DNA from: Eutreptiella sp. 'Long Island Sound 2002' | Taxonomy: Eukaryota; Euglenozoa; Euglenophyceae; Eutreptiales; Eutreptiaceae | Direction of reading: 5' to 3' | Assembly: GCA_964036045.1 (NCBI GenBank) | Contig: OZ038382.1 | Location: 108,212,578 to 108,276,577, forward strand | Length of the DNA: 64,000 bases | Shown: positions 1 through 64,000 of the stretch, in pieces | Numbering within the stretch: the stretch's first letter is position 1 | Layout: each line of letters opens with the position of its first letter | The notes under the pieces: generated by a model | Database searches by the model: none | Seen by the model: the letters and a program-made list of their open reading frames with translations, nothing else | Told to the model about the DNA's origin: nothing | Made by a program: the position numbers and the translations under genes

Positions 1-59
1 CCCCTCCGAGATTCGGACCCTGATAGGGAGATATGGACACCGCCGATGACATTGGATTC

Positions 60-482
60 CAACCAGGCGCTGACTCATCCGGCATTGGGCCCGGACCCCC
101 GAGCGGAGGGCCCCAAGATGGTGGACTACGTGGGGAACCCCCAAGCGGAGGACCGCCTGGAGGACCGCCGTGAGGAGAATCACCTGGAGGACCACCAGGC
201 AGAGGGCCCCTAGACAGAGGACCCCCTCGAGGACCACCAGGCAGAGACCCACCCGATGAACTGCCGGGAGAGGACCTGCCCTAGAACATCTGGCGGTGAA
301 TCGTGTACCTCCAGGGGAAGATCCGAAACTTGGAGGGCGAGGGGCTGATCAACAAGATCGAGAGCAGCAAGAGTGCTGCCGTCGCCAAGGAGGCCAAGAA
401 GGAGGTGGACATTGCTAAGTTCCAGACCAAGAAGCTAAGCGGTGTGGTCAGCGGGTTGCAGAGGAGGTTGGACAGGTTGTAG
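60..482 (+). pseudogene. gag remnant of element A (Gly/Pro-rich plus coiled coil)
   Basis: A run of GGPPG-type repeats (about 90-270) is followed by a charged helical stretch (about 300-480) ending in LQRRLD. The same order, Gly/Pro-rich then coiled coil ending in LQQRLD, occurs in the gag of element C near 49100-48600. Several stops are present. The capsid and zinc-finger parts that follow in C are missing here because the sequence jumps to the protease end at about 490-500. Confidence 0.65.
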
Positions 483-498
483 GACCTGGTGAGTCGCG

Positions 499-971
499 GA
501 TATGATTTCATGATGGAGACGAACTCTGGAGTCCTCCCAGCTCAGGCCTCGATGAGCTATTACCAGGACCACCAAGTCGTGTGGCTATTATCACCAGAGC
601 GCCACGTGGAGTGCCAATAAATCCACCCCGAGTGCCATCAGCTTGAAGTAGCCGCACTCGGGACCGAGCCCGCAGGGCCCACGTACGAGGACTACGGCGT
701 TAACCCGGAAGTGGCAAACTCAGTGGCTGCTGATATCGGGGTATCCGATCCTGCTCTGGATGCGTTCTCCTCAGGAACATCCGCCCATCTTCGGGTGTGT
801 GAGAAGTACTGGAGCGCCCAGCAGTCTGCGTGGAAGAAGCACTGGGTTCCGCATCAAGGACTGATTGGGATCCATTGTCTCAGAGCAGACATTGCAAGGG
901 CGGTTGCGAAGATCCGCAAGGACAGTTCCAAGGCAGTGTTTGTCGTCCCTATGGGTTGTCCTGAGGAGTAA
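499..971 (+). pseudogene. protease C-terminus and pol linker of element A
   Basis: The frame begins at GYDFMMET, which follows the aspartic protease domain in element C, and runs on through a Trp/Cys-containing linker (SAHLRVCEKYW) to MGCPEE and a TAA stop at 969-971. The catalytic part of the protease is deleted. A TAA in the same place with the same flanking codons is present in element C at 45316-45318, so this stop predates the split of the two copies. A TAA near 617-619 also breaks the frame. Confidence 0.7.
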
Positions 972-986
972 AGCACTCGAGACTGG

Positions 987-2458
987 TTGGCATCGCTGGA
1001 CCACATGATTTTGAACAACGTCGTCCTACCGGCTGGAGAGAGACAGCCCATGCCACCCCAGAGATGGCCAACTGAATTCTACTATGTGGCTGGGGGCCTG
1101 GAACAGGCTGACGCCAGGGACTTCCTGTGTGTCAACCGCGTGATTGCGGAGCCTGGGAGGCAATGCTTCGCGGTCTCCCCCGATGACATTGGTGGATCGG
1201 AGGACCTCCTCTCTGATGAGGAGATGGATCTGATTCAGGGGTACATGGATCGACCCTGTCATGACCGGGTAACCCAGCGAGAGGGGAAAGTCCAGGACAA
1301 AGCCTGGTGGGAAGTGGACGCCATCATCTCTGGTTCCTACAATGGGAATATCTTCGCAAGGAGGGTACTGGAGGACACCTCCAGCCAAGACAAGCCAATC
1401 GACGGTAACCCACCCACCTATTGTGATCTGTTCCGCGGCAAGGCCCGAGATGGGCCAATGGGCCACTTTGGGAAACCCCCAGAGCCGAAAACGAGTGGGG
1501 TCGCCACCCCTCAAGTAACCTGAGTGGTCCAGCTGCCCGGCAAAGCCAAGGCGGAGTCCGATGAGTGCCCGAAGCCCAGGCATTGGGGGCCAGGCTGAAG
1601 CAGAAGTATGGTGACGTATTCTTCAGTGGAAAGCCCGTGTTCCCACCGCCGCTGCGTGGACCATATGCCGAGCCCAAAGTACCACTGAAGCCAGACCTCC
1701 GTGTGTACCGACACCAGGAGTGCCCCCTCAGGGGCGAGAGGGAAGAGGCCATGGAGAAGATTCTCAGGGAGTTCGTCGACAGAGGTTGGTTGAAGCACTG
1801 TCACTCCGAGTGGGCCTCTTCCTGCTTCGTCGTCTCCAAGAAGGTGGCCGGGCAGTGGCGGCTTGTGGTCGACTACCGGGGCCTGAATGCCCAAACGCAG
1901 CATGACAGCTCTACGCTGCCCCTCATTGGGGAGATGCTGCAGAAGCAATTTCGGCGGAAGATCTTCATGGTGATTGACCTGAAACATGGTTATCACGAGA
2001 TGCCTCTCGCCGATGAGTCCCGTGCCTGCACAGCCATGGGCACCCCACTTTGACCCCTTCAGTGGAAGGTGACGCCCATTGGCATCACCAACGGCAATGT
2101 GGCTTTCTAGAGGATGCTGGGGAACCTGCTCGAGCCGGTGCGTGAATGTGCCGACCTCTTTGTGGACGACGTGATCATTACTTCAGGGGACCCCAGCATG
2201 AGCTACGAGGAGCTGCTGAAGGCACATGAGAGGGACGTCAGCAGAGTGCTGGACCTGCAGGTTTGGCACAGACTGACGGGCAGCAGTGACAAGGCCACTA
2301 TCGTGGTAAGAGAAGTGGTCTTCACCGGCCATGTAGTTGGCAATGGGCAGCTGAAGCCCAAACCTGGAAAGGTAGCAGCAATTGAGCACTGGGAGAAGCC
2401 CAAGACGGTGTCCGAGCTGCTGGCATACCTGGGGTTCTTCAACTACTACTCAGGGTAA
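987..2458 (+). pseudogene. reverse transcriptase of element A (decayed)
   Basis: Ty3-type reverse transcriptase. Seen in order: an N-terminal extension, EWASSCFVVSKK near 1810, the VIDLKHGYH palm motif near 1975, and the catalytic FVDD near 2160. Alignment by eye to element C gives the causes of the breaks: Ser to TGA near 1522, Gly to TGA near 2053, probably Gln to TAG near 2109 and Tyr to TAA near 2456. Frame changes lie near 1550 and 2055. It would have copied genomic RNA into cDNA in cytoplasmic particles; it cannot be functional now. Confidence 0.85.
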
Positions 2459-3319
2459 ATCAAGATGTATGCCGAGCATGCAGCCCCCATAACCGCCATG
2501 CTCAAGGGCAACCGAGAGGAGACCAAGAAGAGGTCCAAGAATGATCTGGTCTGGAATGATGAGCCCGACCGTTATTTTGAGGTGATGAAGCAGGCGGTGC
2601 TATCGGCAGTGGGTCTGCACCTCTAGGGTCCGGACCGAGAGTACTTCCTGCGCACAGACGCCTCCAGCTACGCCATCGCCGCGGTGTTGGAGCAAGTTCT
2701 GGATGATGGGAGGCACGTGCCTGTAGCCTCCTGGAGCCAAGTCTTGGCGGAAGGCCGGAGACGAACATGGACGCCCCGTGAGAAGGAGGCGTATGCCATT
2801 GTCATCGCTCTCAGGAAGCGGGCCGGGTACATAGCCCTGCATCTCGTAACGGTCTGCACAGGGCATCAGAGTCTGCAGTCGTGGCACAGGGAGCACGTGG
2901 ACACCCCCTCAGGACCAGCCTTCTGGGGAGCCAGATGGCACCAGAACTTGGCCAAGTTCGACCATACGGTGGTCTACATTCCAGGAAAGGACAATACCGT
3001 GGCGGACTGTCTCAGCAGGTGGGCCTATCCAGCCAGCACGGGCATGACGGACGTCTCTGCCCATGGCAATGAGGCTGAGACCGCTGAGGCCAAGAAGATG
3101 ATTGATATTGAGCACATGATGGAGGAGAATGGTGTCAAATGCTTCGTCGTCATGGCCGCAGATGCTCGGCTTGGAAGAAGGCTGGGCAGAGCGGTCAGAG
3201 TACTCGCCCCTGAGGGTGCTGAGTCTGACAAGCACCTCTTCCCTGAGTCTTGTCTCCAGGATGACTGGACGGACGACTATGCCAAGTTTGAAGCCTTTGA
3301 GTCCAAGTATCGGCTCTGA
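2459..3319 (+). pseudogene. RNase H and connection region of element A
   Basis: RNase H of the Ty3 type: TDAS near 2655 (first Asp), REKEAYA near 2780 (Glu), then CTGHQSLQSW where element C has CTDHQSLQSW, so the third catalytic Asp is changed to Gly, and VADCLSRW near 3002 (last Asp). The tail leads into an acidic linker found in the same position in C. A TAG near 2623 separates it from the reverse transcriptase. The domain would remove the RNA strand of the RNA:DNA hybrid. Confidence 0.8.
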
Positions 3320-3419
3320 CTGACCCTGACGACGGGCAATGATGGCCAAAAGGGCTCACCGAGGAAGATGGCAAGGTCTGGAGGGAAGGGTAGGTTGCTA
3401 GTACCGGACTCCTGGATGC

Positions 3420-4140
3420 TTGAGCTTTGCGAGGCTTGGCATCACCACATAGTGCAGCCAGGATTCAAGAAGCAAGCCCTAGCCATGCAGCGCCGTTTCG
3501 AAATAAATGAGATTGGTCTCTAAAATGCCATCAAGCAGGTCAAGAAGAATAGTTCGGTCTGCCAGGCCTGCACCCCTGACAATCGGAATGTCAAGGGGGA
3601 AGCCCAATGGACGCCAATTCCTGACGGGCTCATGGAGAGCATGGCCATGGATGTCTTCTTCATGCCTGAAGTGCATATTGCAAAGGAAGTTTTGGATTGT
3701 GTGGTCCTGTGTGTGAACCGACACAGCGGCGACATTGTGGCCGTCCCGGCGGGCAAAAAGGGGTTGCGAGCCAAGGGAGTGGCAGTCATGATGATTCGTC
3801 ATTGGCTGAGCGTCTTCGGCGTCCTCTGCACCATTTGCAGCGACTGTGGACCCCAGTACACTGGCGGCTGGTTCAAGGCCATGTGTTCCCTCATGGGAAC
3901 TCATCATGCCAAGAGGTTTGACTATCTCGGCCAGTCGACTGGCCGAGCTGAATCTGCAGGAAGGCAGCTGCTCGAGAAGCTACGCAAGATCCCCCTCCCT
4001 AACAAGCGCCCCAACTGGTTTAAGGCGATCTGACCGGTTGTCAAGGCCAATCATTACACCCCCAAACCGGGTCGCTTGTCGCCTCACCAGGTTCTTTTCG
4101 GCAGGGACCCCACCGGTCAGGGACTACTTTGTCGGGTGAT
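3420..4140 (+). pseudogene. integrase of element A
   Basis: The zinc-binding HHCC region is visible at about 3438-3575 (WHHHIVQPGFKKQ then SVCQAC), with one stop in it. The catalytic core at 3632-4033 keeps its three acidic residues: Asp in AMDVFFMPE, Asp in CSDCGPQYTGG and Glu in TGRAESAG. Family SDRGPQ has become SDCGPQ. It ends at a TGA near 4031. Integrase joins element cDNA to the chromosome. Confidence 0.8.
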
Positions 4141-4209
4141 GGCATGGCAAGGGATGCCAAGGAGTTCTTTTGACGGCAGGAGACTACGGCGCGGGAGATT
4201 GGCCAGCAG

Positions 4210-4534
4210 GTTGGAAAGGAGCACACTATGAGAGCCAAGGCCGCCCCGAAGTCCGCAGCGCATGAGTTCAGGGTGGGTGACCCGGTGTGGGTACTGAGAC
4301 CCCGGGCTATGGGCACTCACCGCACCAAAAGCTGGTTCACACCTGGAGACGTAGTCCGCAGGATTGGTGGAGACACCTACCGCATCAAGGTGGGCCCGGG
4401 ACAGTTCAGGGAGCGACATGAAAGTCAACTCCGTCCCCATGAGCCCGATGTCGGTGTGAACATGTGTCCCGGGAGTACAGCGCCCATGGGGCCGACTGGA
4501 ACAATGACTATGCTGAGCAGGACGACTACACCGT
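4210..4534 (+). pseudogene. integrase C-terminus and start of chromodomain, element A
   Basis: The frame has FRVGDPVWVLRPRAMGTHR followed by GDVVRRIGGDTYRIKVG, the basic SH3-like C-terminal domain of chromovirus integrases, then the acidic NDYAEQDDYTV stretch that opens the chromodomain in element C (41606-42004). Reading stops where Tn1 enters at 4535; the missing remainder resumes at 10890. A frame slip lies just before the acidic stretch. Confidence 0.8.
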
Positions 4535-4564
4535 CTTAGGCAGCTCAAGTTGCATGGTCAAAAT
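4535..4564 (+). repeat. Tn1 left terminal inverted repeat
   Basis: It starts CTTAGGCAGCTCAAGTTGC and matches the reverse complement of 10855-10884 at all but two or three positions. The flanking ACCGT at 4530-4534 is the left target-site copy. Confidence 0.85.
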
Positions 4565-4844
4565 GCGCCCAAAACTGCCTCTCCACGGCACTGCGAAAAA
4601 AAAGTCCTTTTGGGGGGGACCTAAAACACAAGAACCAAAATTCCTGTGAAAAGCAATTCACTGGTCCATTTGCCTTTATTTTCAACAAAACCGACTGCCC
4701 GGGAAAATGACCACGACTTTTTGTTTCCTATACCACTTATGCTTTGCAAAAAAAACACCCATGAGCTTTCAATCTTTTGAAAAACCAGTTTTCGAAAACC
4801 ATGTTGCACGCTGTACGACAAGAAGCATTTTTTGGCATGCCTTC

Positions 4845-4866
4845 TTTGCGCGAGGCCTCGCGCAAA
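4845..4866. repeat. Tn1 palindrome copy 1
   Basis: A 22-bp perfect palindrome with core TGCGCGAGGCCTCGCGCA, in the spacer downstream of gene B. Confidence 0.9.
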
Positions 4867-4954
4867 CACCAACACAACAGCGCAATAAAATGCATCACAG
4901 GAAAATAATGCCGCACAAGGTGACAGCATAAATGTCGTCGAAGAGGAATGCATA

Positions 4955-4970
4955 GCGCGAGCCCTCGCCC
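4955..4970. repeat. Tn1 palindrome copy 2 (degenerate)
   Basis: GCGCGAGCCCTCGCCC, two mismatches to the core, just downstream of the gene B stop codon. Confidence 0.7.
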
Positions 4971-5806
4971 ATAATATAGAAGAACAAGCGTAGAAATTAC
5001 TTTTTCTTCGGAACAGTTTGCATCTTAGAACCCAATGCCTTAGCAACGGACGTCTTACCCTTAGGGGGTCGCTTTGCGGGCTCGCTTCTTGGTTGGGACT
5101 GACGGGCTGGCTGCTTGAATGGAGCCCGGGCCCCGTTTTCCTCGGACCTCGGCTTCGCTGCCACTTTCTTCGCTGCCTTGCCCTGGGAGACCTGCGCTTC
5201 TTCCTCCTCTTCTTCCTCGCTCTCCTCCTCTTCATCCCCATCGCTCTCGTCGGATTCTGCACCGGTAACCGACTTCGCTGCCTGAGGCTCCGAGGCAGTC
5301 TTCTTCTTCTTGGGGGCTCGTTCCCCACCAGTAGACCTTCGCTTTGCAGGGGCCAGTGCTTCTGCAGCTTGACCTTTCTCAACAGTCTCTTCCTCCTTCA
5401 GCGACAACGCATCAGAACCGACCTTGTCATCGCGAACCCAAAGGGGAATACCACGGTTTGACCAGTTGGCCTGCTGGTCCCAATCACCAGACGCGTCCAG
5501 TTTCGACCCTTGTGTCAAGACGTGGTTGAACTGAGTCTGCACTCTGTTGACCCAATCAGAGAGATTGTCGGAGGTAACACCAAGAAGGTATATGCGAGAA
5601 TCCGGCTCGATGGACGCGATCTTGCACACCAGATCCGGCTGATGATCAATGAACACAAACGCAGGCTTGAAGCTCTTATCCTGCTTCAGGTAAAAGAGGT
5701 GAGTGTCAAAATACCACATAACCGTCGTTATTGGAAGGTGACCGCCAAATTGAACAGGATCCATCTCCTCTACTTGGGTAGGTCCAAACGTCAGATAATT
5801 CGGAAT

Positions 5807-5873
5807 CTGCAATAAGGGAGAAGTTATTGCACGAGGCCTCGCGCAAAGAGCGGACGTAATGAGGGAATTATAC
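5807..5873 (-). other. Tn1 gene B intron 4 (67 bp) with palindrome
   Basis: Donor GTATAA, acceptor TTATTGCAG, both in phase 0; a palindrome copy with one mismatch lies at 5827-5846. Confidence 0.6.
5827..5846. repeat. Tn1 palindrome copy 3
   Basis: Inside gene B intron 4; one mismatch in the left arm (TGCACGAGG). Confidence 0.85.
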
Positions 5874-6574
5874 CTTTCTCGACCAGCTATCCGGTGACGA
5901 AATCAGCAATCAGCGAACGTCAACTGTTGTAGGATCCCCTGCAGGCTTCGGTTTGACTGGCCAACTGAAGATGGGAACAAGCAACATGATAGCCATGCGC
6001 GGCGCGTTGAAATCATCGTTGAGACGCCTATCTGTTTCTGTCTCCAGCACGTTGAACATGTTGTCAACAACAGTTTGAGAGCCGCAGATAAGAGTATCCG
6101 CACACGCCATCTCTTCATACAGCCAGGCTGGGCACATCATCTCAGGAGCAAGATGTTCAAATATGTCGCCGTTGATGACAATCAGGTTCTTGTCAATCTC
6201 AATAAACCGCCTCGGGGGATTGTGGGCCAACGCTGCAATTCGGGTCACCTTAATTGTGATAGTTTGACTTGACAGTAATGGATCCTGCTGTTCCACTGTC
6301 TTGAAGTCACCAGTAACGCCAGCAGCTGGGGGGACCAAACGGCTCTTGGTAGGCTCTTGACCCAGGAGTTTTTGGACATTGAGGATTTTCAGGGAGGCGG
6401 GTTTGCCTTTCTCTGCCACCTGCCACAGTGGTGCGCGAATCATGGATTTCCATGCCGGCCATGGACCGCGACTTCTGCCTTCAGGTTCCCGCCAATAGCC
6501 CCATGTACCAAGAGTCACCTTCAGGGCAGGCCTTCCAAGTGCAGCAACCTCTTTGCGGGTCCGCATGTCTTTGG

Positions 6575-6648
6575 CTAAAGAACAGAAAGGGAGAGAGTGC
6601 GGCGCACCAATGGAGAAACGGAACCCACGTCGTGTCGATGGTACACAC
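6575..6648 (-). other. Tn1 gene B intron 3 (74 bp), no clear palindrome
   Basis: Donor GTGTGT, acceptor TTCTTTAG, chosen because it is the only nearby GT that gives the splice phase needed by exon 4. It holds only a weak GTGCG-CC-GCAC hairpin that could be a decayed palindrome. Confidence 0.4.
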
Positions 6649-6946
6649 CCTTCTCAGGTCAAACGTACTGGCCGTTGTGCGGGTGGTCCAGATGCATTGA
6701 GACCCACTGGTCAAGGATGATGTCGTCAATCGAATTCAGCAAGGATTTAAGGGTTGTTTTTTCTTCCTGCATCACTTCTGCCACTTTCTTGTAGAACTCC
6801 GGCAACAGGATCCCGTCCAGGTTCTTCAGCGCGTTCTTCGTGACTTTCTCCCCTTTGTCGTGGAACTTCTGCAGACGTTTCACAGCTTCCGGACCAGCAT
6901 AGTAGGCAAACCTCATAAAATCTTTCCACAATTTATACGTTTTGTC

Positions 6947-7017
6947 CTGGACGTGACAACATTATGCGCGAGGCCTCGCGCAACGAACAGCATCGAAACA
7001 ACGATTAATGAACATAC
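6947..7017 (-). other. Tn1 gene B intron 2 (71 bp) with palindrome
   Basis: Donor GTATGT, acceptor CGTCCAG; a perfect palindrome copy at 6965-6982 occupies about a quarter of the intron. Confidence 0.6.
6965..6982. repeat. Tn1 palindrome copy 4
   Basis: Inside gene B intron 2; perfect 18-bp core. Confidence 0.9.
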
Positions 7018-7369
7018 CAATTGACCAGGCTGCTTCAGTTCAGCGGGGCACTCATCTGCACAGCATCCACAATGGTGATCTTGAGATTGCTGTACGTGTC
7101 AGCCAGGCCTCGCCGCCGCTGATCTTCAACACATCGAATGAGGTTATCTGCTGCCTCATACAGCGGTATTGTCTCAACATCTTGTGCGCTTCCTTGTGCT
7201 TGTCCCGCCAGCTTTGCATGGAAGGCCCACGGTGTTGTAGGCTTCAGAATGTCGGCGATGCATGTAGTATGCCACTGCTGCAGATCCAGACACGCTGTGC
7301 GTCGCTTCTCCCGAATGTTCGCAATCGCTTCCACGCTGTGCTGTCAAGATACACACCAATAATCGCCAT

Positions 7370-7442
7370 CTGCAAATATGAGACACGTCTATGCGCGAGG
7401 GCTCGCGCAACGAGAAGAGCGAACAGTCGGTTGGCAACATAC
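7370..7442 (-). other. Tn1 gene B intron 1 (73 bp) with palindrome
   Basis: Donor GTATGT, acceptor TTTGCAG; the Tn1 palindrome (7392-7409) sits near the centre. Splicing keeps the downstream helical exon in frame. Confidence 0.6.
7392..7409. repeat. Tn1 palindrome copy 5
   Basis: Inside gene B intron 1; one central mismatch (GAGGGCTC). Confidence 0.85.
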
Positions 7443-7933
7443 TATTATCTTCCCAGAGAAAGATGTGTAATGGGCCTGTTGGCGGTGCTGCTTCGAGTGA
7501 CTCAATACGCTTCTGCAGTAACTTCGTATCTTTTCGTCTAATCTGCCCCTTTTTCTTCTCCTGGTTGATTCTCACGTTGTCCAGCTCAACCTCCACCTGC
7601 CTCTCATCCGGCTTCAGGTGGTGCTCGATGTCAGTACCCAAGGTTAAGCCAGGATCTGGTGTTTCCTTCTTCTTACGCCCCTTCTTTGGTGTTCCAGCCT
7701 CCGATCCTGAGGTCCCAGGGTCATAGTCGGTATCTTCTCGTTCCTCGGCTGTTTTTTTGGCGGGGCTTGCCATTCTGCAATAAGGAGAAAGCCTGTATTG
7801 AAGGAAACATAACATTGAAAAGGGTTGAAATCGTCGTCGATAATGCATATGTGAGGCGCTTTTAGCGAATACGAGTACAGTATGGTTGAGAATGCCAAAC
7901 TGAAGGGGCTCGGCACTGTTTTTGACTGTTAAC

Positions 7934-7955
7934 CTTGCGCGAGGCCTCGCGCAAG
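7934..7955. repeat. Tn1 palindrome copy 6
   Basis: Perfect 22-bp palindrome in the spacer between genes A and B. Confidence 0.9.
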
Positions 7956-7990
7956 AGAGGGGGTGTACTAACCTGTTGTTTCATGCTGTT

Positions 7991-8008
7991 TGCGCGAGGC
8001 CTCGCACA
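7991..8008. repeat. Tn1 palindrome copy 7, abuts gene A stop
   Basis: Directly follows the gene A stop codon on the minus strand, one mismatch. In RNA it would form a hairpin at the start of the 3' untranslated region. Confidence 0.85.
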
Positions 8009-10030
8009 TCACTGCATGTTCTCCAATCTTCTTCGAACGTTTCGCAGCGTGTCGACCTCTCTCTGTTCCTCCAAAACACTGCGTTGGGGGATCAGCTCCG
8101 ACAGTTTTCGCTTAAAACCAGCCTTAAGCGGCCCCTGCTGCGTTAGCACCAACAACTCAGACACAAGGACTTGTTTGTAGTGGTTAGAACGCTTTGGACT
8201 TAGAAGAGACGGTGGAAAGTTAGGTACACCCCTGCGCGGCAAATGCGCCTGAATTGTAAAAGTAGGCTCAGCACACCACCTAGCCCAGGGCACATATACA
8301 CGCTCTGCGTTCAAGTAAGCAGTTAACCGCTGACGCACGGAATTGACAAAGGAATTGGACATTTTGCAGACGTTCACCCTGTGACCTTCTTTGCGGATGG
8401 TGATGAGATGATACAGATCGTCAACATCTTCAATGGTTACTGCACCTCTGTTTTGGCCCTTCTTTGTCACAAGGCTGGAAAGCAGACTTTCACAAAACTG
8501 CTCGGCAAAAGCCTGTCCAGGCATGGCTGTGTGCCATGCAGTGTGGCACAATAGCGCAGTTGCAACAGTGCGTTCGTATTTTAAAAGTGTGTTTCCCATG
8601 TTGAAACGGTCTAACAGACACATAACAATCTGCAATCCCTCGGAAGCAAAAACACCCGTGTTGGCCGTCTCCCCGGCCCAGTTGCACTGTCCAACGAGGT
8701 GACCTAGGTATAGTAGCATAGGACAGTATTGTGTTAACAGAACCTGTATGGCCTTACACACAGCGTAACGGAGGCGTCCTCGCCGACTTCCAGGACGTGC
8801 CAGCCCAAGGGAATGACATTTTCTGTTAAGGCGCCGTATGTGGGGGCCCATACCCAACAGCAGTGCGCCAACAGTTATCTCCATTGTCATCAGCTTGGGA
8901 AAACAGGGGACTGTGTCACCGCTGCGCAACAAACCTTTACGGAAGAAAGTCATGATCGGCCAAAATGAGCAAGATGTTTGTGTAACGCAAAACTTGTACG
9001 CGTGCCAGAAACCATACAATATAGGGTGTGACCGCAAGAAAAGCCGGACATTCCGACCCGTTGTTTTTTCACCGTACATCATCTTACAAATGTGGTAATG
9101 GATGTTCTCATCACATAAAACAGGCACAACTGGTCGACTGTACTGCGCCAAGTCCCTAGTGAATTGCAATAGATTAAGCAGCGAGACGTTGCCGCTCACC
9201 TTTTTTTGGAATAGACAAAGGGGTCGCCAATGTGGTCTCTTGGCGGGTACAGGGCGAATAATGTCAAGCAACGCCCTAATGTTTCGAACAACAGGTCGCG
9301 TGCTTGCAAATCCTAGATCACACAGGATACGTGCAAATGTTCCCTCGGTGTTCCCCAGCATGCGTGCAACAACAGGAACACGCCGTTCAAGCTCTTCCAG
9401 GCTAGGATGACCATGCCAGTAGCGCGGTGCATCCTTCAGTAGCAACACAGCCAAGGCTGTTGCGTTCAGGCTTTTGTCGTTCTTGTCAGGATTTGTGGCA
9501 AACTGTTTGTTGTACCCGTTGTCCATCCACAACACAATTCACTGTTGGTGTATTTTGTTCCATGTAGTCTGTAACCTGACTGCGGCCTTCTCCGTCAGCG
9601 ACGGTGCGCTGTATCGCGCCAGACCTGACCTTGCTAAAATGCGACGCTGCGCCCTACTTCCCTCTACCGCAACAACTGACTTTGGTTTTCCCTGGTATGG
9701 AACTGCGTGGTGGCGCATCAAGAAATAAAGGCGCCAGTCCTCCTCTATCAAAACACCAACCCATCTCTTGACTTCTGCCGCAATCGCCTTTACAACGCTG
9801 CAACGCGTCAGTTCATTTTTGCGCAGACGCAGAAAAAACACAAACAACAATCGCGCGCCCTCGTCCCCCTGTTTTAGCCCTTCCCACAGTTCTTCTGCCG
9901 TGTGGTACGGCGGTTTCTCTGAGCAGACAGTGCGGAAAACTGCAGATGCTGCGGCCACTGTCTTCTCAAGCTCCACCTCTTTTTGCAGTGGCATTGTTGC
10001 TGTGAAGAATAATTGGGTACCTGTATCCAT
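8009..10030 (-). pseudogene. Tn1 gene A, candidate transposase
   Basis: One minus-strand frame of about 673 codons from the ATG at 10030 to the stop at 8009-8011, broken only by an in-frame TGA near 9540 (IHQQ, stop, IVLWMDNGYNK). The first 163 residues are helical and charged. The rest has a VLWMDNGYN motif right after the stop, several His/Cys/Trp positions (YWHGHP, HYHICKMMYG) and a basic C-terminus. I do not recognise the family. Its position as the longest gene of a terminal-inverted-repeat element makes transposase the likely role, but I could not place a DDE triad. A Tn1 palindrome begins immediately past the stop codon. The stop is a CGA-to-TGA type change if the residue was Arg. Confidence 0.55.
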
Positions 10031-10381
10031 GTAAAGATCGCTGTTTGAAAAACTTTCTTGCTTTGAAACATCAACCTGTCACACAGTTTTCGCGCAATCA
10101 ATTTTTTCGTGATTCGCTTGTCGCATGCACCATTTTCGGGTTAACTGTAACTGTCTGGTGATCCCACATTTGACTAGTTAATCCTGATTGCGGTAGCCAG
10201 TTGCGGCGCGCTACCATCGCTGTTGGGCAGTGAAGCCAGCGGTGACCACAGTATGAAAACTGGAGATGCCGGCGGGACCTGTGTGGCCGACCATGCAGCA
10301 GCGCCGCATCAAGGGAATGCACATGCTGTGTAGTTGGTGGATCTGTTCCATTTTCGGTTTCTATGAGCGCTTATGAGATCC

Positions 10382-10403
10382 ATTGCGCGAGGCCTCGCGC
10401 AAT
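10382..10403. repeat. Tn1 palindrome copy 8
   Basis: Perfect 22-bp palindrome in the region upstream of gene A. Confidence 0.9.
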
Positions 10404-10441
10404 GATCACCGAAACTTTAATGTTTCTCTTGCGCCGTTCCA

Positions 10442-10459
10442 TGCGCGAGGCCTCGCGCT
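10442..10459. repeat. Tn1 palindrome copy 9
   Basis: Upstream of gene A, about 60 bp from copy 8; core intact except the last base. Confidence 0.85.
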
Positions 10460-10667
10460 TGAAACTGCAGTTTGTTCCGGAACATTTATACTTTTCAAGA
10501 TTCTTGGGTACACAATTGTTGAAGTTTATTCGTTAATAGATCCATCTCTATCACGCAATCCTGATAATGGTACTAAGTTACGTGTATAAATACGACAGAG
10601 TTCCGTTTTTCGAAAACCTGCCTAATGCGTCGTGCTGTAGTACATTAATCTGACACAAATGGACGTC

Positions 10668-10689
10668 TTTGCGCGAGGCCTCAGGCAAA
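10668..10689. repeat. Tn1 palindrome copy 10
   Basis: Subterminal, about 165 bp inside the right inverted repeat; a mismatch in the right arm (CTCAGGCA). Confidence 0.8.
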
Positions 10690-10854
10690 GAATGGTCACC
10701 AAAGAATACTTTTCCCTGTCTCGCCCATGGGACACGTCATTCTTATAGCAATATTTAATCCGCCATACTTGTTTGCGACGCTTTTAAAATATCCATCAAA
10801 ACAACTATTTTTTGATGTCTTTGGAAACCTGTCATTTTCCTACCTCTTCCTTCG

Positions 10855-10884
10855 TTTTTGACCATGCAAATTGAGCCGCCTAAG
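10855..10884 (-). repeat. Tn1 right terminal inverted repeat
   Basis: Its reverse complement starts CTTAGGCGGCTCAATTTGC. The flanking AGCGT at 10885-10889 is the right target-site copy with one mismatch, after which the chromodomain reading frame continues. Confidence 0.85.
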
Positions 10885-10889
10885 AGCGT

Positions 10890-11115
10890 TGAAGAGATCC
10901 TTGCCCATCTTCTGAGTGCCCCGGCGCCTGGAGGAGTCGAGTTCAAGGTGCGCTGGAGAGGCTATGGGCCGTCCCACGACACCTGGGAACCCGTCTCTTC
11001 CTTTGTGCGACGGATCATCACCCCTTTTATGGAGTATGTCCGCAGGAACAAGACGAAGCTCCAGGTCTCTGATTTGGTAGCTCTCACCAGCGTGATTGAA
11101 GCCATTGACGACTGA
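10890..11115 (+). pseudogene. Chromodomain of element A, second part
   Basis: Picks up the frame cut by Tn1: EEILAHLL, then VEFKVRWRGYGPSHDTWEP, the chromodomain core with conserved aromatic and Trp-Glu-Pro positions, ending at a TGA near 11113. The same core is in element C. Chromodomains of this kind direct integration by reading histone marks. Confidence 0.85.
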
Positions 11116-12913
11116 TCCCCACCGTGAGCTCTCCCCTGAGTGGGCAGATTGAGCACAAGTCTGTCAGGTCGTCAGCACATTCCTTGCTTGTTTCCTCTCT
11201 ACCACCTCTGGTGCAATGTCGTTCCGGTGGACTGCTTGAAATGCTGCGCAGGCCGAGCAGCCCCCTAATTTGGTGGTTTGACACAGCCGTTGCGTGTCGC
11301 TGAGACCTCTGCGTGATGCGGACCTCCCGAAGCCGAGTTCTGCGGACCCAGTTCTGCTCCCTCTGTCTCTCTGGTGGTTGACTCCCCCCCCCTGCTGAAT
11401 CCACCTCCCATGCCGAGACCGAAGGCCCGAGCCGATGGCCACACTCCGCTTGCCGAATCTGGTAGAAACCAAGTTGATGGATGGCCTACCTCCGACGTCC
11501 CGACTGTTACCAGTTGTATGTCACTCTCTCTCCTGATGCATTCGTGGGAAACCAGGCGACTGACCCCTGCATTCTTCCAAGCTCTGGGGGCTTTGCAGCC
11601 CGTACGCAACAGGTGTTGCTGCCATTGACACTACGAATGTGTGAGTGATCTGGTCCCATGGCAAATTCGGGGATCCAGATCGTGGGTGAGTGTGTGTGAG
11701 ATGCTGGCCTTCAGGCACTTGTCTCCCCTCTCCCCGTGAAGACACCCTATCCTGACCGGGGCATGGTTTGGTGCTCCTCGCGGAGTGTGTTTACATGCCT
11801 TTTGACCTGTGCTATCTCTTTGCCCTGCCCTCCAGGATGCGTGTCATCCCCCGTTGTTTTTACTCTGGAATCACTGTTTTGGCCTGCTTTCTCTTACATC
11901 ATACCTCAGCAACCCCTGGAACTGTGCATCATGTTGAGGAGTGCCATGAACATGCCCACACGGCTCCGCTGGGCCACTACAGAGCTACAGATTGTCCCCA
12001 TAAGGGGCTCAAACCGACATACGGAGGCGATCACGCTCGGCGAGTACATTCTATTACATATGGTCCTGGTAGACTAGTGCCTAAGTACAGATCGTCCTTG
12101 TGATGCCGTGTGTCCGTGATTGCCCCTGTGGCTGAGATCCCGAAGGCGCCAGGCTGCAATCCCAGTTGCTTGAAGTGAACTCCCTGCGGTCCGCCACTGT
12201 CAGTCCTAGTGTGAGCCTCCGCAGTCGGGTGGCGACCTTCAGTGTCCTGACCTCGGTCAGTCTGCCTGGGAAACTGGTGGTTTGAGTAGTCGACGCCTCC
12301 GCCCAGACTGCAAGGAGAATCCCCCATGCATGCCATTCGGGGTAATAGGGTGAGGGAGAAGACAGCCTTGATGCCCGAGTCCTTATGGAGGAGCTCGTGC
12401 GGCTTTACCACTCAGTACTCTCGTCCTGGATATGGACATGGTGCACTCGTGGAAGAACTCGTGCGGACTCTCCCCAAGTCTGCGGCCTTCGGAAGCCTGG
12501 GCCGTCCTGACGGATCCCTGTGGCCCCTCTCGAGCCGTCCGACAACCTCAGTCGTCGCCTGACACCTATGTTGGCCACGTATGCCACTGCCATTTTGGTG
12601 GTGACCGTTGCAGCTGACACTCGTTGCGCCTGGTACGGGTTAACGGCCCCCTTGGATGCCGAAGAATCGCCCCGAGGACCCAGGACTTGATACTTCACAC
12701 GTTACCGGCCTTCACGTACATTGACATGTCATACGTGTCAGGTTTTGAGGGATCGCATCTATTTTGGGGAATTATTACCACCTGTGTGGGAATTCCGAGT
12801 CATGTGGAGATCCTGACCCTAGTGTGTGCCTGAGGAGGGAAACCCCCTCCTCAGCGCCTGTCCTGCGTACCCGCTGCCATGCTTGGGTGTCACCGAGCCC
12901 CCCAATGGTTTGC
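11116..12913 (+). other. Element A 3' untranslated region
   Basis: About 1.8 kb between the chromodomain stop and the polypurine tract with no convincing gene. Blocks such as 12240-12400 and 12640-12700 match, on the opposite strand, the equivalent region of element C (40117-41600). Confidence 0.7.
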
Positions 12914-12927
12914 TTTAAGGAGGAGGG
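12914..12927 (+). promoter_or_regulatory. Polypurine tract of element A
   Basis: TTAAGGAGGAGGG lies immediately before TGAAGCG, the LTR start shared with element C. This tract primes plus-strand DNA synthesis. Confidence 0.75.
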
Positions 12928-15711
12928 TGAAGCGCTACCGAGGACCCCATGGCGCATAGGGCAAACGTCCATCCTTCCCGGTCACCTGCTTGTGGGGATA
13001 TGTTTCCTCCAACCCATTGGGAACCGGCATGGGACTGATCCCAAGGCATAACCTTCCCAATTGATTAAATCGATCTGCAATTTTTAGAATTTCAGATCGA
13101 ATTGATCGAATCTTGCGGGAAATCAATTGAACTCGATTACTCTGACGCAATTTCTAGCCGCCGTGAAAATGCCACCTGTCGTTGCCTGCGCGCGTGTTGG
13201 CGTGGTGTTTCCGTGGCGAGTTTTGTTTTGACTTTTTCTCCTGTACATCTGAGATAGGAAAGGAAATTAAGGGCTGGATCTGTAGGGTTGTTCATGTGCT
13301 TTCATGTGGTGTACTCACAAGAATGCTTTGCCGTCGTGTCTGGGAGAAAATCGACGCCCTCTCCTTACCGTCAAGCGACCAAACTCATGGTCATCATAGA
13401 CCATGAGTTCGTAGGGACCTCTACATCTCCCCCCTTTGCCTTCCATTCATGCCCCTTTTGAGATGGGCATATCGCTTTGTTTTGGGAAGCGACTTATGGG
13501 TGTCTTTTTGGCTACACATGGGTGCCAAAAACCAAAGTCAAATTGGTGGTCAAACACTATTCTTGTGTACTTGTGAGCGTGGACGTAAATAAGTTAACAT
13601 AATGCTGACAGGACCAATTCCCAAGGATATTTTAGATTTTGGACCTGACTCAACCATGGGTCCAAGCAATTCAATGTGTACCAAAACATGGTCGTTGCAA
13701 AAGACAACTTTTCCTCTGAAATTTGGCCAAAATGGCCGTGGCGCCAAGGCTCGTTCTCGATGCCAGCGGCAATATGAGCCTCGAACCAAGGCAATATGGG
13801 AGGAAGAGGCAGAGACAACATCGCGCATAGCTCGTTTGATTTTCCCAAGCATATCTATTGTTTTATTTGATATTGCTCTGTGAGCACACGCGCCTATTCT
13901 GCCTTTTGCACACATTCCGATTTGCATGCATGATTGACTTGGGATCCAAGGGAGGACTTGACCCATAGTAAGTATGTTTGTAAGCACTTACTATGGGTCC
14001 TTCATTTTGGCTATATGCCATATTATAGGGGCTTTGGTGTCCCATGGGTATATATGTCCCAAGGTGGGCATTTTGGCCATTTTCCCCACTATTCGTGTGC
14101 TGCAAGGGCGGAAGTGTGAAAAACGGTTTTCTTGCGCTTCGGACCCCAACCAATATTGATAAAGGGACTAAGGCTTTGGGTTGCTTCCAGTCAAAAGCCA
14201 AAAGCCCATCTCCTCTGGGAACCGGAGATACAATTTTTGGAGTAAACTCCTTTTGGACTACTGACCCTCTATTTGGCCATAATAGGACCACAGCCCATCT
14301 CCCCCTTACTGCTCGCCCCCGGGTAATGTGCAGCCGTTGTCCAAGGTTGAGGGCAATTCAGGAAGGCAGACATAAAAGCGCCCCGAATTGGATATGTCCC
14401 CTTGTATCCTCTCCTTGGGATGGGAGAGCCATGGAGGGCCCGATATGGGGTATGTTGCCGTTTCCCATTTTTTGTGGACCATTTTTCTGCCAAGAGGAAC
14501 AATGACTAGAGGGGACCTGGAGGGTTAACATGGGGCATATATGGGGACCTAAGTCTCATGTGTCTATAGCAATTTTGGTCGGAGTATTGCTCGCAAGACC
14601 CATGGAGATATGGGATTGTGAGTGTGGCCAATTGTGGCTGATTTTGCCACTTTAGGCCAAGTTGGGAACACCATATGTCCATGGGGCGAAGGACCTAGCC
14701 ACGAACAAAAGTGAGTTTTGTAACAAAGGAGCAGGGGTCAATCGCCCCAGGTTCTCGTATTTGCTCCTCCGGGCTAGCGGGAGTTATGCAACTTACGGTG
14801 CGTGCCAGGTTGCCAACTTTGCCTTTCTTGCTGTTTTCTGCCCCGTCGCGTGACCATCCCCTCGCGAATAGTAAGCAGCCAACATGACAGCAACGCAGAC
14901 GCCGATACACAGAACCAAAGGGGATATCAAGACCTGTGAATCAGGGCTTGGGTTGACGAGATTGCCACGAAAGCAAACCCTGGCTGGCCACCTGAGATAG
15001 CCAATTTTGTCAATTTTCGCATCTTGTCCCCACATGGCGACCCCGTGGCGCCAAGAAGCCTGGAAATCCGAGGGAACCAATTTGCATAGGGCCTTGGAAA
15101 CGTCTGTACTCGAAAGGTACACGGTTGGTTGATTCGTCTCTGCCCTCGTATGGCCTGGCAGGGGGGTAAGCTTTGGACGCTTTGGAGCCAAAGTCAGGAT
15201 CGGCTGAAACAGCCCATTTTCAGCCCCTAACTCCTAGGGGATGATGACGGGGCCATATCCTCAGCTCAGAAGGGAGTTGGGACCTGCCAACAGGGGATCA
15301 TAGGGAGGTATTGTGGTTCAGGAGTATTGAAGTTCAGGAACCGGCCCATGGGCCGGGCAGAAGGCCTCTCTCTTGGCAGGGATGTAGGGTCCAGTTTCGC
15401 CAGGTCCGTGGTTTGTGTTTGAAGGCCGGTACCTGCATGCCAACAAGGAGGTCAGACTTAGGGAAGGGGTATGGTTGGGGACTGAGTGTCTATTGCTCTG
15501 GGGCGCCCTTATCTCTGTCCATGGCTTAACGCACATCTGTACATACCCTGATGTGTTTTTGTACATACTTTTGTTTTGTTTCAGAGTGGCATGGATCCTA
15601 GATTGTTTTGTTCTATGAGGATGCCCCTCCGAGCGCAGTGCTTTGCAGGCCTGCTTGCTTGCGTGTACGCGGAAGCGCCCCGTGGCCAGGCCCCCCCACG
15701 GGAACACCTTA
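12928..15711 (+). repeat. 3' LTR of element A, with insert
   Basis: Starts TGAAGCGCTACC and ends GGGAACACCTTA, matching the LTRs of element C in both flanks (12928-13190 and about 14970-15711). Those LTRs are about 1.13 kb; this one is 2.8 kb because of unrelated sequence in the middle. The final CA is mutated to TA. Confidence 0.7.
13190..14970. other. Unidentified 1.8 kb insert in the element A LTR
   Basis: No match to the LTRs of element C. AT-richer than its surroundings, with an inverted ACTCATGGTC...GACCATGAGT near 13383-13410. I found no convincing gene and could not define its ends exactly. Confidence 0.5.
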
Positions 15712-15779
15712 GTTGCTTTTCTTTGCCGCCCAGACCTCTCCGTTCCCTCATTGTTCGTTTTTCTGGTCTCCTTGTTGTC

Positions 15780-17737
15780 CTTGCATGCACTTTGCGTTGT
15801 TTTGGGGCACGCACAAGCAGTGTTCTCTCTTTTTCCTTTGCTGTTCATGTCTTCCTGTGGTTTTATCGTATTTCCGCCCGCTTTGCCAAACAGTGGCGCA
15901 AAAGTTGTTTGGGGGTTTCTGAGGTCGGTGAAACAATTTTTCTATTCGTTCCTTCTGTTGTCCTCGTGTTTCTGTCATTTTTCTTTTTATTTCTGCTGGC
16001 GCACGCGTCTCCCGTCAGCAGGCTGGGAGAGGTGGATCCACGTACCTCCCGCTGTTTCAAAACCTCACAAAAGGGAAGGGGGGAGCTTGTTTCTTGGCTG
16101 TCACTCGAGGTACAAAGCCACCTGTTCCCCTTTGGTCTCTTGAGGCAGTCGAACAGGGCCGCGAACAATTGATCCTTCCAGAGTCTCTCGGCTTTAACCC
16201 AAAGCTTGAAATCTCCGTTGGAACCGGGGCCATCGCCGGGGCGTCCCGGTGTACTTGGAATGCTTGGAAACCTGATGGAGGTTCAGCGCAGTTGGCTACA
16301 GGAGAGACTCCAACCCTATGCAGGCCGCAATGACTGAGATCTTTCCGGCATCATTAGCGTCACCAGCTTCAGCAAGGGTCTGCGCAAGAAAAGCCTGCGT
16401 TAAAGCGTTGTTCTCAGCAGGTGCAGGGGCAGTGCAGGATCCACTCCTGTTGGCATTCTGTTTTTTTTCCCTGGCTTCTGCCGTCCGGCTCTTTCGAGGA
16501 GTGATTGTCACGTGTACGTTGAACGCTGATCTGAGCATTGATGGTTCTGAAGACGGGTGCTCCCTCCAATGTTTTAGTCTCTTTGCCCACGCACGGTGCT
16601 ACTTATGACGTCATAAATTAACTGGATATGATCCTTCACTGCCTGCAGCTTGGAATTTCTGTGGCTGCAGCAAGAGCAATCGTTAAGGCAATACATTCTG
16701 GTTCCTGCGGGTACTGGAGAGGCAGTAGACCCACACAACGCCGTGAAATTTGACGAGGAGTACACTTTGGGTACTCCTTCAGCCCGCATTTGAGGGCTCG
16801 CCTCTTTAGGAGCCGCCAGGATGCCTTTCTCAAGGCTGCAGCCACTTTGACTTGTACATCTCGGTCCGTCCGGGTAGAAGGTACAAAGAAGGGTCCTGCG
16901 ACAGCCTCTCAGGTGTTTCCCTTGGGGGATGGGGTTGCGTTCCAGACCTTGGACGAACACATTTCTGACGTTTCCCTCTTCTCTCTCTCGGTGTTCTCGG
17001 TCGCGGATTAGTTCGTAATGAAGTAAAAGAAGTTGATATTAAAAAAAAATTCTCCCACTCCGCAGCACTGTAATCGCTTCTGCTTTGCATAACACCCAGT
17101 TTCCAATTTAGGCACGTCTCGTTGGGCCAGACATGGCTCCAATGGAGCCCACGCTGCAGGTCGCTTGGATGCCACCAGCGCACCTGGTTGACTCACCTCA
17201 ACGTCCATCAAATGCACATGCGGTGCTGTAAGGGGTGGTGCCTGAATCTATCTCATGAAGAGCTCCCCCGTCAACTGGTGCTGGATGCTTTCAGCCATCC
17301 TGCGGGATATTGCTGCTGGGATCTTGAAAATGATGACCTCCGTGGCAGGGAATTGTTGGTTCCCTTGGGCATAATGGAATCGAGCATGGGAATCCTTGTA
17401 GCGGTTCAGCTGTAAAGCAAAGAAGGAGAGACGTTGCTACAGCTTCCATTTGTGTGCCTTGAGGACCTAGTGGATGTGCAGGTCTCACACCAACAACATT
17501 CGGTTAGCCTCTGCCACCATGTGGGGGCTGAATGAAGAGGCTGGAGGGCTCAGGGCTGGCTACACCCGGTGTGGCGGCTTGCGGGAAAGCGACCTGGTTG
17601 ATTGCTCAGATGACAGAGGACAGAAAGGCCAGAAAACTAGACAACTCCATGCTCGTAGGACCGGAACACATACCCAGTCTGCATAGAAAATCAACGGTAA
17701 GGAAATCTAATGTGTCTGCATGTCTAAATCTAGCGCA
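15780..17737 (-). repeat. F-D repeat module, copy 1 (uninterrupted)
   Basis: Matches 33571-33817 (part F, 15780-16025) and 60507-62254 (part D, 16021-17737). In copy 2 the two parts are split by element B at GGCTG, so this copy shows the empty site. The sequence is transposon- or gene-like with minus-strand reading frames conserved in both copies. Its full extent and type are unknown. Confidence 0.8.
16296..17412 (-). pseudogene. D-module coding sequence, copy 1 (unknown protein)
   Basis: Minus-strand exon candidates: about 17412-17208 after an acceptor TTTGCTTTACAG (LNRYKDSHARFHYAQ; ATEVIIFKIPAAISRR), closing at a GTGAGT donor; about 16960-16600 (NPIPQGKHLRG; CTFYPDGPRCTSQ; Cys-rich CLNDCSCCSH); and about 16538-16296 (AENNALTQAFLAQTLAEAG). 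Each reads similarly in copy 2 with mostly substitution differences, suggesting real coding. One stop breaks the first exon (FMR, TAG, IQAPP). I do not recognise the protein; gag-like or accessory transposon protein are guesses. Confidence 0.4.
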
Positions 17738-18841
17738 GCTGCCACACAAAATGACACATAATCACCAACCAGAGATGGGCGAACCGGCAGCCATACGCAT
17801 TAAGGAAGCGCAAACAGCCCGCAATGCCTGCCCTCATTGGATACTGGCACAGCACGGTGTCCCCACCTCTGTGGGCACCAGAATTTGGACCCAGCTGCAA
17901 CTCCTCCTACCGCACCACACACACCACATCCTGAAAAACCACCAATGCAATCAGCATGGGCCACTGGGGGCCACGTACACGGACATCGTCCGGCACCCAG
18001 CAGGCAAGGTGGACACCCTACGCCTTGTAGGAGCCACCATCACCATAGTGTACATCAACAACAAGGAGATGAGGTTCATGGCCCGAAGCGGAGACAGACA
18101 GGACCCGTTCCTCCCCGACCCGCAATGGCCAGCTCGCCGCATCTTCCAGGCATACCTCTGCACATGCCCCGGGAAAGCAGGACGCACAATGCCAGGACCC
18201 AAGGATAACCAATGCGGCGTGCAAAGCCTTCGAACACCAGCACCCCTGATCCTGCCGGAGGGAGCAAGAGGCCCCCAACGATGGTGCCACGAAGGGGAAG
18301 GAGCCCACACCGTTCGGCGAAGGCTGCACACCACCCACCATCCTGCTCCAACGGGCACAAACGAGCTACCCGCCCCGTACAGCAGCACCACACCCCCTGG
18401 TCCATCCCCAAACACAACGCTGCGGAGACCGACGTGCCACCGGTCAGACACGATGACGAAGGCATACCACGCACGTGCTGGCACTGCGGTCCGACACCCC
18501 TCGACACTTCATGGCCCCTACTGCACCTCGTCCCCACCCACGATCACACCTGAACCGCCGCCATCTCTCTTGACCAGCAGGCATTGCTCTCCCCCTGGTT
18601 TCACACAGTACCTCTGGGCCACCCAGAGCACGTGGCCTCGAGTCGAACACCCAAGGCAGAATGGACATTGACTAGCGGGCGGGCAGACCCAGAAGGCGTA
18701 GCCATAGAGTACAACCGCTGCGACCCGCACTACGCGGGGCCTCATGAAGCACTCATGCGCCCCCTGCAACACAAATGCAAAACTCTCCGCGGCGACAGAG
18801 AAGGGAAGGAACGGCGGCAAGCCATCACGTGCCAAACGTTC
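17738..18841 (+). pseudogene. LINE-like ORF fragment upstream of Tn2
   Basis: Plus-strand frames in C-rich sequence, broken by frame changes: TLRLVGATITIVYINNKEMR near 18020-18075 and, in another frame, HEALMRPLQHKCKTLRG near 18745. The last frame (ITCQTF) continues without shift across the Tn2 insertion into the frame carrying the RNase H domain at 24681. No reverse transcriptase motif such as FADD or YADD was found, so that domain is absent or unrecognisable. Confidence 0.4.
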
Positions 18842-18867
18842 CCTACGTGCTCATTTGGATCAGGTAC
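18842..18867 (+). repeat. Tn2 left terminal inverted repeat
   Basis: CCTACGTGCTCATTTGGATC and six further bases are identical to the reverse complement of the right end. Confidence 0.9.
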
Positions 18868-18877
18868 TTCACACAGT

Positions 18878-18962
18878 GGTTTTACCCGGTTTAACCCGGT
18901 TGAACTCGGAAGGGGCGCGGTTGAACCGCTGAACCGCGGTTGAACCGTGGTTGAACCACCGC
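18878..18962. repeat. GGTTSAACC cluster 1 (left subterminal)
   Basis: GGTTTAACCCGGTTGAAC then several GGTTGAACC units, about 40 bp inside the left inverted repeat. Confidence 0.8.
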
Positions 18963-19063
18963 CAGCGCTGGCGGCGGCGGCTGCGCCAGCGGCGCGCGCT
19001 TTTGTGAACAAAATATTTGCAAAACCACCTGAAACTGACGCGTGACAAACTGTTTTTTAAAAA

Positions 19064-21033
19064 ATGTCCAACCACTGGCTGCAAGTGGTGAACGACCACT
19101 ACAGCGGGTGGGGGGACCAACAGCTGGTGGACGACTTGTTCACCTTTTTTTGCACAAACGGCACGACAAAACGCCTATGGAAACAACTTGCTGACCGAAT
19201 TGGTAACACACAGAGGGCTTCCAAACAGACAAAAAGGGCTACAAAAAATGCTTTCACAGGATCTGACGCTGTGCGCCTCATTTTTGACCTTGGGATGCCG
19301 AAGCGAAGGTATGTGGCATAATGCACACATGCCTACAACTGGTTCAACGTGGTTCAACGGTGCGGTTGAATCCTTATCACAAATGAACAATTGTGATTGT
19401 GCTTCATGACAACGTTTGCAGGGCAAAAAAATCGCTTAATGTTGCCCAAAGCATGAACATATGAGTGACAACGTGTTGCCCGCGTCATAACTGTGAATAC
19501 TTTGTGGTTTGTACCATTGGACGCTTTTTGGTGCCATGACGGCAACCCATTCAACCGCAGGTTCAACCGCGCACTTTATCCCAATTTCTCGGTTCAACCG
19601 TCCCCAGGTACAAGAAGCTTATTTCATGGGCCGATGCCAAAGAGAAGAAAACCCGTGCAAGCACCGTCCCATGGACACATTGCTTTCCGTTGTATGCAAC
19701 GATGGATAAAGCTTGGTCCACGTCAAGTGAGAGACAAGTACCAAAAACGACCATAAAGGATGGAAGAGTTTGGGTTTGTTGGGATGTGGATGATTGGATA
19801 CAATATATATGTGGTCAAAGGGATGTGCTAGAAGAAATGCAGTTCCCAAGATTTAGCCATGATCACCCCTATGTACTTCTAGTGCGTGGTGATGGGTTTC
19901 CATGCGGAGCAACGTCATGGTGCCAAATTGCATGTGGTTTTGCAAACCACATGCAAAAAGCACGAACCTTGCTCTACAATTGGACCCTTGACCTTGCTCT
20001 CGTAAGTGAGCATGAAACGGATCTTGTGCGTGTCCTGTTTGGAGGGACACTAAAAAAAATACAACAAATTATTGACCGTGGCTACATGTTGCTCCGAGGG
20101 TTTTGGGTGCGAACGGTTGTCGTTATTGGAGGCGATAGCCCTTGGCTTCGTCATATACTTGGTCTATCAACATTTTATGAAATTGGTTCAATTTATTCTT
20201 TTGCGACATGGTCTAGGGAGAAAGAAAGATGGGTAGGGTGTGAATGGCGACGAAGTACAAGACGTGAGGCAAAATTCCTGAAGTATAGGAAACTAGGAGT
20301 TAGTTGTGTTGGTGCAAAAGGGTGCATCGAAAGTCCACTATTGAAAGTGGATGACCGTATAGGGTGTGTCATCATGTGTGTTCTTCGTCTTGTGATACGA
20401 TGTGGTGAATACTTAACAACGTTTGTGCGCACACGAGCCAGAATGTTGACGGTACCATAACGATCCAAGGTTCAAAGCCTCCTAAAGGACGCTAAGACCA
20501 ATATTTCTTTGAAAGGCCGGTCCTTTCCCGATGGGGAAGAGACATGGCACTTGTTTGCCAATTCGTTGCCCATTGCAAAGAGTTTGCGTCCAACACCACA
20601 TGTCACCACTACCGTTGAGGACATGGGGAAATTGCTAACCGCTATCTATCGGTGGACATATGATCCATTCGTCCAAGGGTGTGCACAAATTGCAAAGAGG
20701 TTTCAAAACACTATATGTCCCCATAAATGATCACCCTACTTGCTTTGGCTCCGCAAAGAAGGGGCCATCGTATTGGGTAATTTGCAACCTTGGGGGGGGG
20801 CCATGTTTTGTGGCGACATTGTTGAGTCGCTTAACTATGTCTTTGAAGACAACTTTCTAACCACAAGTTCCCGGGGTGGTGGTCGTAAGGCTACCAAGGA
20901 GGAAAAGGATGAGGCAATGCTCCGACATGCGCACGAGCGCACCTTCCTCTACAAGGAGATGCCTCGATGGGACGGGCGGCGGCGACGGGAAGATGAGCAC
21001 GTAGTGCACACTCAATTGGAAGTTGGCAACTAG
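19064..21033 (+). pseudogene. Tn2 gene A, candidate DDE transposase, two exons
   Basis: Exon 1 is 19064-19308 (ATG, SNHWLQVVNDHYSGW), exon 2 is 19608-21033. The 299-bp intron (GTATGT to CCCCAG) joins GMPKRR to YKKLISWADAK in phase, giving about 557 aa. Candidate catalytic acids: Asp in LLVRGDGFPCG (~19890), Asp in VVIGGDSPWLRH (~20130) and Glu in CGDIVESLNYVF (~20825). The GD-G, GGD-W and VES-N spacing resembles RNase-H-fold transposases of protist DNA elements (inference). Two in-frame stops, TAA at 20458-20460 and TGA near 20728, disable it; the frame is otherwise continuous. Exon 1 may be the DNA-binding part. Confidence 0.6.
19309..19607 (+). other. Tn2 gene A intron (299 bp) with GGTTSAACC motifs
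   Basis: Donor GTATGT, acceptor CCCCAG. Contains motif clusters at about 19335-19372 and 19548-19602. Confidence 0.65.
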
Positions 21034-21044
21034 GAGGTGTGTGT

Positions 21045-21100
21045 GTGGTTCAACCGTGGTTCAGGAGGTTCACCCGTGCGGTTGAACCGGCTTCCCCACA
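21045..21100. repeat. GGTTSAACC cluster in the gene A-B spacer
   Basis: GGTTCAACCGTGGTTCAGG followed by CGGTTGAACCGG, between the stop of gene A and the start of gene B. Confidence 0.8.
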
Positions 21101-21627
21101 GTTTCACCCCTGCTTCTCTCAGGTGCCTTTGCGCCATGGACCCCGAGTCTTTGAGGAAGGCCTTGCAGGACTGCCTACGGGCACTGAGCGCCGGGGAGTT
21201 TTCGAAATGGAAGGTGCTGCGTGTGGGCCTGTAGAGCGACCCCCAAGGCCAGATGTCCCTGGATGAACCAGGTCTGGATGCCCTGGTCGGGATATGGGCC
21301 ACTGCGGGGTGCGGTGTTGCCAGGAACGCGTCCTGGTTTGGCGCGGATTCCGTGGGCCGGGGCAGTGGTCACAGCGCAGGACACGGTCCACGCTTCTTCT
21401 TCAAGGCCCCGGTGGAGTTGCCACCAGGTGGGTTCGACGAATCGGAGGTCGGGCGGTACACGGCGACTCTGAGCAGCATGCTGGCTATGGACGCCACCAT
21501 CTCAGGTGGGGGAAAGCACAAGAAGGCCAAGGCAAGGGCCGCGACGGCAGCAGCGGCACCAACGGCAATGGCACCATCGCCATTCGTGCAGCCAAGTGTG
21601 GTTCAAGCGATCCAAGGGGTGCAACAG

Positions 21628-21783
21628 GTGTGCAGTAGTTCAACCGTCGTTTCAGCGGGTTCAACCGTGCGGCTGAACCGCCTTCACCGTCTTCAACCGT
21701 GCACAGTTGATTGTCACCTTCCTACACACTGAATCACGTTCCCCCACTTCTGCGGTTCAGCTGCCTCCTTGCTTTCTCTGCAG
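21628..21783 (+). other. Tn2 gene B intron 1 with GGTTSAACC motifs
   Basis: CAG before donor GTGTGC; acceptor TTTCTCTGCAG; motif cluster at about 21636-21710. Confidence 0.65.
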
Positions 21784-22645
21784 TTGACCGCCAGTGATGT
21801 GCCTGAGCACATGTTCGTGGTGGATCGGCGTGGCCCTTGCATTGTCGTCCACGGGCGATGGCCACCCATGCCCATCTTGGAGTGGTGGGACGTGTGGTAT
21901 CAGCAGATCCCTGGCGCCGCTCAACTGGTCGACCGCATGAGTCGTGGCGTGCAGCGGGGCTTGCGGGAACTGAGCAATGCTGGGCAGGACAGTCCTGCGC
22001 CAGAACGGCAGAGGTCAACGCCCCTGGAGTCCAGTCCAGCCTTCACCACCGCGCCCCGACCAAGTCCTGTGGGAGAGAGCTTTGAGGAGTTCTACAAGAG
22101 TGTGTGGGACCTCCCACTTGGGGCAGGTGCAGCATCCAAGAGCAGTGGAAAGGCCCCCAAGCCTCCACGTCTTCCAGCACCACCGCCACCAGAAGAGACG
22201 AGCACCCCCGGCAGCAAAGTGGTTCCGAAGTCCCTGTTTCAGTCCGCCCGGAAGGAGCTCCGGAAGGAGAAGGGGACAAGTGCAAAGGCTGAAGCACCGC
22301 CCGCGAAGGCCCAAGTCTCTGGCGACAAGAAGCCGAAAATGAAACCCAGAACTGGCAGCGGTGCTTCCTCGAAAAAGCGGAAAATCGCCCCGGACAGCAG
22401 TGAGACGGACGAGTCAGACCCCCTTTTTGAAGAGCACGAATGGGTCTCAGCCGCAAAGCATATCGCAAAGAAGAAGAAGAAGAAGGTAGTTCCGGTCCCC
22501 AGTTCCGAGAGTGACTCCAGCAAGCTCCCCAGGCGACACGGTGCAGGATGTGAAGGCCCTGGCAACTGAATTGGCTGCAGGATCGAAGGATGGCGACGAG
22601 GAGAAAGCGATCAGGGCAAAATCGGCGTATGCGTCAGCTCTGGAG

Positions 22646-22732
22646 GTGTGCACGTTTGAAATGGTGAAGTGTAGTTCAAACGCACGCTTGAACCGCCTGA
22701 ACCACGGTTTCACTATTTTTTCCTTTTTGCAG
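22646..22732 (+). other. Tn2 gene B intron 2 (87 bp) with motif
   Basis: Donor GTGTGC, acceptor TTTTTGCAG; contains CTTGAACCGCCTGAACCACG near 22687. The length is a multiple of three with no stop, so retention would add 29 residues. Confidence 0.6.
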
Positions 22733-23551
22733 TGCCTGGATCAAGCCCAACAACGACGACTGGCGGTTGAGGACACGCGCAAACAGCTGCAACAGCGGTT
22801 CGGATGGGCAGCCAAAACGCCCATTCGATGGGTCATTGTGGACGGTCCTGATGGCGAACCACGTCTGGCCCTGGGTATCCCGGGGAAGGCCACGAAGGGG
22901 TCCCCCCAGCCCAAAAAGGGGGAAGAATTGGTCTTCCTTCCCCCGCAGTGGGAGGAGGAGGGTGATGCAGCTGGGACAACGTGGCCAGTTATTGCAGTCA
23001 AGGACAGCACAAGTTTCAGTAACCCCCACGCTGCCAAGGAGGCGTTGAAAGAGCGCTGTGCCCAGAAACAGGAAGCGATCGATGAGGAGGGCAAGAAGAC
23101 AATGGAGGACTCCCCCTCGTACAGTCCACTCGAGGAGAAGGAGGTCACTCCCGCGCCGCAAGCTGAAGCAGAAAAGGCCAGTGACAATGCGTTTCCTTCG
23201 CCGACGCCGCCCGTGATTCCAGAGCCAAAGGACACTGAGAAGCACATTCCTGTGCCCAGTCCGCCAGAGGTGCCAGAGCCAATGGAGAGTGAAGAACAGG
23301 TGGTCAAAGAGGAAAAGGTGGTGTCTGCTGGTCAAGGGGTGCAGGAGCACCAGGAGAGTGGGGAGGACTCGCCTGCAGCCCCGGTTGGTCAAGAGGAGAT
23401 TGAGGAGGTTGGTGGAGCGCCGAAGGACGAGGAAATGCCTGCATGTAAGCAGGAAGATAACGAAGAGGCAGCCCCAGAGGTTGGTGCACCAGTGCCTCAA
23501 GTGAGGGAAGAGCCACTCCCAAACGACTGACTTTTCACGTGCCTCAAGGGA

Positions 23552-24111
23552 ATGAGGTGGTGGCAGTGGCGGGAGCGACATGGAGCCTGGTACCGTAGGC
23601 AGTTGTGGGGGGCCGTAATGGTGCAGGGGCATCACCGTGTGCAAGTTGCAGTGCAAACGAGGAGAGATCCGGACCTGGTCCGGCGCGTGAACGCACACAT
23701 CCGAAGTGTACTCCCACAAATAACCTACACTGCGCTCGCAGTGGTCCATGGGGTGGGCGATCATCCCATGCTTGTACATACGCATCCAAAGGATGACAGT
23801 CCCCTTACGGGGGAAATAGCCCTGGGTGATTTTGTAGGGGGGGGAACTGTTTACCAAGGCCCTACTTTGTGCAAATGGGCCTTCTCGTCCTGCATGGATA
23901 CTTTGGGGGCGTGATTTATTGTGGGGACACATTGTGGATCCTCAATATGGGGTCATGTTTAACGCTCTTAGGCCCCACATGCCTCTGGCGTGGTCAGGAC
24001 AGCTCATTGTGCTCGTACCGTACACAGGCATTGCCCGGGGACATCTGCCTGTGGCGATGCAGAATGAACTGGTCACGTTTGGCTTCCCAACGTGAAGATG
24101 TGTTTTTTGTG
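23552..24111 (+). pseudogene. Tn2 ORF3, possible dioxygenase-like protein
   Basis: About 185 codons after one frame change near 23880-23910. It begins MRWWQWRERHGAWYRRQLWG, right after gene B. The middle has VHTHPKDDSPLTGEIALGDF followed by VGGG, and the end has MFNALRPHMPLAWSGQLIVL then VPYTG. A His/Asp pair, a GDF-GG turn and a late His-Pro-...-Trp-Ser-Gly segment are the order seen in 2-oxoglutarate/Fe(II) oxygenases of the TET/JBP kind, which travel with some fungal DNA transposons. The metal-binding HxD is not clear (HPKD), so this is a suggestion only. Confidence 0.3.
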
Positions 24112-24125
24112 TAGCGCTTCGTGCA

Positions 24126-24195
24126 ACAGCGGTTGAACCGGTGAAGCCGGTGCAACTGCGCGCCTGTCCAGCGGTTGAACCACCTCGAAAGCCGG
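24126..24195. repeat. GGTTSAACC cluster downstream of ORF3
   Basis: AGCGGTTGAACCGGTGAAGC and a second AGCGGTTGAACC within 70 bp. Confidence 0.8.
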
Positions 24196-24589
24196 TTACA
24201 TTTTAGTGCAATCCATGAGGAAACAAGCTTCTGACAATCAAGTGTAGGCTTGCATGTAATTGTTGTTCATTAAAAAGGGTCCAAAGTCCTAAAGGGAATC
24301 TAAACAAGGCGCAGGGGTGTATGTCACCACACCTAACGAAAAGGTGATGGTGAAGCCGTGCGGTTTCACCAATAAAGCCGCCGCCACTGGCACCTACACC
24401 ACCACTGCCGTGAAATATGATCCAAGAGAAATAGGTCTACAGTGTTTTGCACCAATGGGGCAAGAAGGCTTTCAAAGACATTCTTTTTAGGGGGTGTGGC
24501 ATCTCTTGGAGGGCTGAAAAATAGCAGTTTTCACGTTGCTACTTAAAAATTTGTTGCTGTACCACGATAGGGGTTCAACAGTGGGGAAG
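24196..24589. other. Tn2 3' non-coding stretch
   Basis: No gene. Holds an AATAAA near 24371 and a hairpin GGTGAAGCCGTGCGGTTTCACC-like sequence near 24349-24370, a diverged relative of the Tn2 motif. Confidence 0.4.
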
Positions 24590-24645
24590 CCGTAATGAAA
24601 GTGCGCGGTTGAACTGGGTTGAACCACGGTTTCACTTGGGTAATT
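24590..24645. repeat. GGTTSAACC cluster (right subterminal)
   Basis: GCGGTTGAACTGGGTTGAAC followed by CACGGTTTCAC, just inside the right inverted repeat and mirroring cluster 1. Confidence 0.8.
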
Positions 24646-24650
24646 CAAGG

Positions 24651-24676
24651 GTACCTGATCCAAATGAGCACGTAGG
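24651..24676 (-). repeat. Tn2 right terminal inverted repeat
   Basis: Exact reverse complement of the left end over about 26 bp; followed by the GTTC target copy. Confidence 0.9.
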
Positions 24677-24680
24677 GTTC

Positions 24681-26149
24681 CACCCCAATACAACATACCT
24701 CTTCCACCTGATGTATCCGTACATCACCTAGGGGCGCCCCGACAGGGGTCTCCTCCGCCTCACCCCACAGGCCCAAGCCATCATTACCCAAGAGATAGGT
24801 GTCTACGCGACGCCGCTACTTCAATTCACAAAAACGACCACCAGAATCGCCCAAGGGAACCCCGTATACATCTATTACCTCACAGCAATTGCCCGCCTAC
24901 CCGTACCAAGCAATACCGACATCATCTTCTTCACTGACGCATCAGGCACCCAGCAGCGCACCCCCACTGTCGAGTGTGCCTCCGTGCGCGTCACCCGCGT
25001 GCGGATGGACTCCACTTGGAGCACCACACCGGGGCCACCATCCTCGGGGCGTCCTCTCACGGCGAACTTTGCACCCTGGCGGACAATGTCAACGCCACAC
25101 CACCACCCACAACAATCAGGCCCCGCAACATCTGGGTAGTGGTAGACGCCATGGTCGGCATTCACCCCACAAAGCGCCTCGCGGAACTAACCCTTCACAG
25201 GGCACCTGAGTCCTGCCTCACCACACAGGCGTTGGAAATGTCGATGGCCTTCAGAAGCATGCGGCCCAGGGACGCCTTGCACATCATTAAACAGGAGTCC
25301 CACCGCTACACATACGGCACTGGACGCGCAGACACACAAGCCAAACACCAGAAAACCACTCACACTCCAGGGCTCGTAAACCTACGACTAGACACCACAC
25401 ACCACAGCTACCAGCAGCACCTGCCCTCGATACCCTCAGCAACACAGCCCACCCACTGGATACCCGAGCACAAGCCGTACACGGACAGAGACAAACAGTA
25501 CCACCACCCCACGCCGGACCAACAGCTCGCCACCACACTCCGCCAGCGAGCGAGTATCGAGCTCCTGCAATGCCTCGAGAACTCCGTACGTACCCCCCTC
25601 TACTACTCAGCCCTTTGCCCGGATAGCCTCCGAGCACACCTGCAAAACACACGACTCCAACTCGCCCTCGAGCAACTGCTCCTCCTCACGCCGTACTACC
25701 GATGGTACGCACGCCGCTCCATCCACGCCCCCGCGGAGTAAACCAAATGTATCTGTGGCAACACAAAGGACGAAACCTGGGACCACTTCAAGACGTACCC
25801 CCTGTACCGGGGCCTCGCCTCCCTCACGGACTGGAACCCAACGCACACCATCAGACAACACACCGCATGGCCAACAGGGTCCCCTGCGACCCAAGAACGC
25901 GCCACCATCCTGAAGCAGACGGAGGTATTCGAGGCGGTCCGCAGGGGGCTCGTCCCCACTGCTGTCTACACCCTGCTACGCACCCACACGGACGACCCCC
26001 AGGCTACAGCAGCACACATGCAACGGACAGCTGTCGCCAAAACGGCTGCGCAACTCACGTACCGCACCCACAAGTACCTGCAGCATGCAGCCAGCCTACC
26101 CCCGACAGACCTGGCCCAACTCCTCAAACTCATGTTCTATCAACCGTGA
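24681..26149 (+). pseudogene. LINE ORF2 C-terminus: RNase H plus Cys/His finger
   Basis: The frame restored across Tn2 leads into an RNase H domain: DIIFFTDASG near 24920, GELCTLADNVN near 25065, IWVVVDAMVGI near 25130, and YGTGRADTQAKHQ near 25315, giving the Asp-Glu-Asp-Asp set. Frame changes lie near 25005 and at the TAA near 25739. Downstream, CICGNTKDETWDHF near 25750 is the Cys/His finger that closes many non-LTR retrotransposon ORF2 proteins. The ORF ends near 26147. A TAG near 24730 is an additional break. No reverse transcriptase is present upstream. Confidence 0.65.
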
Positions 26150-27043
26150 GCCCCCAGCCAGCAACCTACCACCCGATGCAGGACTACCCCCCCCCAGCCC
26201 GCGCACCATCCGCCGCGCACAACACCGACTCGGCACGCACGAGCACCACAGGCACCGTACACACACACGTCAGCATGCCCACACCGCAAGCCCCCTTGCC
26301 CCAACGTCACCATTCGTCCACAGGTACCGCCGAACGCCGGCCACCGCGTGCCCCCTCTTTGTACGCCAACGGCTACCACAGACGGCCCTCCCCTGCCACC
26401 CAAACCACTGGGTCTGCCTAGGGGCCGCACACCGCCTCACCCACTGCCCCCACTGCGGGGACCTCAGGCTTCACAACCGTGCGCAACCCGCAACCCGAGC
26501 CGCGCCGCGCCCCCCTCTTCTTCAGGCCACTCACCGACACCCTCTGGGACTACCTGGGTGGGCATTACGCGGCGACTCGGCGGACCATGCATGGACCATT
26601 GCCATGGCCACGGGCAACGCACTCCTGCCCCTCCACAGCCCGCCCCTACGCCACGGCGGGGGCGGCTTGAACGTGGCGGCCCGCCACATAGTCCCTGTTC
26701 TTTACCTCCGCCATAGTGGCCTCCACCTCCCTGACGCACAGCTTCCTGCCCCCCGCGCAGGAACCCCGGCACCGGAACCGTGGGCGGAGACAGCACCAGA
26801 GGAGGTGGCAGACTACCTCTGGCGCACTTGCCGTCGGTTCAACACAACTTTCGGCTGGCAGAAAGGAGCACCCTACCCACTCAGCGCACTCCTCTAGCCG
26901 GCACAGTCCTCCCGTCCCGCACAGCTGAGGCCTCTGCCGCACAGATGGTCCCCGCAGACGAGCGCACCTACGTCAGGGGCCTCGAGGCATGCCTCAGAGA
27001 GGCGCATCGCTGGCATATCCAGGCCCCGTCAGCCCCACGGTGA
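26150..27043 (+). pseudogene. C-rich frame with Cys/His cluster, unknown
   Basis: Overlapping plus-strand frames rich in Pro, His and Thr. The most protein-like part (about 26400-26897) has CLGAAHRLTHCPHCGDLRLH and VADYLWRTCRRFNTTFGW. It could be a start of another LINE or a captured sequence. Low base complexity makes long open frames common here, so function is not assigned. Confidence 0.25.
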
Positions 27044-27333
27044 CAGGGAGGATACCCTGCCCCCGACACCCACCAGGCCAGGAAGGCAAAGACAGGCCAA
27101 GGGGCCTGCCAGCGCGCCCGCCAACACGGTGCGGCACCCTTACAGGGACCCATACCTAGCCACATGGCACCACCCTACTTCCAAGGACCCGGGGCACACG
27201 TACAGCAACACCCTCACCACTGCCCACCATCACTGCCCTGTCGCGGAACCCCAGCCCAGCAGCCCGGCAAGAGACCACCACCCGCACAAATCTCCGCCGC
27301 ACAGGGACCGCCACTCACGCAGGGCCAGGGGGC

Positions 27334-29388
27334 GTGGCACCACCAACACCATCAGCACGCCTCCGCCGCCCCCGATGCCTACCCCCTGATGTCCCAATAC
27401 TACAGGACCCCCACAGTTCCCTCACCACCACGCCCGAGCGCAGCCGGCCCCCACAAGCCACCCACCCGACGCGGCGCACTAGACAGCAACACACCATCAC
27501 GTGTACCACGGATACACTTGGCACCACCACCAGCCCTTGCCACCGTTTGCACCGGTGCCATCGTACCACGCGCAGCCGGCACACCCTCACGACCACAACC
27601 ACAATGTCCGGCACCACCTGCGGCTCCCACTGCACGGCTTCCGACATTCAGGCCACCATGCGCCCCCATAGACCAGAGAGGGGCCGTGCACGCGCACTAA
27701 AAGCACCAGGGCCTAAACGGAGCACCCGACCACCACTGGCAGCCCCCTCAACCGCAAACCCCGCCTGCAAGCACCGGCTACCAGCAGCCGCCCACTGCCA
27801 ACAAACCACAGCACGACCCAGATGCTTAGGCAACCACCTCCCACCTCGACACTGCCGTCAGCCAGGGGCCATGAGACCAGCTCGACAAGCGCACACAACG
27901 CCCACAACACCCGACGGGACGGCCACACCCTCATCCAGCACAACACCCGCCCCCGTCCCCATCGCCACCCGCAGTGTCAGCCCTACACCTTCCCCCTCCG
28001 CCCCCCCCCCCCAGGACCGGACAACCGACGCACCACACGGAGACCCCCAACAACCCCCACCAGCCGGAACCCACCCCAACAAACACCACCACGAGCCTCC
28101 CCTCCCGCCACCACCAAGGAAAACACCATCACCAGACCCTCCACGCGACGACGACGACTGCCCCGCCCCCCCCCGGCCCACACTGCCCCCCTTTCCACAC
28201 GCCGCGCCACCTGCCGCCGGCCTGGCCGAGCCCTACGCCCTCGACAACCCCGCATCCATACGGAGACACGTCCGGTGTCTCGGAGACCAGGAGGTGCTAC
28301 GGCTCCACACCTCGGGCACCACCCAACGCATCTGGGCAGCCACCCTTGTCCAGGCGGCTACCCTGGGGGAGGGCGTCCGAAATTTCCTCTTCGACGCCTT
28401 CCTCCACTTCGCCCGACACGAGCGCCCCTCGCTCGCCACCCCTGACGGCGAGAGCCCACCCCCGAAAGGGGACCGCGTCTGGCTGCCCCCCAACAACTGG
28501 GGGCGACACCTTGTTGGACAACCCGAGCGCGCGAGAGGGCGGCTGGACACCAAGGGCCGCACCCGCTACCACGAGCCGAACATGGCCCATCCCCCACCCA
28601 GCACCACCCCAATCGACACCATGGCGTGGAAAAGGAGGACGTGGGTCGACCGTTTGACCTTCCTGAGCACCTTCAGAGGGGCTTGTCCCGGGGGAACTCC
28701 CCAGCCCCGTCAACCGGCAGCCAGACCCCTCCACCTACATGACTCTCATGTACAAGAGACACTACACCCTCTCAACCACCCACTACCACACACCAAACGA
28801 CACCCGGCTGGTCCACTGCACCAAATCCTCCCTCCACGCCGACTGCACCCCCCCCCCCGCACAACCAGGGGCCACGACACGTACACCAGGGAGGACGAGC
28901 CTGACGAGCCTCACATCACGGGCACGTGGGGGTGTAGGTCCCTGGACACGGTGCTCTCCATCCGCAGCCGCAACCAGGGCCTTGGCAGGGTGATGTACTG
29001 CGTTGCCAAATGGACCCAACGGACCTGGCAGATCCCCGCAGAGCAGTGGGCCTGGAAGGTCACCTTGCGTCCCCAGCAGAGGGAGGCCCCTATGGTTTGC
29101 ACGGGACCCAGCCCCCCACGCCCCATCACCATACAGCTCTGCCTGAACATGGTGGCAGCCCGCCTCATGACCCTGCTGTGGCCGGGCCCAGACACCCCGA
29201 CCCAAAACTACCCCCACCTCACGGAAGACGACATGCCCGGCATCAAGCACCACTTCTTCGGCACCCTCGAATGCCTTCAGCAGGCACAACCGGACGACCT
29301 GGAGCTGCAGTGGACCCCCCTCCCCCAGATAGTCCACCTGACCGCGCACCCGAGACAACTCCACGACGCCACGGCGCATCACACATGA
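27334..29388 (+). CDS. Hypothetical Pro-rich protein (684 codons)
   Basis: The longest open frame of the C-rich block. The first ~330 residues are low-complexity Pro/His/Thr/Arg. The last ~350 look more globular: RRHVRCLGDQEVLRLHTSG, EGVRNFLFDAFLHFARHE, GLGRVMYCVAKWTQRTWQIP and ITIQLCLNMVAARLMTLLWP. No family recognised. A T-poor strand lowers stop frequency, so chance openness is possible for the N-terminal half, less so for the C-terminal half. An ORF1-like LINE protein is one option. The upstream reading may start earlier, near 27164, in another frame. Confidence 0.35.
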   Translation: MAPPTPSARLRRPRCLPPDVPILQDPHSSLTTTPERSRPPQATHPTRRTRQQHTITCTTDTLGTTTSPCHRLHRCHRTTRSRHTLTTTTTMSGTTCGSHCTASDIQATMRPHRPERGRARALKAPGPKRSTRPPLAAPSTANPACKHRLPAAAHCQQTTARPRCLGNHLPPRHCRQPGAMRPARQAHTTPTTPDGTATPSSSTTPAPVPIATRSVSPTPSPSAPPPQDRTTDAPHGDPQQPPPAGTHPNKHHHEPPLPPPPRKTPSPDPPRDDDDCPAPPRPTLPPFPHAAPPAAGLAEPYALDNPASIRRHVRCLGDQEVLRLHTSGTTQRIWAATLVQAATLGEGVRNFLFDAFLHFARHERPSLATPDGESPPPKGDRVWLPPNNWGRHLVGQPERARGRLDTKGRTRYHEPNMAHPPPSTTPIDTMAWKRRTWVDRLTFLSTFRGACPGGTPQPRQPAARPLHLHDSHVQETLHPLNHPLPHTKRHPAGPLHQILPPRRLHPPPRTTRGHDTYTREDEPDEPHITGTWGCRSLDTVLSIRSRNQGLGRVMYCVAKWTQRTWQIPAEQWAWKVTLRPQQREAPMVCTGPSPPRPITIQLCLNMVAARLMTLLWPGPDTPTQNYPHLTEDDMPGIKHHFFGTLECLQQAQPDDLELQWTPLPQIVHLTAHPRQLHDATAHHT

Positions 29389-29559
29389 CACAACCCACAA
29401 CACCAGCACCGGCACGCACACGGGACACTAGGGGAAGCGTGCGCACACACTCGATGCCCAAACCCACACCCTCGTCCTTTTTGCCCACAGGACCCAGCAT
29501 CCAGCGCCTGCCCCCGCCGTCCGGGACCCCCCGCCGTCCCCCACGTCCGTCTCCTCTGC

Positions 29560-29675
29560 ACCCAACTCAACAACCTCGACCACCACAACCACCTCATCCA
29601 CCTCCGACACCACATCCACCAAGGCCCGCGCAGCCTGCTCCCGCAGCCCAGCCGAAAGCCAAGACAACTACCAAG
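29560..29675 (+). repeat. Imperfect direct duplication, left copy
   Basis: CACCAAGGCCCGCGCAGCCT and flanks recur at 30495-30660. The two copies bracket about 820 bp of different base composition. Confidence 0.7.
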
Positions 29676-30494
29676 GTTCGAGGTTTGAGGTTTGAGGTTT
29701 CGGGAACTAGACGCCTTTTGGCTCCTTGGGGCCACCTGGTCGGGCCAAGTGATATCCTCGCCACCGGGACGTAGTGGAATGCATTTCATGACACACCTCC
29801 TGCCTGGTGGCAGGGCCCCCCGGGTTCACGGGGCTCGGGGCTCTGTCCCTCCCCGGCTCCCCCTCTTTGCAACTCCCCGGTCAGTGCGTCACTTAGCAAC
29901 CGTAGCTGCAGGCGCTTACCCAGTGCGATGCCCCCCTAATGCGTCGTCGCCGGGGGTGCCGGCGCCGCGGGGCCCGCGCTAATGGCTTGTCGCCAGTGGG
30001 ACCCCTACGGGATGGCGTGAAGGCTGCCTACCCGCAGGGCTGGTGCGTGGCTCGGTGCGCCACTACTGCCTTGGCAGGTGTAGTGCCATGTTCGTGTGTG
30101 CGCGGAGCTCGCGGCAGGTCTGGGGGGTTGGAGCCGTTGCCGGGTCTTGTCTCTTTCCGGTTCCCCCCCTCCCGCCCCGCGGTGCGTGTGGCGGGTCGTC
30201 CTGTCCGGGTGTCCCTTACCCTCGCGCGCTGGTATGCCATTCCATGCGGTCTGTGCGTTCCGCGGGCTTGGTCCGTTTCCCTTCTGGTATTCCCCGCGTG
30301 CACTTTGCGTGTGTGTGTGCTCGCGCTCTCGCGGCGTCCGCGCCCTTCCCCCCTCCCGTGGTTGGTGTGGCGCGCGCACCTCGCGTGGTTTGGGTGCAGG
30401 GCGCCGGTGGGGTATTTGCATGCGGTCTGTGCACCTCCGCGTCTCGTGCCCTGGTCCCGTGCGCCGTCTGGCTTGCTTTTGGGGGGGGGGCGAC
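29676..30494. other. G/T-richer segment between the duplicated blocks
   Basis: Composition flips from C-rich to G/T-rich on the plus strand. Starts with GGTTCGAGGTTTGAGGTTTG repeats and ends near a run of ten G at 30480. No gene recognised; it may be an insertion in the opposite orientation. Confidence 0.35.
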
Positions 30495-30660
30495 CCCCGA
30501 CTCCACGACCTCCACCACCACAATCACCTCATCCATCTCCACCACCACATCCACCAAGGCCCGCGCAGCCTCACAACCCGCTACCGGCTAAGCGGGCGGG
30601 CGGCACACCCCAGCGAAGCCTGCGCCCGCAGCCCGGCCGAAATCCAAGACAACCGCCAAA
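30495..30660 (+). repeat. Imperfect direct duplication, right copy
   Basis: Same block as 29560-29675 with an extra ~50 bp (GGCTAAGCGGGCGGGCGGC) in its middle. Confidence 0.7.
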
Positions 30661-31116
30661 GAGCCACCCACACCCGTCACCACACCGCGGCCCCAGCCCG
30701 CTGCCAAACCCAGGCCTGAGCCCAAGTCCGACACCACGACGACGGCGCTAACACAGCCCCCTGGGGACGTCCTCTACAACCTCCAGCTCCAGCCATCCCA
30801 GACCCGGCGGCAGCAGCGCCCAGCACCCACCACCTTCATGGCGGAACGCGCCACGGCCGAGGCGCGACGCACCTCATCCCAGCACAACTCAACACAAGCA
30901 CCCCAGGCCCACGGTCCACCCCAAACTGGACCAGAGCAATGCCGGGGCAAACCGGCAGCGTCCTGGCCCCCCTAGCAGCCCCCAATGTCTGCCAACATCC
31001 AGCAGATGCCCCGCTACCGCTGCCCCCGCAGATTCCAACCCAACCCTGAAGCGGAGTCCGTGTCCGCGTACCCACTGGTCCACGTACGCTCGCCCCCCTG
31101 ATCTCCAAGCATCTCC

Positions 31117-31431
31117 ATGGCACAGATCTACGAGGACACCCCGGGGCCTGCCACTCCCACCAGTCCCCATGACCCAACCACACACACCCATGCCCACGCT
31201 CACGCCCCCGGCCAAGGCCAAAACCCCGCCCATGGACCATGGTGGCAGTGTTGGACCCACACGCAGCTGTGGTATTTGCGAAAATTGGCCCAGGCAGAGC
31301 CCTGCCTCGAGGAACTGGTCCGCCGGCCCCGCACGGAGTCGGCGGAGAACTGCCGACTCTGGTCGGCGGGCGGGTGGATGCCGCAGGCCGCATCGGAAGC
31401 CATGCTGGCCGATGCGCTCCATCGCCAGTAA
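31117..31431 (+). CDS. Short hypothetical ORF in C-rich block
   Basis: 104 codons; a His/Pro-rich start, then a helical, Trp-containing part (WWQCWTHTQLWYLRKLAQAE; CLEELVRRPRTESAENC). It may continue in other frames towards 32310. No family recognised. Confidence 0.25.
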   Translation: MAQIYEDTPGPATPTSPHDPTTHTHAHAHAPGQGQNPAHGPWWQCWTHTQLWYLRKLAQAEPCLEELVRRPRTESAENCRLWSAGGWMPQAASEAMLADALHRQ

Positions 31432-33570
31432 GTCCAGCCCCGCGAGCTCCCCGCACCCCAGGACTACCCGTATCTCTTCAGGCGCCTACGCTTCACCAAG
31501 CGCTGCCAAAGTTCGTCAAGCTTCGCCAAACGCTGATGCGCGTCGCCGAACGCTGCTGCGCGTCGCCGAGCGTCAAAGTCTAGGTACCTCAAATGTCCAC
31601 GTTAGAGGGAAAGACACAGCAAACGACAAACAAAGAGGCTCACGAGCAGCCTCAAGGAGACCCTCCAGGAGACGCGGAGAGACGGAAGGCACCTGTCGAC
31701 CATCATCTCCATCCCACCCCCACACACAGACACCGCCTCGCCACCCCGCACGCGTCGACGCTTGGACACCGGCAGCCCCGACACCGCCACGACCTGCAGC
31801 ACCCCAGGAGCCCCGCGCGCCACACAACATGACGCGCCTGACCCACCGGCCGGCGGTGCCCCCACTAAAAAGCCACGGGGGATTACTCCCTGGGCTGCGC
31901 CCAGCCTGCACGCTGGCGACGCTACCTGCCGCCACAGCCCAGCAGCTCAGACTCCGGGCCGCGAAACAATCCATCCCGCTTGCCGCAAGGCACTGCGAGA
32001 CACCACGACGCGCACGCGCCCAGACCGAGCCCGACCACGCCCAAGGCACTGCACCGGCCAACGACAGCGACCTGGCCCGCCGGCCGAGTCACCCGGGAGG
32101 CAACTCAGCCCGACGATCCGCCCAGCATCAGCCCCTGCAGTGAACCATCGCCACCCGCTACCCAGCAAGCCACCGCCACCGAACATCACGCCAAACCGAG
32201 CCCAGAAGTTGCCACACGATCCTGAAGCCGATGGACACAAACGCGCGCGCCAACGGGCACCCGCTGCGCCCGACGGCGCCAGACCCAAGCCTGCAGCCGT
32301 CAAAACCGCCTAACCCCGCAAAGCCGCTTAGCCCCAGCCAAAGCTAAATCACGAGTCGAGGAACATGAACCACGCCCCACAACCTCTAACCCTCCGAGCC
32401 TGACCCAGCCGACCGGGGCAGCACAGTAGCCACAGCCACCATTCACAGCCAACACGACGGGGTAACGAGCCAGCACCACCAAACTGGCCAAAACGCAAAG
32501 AGACACCTAACCGAACGCTCCCTAACCCACAACCATGCACGTTAAGACGCGTGTGCCGCAGTCCTGGGGCGGGACCGCGGACACAGCACCGGCGACGCCC
32601 ACCACGACGAAGAAGGCAGCACTGCTGCACCGCTGCACCAGTTGCCCATGCCTGTGCCTGCAGTGTGCATGCGCCACCTTTCGATTTTATTATTTTTCTT
32701 CCAAAAAAAAGAAAAAAAAGACCAAAGGAAGATAAGCAAAAGCAAGAAAGCATAAAAAAAACACTGCAAAAACAAAGAGACGAGGGCAACAAACAAAAGG
32801 CCGAAAAAAACCCCCCAAAAGAGGGGAGGTGGGGGAGGAGGGGGTCCCTCACGAAGCCGCCAACAACACACAAATACCGCATACAGCGCGCGCGCCGTTG
32901 AACAAGCGCCAAGTGGCGAAGGACACCGCGCACGGAACACAAAAGGGTGCGCGCACCGGTTGACAGGCAGGACCAGGTCACCGCGTACGCACCGAGGGCG
33001 ACAGGGGGACAGGGCGCAGCGAACCACAATCCAAGGGTCGGACGCACTGGCGCGACCCAGCCGACCGCCCGGGCCAATGGCAGGAGCGGTACTCCAAGGC
33101 AACTGGTCCAAGCCCGGCTGGTCTGCATCGGGGACCATTGCAAGCGTCACCCAGAGCCATGGCAACAACCGGTGACAGGCGTGCCGGCACACAGCCCGGG
33201 AGGGGGTCGCCTGCCAAGCATCGGGGCCCTGCAACTAGAGCCACAGGGGTGAGGAGATCGTACCGTAGACTCGCAGGAGCAATACCCCCTGTGGTGAGAG
33301 ATACTCCACACGGCCGGGCAGCACCCAGAGCTGCCGCCCACAGAAGGTGGCATGTGACGCTACCCACAGGCACATGTTGGGACGTCCTACGACCCGGGAC
33401 ACCTGGACCGGGTGGCGGCGACACTGCCTTCCCCAGCAGCTGCGGGAGCGGCCTAACAGGCGCCTGACCTAAGGCAGTAGGCAGGACAGGACGTCCCCTT
33501 CGTACGACCTTCTCCCTGCATTGTCAAAGGAGGCATCCCGAGCTCCCGAAGATACCCAGCTACCTACCTA
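31432..33570. other. C-rich then A-rich sequence without a clear gene
   Basis: Plus-strand Pro/Arg/Thr-rich frames up to about 32310 are probably compositional. An A-rich stretch with A8 runs lies at 32700-32815. From 32900 to 33570 I see nothing recognisable. Confidence 0.4.
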
Positions 33571-33817
33571 CCTGCATGCCCTTTGCGTTGTTTTGGGGCA
33601 GGCACAAGCATTGTTCTCTCTCTTTTCTTTTGCTGTTCATGTGTGCTTGTGGTTTTAGCGTATTTCTGCCGGCTGCCAAACACTGGCGCCAAATTTTTTG
33701 GGGAGTTTTTTAGGTCGGTGGAACGATTTTCCGATTTGTTTCTTCTGTTGTCCTCGTGTTTTTGTTGTCTTTCTTTGTATTTCTGCTGGCGCGCACGCGT
33801 CTCCCGACAGCAGGCTG
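33571..33817 (-). repeat. F part of F-D module, copy 2
   Basis: Matches 15780-16025 closely and stops at GGCTG (33813-33817), where element B begins. Confidence 0.85.
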
Positions 33818-34527
33818 AGTAAGGAAAAGTCACTGCCATGTCCTTCTTGGAGGGCTTGATCCAGGCCAAGCCCCCCTCAAAACCCTTTTGTTGATGCTAA
33901 GACTAACTTAAGTATTTTCATCACTCTTTTGAAGCTTTAAGTACACTTTCTCAAAGTAACTAGGGTTATAACCCTAGCCCCCCATGAAGTTCACCCCTAC
34001 AACTCAACTGAGCGGAGGTATCTTCCTTCATGGAGGATATACCAACAAAAATAGGCATTTCATGCCTTAGGCCTTGGAGGTTAAGCCTAGTGGTCTCCCA
34101 CCCCAAGACCCTTATACTCAATTGTTTCTACCACCTTTTGTGGTTCTACCCTTTAACTGTTTCTGAATTCAGTTGCTTGGCCAAGTCATAATCTGTGTCT
34201 GGCCTAACTCCCATGCCCCACGTTCCTAACCAGCACCATTACACCCAAAAGAGTGCACATGAAGTGCTTGATGCTAACCTGAAGGCTAGAGTCAGGCCAG
34301 CTATCTCATAAAATCTTTTGTGTTATCCATTTGTGATTGAATCTTTGTAGTTATACCTGCTTTGTCTATCTGCAGCCCTTGTTTATTACACTTGATTTCA
34401 AACTATTCATTGATTCGATCCACATCCTGGTCTTGCTCTACTTGCTCCTTTGGTTTTGGGATTTCAACATCAAAAGCCTGCAGGATTTCATCAAAGTCTA
34501 TAGGGCACTAATCAAGGACATCTTTCC
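33818..34527 (+). repeat. 5' LTR of element B (710 bp)
   Basis: Matches 59932-60506 along its length except for about 140 bp (roughly 33926-34065) absent from the 3' copy. Starts AGTAAGGAAAAG and ends ATCTTTCC. Confidence 0.85.
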
Positions 34528-34538
34528 GGTAGCAGAGG
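34527..34538 (+). promoter_or_regulatory. Primer-binding site of element B
   Basis: CGGTAGCAGAGG directly after the LTR matches, at 11 of 12 positions, the complement of an initiator Met tRNA 3' end (TGGTAGCAGAGG). It would prime minus-strand synthesis. Confidence 0.7.
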
Positions 34539-34776
34539 CAAACCCTGAGTACCTTTCGAACAGACTGAGAGCAGAAGCACAGGAAAGGCACACTGAAAAG
34601 CACATTGAACATGTCTACACAAATGTCCTCCCGAACCTGGCCGATTAGAAGTGTACAAGTCCACCCTGGCAGTGTAGCCCACCAAAGGAGTGAACCATCA
34701 CTCAGAGCAGCATCTGGGTCCCAGCAAGATTCCGAGGCACAGAAGGGCGAATCGGCCCAGAACAACCCCATTGACC

Positions 34777-36558
34777 ATGGAGACCTTAGCGGCCCATGGT
34801 GAGAACAGCCTGCAAAGGCTCCACAGGCGAGTTGGAACCTCCATCGCCCGGTCAGCCTGTCCGGCCTCTTCTTCTACTGTACTTGGAGGTGGTGCTGAAG
34901 AACAAGAGGACCTACGAAGGAGGATGAACGATTTTATGCTCCACGAGGAGTACCACAGGTCCACCGTAGGGGAAGACGGAGAAATACCTCTTGATGCCCT
35001 CGGGTCTCCGCCTCAAACTGAGATGGGTTCTTTCCTTTATTTGGGGCCATCTACAGACATGGCGGACACAGTATCATTACCGAGACGACCAAGTGTACAC
35101 GAGCACCCGAGAGCATGGCATCCAGACCTGCTGACAACTTCAAGGGCTCCTGAAGAGAGTCTGGATCCTCTTCACCCAGAGCCCACCCATGGGGCTCTGG
35201 ATCGCACGGCCGAACCTTTGGCCAAGCTTCTATCCGGATCTGAAGACCGGGATGTGACAGCTCTGTCAGAGGCTGTCAAGGCAAAATTGGGTATCACCGA
35301 ACCCTTACCCAAGCCAGCACTACTCTCACCTTCACCCGGATTGAGCACGTTGACTGATGATATCAAAAGATCAAGGGCGTCCAGGTTGCTACCCAAGATC
35401 ACTTGCCCCAGCCCTTTTCATCCTCGCGGTAGGACAATCCCAATTGCTGAATTACAGGATATGCCTATGACTGAGACTGAGAAAAGAGGGCTGTCAGCCC
35501 TGGCACCCCTTGCTGGCGTATCTCCCCCCCCTTCAGGCCTAACCCCGGGGGCTGGGAAGATGGGCAAACCGATTGCCCAGGCGAACATCCAGCTAGAATT
35601 GCCGGACTTTGACCCAAAAATTCTGCCCGAAAGGGTAGAAGAATTTGCTGAGTTTCTTTTGCTAACTGGCCAATCCCATGTGGATGTGGCCACCAAATGC
35701 TCACTGCTGAAACGCTCATGCAAAAAGAAAATTTTGCAAAAACAAGTGAAAAAGATTGTGAAAACCTGTTCAACACGGGCTGAGGTACTTCAAAGACCGG
35801 AGAAAGCATTCCCAGTCTATGAGACCGACCTCAGTGTGCGCACGAAGATAGAGGAGCTACCTCTGCTCCCTCAGTTTCCCTCCGCTGCACAAGTCTCTGA
35901 ATACGTGTACGACCTACAGTATCTGTTTTCACGGATGAACGTGGACTCCTATGGAGCCATTGAGCCCCACCTGTAGCTCATGAGTAAGATCCCCCAACGT
36001 ACGTGGGATGACTGCCGCGCTACCTCTGAGAGGGAAAATAGGACCCACTCGTACGAAGAACTGGTTGACCTGCTGATCGAGTTAGCTCTTGAGAGGGAGA
36101 ATGACTCCAACATGGAGAAATTCCTCAAGAAGCACTTGGGTCGAGGTGGTACCCCTACCCTCGAACGTGGCGAAGGGGAAGGGCCTGAAAATCTCACTAA
36201 CGCCAACCAGTGAGGGGGTAGAGGAAGGGGTAACCTACGTGCCATCAATGCAGTTACACCCCCTTCGTTCTACTGTAAGCCTGTCATTGACAAGGGGGGA
36301 TCTTGTCATGCCCCTGACTGCGTTCACCGCAGTAGCTGTATGCTGCAGATGAAACGACAGCAGCATTCCAAAAATGGGAAAACTGTGACCCATCAGGATC
36401 ATTTCAGGTGTACCATCACCTGTGGCTATAGTGGTAAAGGTCGTCACTACGAGGACGAATGTCACATAAAGAAACGCCAGAGTGATAAACTCAAGAGGCA
36501 GGAGGCTGAACGCCAGAAGAACCAAAACACCCACCAGAAACCCCTAGAATGGGGATAA
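34777..36558 (+). pseudogene. gag of element B
   Basis: One frame from the ATG of METLAAHGENSLQRLH, interrupted by TAG at 35974-35976 and TGA near 36211, to a TAA near 36556. A Pro-rich N-terminal half precedes a capsid-like helical part (LPERVEEFAEFLLLTGQSH; TWDDCRATSERENRTHSYEE; ELVDLLIELALEREND). Cys clusters follow: SCHAPDCVHRSSC and CTITCGYSGKGRHYEDEC, the latter close to a CCHC knuckle. Gag would form the particle and bind RNA. Confidence 0.7.
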
Positions 36559-37222
36559 AGGTGGTAAAGGAGGTGGCAAGGGGGGTGGCAAAGGTGGACC
36601 CCCTAACCCCCAGAGGCGCTCATCAGCGCCCGCTTTGACTCCTCCTCCTGCCGAAGGTGACCCCAAGAAGCGCCCTCAGGGGGATAAAGCTTCCCCTGAG
36701 GGGAAAAACTTCAAAAAGGGGCGACTGGCCTGGATGGCCAAGTCCCTTATGGCTGCAGGGGTGGATGTCAAGTTCCCTTCTGAGGAGTAGGGGGGCGGCT
36801 CGGAAGAGAAGGACTTGGTTCTCCGGATCCTCGTGAAAACCGGGGATCAATTTTTTCGAGCGGTGCTTGACACCGGTGCAACACTTTCTACAGTGGCCTG
36901 GCGCCTGCTAAAAACTTTCAAGAGAACTAAGACCGTGGCGATAAGAGTAGGGGATGGGCGTACCATCCATTCCTTGGGGGGGTTCGATGTGACTATATGC
37001 CTGGGCGACGAAACTGTGACACAACACTGCAGAGTGCTGGACACCGACGCCTTTGACATCGTCATTGGTACCGACTTCCTACGAAGAAACCCCCAGGGTA
37101 AAAGTGCTGTCTCTCCAGCGCCCCTATTCTTTGCACTGCGACTTTGGCAGTGGGCTCTTCTCCGTACCTTTGGAGCGGTCAGGACGAAAAGAGTGTGGGC
37201 TGCGCTACGCATCCCAGACTAA
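36559..37222 (+). pseudogene. Gly/Lys linker and aspartic protease of element B
   Basis: A GGKGGGKGGGKGG linker (about 36556-36600) and a Pro-rich spacer lead, after a TAG near 36788, into the protease. FRAVLDTGATLSTVAW (about 36855-36900) is the intact DTGA active site and FDIVIGTDFLRR (about 37050) the closing motif. A one-base shift near 37095 throws the frame off. Retroviral-type proteases work as dimers and cut the polyprotein. Confidence 0.8.
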
Positions 37223-38240
37223 CTATTGTACTGAAAACTACCAATTGGCCCGTCAATTTCTTGAAATCAGACTGGCGGCCCTTCAGGTAAAGCTGGATGA
37301 CATCGAGGTGGAATTGTTTGCGAGCCGACAACAGCTATCATGCAGTTGTAATGCTCAAAACATTTGAACAACGCTTTCTGTTTCTTCCGGAAAGCAATGG
37401 CCCTTGCGTATGCTAACCCTCCCTTCTCCCTGGTCGCGAAGGTTCTAACCAAAATCGCTTATGAGGGAGGAAGGGTTGTCATGTGCACCCCTGACTGGGG
37501 CTGCTCTGGTGAACACGCTTACTGGCGCCGTATGCTAGATCGAATGACGGTGGGAAGAGTGCAACTCCCCGACAGTCCCATCTATGTGCCTGAGGACTCA
37601 GACACAGTTATGCAGGCCCATGAATGGGCCAGTTTCTTATCCATCGTCGATGTATCTCTCAATCCTGTACCCCCGTGTGACCTAGACCAGGTGCTACTGA
37701 AAGAGGTCACGGCCGAAAATTGTGGCCTGATCCTTTCTGATCTCAAAAATCAATCTCCTGAGCACCTCACACCCACACTTACACGTCGTGAATCTCCCAA
37801 TGGCTATCTGGTACCTGCAGCTGTTAAGGAGGATGCTGATGACCAAATGTCTGAGATCGCCAGCACTATCCCCCCACGTAGATCCCAGCTGTGTTGATCT
37901 AAAACACAGTGCCTTCCTAGCCCAGCTGTTGCTGGAGGAGGTGGATCTAGAGTCAACCTCAGAGCCCACTTCCCCTGTTGGGAAACCTGTGCTACACATG
38001 CAGCCTATGCACACAGGTGAACCCGTGGCCCGGAGTCCTGATGCTCTAGCGCGGCCTGCTTCTAATAACATGCCACTGTCTGAGCAGGACACTCAGGAAC
38101 TCTGACGGCTGTGGTACCTGCAGGCCGAAGGTATTGAGCGCCAAGAGCGGCTACAATACCTCAGACAGACCTGGAAATCCTCCATTTGGTCTGAGGAGGA
38201 CGATGATTCCTATACGCTGCCTGATCCTGAGATACCCCTA
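37095..38240 (+). pseudogene. Extra domain between protease and RT in B (NPPF motif)
   Basis: After the protease shift the frame reads DDIEVELFASRQQ (about 37300), then in the next frame ALAYANPPFSLVAKVL (about 37395) and EGGRVVMCTPDWG (about 37460), then a long acidic linker to the reverse transcriptase. The order 'ELFAS ... NPPF-SLV-KVL ... P-W' is that of the methyltransferase-like domain known from DIRS-type retrotransposons, where it sits after RNase H. Here it is before the reverse transcriptase. No intact SAM-binding glycine loop was seen. A frame change near 37885 and a TGA near 38103 break it. Confidence 0.5.
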
Positions 38241-38988
38241 GTGTATTCTTTGAACTATGGGCAGCAATGTCCTTCTGAGTGGGACGATGGTTCTGTACCT
38301 GCCGAAACTGCTGATCCGCAGAAAACGAAAGATCATGGAAAGAGCAACCTCCATGCTGAGGAGGATTTCCTGCAGAAAGTCGAGAGTCTTAACCTAGACC
38401 CCCGACTAAAGAAACTGCTGCCATCCTATGAGGAGGTGTTCGGCGCCTTGCCGCCCCCCCTCTCTTGTAAAAAACTGGTAGAGATGGACCTGAAACTGAA
38501 ACCTGAATTTGAAAAGACGCGAGTGAGGCGTCGTCCCTATCCCGCTTCACAGGAACAGGTTGAAGAAATCGAGCGCCAGATCCAGGAATGTTTTGATGCT
38601 GGCCGTGTGGAGGAATATAAGAAGGGGGACTACCCCCATCACTGCAGTCCCTGTTTCCTGGTTGCTAAACCAGGGTCGACTGCCCTACGACTGGTTGTTG
38701 ACTATGGTGAGGTCAACAAGAAAACCGTGAACCGCTCAGGGAGTATTCCCAACATGGAAAATACCCTGGAGCGTATTGTCAAATGCAGGTACAAGACCAA
38801 AATGGACAAACGCAGTGGTTTCTGGCAACTAGACCTAACCGCCGCAGCTCAAGAGCTGCTGGCTTTTATAACCCCTAAGGGTCGTGTGTTTAAATGGAAG
38901 GTCATGCCTTGCGGGGTGGCTAATGCCCCAGCGCTCTTCCAGGAGCGAATGAACAACATTTTGTACATACTGAGGCACCGACCTCTAG
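38241..38988 (+). pseudogene. Reverse transcriptase of element B, N-terminal part
   Basis: LRLVVDYGEVNKKTV (about 38690), KTKMDKRSGFWQLDL (about 38800) and FKWKVMPCGVANAPALFQ (about 38890) are fingers-palm motifs of a Ty3-type enzyme. It is cut after ILRHRPL by element C; CTAG (38985-38988) is the left target copy. Confidence 0.85.
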
Positions 38989-40116
38989 TGACGCGTTCCC
39001 GTGGGGGGCCTGGCCACGGGACGCTGCGGTGGACACGCACAAGCAAGCAGGCAGGCAAAGCACTGCGCTCACAGGGGCATCATCACGCTCGTGTCCTGTG
39101 ACAAAACGTTTCAGGATCCTTGCCACTCTGATACAAGGGAACAGAAGTATGTACAGCAACACATCAGGATATGTACACATGGGGTTGGGACTGGACTCGG
39201 GTAAGAGCATCACAGGACAATAGACACTCAGTCCCAACTCATATCCCAATCCAAGGTCCGACCCTCTCAGTGGCTGGCAGGGGCGGGGGCTCAAACACAA
39301 CCCATGCCCTACTCAGTCCGGACCCTGAAACCCTGCCAATGGGGGAGGGTGTACCGCCGAGCCACAGGCGAGTTCCTGGGAACCAAGAGGCTCCAAGGCC
39401 AACCAACAGTGGCTTCCCGTGCTCCCTTAACGGCAGGTCGGAACTTCACTCTGGGCCAGAGATGAGGCCCCGCCATTATCACCTAGGAGTTGGTAGCTGA
39501 AAATGGGCTGTTTCAGCCCAAACTGATATTAGCTCCGAAAACTCCAAAATTGACCCCTCGTCTGGACACGCCAGAAGTGTGGACGAGGCAACAGACCCTA
39601 TGCTCTTCAGGTACGAACTTCCTGGAGCCCTCACCCAACCTGGTTCCCTCTGAGGTCCCGGCATCAGGGCACTACGGGTTCATCAAGTGGGGTCATGATG
39701 CCAAAATCACCAAAATCGGCGTCATTCCCACGGGTGGCTCGCCCGGCCAGGGCAAGGCCAATGGCTCACAGGATAGGAGGCAGGACCTAGGACCTATATC
39801 TGAGTGCACAGAACGGGCGACGTCAGGCGGTGATTTCACGACAATCAGAAATCGTGGTAGAAATCGGGTATTTCCCCGATTTCTAACCGCAAATCAACCA
39901 AGACAGTAAAATTATGATAATTCCACATCGATTTAATGGTTGGAAATCGGATTCCAGATTTCGCGGGTTAGAGAACAGGGATATCCCGCTGACAGCCGGT
40001 GTCAACGGCTTCCGCACGGGTGTGACGGCTCACAGGCCTCCGGGCCATGGGCCATAACGGGTGTGACGGCTCACAGGCCTCTGGGCCATGGGCCATAGGT
40101 CCTGGGTACCGCTTCA
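38989..40116 (-). repeat. 3' LTR of element C (1128 bp)
   Basis: On the minus strand it starts TGAAGCGGTACC and ends GGGAACGCGTCA. Nearly identical along its length to 51097-52223, with scattered substitutions and small indels. Confidence 0.92.
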
Positions 40117-40128
40117 CCCCCCTCCTTA
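40117..40128 (-). promoter_or_regulatory. Polypurine tract of element C
   Basis: AAGGAGGGGGG on the minus strand directly before the 3' LTR, the counterpart of AAGGAGGAGGG in element A. Confidence 0.8.
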
Positions 40129-41605
40129 GAGCAAACCCTGGGGGGGGCTCGGTAACACCCAAGCATGGCAGCGGGTACCCAGGACCATCTCCTGAAGGGG
40201 GGGGGTGTCACATCCTCACTTCAGGCCAATTTGCGGGTTAGGCTGCCCAGTATAATCCCACAGTAAGACAGGTACGGTGCTGTAGCTGTTAGTAACTGCA
40301 AGTATAGTATCAAGTATCAAGTCCCGGGTCCTGGCGGCGATTGTCGGCATCCAAAGGACCCGTTAACCCACACCAGGCGCACCGGGTGCCGGCTGCGACA
40401 GTGACTACGACAGTGGCAGTGGCCTACACGGCCAACATAGGCGTCACACGACAACCGAGGTGGTCCCACAGGTTGAAAGCGACCACAAGGATCCATCAGG
40501 CTATCCCAGGCTTCCCAAGGACGCAGTCTGGGGGAGAGTCCCTACGGGTCCTTCCTTGGGCGCACCATGTCCATATCCACGACGCGAGTCCAGAGTGGTA
40601 AAGCCGAACGAGCTCCTCTATAAGGGATCGGGCATCAAGGCCGTCTTTTCCCTCGCCCCATTACCACGAAGGCCATGCATGGGGGAGTCCCCATGCAGTC
40701 TGGGCGGAGGCGTCGACTCCTGAAACCACCAGTTTCCCAGGCAGACTGACCAAGGTCAGGACACCGGAGGTCGCCACCCGACCGCAAGTGCGTCTGCGAG
40801 TCGGTAGGCTCACACTGGGACTGACAGTGGCGGACCGCTGGGAGTGTAGTCAGGCAACTGGGCTTCCCGCCTGGCGCCATCAGGTTCTCAGCACATCACA
40901 GCCACTAGGGCACACGGTATCACATGCACTCAAACAGAAGAATCTGTACTTAGGTACCGGTCCAGGCTGGACCCTATGTAAGAGCATGTACACGGCGACT
41001 CAGGGCGCCTTCGTATTCCGAATCGCATCCCCTCGGGGGGGAAAAACAGTCCATATTTCGGTGATGGGCTGATAATACGCAACATACAGATGCACATATC
41101 CTGGGGGGGCAGAAAAGTGAGGAATAAACGGGGCAATAGGCGTGTAAACACACTCTGCACAGAGCGCCAAACCACGCCCCGGCTAGGATAAGGCATATGC
41201 AGGAGGGTGGACAGGAAAACGCCTGAGATCAGGCCATATATCGTCTGCAGACACACGTAGACTGGTCTGGCTCCCGCAAGTGCCATGGGATCAGACCAAA
41301 CACCAAAAAATCGCAATGCTGATGACAGCGGCATCCGTTGCGCAACGTCGTATGGGCTTCAAGGCCCCAAGAGCTCAGGAAATGTCAAGGTCAGTCGACC
41401 TGCCTGGTTTCCCAAGGATTCAGCAGGCGGGGAGTGACAAATAGGAGTGGAAGAGAGGGGCCATCCTCCCTGGATTCAGCAGGGGGGGGTACATGGCCAC
41501 TCTGATTGCAGGTCACCGGAAGATGGAAGAGAGCAAGCAAGTGAGGGACGATCCGTCGACCTAACAAGCGCTCAATATGCATCAGGAGAAAGCCCAGGGC
41601 GGTGA
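40129..41605 (-). other. Element C 3' untranslated region
   Basis: About 1.5 kb with no convincing gene; matches 11116-12913 of element A in blocks. Confidence 0.7.
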
Positions 41606-42004
41606 TCAGGCGCCCCTGGCTGCAATCGGCCGGGTGAGTGCTGCCAAGTATGAGACATGGATCTTGGTCTTGTGCTTGCGGGTGTAGTCCACAAAGGGGG
41701 TGTTAATCCGCGGCACGAACGAGGAGACGGGTTCCCAGGTGTCGTGGGACGGCCCATAGCCTCGCCAACGAACCTTGAACTCCAGGCCTCCGGGTGCCGA
41801 GGCGTTCGGACGCTGGGCCAGGATCTTCTCGACGGTATAGTCGTCCTGCTCAGCATAGTCGTCGTCCGAATCAGCCTCATGTGCGGCATAGTCCAGGGAC
41901 ACATGTTGGCCACGGAGGTCGGGTTCCCGCACACGGAGTTGACTCTCTGTGGCGCTCCCGGAACTGTCCGTGACCCACCTTGATGCGGTACGTGTCCTCA
42001 CCAA
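41606..42004 (-). pseudogene. Chromodomain of element C
   Basis: An acidic DSDDDYAEQDDYTV stretch, then VEKILAQRPN and LEFKVRWRGYGPSHDTWEP, then a basic tail, ending at a TGA. The chromodomain core is intact. It lies one frame from the integrase, so a small shift separates them near 41900-41990. Confidence 0.85.
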
Positions 42005-43600
42005 TCCTGCCGACCACCTCTCCGGGTGTGAACCAGGTTTTGGTGCGGTGGGTGCCCATAGGGCGGGGTCTGATCACCCACACTGGGTCTCCCACCCTGA
42101 ACTTTTGCGCTGTCGAGCTCGGGGCGGACTTCTGACGCTCAGCATGCTCCTTCTCGAGCTGCTGGCGGATGTCCCGCGCCGTTGCCTCTTGCCGCGCAAA
42201 GAATTCCTTGGCGTCCATGGTCATACCATCACCAGACAAGGTAAGTCCCCGACCAAGGGGCTCCCTGCCGAACAGAATCTGGTGAGGGGACAAACCACCC
42301 GGAGTGGGGGTGTCATGATGGGCCTTCAGAGCGGGCCACATCTCCTCAAACCAGTTCCGACGTGGATTGGTGATATGAATCTTGCGCAGCTTCTCGAACA
42401 GCTGCCATCCAGCCATTTCAGCCCGGCCATTGGACCGGCTGAGATAGGCGACGCTCTTGGCATGACGTATTCCCATGAGGGTACACATGGCCTTGAACCA
42501 GCCACCAGTAAACTGGGGCCCTCGGTCACTGCAAATGGTGCGGGGGATGTCAAAGACGGTCAGCCAATGACAAATCATCATGACTGCCACTTCCTTGGCA
42601 AGCAACCCCCTTTTGCGTGCCGGAACGGCTACTACGTAGCCGCTGTGGCGGTCCACACAAAGGACCAAACAGTCAAAGGTCTCCTTGCCTATGTGAACTT
42701 CGGGCATGGAGAAGACGTCCATGGCCACGTTCTCCATGGGCTGGTCAGGCACCGGAGTCCATTGGGCTTCCCCCTTGACGTTCCGGTTGTCGGGATTGCA
42801 GGCCTGACTGACCGAGCAACCCTTTCCGACCTTCTTGATAGCGCTGTAGAGACTGATCTGGTCGATTTGGAACCGGCGCTGCATGTCCAGGGCTTGCTTC
42901 TTGACCCCTGGGTGCATCATTTGGTGGTGCCAAGCCTCACATAGCTCAAGCACTCGGTTTTCCGGGACCAGCAGCTTACCATTCCGGTAGAGTTTGCCAT
43001 CCTCCTCAGTCAGCACCTTTGGCCACTTCTGCCCGTCATCAGGGTCGGTCACAGCCCTATATTCGGCCTCAAAGGCCTCAGACTTGGCGTAGTCGTCGGA
43101 CCAGTCGTCCTGGAGGCAGGATTCAGGGAAGAGGTGCTTGTCGGACTCAGCTCCCTCAGGGGCGAGTACTCTGACCGCTCTGCCCATCCTCGTTCCGAGG
43201 GGGGCATCTTCAGCCATGACGACGAAGCATTTAACACCCTCCTCCTCCATCAGGCGCTCCATTTCTATGATCCTCTTTGCTTCAGCGGTCTCAGCCTCAT
43301 CGCCATGGGCGGAGACATCTGTCCCGCCCTTGCTGGCGGGATAGGCCCACCTACTGAGACAGTCCGCCACGGTGTTGTCCTTACCAGGAACATACACAAC
43401 CGTGAGGTTGAACTTGGCCAAGGTCTCATGCTATCTTGCCCGTCGGGAGGCAGGACCTGAGGGGGTGTCCACGTGCTCTTTGTGCCACGACTGCAGACTC
43501 TGATGGTCGGTGCAGACGGTGACGAGATGGAGGGCTATGTACCCAGCCCATTTCCTGAGAGCCATGACGATGGCATACACCTCCTTTTCTCGGGGCGTCA
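41877..43600 (-). pseudogene. RNase H end and integrase of element C
   Basis: RNase H: PREKEVYAIVMALRK, CTDHQSLQSW and VADCLSRW, with a TGA near 43608 (CGA-type change) and a TAG near 43424 where element A has Trp. Integrase: HHQMMHPGVKKQ and GCSVSQAC (zinc domain), Asp in AMDVFSMPE, Asp in CSDRGPQFTGG, Glu in SNGRAEMAG; all three catalytic acids are kept. The C-terminal FRVGDPVWVIRPRPMGTHR domain follows. Confidence 0.85.
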
Positions 43601-43607
43601 ACGTCCG

Positions 43608-45315
43608 TCACTGGCCTTCCGCCAGGACTCGGCTCCAGAGGGCCACTGGCACGTGCCTCCCATCGTCAAGCACTTGTTCCAACACAGCGCCAACGGCGTA
43701 GTCGGTGCGCAAGACGAACCCTCGGTCAGGATCCACGAGCTGCAGACCAAATGCGGATAGCAGCGCCTGCTTCATCCCCTCAAAGGCACGGTCGGACTCA
43801 GCATTCCAGCCCAGAGCCTTCTTGGACCCCTTCTTGGTCTCCTCTCGGTTCCCCTTGAGCATGGTGGTCATGGGGGCTGCATACTCGGCACACATCCTGA
43901 TATACCCCGAGTAGTAGTTGCAGAACCCCAAGTACGCCTGTAGTGCGCCAGGTATGGGCTTCCGCTGCCCGTTCCCAACGACGTGGCCAGCGAAGACCAC
44001 CTCGCTTACCGCAATGGTCGCCTTGTCACTGCTGCCCGTGAGTTTGTGCCAAACCAGAAGGTCTGGCACTCGGGTGACGTCCCTCTCATGTGCCTCCAGG
44101 TGCTCCTCATAGCTCATACTGGGGTCCCCGGACGCGATGATCACGTCGTCCACAAAGGGGTCCGCATTGCCGTTGGTAAGGCCCATGGGCATCACCTTCC
44201 ACTGGAGAGGTCCAAGTGGGGTGCTCATGGCTGTGCAGGCACAGGACTCCTCGGGCGAGAGGCATCTGATGATAACCATGTTTCAGGTCAATCACCGTGA
44301 AGATCCTCCGCCGGTGTTGTTTTTGCAGCATGTCCTCAATGAGGGGCAGCGTATAGCTGTCATGCTGCGTTTGGGCGTTTAGGCTGTGGTCGTCGACCAC
44401 GAGCCGCCACTCACCGGCCACCTTCTTGGGGACGACGAAGCACGGAGAGGCCCACTCGGAGTGGCACGGCTCAAGCCAGCCTCCCTCGATGAAATCAGGG
44501 AGGATCTTCTCCATGGCCTCCTTCCTCTCGCCCCTCAGGGCGAACTCCCCGTGTCGATACACACGGGGGTCCTGCTTCAGTCGTATCTTGGCCTCGCCAT
44601 ATGGTCCACGCACCGGTGGGGGAAACACAGGTTTTCCGCTGAAGAAGGTATCCCCGTACTTCTGCTTCAGCCTGGCCCTCAATGCCTGGATCTTGGGGCA
44701 ATCATCGGACTCCGCCTTGGACTTTCCGGGCACCTGGACCACTGAGCTAAATTGAGGGGTAGCGACTCCACTCGGTTTCGGCTCAGGTGGTCTTCCCTGG
44801 TGGCCCAAAGGGCCATCTCTGGTCTTGCCTCGGAACAAGTCGCCGTAGGTGGGTGGGTTGCCCCCGACTGGCTTGTCCTGGCTGGACATGTGGTCCAGCA
44901 CCCTCTTTACGAGGGTATTCCGATCATAGGAACCAGAAACAATCGAGTCCACTTCCCACCAGGATTTGTCCTGGCCCTTGCCCTCACGCTGGTTCCCCCA
45001 GTCGTGAAAGGGCTGATCCATATACCCCTGAACCAGATCCAACACCTCTTCAGTGAGGGGGTCCTCCGATTCTCCGATGTCAACAGGGGAAACCGCAAAG
45101 CATTGCCGCCATGGCTCCGCTATGATGCGGTTGACACACACGAAGTCCGTGGTGTCGGCCTGTTCAAGGCCCCCATCCACATAGTGGAATTCCGTTGGCC
45201 ATCTCTGGGGTGGCATGGGCTGTCCCTTAGCGTCCTGATAGACACTCTCTCTAGCCGGTAGGACGACCTTGTTTAAGGTCATGTTGGTCAATGAGACCAC
45301 CCAAACTCGGGTGCT
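43608..45315 (-). pseudogene. Reverse transcriptase of element C
   Basis: SEWASPCFVVPKKVAGEWRL, VIDLKHGYHQMPLA and FVDDVIIASGD are the palm motifs. A shift occurs near 44250-44280, and about 40 codons including the FQRMMNNLL-type helix are missing between NGNAD and PFVDD relative to element A. The frame opens right after the conserved TAA at 45316-45318; the first ATG is in SLTNMTLNKVV. Confidence 0.85.
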
Positions 45316-46491
45316 TTACTCCTCGGTGCATCCCATAGGAACAACCAGCACTGCCTTGGAGCGGTCCTTGCGAATCTTCGCTACCGCCCTTGGAATGTCC
45401 CATTGGGGGCAATGGATCCACATCAAACCCTGATGCGGACCCCAGTGCTTCTTCCACGCGGAGTCCTGGGCGCTCCAGCACTTCTCACAAACCCGAAGAT
45501 GGGCGGAGGTTCCTGGAGAGAACACATCGAGGGCCAGATCCGAACCTCCCAGGTCCGCAACCACTCGGCTCGCCACTTCCGACATTACGCCGTACTCCTG
45601 GTTTGGTGGCCCAGTTGGCTCAGTGTCCAGCGCGGCTACTTCGAGCTGATTGCGTTCCGGGTGTATCCATTGGCATTCCACATGGTGCTCAGGTGACGAG
45701 AGCCACGAGAGCTGGTCGTCCTGGTACAGGGTCATTGAGGCCTGGGCTGGGAGAACGCCGGAGTCCGTCTCCATCATGAAGTCGTACCCAACGATCATGT
45801 CCCAGTCCATCTCGGCCTCGTAGAAGCCACCTTGCAGGAGAATTTCCTTGCCAAGGTCCGGGCGGCTCAGCTCACGGTGGTTCACGAACTGCAGCCCAAT
45901 GGCCGCTTCCTTCGTGCCTCCCACCATGTACTGGCCGTTCGCCACCTTCAGCCTGACAGGCTTCCGACTGTCGGTCCAGCACTCTGGCGGAAGTAGGCCA
46001 GCCTTGACCAAGCTGACCTGAGCTCCCGTGTTGACCAACACGTTGAAGACCTTCTCCACTTCCCCGCATAGGGCACGGACCTTAAGGTGCAACTGCAGCT
46101 CACACCAAACACGGCGCACGGCGTGCTAGGGCAGGATCTCCGGCCGTTTCAGAAGCTCAACAAGCAACTGGTGCAGGTCGTGGACAATAGGCTCAGGCTG
46201 CCCATCTGCAGCATCCAGCTGCGGACCGGGTGATCCTCCGATACTCTCGGATAGATCTTGAAGCACATCAAATACATTCTTGGTCGCGAAGGATGGACGG
46301 GTGCAAGGGTTCGTGCCGTCACTTGCCCTCACCCTGCCACCGCGACTGTCTTTCGTTTTGGCTGCCGGACCGGGCCTTCCGCCCGCGGCCATCCCTTTGT
46401 GCTCACTGTCTCCCGACTGGGATGGTGTGGCGCTTCCCACGACACCATCCTGCGACCGCCCTAGCTGGGGCCCTTGGCTGCAGGGGCTCTG
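45316..46491 (-). pseudogene. Aspartic protease and linker of element C
   Basis: The gag frame runs on past TAG at 46492-46494 and a second TAG at 46126-46128 in the same frame, then reads VFNVLVNTGAQVSLVKAGLL and MIVGYDFMME. The catalytic DTGA is NTGA (AAC at 46030-46032), which should inactivate the protease. A linker with SAHLRVCEKCW follows, ending MGCTEE and TAA at 45316-45318. That stop and its flanks are shared with element A. Confidence 0.8.
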
Positions 46492-49113
46492 CTAAGGGGC
46501 GTTGGTTGTGGTAGTAGGGGTACTCTTCTCCGCATCAACCTCGTTGACACCCTTCTTCTTTCCCCCTTTCTTACCCTTCTTGTCCTTGTCCTTGTTCTTG
46601 TCGTTCTCTTTGTTCTTTCTGCTCTTGTCGTCCGACTTGGGAAGCCAGGAACTCTTGATCTCTTGGATCGCCTTGGCCAACTCGGTCCCCAGCGACATCA
46701 GCTTGCAGAGCTCGTCCTTGGAGACCTCCACCTTGGTCTCCCGGATACCCGCGGGTGCACGCTTCTTGGACCCGTGCGCCTTCTTGTAGGCCTCTGTGTC
46801 GGCCTTGTGGATGGGGCAAGTCCGGTGGTCATAGTTGAACCCTTTGTTCCTCCCATAAGACACGAAACAGCCCTGAGGGTGAGCTCGTATGAACTCCCCA
46901 AAGGACAGCAGAGGGTGGCCAATGCGGCGGGGGTCCTTCTTCTCCTTCTTCTTGCAACCCTTCTGCAGGGGCTTCCAGCTTCCCCGGTTGCTCCCCGTGT
47001 TCAGGCTGTTGGCCACGAAGGCACAAACGGCCATCTCGGCGGGCTCATCGTCGTCGTCATCGTCGTCGAGAGCCTCATCGCCAGCGGCTCCCGCCGGGTC
47101 CATGGCGGCTTCCCTGCCAGGCCCCTCGCCAACGTAGTTGACGTCACGGTCGCCAGGCCTCAACCCGCGGGTGTGGTGGAGGTTCCTGTACTCCTTGAGT
47201 ACCTCCTCTCCAACAAACTCCAGGATCTCGTCGCAACTCATCCGCGGCAGGATGGCCTGCAGACGGATGGTCTGGCCGCTCACGTCACACTCATCAAAGC
47301 GCCACATCGCGGTCTTCTCGCGATCGCCTGTGACGGTGATGAGGAGAGCGTTCCGCAGGGAGTGCCGTTTGACATCCCGGGCCACGTTCTTCTTTGTCCA
47401 AGCCACCAAGTTCGTATGAAACTCCTTGGGGCGCATCATCTTGACCGTGTGGTTGGACTTGGCCCTCTTGGTCTCCTTCTTGGTGACTCTCCTGATCCAT
47501 GCTTCCGGCAGCATGGAGAGCAGGCGGGCCTGCTCGTCACCCTCATTCCAGTCCTACACGTTGCGGCGGAAGAGGGTGTATTGCCCCCGGAAGTCCCGCC
47601 AATCTCGTAGGCGGATCCCCCGACCATCATGCTGAAGCTTGATGGCCTTCCACCGCTTGGCAGCCACCTGCGGAGCGTCCACCAACTTCTGCTCGTTGAG
47701 CCACTTCTTGGCTTCCTTGAGGGTCTTGATTTTTCCCTCCTTGGTCACCATGAAGTATAGCTCTTGGAGCACCTCCGGCAGGCGGTACCTGAACCGTTTG
47801 AAGACACATCTCTCCGCATCTGCGGGATCCATGTCTTCAGTGACGGTCATCCCCCAATCGTCCAGCTTCTCCAAGAAGCGGTTAAGGTTGAGGGGGTTGC
47901 CATCGTACGTGGGGGGCTTGATGTCCTTCAGGTCTTCCCCCACGGCGGCATCCGCGGCCTTAGAGACCATGAACGCCGGCCGCGAGGTCGACCGAGGCTC
48001 CCATCGGCGTCCCCCACGGGCTCCCAGGGCCGCCACTTCCATCTCCTCCACGGTATCCGTGTGGCTACGCCGTTGTTCCTCCATGTACGCTGAACCTAGA
48101 TGTTCACGCCGTACTCCTTCCATGTATGTCTCCTCATCACGGTGCTGGCGGCCGCGTTCAGCGGCCTCCCGTCGTACACCACGCGGCAGGGTAATGCCGA
48201 ACTCTTCCGGGTCTTCCTCGCATCCGCCGACATCCCACTCCACGTCCCCTCCGGGGACCTCATCCCTGAGTCGACCATTACGCCCGCCAGCCATTGGGAC
48301 TGGCTCCTGGGCTGGTGCGGGGCGTCGGGGGCGTACCGGTGTCCGCGATGGAGCACGGCGATTGTGGTACTCCGCACTGAGCCACTCATCACGCCACTCC
48401 TCACCGCCACTGCCGGGCGGCACGCGCTCTTTACGGCGGCCCGCGCTGTGGTGAGAGGGGACGCTGAGAGAGGGGGCACTGGCCCTGGGGCGACTCCTCG
48501 GGGCTCCGCCGGGGGCGTGGGCTCTGCCTGGACCTGGTCCAGCTCCCCAGCCGTCGTCCGACGAGCCTGACTCCAGGGCCGGGTGGTCGCTGCCGACGCT
48601 CCCAGGGCCTTCCAGCTCGTCCAACCTCTGCTGCAGGCCGTTGATGACCTTGTTCAGCAGCCTGGTCTCACCCCTGGCGATGTCCAGCTCCCTCTGGGCG
48701 GCGGTGGCGACCTTGGCGATGTTGACCATCTCTGTCTTGGCGATGTCCAGCTCCCTCTGTGCGCCCGCAACGACCCTGGCGATGCGGATCATCTCGCCCT
48801 TGCCCGTGTCTACCTCGCGCTCGAGGGACTGGACCCTCCTGCGGAGGTGGACAATCCACCGCCAGGTGGCATCCGGGTCACTGTTCCCTGTTGGGTCGTC
48901 GGGGTCCCCAGGAGGTCCTCCAGGAGGGCCTCCGCCAGGCCCGTCCGGTCCAGGGGGTCCTCCCCCGCCCGGAGGTCCGCCTCCAGGGGGTCCACTTGGT
49001 GGGCGTCTTCCAGGGGGTCCTGATGGTCCTCCGCCAGGGGGTCCCGGCGGGCCTCCGCCGCGTCGCCTCGGTGGGTGCGAGGTTCGGGGCTTCTCCGTGT
49101 AGCCAAAGTCCAT
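46492..49113 (-). pseudogene. gag of element C: Gly/Pro-rich, coiled coil, capsid, Cys/His
   Basis: From MDFGYTEKPRTSHPPRR the order is a Gly/Pro-rich repeat, a coiled coil (VQSLEREVDTGKGEMIRIAR to LQQRLDELE), an Arg-rich region, then a capsid-like domain (DIKPPTYDGNPLNLNRFLEK; DWRDFRGQYTLF). A TAG at 47554-47556 interrupts it in frame before MLPEAWIRRVTKKE. The end has a Cys/His cluster (GCFVSYGRNKGFNYDHRTC then PIH) and a Lys/Asp-rich tail. Confidence 0.8.
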
Positions 49114-50862
49114 GTCTTCCTCCTCGTCCAGGTCGCCCCACGTAGGCGTCTCGGTCTTGCCCTCGGTGAATACGAGCTCCGGTAGGGAGGAGGGAGATCC
49201 TCACTCTCACCCTCCGGCTCCATAAGGACGTCTCCGCCTCCTCCGCCAGCCACTCCTCGGCGATGTCGGCGGCCTCGTCCATCCCCGTCGCTGGCAGTGA
49301 AGAAAAGGTCAGAGTCGTGGGGTTGTCGGCCTGCTGGCCTCCGTGACCTCTCGGGGGTCTTCCCCTTACCCTTCCTCCGTCGGTAGGCGGTGGGGCCACT
49401 GTCCCCACTGCTGCCCGTGTCAACCTCCTCCAGATCAAGCGTCATCTTGGAGGAGGCGTCCCCTTCGAAAAGCTTTCGAAGGGTCTCCACTCGGGATCCT
49501 CCCGGGGGAGTCTCGCGGAGGAGCTTGGCCTCCGCCTCCTCCATTGCGGCGGCCGTGGCTGCGGCAGCCCGCCTTCTGGCCTCCTCCCGGGCACGAGCAG
49601 CCTCGGCTTCCCTGGCCTGCTGCAGCCGAGCCTGCTCCGCTTTCAACGCCGCCAGCTCCGCCTCCATCTTGGCCCTCTCCTCAGCGACCTTCCGTCGCGC
49701 GGCCTCGATGGCGTCTCTCCTGGCAGCGTCCGCTTGGGCCTTGGCCGTTGCCTCGGCGTGGGCCCTTTCCTCCGCCTCCTTCTTTGCCCTCTCTTTGGCA
49801 AGCGCCTCTTCCAGCGCCTTCACCTCGGCCTCCTTGCGGACAATGGCCTCCTGGGCCAGGCGGGCTTCCTGGGCGGCTGCCGCCACCTCACCCCTGACCC
49901 GGGCAGTCGCTGCCTCCTGGGCGGCTGCGGCCGTGAGTCCGGCCGCAATGGCCCCCACGGTCGAGGCGTGAAAGGCCATGCTTCCGCCCCAATCTGTGGC
50001 CTCCTCCTGGGCGTTGCCGACGGCGCCTCCCACGGCAGCGTTCTGCTGCTTGGCCCGTTGCCGGGCAACCCGAAGGTTGCAGGGCACCCCACAGGCGCGC
50101 TCACAGGTGCGGGCCACGTCTGTCTTGTCGGGAGCGACACTGCCGCTGGAGCTGGCCTGGTCGGCCGGCATCCTCCCGCGGTCGGCCGACTCCACGTCGC
50201 TGCTGGGTCCTGATTGCCTCAGGTGCAGCTGACGCGGTTTGGCTTTGGCCTTCTTCGCAACTTCGAGGAAGTCGCCAAGGGTGGTGTGGCTGGGATGGTG
50301 ACCGCCACTGGCCCGTTGGGGGCTTGGGGCTGGGGTTCCGCCCTTGGCAGCTTGGGCGGCTTCGGCGGCCAGGGATTCCTGGTACTCCCGCCACTTCTTG
50401 TCCCGCTTCTTGTCCACGGCGGACCGCTTGTCCTTCCCAGGAGACGCGTTGCTGCTGCTGCCCTGCAGCGTGCGCTCGTTCCCCGGCTCCAGAAAACCTC
50501 ATCTCGATCATGTCCCACATGGAGACGTTGATCGTGGCGCCCGATAGGTACTTGTTGGGGTTCTCGTCCTCGTCAATCCCGTCGGGGCGCAGCCCTTCGC
50601 CGGGTCTGTCCAGGCGGGTCCAGACCCTCCAGCGCTTCGTGCGGAAGCGGTAGGCGTATCCTTCCACCCGCAGCCAGTCTTCCACTGCCTGCAGGCGGTC
50701 GGCGCCCATGTCCTTGCGGAGCTCAAAGCTCCCGGGCATGCCACCTTCGCACTGGGGAATGCTGTTGCGGTAGTACTGCCCCCACACCAACCCACGCAGT
50801 AGGCGCACCGCATGGGGGTGGGGCAGCGGCCACGTCTTGCCCGCCTCCTGCCAGTTCACCAT
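49114..50862 (-). pseudogene. gag of element C: N-terminal region
   Basis: The likely start is the ATG at 50862 (MVNWQEAGKTWPLPHPHAVR). The first ~135 residues look globular (RLQAVEDWLRVEGYAYRFR; YLSGATINVSMWDMIEMRF). After a shift near 50450 comes MDKKRDKKWREYQESLAAE and a very long Ala/Glu/Arg coiled coil (about 49950-49500), then acidic and Arg-rich parts. A second shift near 49190 joins the downstream frame. No such long coiled coil is typical of gypsy gag. Confidence 0.65.
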
Positions 50863-51096
50863 CGGTGTCGATGGACCGGTCTTGGGGGTTGCTGTTGAGG
50901 CAGTCGATGTAGCTGGGAGTATGGCCGGTGCTGGTCGGCAGAAGGAACTCCCTGATGTCGGAGTTCCGGTCGCTACACCTCCTTCACGGACTCGGCGCTG
51001 TTGCCAGGCGGCGCTGCGAAGCCCTTGGTGCTCGGGGTTCAGGCAGCCCCGAGTGGCACGCGAGGGATGGCTAACCTTGCGGCGGTGAAACGCTTT
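50863..51096 (-). other. Leader between C 5' LTR and gag
   Basis: Starts AAAAGCGTTTCACCGCCGC after the LTR. No match to common tRNA primer sites; a self-priming or uncommon tRNA primer is possible. Confidence 0.4.
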
Positions 51097-52223
51097 TGAC
51101 GCGTTCCCGTGGGGGGCCTGGCCACGGGACGCTGCGGTGGACATGCACAAGCAAGCAGGCAGGCAAAGCACTGCGCTCACAGGGGCATCATCACGCTCGT
51201 GTCATGTGACAAAGCGTTTCAGGATCCTTGCCACTCTGATACAAGGGAACAAAAGTATGTACAGCAACACATCAGGATATGTACACATGGGGTTGAGACT
51301 GGACTGGGGGAGGGGCATCACAGGACAATAGACACTCAGTCCCAACTCATATCTCAATCCCTGGTCCGACCCTCTCAGTGGCTGGCAGGGGCGGGGGCTC
51401 AAACACAACCCATGCCCTACTCAGTCCGGACCCTGAAACCCTGCCAATAGGGGAAGGTGTTCCGCCCAGCCACAGGCGAGTTCCTGGGAACCAAGGAGCT
51501 CCAAGGCCAACAGACAGTGGCTCCCTGTGCTCCCTTCACGGCTGGTCCCAACTCCCCTCTGAGACAGAGATAAGGCCCCGCCATTATTCCCTAGGAGTTG
51601 GTAGCTGAAAATGGGCTGTTTCAGCCCAAACTGATATTGGCTCCGAAAACTCCAAAATTGACCCCTCGTCCGGACCCGCCAGAGGTAGGGACGAGGCAAC
51701 TGACCCTATGTCTCTCAAGTACGAAGTCCCTGGAGCCCTCACCCAACCTGGTTCCCTCTGAGGTCCGGCATCAGGGCACCACGGGTTCATCAAGTGGGGT
51801 CATGATGCCAAAATCACCAAAATCGGCGTCATTCCCACGGGTGGCTCGCCCGGCAAGGGCAAGGCCAATGGCTCACAGGATAGGAGGCAGGACCTAGGAC
51901 CTATATCTGAGTGCACAGAACAGGCGACGTCAGGCAGTGATTTCACGACAATTAGAAATCGCGGTAGAAATCGGGTATTTCACCGATTTCCAACCGCAAA
52001 TCGTCCAAGACAGTAAAATTATGGTAATTCGACATCGATTTAATGGTTAGAAATCGGATTCCAGATTTCGCGGGTTAGAGAACAGGGATATCCCGCTGAC
52101 AGCCGGTGTCAACGGCATCCGCACGGGTGTGACGGCTCAAAGGCCTTCGGGCCATGGGCCATAACGGGTTTGACGGCTCACAGGCCTCTGGGCCATGGGC
52201 CATAGGTTCTGCCTACCGCTTCA
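51097..52223 (-). repeat. 5' LTR of element C (1127 bp)
   Basis: Pairs with 38989-40116; same TG...CA ends on the minus strand. Confidence 0.92.
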
Positions 52224-52617
52224 CTAGTACAGGAGTTGATTTCTCGGGGTGCAGAAATGGAGGCCCACATCGACGACGTGAGTTTGGGTACTAATACCCA
52301 GGAGGACCATTTTCTTCTCCTCCGTGAATGTTTCATTGTTTGTCAAGAAAATCATCTCCGAATCAAACTCGAAAAATGTCGGTTTATGAAAGAGGAGATG
52401 GAGTATTTGGGTTTCGACGTGGGGTATGGCTGGTGGAAACCAGCCGCGTCTAAGATGCAGCCCTCTACAGGACATGCATATTCGCGATGACCCTAAGAAG
52501 GGTCTACACGACGTGAGGAGTTTTGTGGGTGCCTGTAACTTCTATAGGCGCCACATCCACAATTTTACCTACTCCTCTGCCCCCCTCACTGACCTAATCA
52601 AGCAAAATACTCCCTAG
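52224..52617 (+). pseudogene. Reverse transcriptase of element B, C-terminal part
   Basis: Resumes at the CTAG target copy (52224-52227) as QELISRGAEMEAHIDDVSLG, with catalytic HIDD (about 52272), then the thumb (RIKLEKCRFMKEEMEYLGF) and RNase H connection (SFVGACNFYRRHIHNFT). A frameshift lies near 52485 and a stop near 52615. Confidence 0.85.
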
Positions 52618-53140
52618 AGGTGGACCGCCAGAGAGGAGGAGTGTTTCCAGGATTTGAAGAAGAAAATTGCCTCCTTCAACTGCCAGTGATGTAGGGGTGT
52701 GTGGAACGATCTACCAATGACAGAAGCTCAACCCAGCTGAACTCGGCCACTGCCATTAACGTACTAGAGGACTGAACCGTGATGGCTCCTTGAAACATGA
52801 CTATCCTACCAGTGAGTGGCGGCTGGTGCGACTGGGCCACTGAAATTGGAAATCGAACCAAGCGCGTTCCAATTACAGCACCTATGACCAGGAGTTCCTG
52901 GCCGGTATGTTGGTGTTTTCGTCACAATCCCGACTCCTGGGATCTAACCCTATTGTCTGGCTCTGTGACCAGGAACCTGTGAAGTCTTTTCAGAAGGGCC
53001 CACCACCAGAGAAAGCAACACTAAAGCGGTGGTGGACTTACCTGAGCCAGTTCAGGCTGACAGTTCATCATATCCCCGGTATAAAAAATGAACTGTCTGA
53101 CTATATATCGCGCAATAACTTCGATGCGCTTATAGGTGAG
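52618..53140 (+). pseudogene. RNase H of element B
   Basis: The first half (52618-52870) is full of stops. The second half reads YDQEFLAGM (Glu), WLCDQEPVKSF (Asp), LSQFRLTVHHIPGIKNELSD and YISR (last Asp). An Ala- or Arg-for-stop reconstruction is not attempted. Confidence 0.7.
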
Positions 53141-54085
53141 AGCTCTGAGGCGATGGCCAAAGAGGCTTTCCAGCGTATGGATGTCCAGCTTGACCTGTCC
53201 ATGCGCACTGCTGGAATCCTGGAGGGTTCGAGCCTAACCGACTATCAGTCAGAGTATAAAGAAATTCTCCAAAACCTCAGCACTGGTCTCGAACCCCGTG
53301 TCATTGACGGGCACCAGTGGAATAAAAACAACCAGTACCTCTTCTACGAGGACCGTATTTTTGTACCTGAGGCCCAGCTTGATGGGTGCCTACAGTGCTC
53401 CCATCTCATCTCTGGTCACACTGGCGCTAATCGGTCAGTGGACTTCTTCCGTGAGTGTTTCTACTCTAGTCTAACCCTGACTGAACTGAGGTCTCGTATG
53501 CAGACCATTGGGGATGCCTGTGGCTGTCATGCCAGTAAGCAGAGCGACAGTAGGGATAGGGGACTGATTTCCAGCTTACTCATACCCTATTGTGCTAACT
53601 CTCCTCTCTATGTGGAATTCATCCACGGTCCACCACGCTTCGGCGGCTATGATAGTTGCTTAGTGGTCACCTGTGGCCTACTCCGCTTCACCCGTGTGTT
53701 CCCTTGCAATAAGAAAATCACAGGTGAGCAGACTGTGAAAATGTTGGTCGAACAATGGTTCGAACCCTATGCGGCACCTAAGCATGTGCACTCTGATGAA
53801 GATGTACGCATCCACAGTGACACTGGATGGTACAAAGGAGTGCTAAATGCCCTTAACGTGGAGGTAACCACAGGTGTGCCCTATAACCACACGTCTAACC
53901 CTCTTTGTGAGACGCAGAACTGTGTGGTAGAACGAAACCTAACCATCCTGATGAAACAGACTGGGTTAGTCTAGTGCCCTGGGCAGTGCTGACCATCAAC
54001 TCACAGCAGAGCTCTTCTACAGGTTTCACCTCCCACGAACTGTTCCATGGAGGACGACCTCTTTCCTTAGGACTTCAAGAGTCCT
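53141..54085 (+). pseudogene. Integrase of element B
   Basis: HHCC zinc domain (HLISGHTGANRS at about 53400, CGCHASKQ at about 53520), then the core. The first catalytic position reads YVEFIHGPPRF: Glu where the family has Asp. The second is Asp in HVHSDEDVRIH, the third Glu in NPLCETQNCVVER. A TAG near 53972 ends the main frame; WAVLTINSQQSSSTGFTSHE follows in another frame. Loss of the first Asp alone would be expected to disable strand transfer. Confidence 0.8.
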
Positions 54086-54752
54086 GTGGGAGATTGGCTG
54101 GAACACAAGCAGTCTATGGCTAACCAGGCTGGGACTAACCTCAGACATATTCGTGACTGTGAACTGAGCCGGCAGAACCGCCTACGGCGGCCTACAAGCT
54201 TCAAGGTTGGTGACCTTGTCTTGGTTCACCATTCACACCCACCCTCGTGGCGACGTAACTGCCTACAGGACCCTTATTTTGGACCCTATCGTATCATCAG
54301 GATAGATGGATCCACGATCCATGTCAGGTGCAGTCCACGTCTAGGCGGTGAACTGCTGTGTGCACCTAAACAGTTGAGGCACTATCACTCCCCTCACGAT
54401 TTGTCCTGGGATGAGTGGCGCCTCAGCGACAGTGAGGTCGAGCGTGTTGACCTAGAGAACGCTGCCAGCGCAGAGGAGGCAGACGAACTTGAAGAGATGA
54501 CTGCCGATGAGATGGCAGTCGATGGTTACTACGTGGTTGCAGGTTGTGCTCGTCACGAGTATAAACAGGGCTAGAAACTCCTAACCCTGTGGGATGGCTA
54601 TGGGTTATCTGAGGCGACCTGGGAACCTATGTCAGCCTTCATACAACCAGATGGGAGTATCAACCCGATCTTCCGCTCCTACCTCGTTGAGAACAACGAG
54701 AGGCAGCTACTAACCCGTGCTGAGACTCTGTCCCAGCGTAAAAAGAAAAACT
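54086..54752 (+). pseudogene. Integrase C-terminus and chromodomain of element B
   Basis: The basic SH3-like domain (FKVGDLVLVHHSHPPSW; FGPYRIIRIDGSTIHVR) and an acidic linker precede a chromodomain (HEYKQG, stop, KLLTLWDGYGLSEATWEP, then FIQPDGSINPIF). The TAG near 54572 falls where chromodomains have Trp, a one-base change from TGG. Ends with basic QRKKKN. Confidence 0.8.
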
Positions 54753-54794
54753 AATCTCCCTGTGTCAGTCTACTGACTGTATTCTAACCTTACA

Positions 54795-55150
54795 GGTGCA
54801 GTGAGCACTGTTGTGCAGACTTGCCCGTGTATGGGTGTAAGAACAGTTGTCGCAGTTGCCCCGCATTGCATCGCAAGACAGGACCGTTAGCCCCCCGTGA
54901 CAACCACTCCCTGGCCGAAGGCCATCGGTTTTTCACAGACCACGGCTTATTGAGCACTGCACTAACCCTGTCTGTGCCCTGCAGTCCCATGCCTATGGTT
55001 TCCAGCGGGGCCCAGGTGGCGGCTTATCAGGTTTGCAGCCAGCCAGCGAGTGTATGCCTTGTTGACCATGTGTTGTATGGGGACAGCCCTGATGTAATGA
55101 CCTTGGGGAGCCAACGAAGAACGGTGGCTTACTACACGAGGGGAGAATGA
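54795..55150 (+). CDS. Cys-rich ORF downstream of B chromodomain, unknown
   Basis: An open frame begins after a pyrimidine-rich CTAACCTTACAG that looks like a splice acceptor. It reads RCSEHCCADLPVYGCKNSCR then SCPALHRKTG, six or more Cys with His, followed by about 80 ordinary residues, and ends at a TGA near 55148. It may be a spliced extra exon of B or chance. No family recognised. Confidence 0.3.
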
Positions 55151-56154
55151 CAAACAAGGTGTTATGAGGCAAGGTGTGTCTTCCCTCCTTGGGGACAAGC
55201 GAGCCCATAGTTAAAACCCTGACTGGTCCAGAGCCATGGGGTTCTCCCCTTCCTTACAGGGTTCACCATACCCCCAAGTGTGCTACGTATGTCTGTGTGT
55301 GCCTCCCTTCTCTCCCCGGCGTGGCTCCCTTCGACCGGGCTTCGCTGACGTCGGACCGAAGGTCCTAATCAGGTACTATTACCACTCCTATGGCGCCCAA
55401 TTTCTGTGCTGGCGCATATCCTTAGGGGAAGACGGCAAAAGCCCTATCTACTAGAGGGGAGGGGTGGCCAAGTGTGCTAAGGGCATACAAAACGCCCATT
55501 TATGCTAAAGGCCAAAAGCTAACGCACTCCCCTGCCCACGAGGAAAAGCACGCGGGACACGAGACCCCACTACGCTACACTCACTAACGCCAGCACCAGC
55601 CTTCGAAGGCAGGGTGAGCACTCATCACTTGCACTGAACTCCTGCCAGGCCTGCTGACCCTAACACCTACACACGCTACTTGGAGGTGCTGTCGAAGATG
55701 TCACGGGTCCTACTGACCCTCCTGTGAGAGAGCAAGAGAACACAGCGCTATTATGCGACTGTGGCCTAACAGGGATGCCACTACGCGTCCCCCTGTCAGG
55801 GCTTGGAGGGAGGGAGTGCTCAGTGTGCGTGCACAGCGTGGATGGCGGTAAAGGCGGACTGCACTCGCAGTTATTTGTTTGTGTGCAGCATATTTTAGCG
55901 CTGCTCAAAGAGAGTGCACCAATCGCCCTTACCTTCAGACGTGTAAAGCAAAGGCTGATGGCCTGGGTTTGCGGCTGAGGAACCAAGACTGCCTTCACGT
56001 ATTATACAATTCTCAGGTAGCCCTATGATATGCTGTCCTCAAACCCAGGTGCAAGCAAGCTACCCTTAGGGAACTCCACCCGTTCTCTCATAGAACGTGG
56101 GGTGGAACCCCTGGGTAGCCTAAACAAGAGTTTTACCGCGCGTACTTCGCCTGG
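55151..56154. other. B 3' region up to the nested LTR element
   Basis: No convincing gene; short frames at 55724-55978 are unsupported. Probably untranslated sequence of element B. Confidence 0.4.
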
Positions 56155-56159
56155 CCTAC

Positions 56160-56423
56160 TGTAATGGGATTAAGCTGCAGTGCATGCGGACGTGGTCTCT
56201 TTAGATTATAGGTCGCGCGCGTGTGCGTAGTCTCCAAGATTTGTTACGACATTCAGTGCATGTTTCACAGAGATTGTATTATAAAAAGCATTGTGTGTTA
56301 TTATCTCATTTTGTAGATATCTGATGTAGATACGGACAAAGGATTTGTCGATCTGGGGTCATAATCAGTCATCCTCTTGGTGTACTTGTGGGATTGGGGT
56401 ATACGGAGGTATGGCCGGTTACA
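56160..56423 (+). repeat. 5' LTR of small LTR element
   Basis: Pairs with 58232-58495. Contains TATAAAAAG near 56281, a possible TATA box. Confidence 0.9.
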
Positions 56424-56548
56424 AGATCGACACCTAAGTTCCGGGAGCCTTACGAAACCGTCACCTAAGTACGGGTATGTTTCAAGGCCCTGCAACGCGC
56501 TGCTAGAAACGTTTACCTGACTCCCTGCCATGCTCATCTTGAAAGACC

Positions 56549-57136
56549 ATGTGGAGTACTGCAAGATTGGCCGAAGAGTACCACAGTCACTTTACAGAGT
56601 ATGAGAGGTTTGACGGCCACGCTGAAGTGTCAGTGCGCTTGATGCGGCGAGAGCTTCCTCAGAATCACTGGGTTGGCTACGAAGGTCTTGGGTTTGATGT
56701 GTGTGAAGCGCGCTTACGGTTGTTGACAGTGGCTCTGCCTGATGACAAAACTCGTGGAAGCGTTTGCACTAAACACGCGAATTATGCATTTTACTCCTTC
56801 AACCTGCCCGAATGTGTTGATGAGTGCTTGGATTCGAAGGGACGCGTGCGTGAGAGGACAGATCGCGTTCTGGTGCGAGGCTTCAATGACAAAGTGCTGA
56901 TGGATTTGTGTGCGCTGCATGAAGTTGTCGCGGCCGAGCGCCATTACAGAGGAGAACACGAGCGCGCTGAGAACTACATGTTTCTTCGTTATTGTGGTAT
57001 GGAGAGACAGGCAGTGACGCAACAGGCGACATCACTGGAAGAGCAACGCCGAGCGGAGGCAGAGCGTGATACGCTACAGCAGCAACAGATGGGCTACGAT
57101 GAAGAGGGTGCGAACAGCAAGCGACAGCGCAAATGA
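56549..57136 (+). CDS. ORF1 of small LTR element, unknown (195 aa)
   Basis: An intact frame from ATG (MWSTARLAEEYHSHFTEYER) to TGA. The N-terminal half has mixed alpha/beta character (NHWVGYEGLGFDVCEARLRL), then NYAFYSFNLPECVDECLDSK, an acidic His-containing helix (ALHEVVAAERHYRGEHERAE) and a Glu/Gln-rich coiled coil ending in basic KRQRK. No family recognised. Options are a gag-like protein or a captured host fragment. It is one of the few uninterrupted frames in the window. Confidence 0.5.
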   Translation: MWSTARLAEEYHSHFTEYERFDGHAEVSVRLMRRELPQNHWVGYEGLGFDVCEARLRLLTVALPDDKTRGSVCTKHANYAFYSFNLPECVDECLDSKGRVRERTDRVLVRGFNDKVLMDLCALHEVVAAERHYRGEHERAENYMFLRYCGMERQAVTQQATSLEEQRRAEAERDTLQQQQMGYDEEGANSKRQRK

Positions 57137-57579
57137 GCTGGACGCAAACATTGAGTGGGGCATGGTGGCTGTACGTGCTGTCGACACGGGTGTACGTGCT
57201 GATCACTTCTGGTCGCGGTTATTTGTGTGTGACGCTGTTAGGACCATGTTCACTGTTGCCCCTGGCTGGGGAGCAACAGAAGTTGTGTCTATGCGAAGGA
57301 GAGGCGCTGGCGAGTGCGCTGTCGCAGGGGCTTGTGATGATTGTCAAGTGGCACGGTCTACAGTACATGCTTTACCAGATTGAGGATTGCCAACGAGTCG
57401 GAGAAGTGGAGTATCGCAAAAGCAGCAGAGAAGACGCCGGGTTCTGCACTGTTTGTGTGGAACATTTCAAAGTGTTTGCTCCAGTTTTTCTTTGTGTTGT
57501 TGGTCTTGCAGGGACCTGGCTTTTCGCAGTGGTGCTGGTCGGAGCCTGGGCCACTCTGCCCTTTTCGCGTGGGGCATGA
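57133..57579 (+). CDS. ORF2 of small LTR element, possible membrane protein
   Basis: Its ATG overlaps the ORF1 stop as ATGA. 148 codons; hydrophobic stretches at the N-terminus (WWLYVLSTRVYVLI) and C-terminus (FLCVVGLAGTWLFAVVLVGA) flank a Cys/His middle (GLVMIVKWHGLQYMLYQIED). Overlapping frames on the same strand are also open for parts, so this call is tentative. No family recognised. Confidence 0.35.
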   Translation: MSWTQTLSGAWWLYVLSTRVYVLITSGRGYLCVTLLGPCSLLPLAGEQQKLCLCEGEALASALSQGLVMIVKWHGLQYMLYQIEDCQRVGEVEYRKSSREDAGFCTVCVEHFKVFAPVFLCVVGLAGTWLFAVVLVGAWATLPFSRGA

Positions 57580-58221
57580 AAACTGTTTTTATTGAACCTC
57601 TGAAGACAGTTTTGGTATCTGGATGTGCACCCAGAGGACCATTGTTTTTACATGAGTAGCCATACCACTGATGGCACTTTTTTTATGAGAACTGTTTGGA
57701 AAGTCCGGCAGTGGATTTTGGGAGCAACACGTTTTATGCAGGTGCAGGGTAAAAATCAAGCCACTGAAAACCCCACTCAGGCCCACACATGTAAATTGCA
57801 GGTGCAATATAGTATGCCATGTATGCCCTGTAGGCATCGTGCCAGATGGGTTGCCTTTTATTTTGTACAATTCAACACCAATTCTCAATCTAACTTAACA
57901 AGATATTGTATGATACACACTCAGGCCTAGACAGCTAGGGGTTGAGGCATAGCACTCTGGTCTATAGAAAGCTAAGGTCACTGAAGGATGTTGTAGATAA
58001 GTTTGGAGAGCTAGGCCCTGAAGCAAGGTAGGCCCACCTTAGACAGCTAGGGGCAGGGGTCCTGAGGCTTGTTAGGGGAGTGTGTAGGTAGATTTAACCC
58101 CATGGTGTAATTGAACCAATTTCACGGTTTACGGCACCCATCAGTTTTATATATGGCACAGCAACTCATCACATCATTTTTGTAGATTATCAAACCCTTC
58201 CATAGGTGTATGTAAGGTTCT
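57580..58221. other. Non-coding 3' part of small LTR element
   Basis: AT-rich; no supported gene. Confidence 0.45.
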
Positions 58222-58231
58222 AGGAGGGGAG
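58222..58231 (+). promoter_or_regulatory. Polypurine tract of small LTR element
   Basis: AGGAGGGGAG immediately before the 3' LTR. Confidence 0.75.
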
Positions 58232-58495
58232 TGTAATGGGATGGAGCTGCAGTGCATGCAGACGTGGTCTCTGTAGATTATAGGTCGCGCGCGTGTGCGT
58301 AGTCTCCAAGATTTGTTACGACATTTAGTGCATGTTTCACACAGATTGTATTATAAAAAGCATTGTGTGTTATTATCTCATTTTGTAGATATATGATGTA
58401 GACCCGGACAAAGGATTTGTCGATCTCGGGTCATAATCAGTCATCCTCTTGGTGTACTTGTGGGATTGGGGTATACGGAGGTATGGCCGGTTACA
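58232..58495 (+). repeat. 3' LTR of small LTR element
   Basis: Same ends and length as the 5' LTR; followed by the CCTAC target copy. Confidence 0.9.
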
Positions 58496-58500
58496 CCTAC

Positions 58501-59921
58501 CCTTTAATGCGTCATGTGCATGCACAAGTATGCACTGGTTTTTGAATTCCCCACTCTTACTCCTAATTTAACCCAACATAACCAATCACAGCGTGACTCA
58601 ACCAGGAGGTGAGCTCCTCCTGGGCTTACATACCTTACTCACCACGCATCATGTGAATGCTGACGAAAACACGAGCGCACAACAGCGCTACGCGCTTAAA
58701 CAAACCTACGGCAAAGTATAAACCACCCTAAGCGATTAATGCACTGTGTGTCATGCATGCTTTCCTTGTCTTGTTTCTTGCAGAAAGAGGAGAGGGAGTG
58801 GCGCACTGCAGAGCGCAAAACAGGCCTAAGCGTTTTAAGCAACCCTATTTTAGCGCTACGGCAACACGAACATGAGCAACCACTATTTTTTCTTACCTGT
58901 GAAGAGGGAACAAGGGTGAATTGGGGCACAGGGAAAGGGACACAGCGTGTGAATGCCTCAATTAGGCACATGCGTCGCCAGCACAGCGCATATTCTAACC
59001 CTACGTGCGCGCTGCGCGCTCCATTTGCATCGCATACCTTTCATTTCCGTTTTGACCTCTGCAGAGCAAGAAAGAGGAGCACCAGAACCCCCAACGAACA
59101 CAGCGGTGACAACCCTAACGTTTTAACGAAGCAATTAACACGAACGCAATGCATGCGTGTGAAATGACACTGACATACCTGAGAGGTGGGTTGTCCACCT
59201 GCTCTGTGGTGTGGGTTCATTTTCGATACTTTTTCCTAAAGTTAATAAACGTTTTGATGCAACTGTGCAAAAAGTTCTTTTAGAACTTTAAAAACTCCAG
59301 CACATACCTTCGTTTTCTTGTGCCGTTTACGCTTGCGCAAACCTGTTTCTGGAGTCTGCTTGTGTTGCGCTTGTCTGCGACTTTAATTTTTAGTGTAAAA
59401 ATGACAATTTCTTGCGTTATTTCTCAATTTTTAGCGATTTGACTTCTCAAATCACTACACCTTTTTCTAAACCACAGGATTCACTCCCTGTTGGTTTCAT
59501 TTTCAATTTTCTCAGCTCCTGGAGATTTGTGTGCTCCATTGGGAGTATTGCTCCGCCCTGGCCCTTGGTCAGGACGTTTACTGAATTGCTGTTTATGCAG
59601 CGATAGCGGTCCGCATTAGAGCGTTCGACTGTGCCCTAGTGGGCAAGCATGTATGCTCTAGGGAGGGAGTCCCGGATTCAAACCCCACTACCCCAAGTTT
59701 TTTCCAAATGTTTACGTCGCACGCTGGCGACTTTTGAGGAATGCCCCATCGAAGGGACATCGTTCACGGTATTTTACACTGTTTTTCAAGGGTACCTACA
59801 GTGTGATAGGCTTCTATGAACTGATGAGAATGTTTTTGGTAGGTTTAATGCATTTTCCGAGGTAATATTCGGAATATTTGAGCCTTTTTTCGTTGGTCCT
59901 ACTAGCCTGATCAACTAGTAC
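58501..59921. other. B 3' region after the nested LTR element
   Basis: AT-rich, no confident gene. A 142-codon frame at 58739-59167 is unsupported. A tRNA-like stretch at about 59603-59695 has a D-arm-like TTAGAGCGTTCGACTG and a B-box-like GGATTCAAACCCC but no good T-stem or acceptor stem. Confidence 0.4.
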
Positions 59922-59931
59922 TCCAGGAGGG
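59922..59931 (+). promoter_or_regulatory. Polypurine tract of element B
   Basis: TCCAGGAGGG directly before the 3' LTR start AGTAAG. Confidence 0.65.
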
Positions 59932-60506
59932 AGTAAGAAAACGTCACTGCCATGTCTATCTTGGAGGGCTTGATCCCGGCCAAGCCCCCCTTAAAACCCT
60001 TTTGTTGATGCTAAGACTAATTGAAGTATTTTTATCACTCTTGCCTTAGGCCTTGGAGGTTAAGCCTAGTGGTCTCCCACCCCAAGACGCCTATACTCAA
60101 TTGTTTCTACCACTTATTGTGGTTCTACGTGTTAACTGTTTCTGAATTCAGTTGCTTGGTCAAGTCATAATCTGTGTCTGGCCTTACTCCTATGCCCCAC
60201 ATTCTTAACCAGCACCATTACACCCAAAAGAGTGCACATGAAGTGCTTGATGCTAACGTGAAGGCTAGGGTGAGGCCAGTTTTCTCATAAAATCTTTTGT
60301 GTTATCCATTTGTGATTGAATCTTTGTATTTATACCTGCTTTGTCTATCTTCAGCCCTTCTGTGTTACACTGGGTTTCAAACCATTCATTGATCCGATCC
60401 ACATCCTGTTCTTGCTCTACTTGCTCCTTCGGTTTCCGGATTTCAACATCAAAAACCTGCAGGATTTCATAAAACCCTATAGGGCACTAATCAAGGACAT
60501 CTTTCT
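59932..60506 (+). repeat. 3' LTR of element B (575 bp)
   Basis: Matches 33818-34527 except for a gap of about 140 bp after TATCACTCTT. Ends CTTTCT before the GGCTG target copy. Confidence 0.85.
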
Positions 60507-60511
60507 GGCTG

Positions 60512-62254
60512 GGAGGGGTGGATCCACGTACCCCCAGCTGTTCCAAAACGTCACCAAAGGGAAGGGGGGAGACTGTTTCTTGGCTATCATTGGAGGTACA
60601 AAGCCACGGGTTCCCTGGTGGTCTCACCAGGCAGTTCAACAGGGCCGTGAAGAATTGATCCTTCTAGAGTCTCTCGGTTTTAACCCATAGCTTGAAATCT
60701 CCGTTTAAATGGGGGCCATTGCCGGGGCGTCCTGGTGTACTTGAAAAGCTTGGGAACCTGATGGAGTTTCAGAGCAGTTGGTTTCAAACAGAGACTCCAA
60801 CCCTATGCCGGCCGCAACGACTGAGATCTTTGCGGCATCATTAGCCTCACAAGCTTCAGCGAGGGTCTGCGCAAGAAAGGCCTGGGTTAAAGCGTTGTTC
60901 TCAGCAGATGCAGGGGCAGTGCAGGAGCCACCTCTCTTGGCATTTTGTTTTCCTCCCTGGCTTCTGCCGTCCGGCTCTCTCAAGGAGCGGTTGTCATACG
61001 TACGCTTGAAGTTAGCCAAGCTGATCTGAGCATTGATAGTTCTGAAGACGGTTGCTCCCTCCGGTGATTTAGTCTCTTTGCCCACGGACGGTGCGCCTTC
61101 TGACGTCATAAATTAACTTGATATGATCCTTCAGTGCCTGCAGCTTAGAATCTCTGTGGTTGCAGCAAGAGCAATTGTTAAGGCAATACATTCTGATTCC
61201 TTCGGGTACTGGAGAGGCAGTAGGGCCACATCACGCCGTGGATTTCGACAAGGAGTGCACTTTGGGTACTCTTTCAGCCCGCATTCGGGGGCTGGCCTTT
61301 TTAGTAGCCGCGACGATGTCTTTCTCAAGGCTGCAGCCACCTTGGCTTGTACATCTTGGTCCGTCCAGGTAGAAGGTACAAAGTGGGGTCCTGCAACAGC
61401 CTCTCAGGTGTTTTCCTTGGGGAATAGGGTCACATTCCAGACCTTAGACGAACACATTTCTGACCTTTTCCTCTTCTCACTCTCAGTGTTCTCGGTCGCG
61501 GATTACTTCCTAATGAAGTAAAAGAAGTTCATTATAAAATACAATTCTCCCTCTCCGCAGCACTGTAATCGCTTCTGCTTTACATAAAACCCAGTTCCCA
61601 ATTTAGGGGTGTCTCCGTGGGCCAGACATGGCTCCAATGGAGCCCACGCTGCAGGTCGCTTGGGTGCCACCTGCTCACATGGTTGACTCACCTCAACGTC
61701 CATCAAATGCACATGCGGTGTTGTAAGGGATGGTGCCTGAATGTAGCTCATGAAGAACTCCGCCGTCAACCGGGGCTGGCTGAATTCACCCATCCTGCGG
61801 GGTATTGCTGCTCGAATCTTGAAAATGATGACCTCCATGGCGGGGAATTGTTGCACCCCTTTGGGCATTGTGGAATCAAGCATGGGAATCCTCGTAGCGG
61901 CTCGGCTGGGCAGCAAAGAAGGAGAGATATTGCGACTTGCGGCATTCCTACAGCTTCAATTTGTGTGCCTTGAGGACCTAGTGGATAAGCAGGTCTCACA
62001 GCAACAACATTCGGTTAGCCCCTGCTACCATGTAAGGGCTCAATGAAGGGGCTGGAGGGCTTAGGGCCGGCTACACCCGGTGTATAGGTTTGCGGGGATT
62101 TGACCTGGTTGATTGCTCAGGTGACAGTGGGGACCCAAGGAGAGGCGAGATTATTAGACACGTCCATGCTCGTACGACCGGACAAAATAAACAGTCTGCA
62201 TAGAAGATGAATGGCAATGAAACGAAATATGTCTGCATGTCTAAATCTAGCTCA
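60512..62254 (-). repeat. D part of F-D module, copy 2
   Basis: Matches 16021-17737 along its length after the GGCTG duplication. Ends at TGTCTAAATCTAGC, as copy 1 does. Confidence 0.85.
60705..61940 (-). pseudogene. D-module coding sequence, copy 2 (unknown protein)
   Basis: Counterparts of copy 1: about 61916-61700 after acceptor TTTGCTGCCCAG (QQFPAMEVIIFKI; LTAEFFMSYIQAP), about 61430-61130 (NHRDSKLQALKDH region) and 60705-61109 (AENNALTQAFLAQTLAEACE; SGSQAFQVHQDAPAMAP). Where copy 1 has a TAG after FMR, copy 2 reads on as FMSYIQAP. Other exons carry stops of their own. Family unknown. Confidence 0.4.
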
Positions 62255-62554
62255 AGAGATTTATAGTAATCTGATTGTGAAAAAGCATTTGATTGATTTC
62301 GTTTGTGAACGCGCACCACCAGCTCTGGGACAGTTCGAGTAAAGGATTGGATCCCGCCAGATTCACAATGAATGGAGAGGGCATCTCAGTTTGGCACATC
62401 AAAAATATATAGGTCAGTCCCTGAAAGCGGTCCTGGTGGCGGCCATAGTGCTGATATCTGTAGAATGGCAAAATCAGAGGCCCATCGGGGGTATATTTAT
62501 GAAGATCTGAGCAGATGGGGGCTGGCCTGAATCACATTGCTGTGGCGGTATCGT
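62255..62554. other. Spacer without recognised content
   Basis: No repeat match inside the window and no supported gene. Confidence 0.4.
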
Positions 62555-63720
62555 GATGCGTTTTTGACGCTGACCACATCCCTTCAAACTTTTTTCGGCG
62601 TTTGGGCTGCAAATGCATCTTCCTCAGCTTCTTGAAGAATTGCCTTCAGTCCAGTTCAGCCCAACCATTGCATCGGTTAAGATGGGTCACGGACATGGCC
62701 TGCCATATGCCCATCAGGGAGAACACCTGCCTTGCTCCAGCTGCCCGTCAGCAAGGGTGCACGGTCGCTGCCGATCATCAGGGCGAGACCAGAAACTCTT
62801 AACCAGTGACAAATCATAATAACTGGTGCCTCCTTGGAGGTCAAACCGCTCTTGCACGCTTGAAAAGTCGCAATGTAGCTGCTGTGGCGATCCACACAGA
62901 GCAGGACAGAGTTGAACATTCGACAGCCGACATGGAGCTCAGGCATGCAGAACAGATCCCATGCCAGACGTGCCGTAGGTTGCTCAGGGACGGCTGTCAG
63001 CCGCTCCTCACCCGCTGAGGCCGATTATCCGGACTTGCAGGCCTTATACACTGCACACCCCTTTTTTATGGCCGTTAGAGCCTTCCGCATGTCAATGTCA
63101 TCCAGCGCGAAGTGCTCGAGGATATCGTGGGCCTGCTTGTTGATCCCTGGATTCACCATGTGCTGGTGCCAGGCTTTGCACAGATCTAACACCCAGTACG
63201 CCGGAATTAGCAAGTGATCCTTAGAGTGCAGCTTGTGATCCTTCCCGCTCAGTCCCTTGGGCAATTGCCGGTAGTCATCCGTGTCGGTCACTGCCCGGTA
63301 CTCGTTGCTCCAGGCCTCCATCTTGGCATAGTGGTCCAACCAGTTGGCATGGAGACGGGATTCAGTGGGAGGAGTGCTTCTGGATGGACGTCTAGGGCCT
63401 GTCCTGCATGGATGACCCAGTCAACCGCCTCGTCAATGCCAACCTTAAGGGAGATCGTTCTGACAGCCTTCCCCACACCGTCGCTCAGGGGAGCATCCGC
63501 AGCGGTGACCGCGAAGCACTTTAAACGATCTTCCGCACTTCAAGTGGATAATGCTCTTTGCCTCTGCCGTCTCATCGACGTCGCCAGGGGCAGAGATGTC
63601 CGTCATGCTTTTTGATGCGGTGTATGCCTATCCAGTCAGACAGTCAGCAACCACCTCGTGCTTTCCTGGGACGTAGACCTTGGTTACATCAAACTTCGCC
63701 AGGGTGTCTTGCCAACAAGG
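62555..63720 (-). pseudogene. Integrase/RNase H relic of the A/C family
   Basis: On the minus strand: WQDTLAKFDVTKVYVPGK and VADCL near 63710-63630 (RNase H tail), an acidic linker, WHQHMVNPGINKQAHD and GCAVYKAC (integrase zinc domain, about 63170-63045), then PELHVGCRMFNSVLLCVDRH and MIGSDRAPLLTGSW (core). The third acid is lost. Clearly more diverged than A or C, with many stops; no LTR found nearby. Confidence 0.75.
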
Positions 63721-64000
63721 TGGGCCCGAGGGGCGTTCCAAGGAGCTGTCGACAGAGGTAAAAGGGCAACGAGGGACTGGAGGCAAGGGCCAGGCGGGCG
63801 CGCAAGGAGGAAGGAGGACCAGAGGACATTTCGGGAGGGCATGGAGTAAACAAGGGGGACAGAGGTAACAGTGGGCACAGCCGCAGCAGTCGCTTCCAAA
63901 GGCACCACCACAGGAGTCTCCCCCGCAGGTTAGAGCTGCTTTGTGAGCAGAGGAGCTGAGGGAGGCGCACCGTCGGCGAACATCACGAAATGACGCCCTG
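63721..64000. other. Purine-rich end of window
   Basis: GA-rich plus strand; open frames appear compositional. Nothing recognised. Confidence 0.4.

Follow-up and report, generated by a model that had tools for sequence, protein, structure and literature searches.

A 64-kb stretch of Eutreptiella DNA (hereafter the window), which lies on contig C5 of a 2.28-Gb genome, contains a two-gene mobile element in whose introns, spacers and ends a short palindrome recurs, and the question arises as to what this palindrome does and whether it bears any relation to the introns that carry it. Three answers had been put forward in a first-pass annotation of the sequence, namely a binding site for the transposase or a partner protein that is kept out of exons, an RNA hairpin acting in splicing or 3' end formation, and the scar of a tiny introner-like insertion that created the introns.

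The element and its insertion site

Positions 4535-10884 of the window were found to represent one copy of a DNA transposon family (designated family 1). Inverted ends had been proposed for this element and were identified as 29-bp terminal repeats (Table 1); the exact 29-bp end occurs 805 times in forward and 770 times in reverse orientation across the genome (reversed control, 0). A genome search with the element scored at least 25 family-1 copies at 94-100% identity, and 15 aligned full-length copies, the window copy included, were 0.8 to 2.9% off the column majority. The 5-bp target duplication was perfect in 12 of these 15 copies and matched at four of five positions in two, these being the window copy (ACCGT/AGCGT, the near-duplication originally noticed) and one other, while copy L009 has lost the first base of its end and shows a 2/5 duplication. 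Inverted ends and a target duplication of fixed length in many copies are thus both present, as in a cut-and-paste DNA transposon. When the flanks of the window copy were joined, an open chromodomain-like frame was obtained (DDYTVEEILAHLL..., the chromodomain being called by eye), in agreement with the earlier suggestion that excision restores this frame.

Gene A

The gene A frame is open in copy L003 and is interrupted in the window copy by a single in-frame stop at 9539-9541. Relatives of gene A in the protein collection numbered 83 by direct search and 136 by profile search, 120 of the latter being listed; those of high identity lay mostly on long contigs from one source, and the others were found on short contigs of 2-6 kb with 28-40% identity to gene A. 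In an alignment of 15 relatives (A4) it was observed that an aspartate in W-x-D and another in VD[ET]N[IL]H are invariant, as are the four specified residues of WHxYK, and that EExxE occurs further along in 12 of the 15, the remaining three ending before that point. Judged from its sequence, gene A looks like a DDE transposase.

No credible match to gene A or gene B was obtained in Pfam, NCBIfam or PDB, and the family searches detected no recognisable DNA-binding domain in either protein, a point against the binding of the palindrome by an element-encoded protein (see Discussion). When the 15 gene A relatives were compared with Pfam, the best E-values (0.14 and 0.53) were both to unrelated families. 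A pattern search for gene A relatives among virus contigs matched two stretches, neither of which was confirmed. A single exact palindrome on one virus contig was taken as chance, and no transposon end was seen by eye in a GC-rich stretch of a virus contig (L048:3000-3700).

Gene B and its predicted introns

Gene B, which is interrupted in the window copy, is predicted to encode a protein with an acidic and basic tail and without a family match; one gene B query used in the family searches was an earlier splice model, the exon joins of which differ from those of the 833-aa model. The N-terminal part has a GQH motif after a V-x-V-x-L strand, which may be reminiscent of the ParB/sulfiredoxin-like fold; a ParB-like domain was looked for in gene B and none was detected in the family searches. 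Predicted introns 1-3 are supported by a second family (family 2, see below), in which the frame is kept and introns lie at matching places. The intron-4 model breaks the frame in the sole family-2 copy that was read, and intron 4 is therefore less certain.

Palindromes in family 1

The first-pass annotation had described ten copies of an 18-bp palindrome, TGCGCGAGGCCTCGCGCA, restricted to introns, spacers and subterminal DNA of the element and absent from the remainder of the window. Both statements held at up to 3 mismatches, as the 64 kb contain 10 matches, which all fall within 4847-10687, compared to a mean of 0.01 in 100 shuffles. The palindromes occupy the same places in copies L001-L010, with ten (at most 3 mismatches) in nine copies and nine in L008. 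In element coordinates of L003, the three sites before gene A begin at 198, 426 and 484, the two that directly follow its stop at 2876 and 2931, those in introns 1, 2 and 4 at 3475, 3912 and 5049, and the two beyond the stop of gene B at 5923 and 6031. In the majority sequence of 15 family-1 copies 7/10 sites are exact; of the other three, two differ at a single position and one at two positions, and two of these changes are at the central dinucleotide. Per element, five of the ten sites lie less than 0.7 kb from an end and five are internal, more than 0.9 kb from either end.

All ten family-1 palindromes lie outside exons (P about 2e-6 if placed independently, 27% of positions being able to take an 18-mer clear of exons), and avoidance of exons is 10/10 in each of the two families. 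It had also been noted that three of the four proposed introns (67-74 bp) hold a palindrome, which is the case for the predicted introns of family 1. Once exon avoidance is given, having three of the ten sites intronic is close to what would be expected (P = 0.12 and 0.09), and intron enrichment was dropped as an argument after this conditional test.

Table 1. Features of the family-1 element, with positions in the 64-kb window
Feature	Position	Strand	Remarks
Family-1 DNA transposon	4535..10884	- (both genes read on minus strand)	Lies within an open chromodomain-like frame
Terminal inverted repeat, 29 bp	4535..4563	+	Element 3' end in gene orientation
Terminal inverted repeat, 29 bp	10856..10884	-	Element 5' end in gene orientation
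Gene A, putative DDE transposase	8009..9994	-	661 aa in copy L003 (P0001)
Gene B, 5 exons	4997..7773	-	833 aa in L003 by splice model; window copy interrupted
Gene B predicted intron 1, 73 bp	7370..7442	-	Palindrome present; matching family-2 intron without one
Gene B predicted intron 2, 71 bp	6947..7017	-	Palindrome in both families
Gene B predicted intron 3, 74 bp	6575..6648	-	Palindrome absent; matching family-2 intron has one
Gene B predicted intron 4, 67 bp	5807..5873	-	Palindrome in both families
Palindrome	4847..4864		3' subterminal
Palindrome	4954..4971		3 mismatches; shortly after gene B stop
Palindrome	5828..5845		1 mismatch; in intron 4
Palindrome	6965..6982		In intron 2
Palindrome	7392..7409		In intron 1; central dinucleotide changed
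Palindrome	7936..7953		In spacer between genes A and B
Palindrome	7991..8008		1 mismatch; directly after gene A stop codon
Palindrome	10384..10401		5' subterminal
Palindrome	10442..10459		1 mismatch; 5' subterminal
Palindrome	10670..10687		2 mismatches; 5' subterminal

Comparison with a second family

A search with the gene A relative P0075 gave at least 84 scored matches in the genome to a second family (family 2), the gene A of which is about 46% identical to that of family 1 over 636 aa. The one family-2 copy that was read through, pieced together from neighbouring stretches, is 6851 bp in length, with ends CTTAGCCCACGC... and the duplication ATTCA/ATTCA. Its gene order is as in family 1 and gene B is colinear; introns 1-3 are at the family-1 places and intron 4 is at a similar place. 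Ten palindromes were identified in this single copy, of which 8 are exact, one carries a mismatch and one differs at its centre, and the site layout is the same in both families, with three sites before gene A, two after gene A, three intronic and two after gene B. Across other family-2 loci the first seven of these site places recur wherever the locus extends that far, with single-copy exceptions.

The intron that is free of a palindrome is intron 1 in family 2 and intron 3 in family 1. As the intron places are common to both families while the palindrome-bearing introns differ, the introns predate the present placement of the sites. When one copy per family was compared by blastn (E <= 1e-3) with the palindromes masked, four matching stretches were obtained, all of them gene-bearing and one spanning intron 3, which indicates that the surrounding non-coding DNA diverged while the sites did not.

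Structure and conservation of the sites

The bases next to the shared core are family-specific. In the one family-2 copy a G adjoins the core in 20/20 half-sites and is followed by A in 18/20, and in one family-1 copy the adjoining base is T (14) or A (6) in all 20 half-sites. Over five flanking positions, agreement between the arms was no higher than in shuffled arms, a comparison of low power with ten sites per family; arms that vary independently fit two separately read half-sites better than a base-paired stem.

At C/G positions outside CpG, palindromes had changed at 6/895 compared to 228/8723 for other non-coding DNA in family 1, and at 4/504 compared to 180/7107 in family 2. All changes at CpG in family 2 amounted to 14/672 in palindromes and 109/2335 in other non-coding DNA. 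The family-2 counts cover seven sites in 12 loci, 8/20 loci having been dropped for fewer than 4200 bases covered, and gene B exon 2, the end of which was not found, was left among the non-coding columns. The cells of these counts share ancestry and are not independent, so that the P values obtained (6e-5, 0.01 and 0.002) are too optimistic.

CpG transitions were 2-3 times commoner than transitions at other C/G positions in both the exons and the other non-coding DNA of family-1 copies. In family 1 they were seen at 27/1192 in palindromes and 70/2415 in other non-coding DNA (P = 0.32), with no clear reduction; this near-equal frequency counts against a dyad binding site as the function of the palindrome.

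Genome-wide distribution and short elements

Searching the source genome with the terminal repeat and the palindrome, as had been recommended, gave 10,135 exact palindromes (reversed control, 0) in addition to the family-1 ends reported above. Placement was analysed for the first 50 exact palindromes listed, on contig C1 between 1.8 and 11 Mb. For 47 of the 50 there was either a neighbour at one of the family spacings or, no more than 6.5 kb away, a family-1 end; a random distance fits some family spacing with a probability of 0.27, but chance neighbours are expected to number only 0.06. Two more lie inward of exact family-2 ends, at distances of 200 and 345 bp, so that 49/50 fall in elements of these families' kind and one is unplaced. 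By a stricter count, an exact family-1 or family-2 end lies within 7 kb of 41/50, and eight of the nine without an exact end nearby are at family-1 spacing. The palindrome is therefore frequent in the genome, yet among these first 50 listed sites it lies, with one exception, within such elements, so that a genome full of the palindrome outside the element, which would have refuted the original proposal, was not seen in this stretch.

The exact 20-bp family-2 end was found 832 and 825 times on the two strands (control, 0). Among 100 family-2 end places listed (C1:1.8-109 Mb) there were 33 facing pairs less than 15 kb apart, comprising a uniform class of 13 at 1161-1214 bp, 15 at 6.5-6.9 kb and five of other lengths; from its length the short class would be non-autonomous. 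The first 11 Mb of C1 contain 19 inverted repeats that match the family-1 or family-2 end exactly; going inward from the end, an exact palindrome is reached within 7 kb in 17 of them, and in 13 of the 17 the nearest is 197-377 bp away. The other two are the ends of a short family-2 pair of 1212 bp (C1:4607763-4608974), the only member of the short class in the stretch over which palindromes were listed; it contains no exact palindrome, exact sites only being scored. As a single example, it suggests that exact palindromes are not needed for a copy to spread. Four and three exact palindromes, respectively, were seen in C1:7465746-7467247 and C1:2186266-2187768, two clusters that have a family-1 end but depart from the family spacings; as these keep their palindromes, short or divergent members differ from one another in this respect. 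Among family-1 elements, one of 1906 bp was noted at C1:43841763-43843668.

Discussion

The palindrome is probably bound, as a dyad of two half-sites, by a dimeric protein that the element itself encodes, with the gene B product as the most likely candidate. We infer both the binding and the identity of the binder from a core that is common to two diverged families, the ten sites per family, the avoidance of exons, the family-specific flanks and the lower number of non-CpG substitutions. On these grounds the proposal of a transposase- or partner-binding site kept out of exons is the best supported of the three original ideas. Some ten sites would be kept in non-coding stretches, at both ends, behind both stop codons and in the introns, and the introns would offer ready-made non-coding slots for them. 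The bound protein would coat the autonomous element and keep its genes expressed, in the manner of VANC on VANDAL. Given binding, this role, which is drawn by analogy, may be the most likely one, at somewhat short of an even chance; help in assembling the transposition complex comes next as a tentative possibility, and otherwise the role could be transcriptional autoregulation. These gradings overlap with that of obligate transposition sites, considered below. A quite unlikely elaboration is that gene B, with its ParB-/sulfiredoxin-like N-terminus, binds the ten or so palindromes as parS-like dyads, spreads over the element and shields it from silencing by CpG methylation, the introns persisting as the sole places within the gene where sites can be held.

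The palindromes could instead be obligate transposition sites, to which the transposase or a helper would bind in bringing the ends together, as TnpA does in En/Spm. The exact palindromes inward of 17/19 exact ends in the first 11 Mb of C1 (13 at 197-377 bp) and the 5/10 sites per element within 0.7 kb of an end speak for this. We consider it unlikely, as the other 5/10 sites are internal, the 1212-bp family-2 pair is without an exact palindrome, and the short class to which that single element belongs makes up 13/33 of the facing family-2 pairs listed on C1 and has thus spread well; the one short element without exact palindromes favours a role in the expression or silencing escape of the autonomous element. 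A core common to two diverged families is also what one unchanging reader would produce, and such a reader could be a host protein with a function in insulation, replication or chromatin, of which the element would make use. That explanation is very unlikely given that the flanks of the half-sites are family-specific and that only 1 of the 50 listed exact sites is unplaced in an element, with no host array seen in the first 11 Mb of C1.

The two remaining proposals concern the transcript and the origin of the introns. An RNA hairpin acting in splicing or 3' end formation would suit the intronic sites and those found a short way behind the two stop codons, which both families have, but the palindrome is missing from one intron in each family (intron 3 in family 1, intron 1 in family 2), three sites are upstream of gene A, and the arm flanks do not covary beyond chance (at low power, with ten sites per family), and this idea is accordingly disfavoured as highly improbable. 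Introners and invasive introns are short introns that carry shared sequence, and since three of the four introns contain a palindrome, which in family 1 is close to the middle, the present introns have the same appearance. Introns derived from introners should have the shared sequence wherever the intron occurs, whereas here the intron places are common to both families, the palindrome is missing from a different intron in each and the introns predate the placement of the shared sequence; furthermore, 3/10 sites in introns is no enrichment given exon avoidance. The palindrome as a scar of the insertions that created the introns is thus refuted, with next to no likelihood left to it.

With the dyad binding site as the preferred reading, the element may be compared with known systems. 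En/Spm (CACTA) elements are two-gene transposons with many subterminal sites for TnpA, which binds subterminal repeats, and have CAC...GTG ends. The present element resembles them in its two genes and in the many copies of a short, putative binding motif near its ends, and differs in that half of its sites are internal and its ends read CTTAG...CTAAG. VANDAL elements are Mutator-like. In the available parts of the Arabidopsis reports, the non-coding parts of VANDAL21, namely its introns, intergenic DNA and termini, show the stronger VANC21 signal (PMC5735166), and VANC target motifs are described as tandem repeats that diverge fast between related elements (PMC5735166, PMC10398659). The likeness is anatomical: in both cases a DNA transposon with several genes carries a short motif, repeated in its introns, between its genes and in its non-coding ends, and motif variants differ between families. 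In contrast to VANC, the core here is common to both families and only the flanks differ. That the core did not change, while VANC motifs change fast between related elements, is a point against the VANC-like role. The string 'palindrom' is absent from the main texts of these two papers, the available part of a paper on brown-alga transposons (PMC12477816) contains nothing on palindromes, and the literature search found no report of a conserved palindromic motif in transposon introns.

The transposase does not fit KDZ, the CMCT clade or hAT5 on the points compared, which for KDZ, EnSpm and the CMCT clade are taken from the available part of one source (PMC12730594). The target duplication is 5 bp compared to 3 bp in EnSpm and 8 bp in Zisupton; a large transposase gene in a eukaryotic DNA transposon is shared with KDZ (Kyakuja, Dileera, Zisupton), but the 15 gene A relatives gave no credible Pfam match to a recognisable transposase family. 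The CMCT clade (EnSpm, Mirage, Chapaev, Transib, Plavaka) is described there as having C(2)C and H(3-4)H between the second D and the E, and no such conserved columns were seen on inspection of alignment A4. For hAT5 the 5-bp duplication fits, but there was no hAT match in Pfam.

Gene A points to a transposase lineage to which nothing in Pfam, NCBIfam or PDB, the libraries searched, could be credibly matched. The shared intron places, at which sites come and go, provide a natural experiment on the retention of introns in a selfish element, and the element makes a clear test case for whether sites that are scattered and partly housed in introns help a transposon to evade silencing or to transpose.

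Derivative and rearranged copies

Two clusters of the 18-bp palindrome lying beside family-1 ends were found to differ in palindrome spacing from full copies of family 1, the two-gene DNA transposon, and, judging by this spacing, may represent a further subfamily or a short derivative. The ends of the related family 2 bound a class of approximately 1.2 kb which is uniform and frequent, with 13 pairs on contig C1 among the ends listed (1.8-109 Mb). The sole pair of this class within the stretch of C1 covered by the palindromes listed (the first 50, 1.8-11 Mb) contains no exact palindrome.

Coordinates of variant elements on C1 and of retroelement matches in the window
Feature	Position	Detail
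Cluster with family-1 end	C1:7465746-7467247	Palindromes 377, 483, 670 and 1484 bp from end
Cluster with family-1 end	C1:2186266-2187768	Palindromes 376, 669 and 1485 bp from end
Example of ~1.2-kb family-2-end class	C1:4607763-4608974	Facing pair of ends
Window retroelement matches	38106-39098; 41880-43430; 44110-45315; 52844-53971	Pfam

Four interrupted copies among those fetched (L022, L023, L024 and L025) are joined to sequence containing TGAAGCGG, apparently another repeat inserted into or fused with the element; a longer stretch around it is common to L023 and L025. In the open frame P0045, gene A (putative transposase) sequence is followed by a C-terminal part similar to gene B's final exon, an arrangement such as an internal deletion would leave.

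Genomic setting

The bases adjoining one element end are identical between copies L003 (C27:12966364) and L004 (C27:12913480), and two pairs of family-2 matches on C5 (3788880/3819578 and 3795147/3825846) share an equal offset of 30.7 kb, which together suggest segmental duplication. The window also contains retroelement sequence matching reverse transcriptase, the integrase core and RNase H, the integrase match and one reverse transcriptase match scoring slightly below the Pfam cut-off.

Across 15 family-1 copies, transitions occurred 2-3 times as often at CpG as at the remaining C/G positions, both in exons and in non-coding DNA outside the palindromes, which hints that the host methylates CpG.
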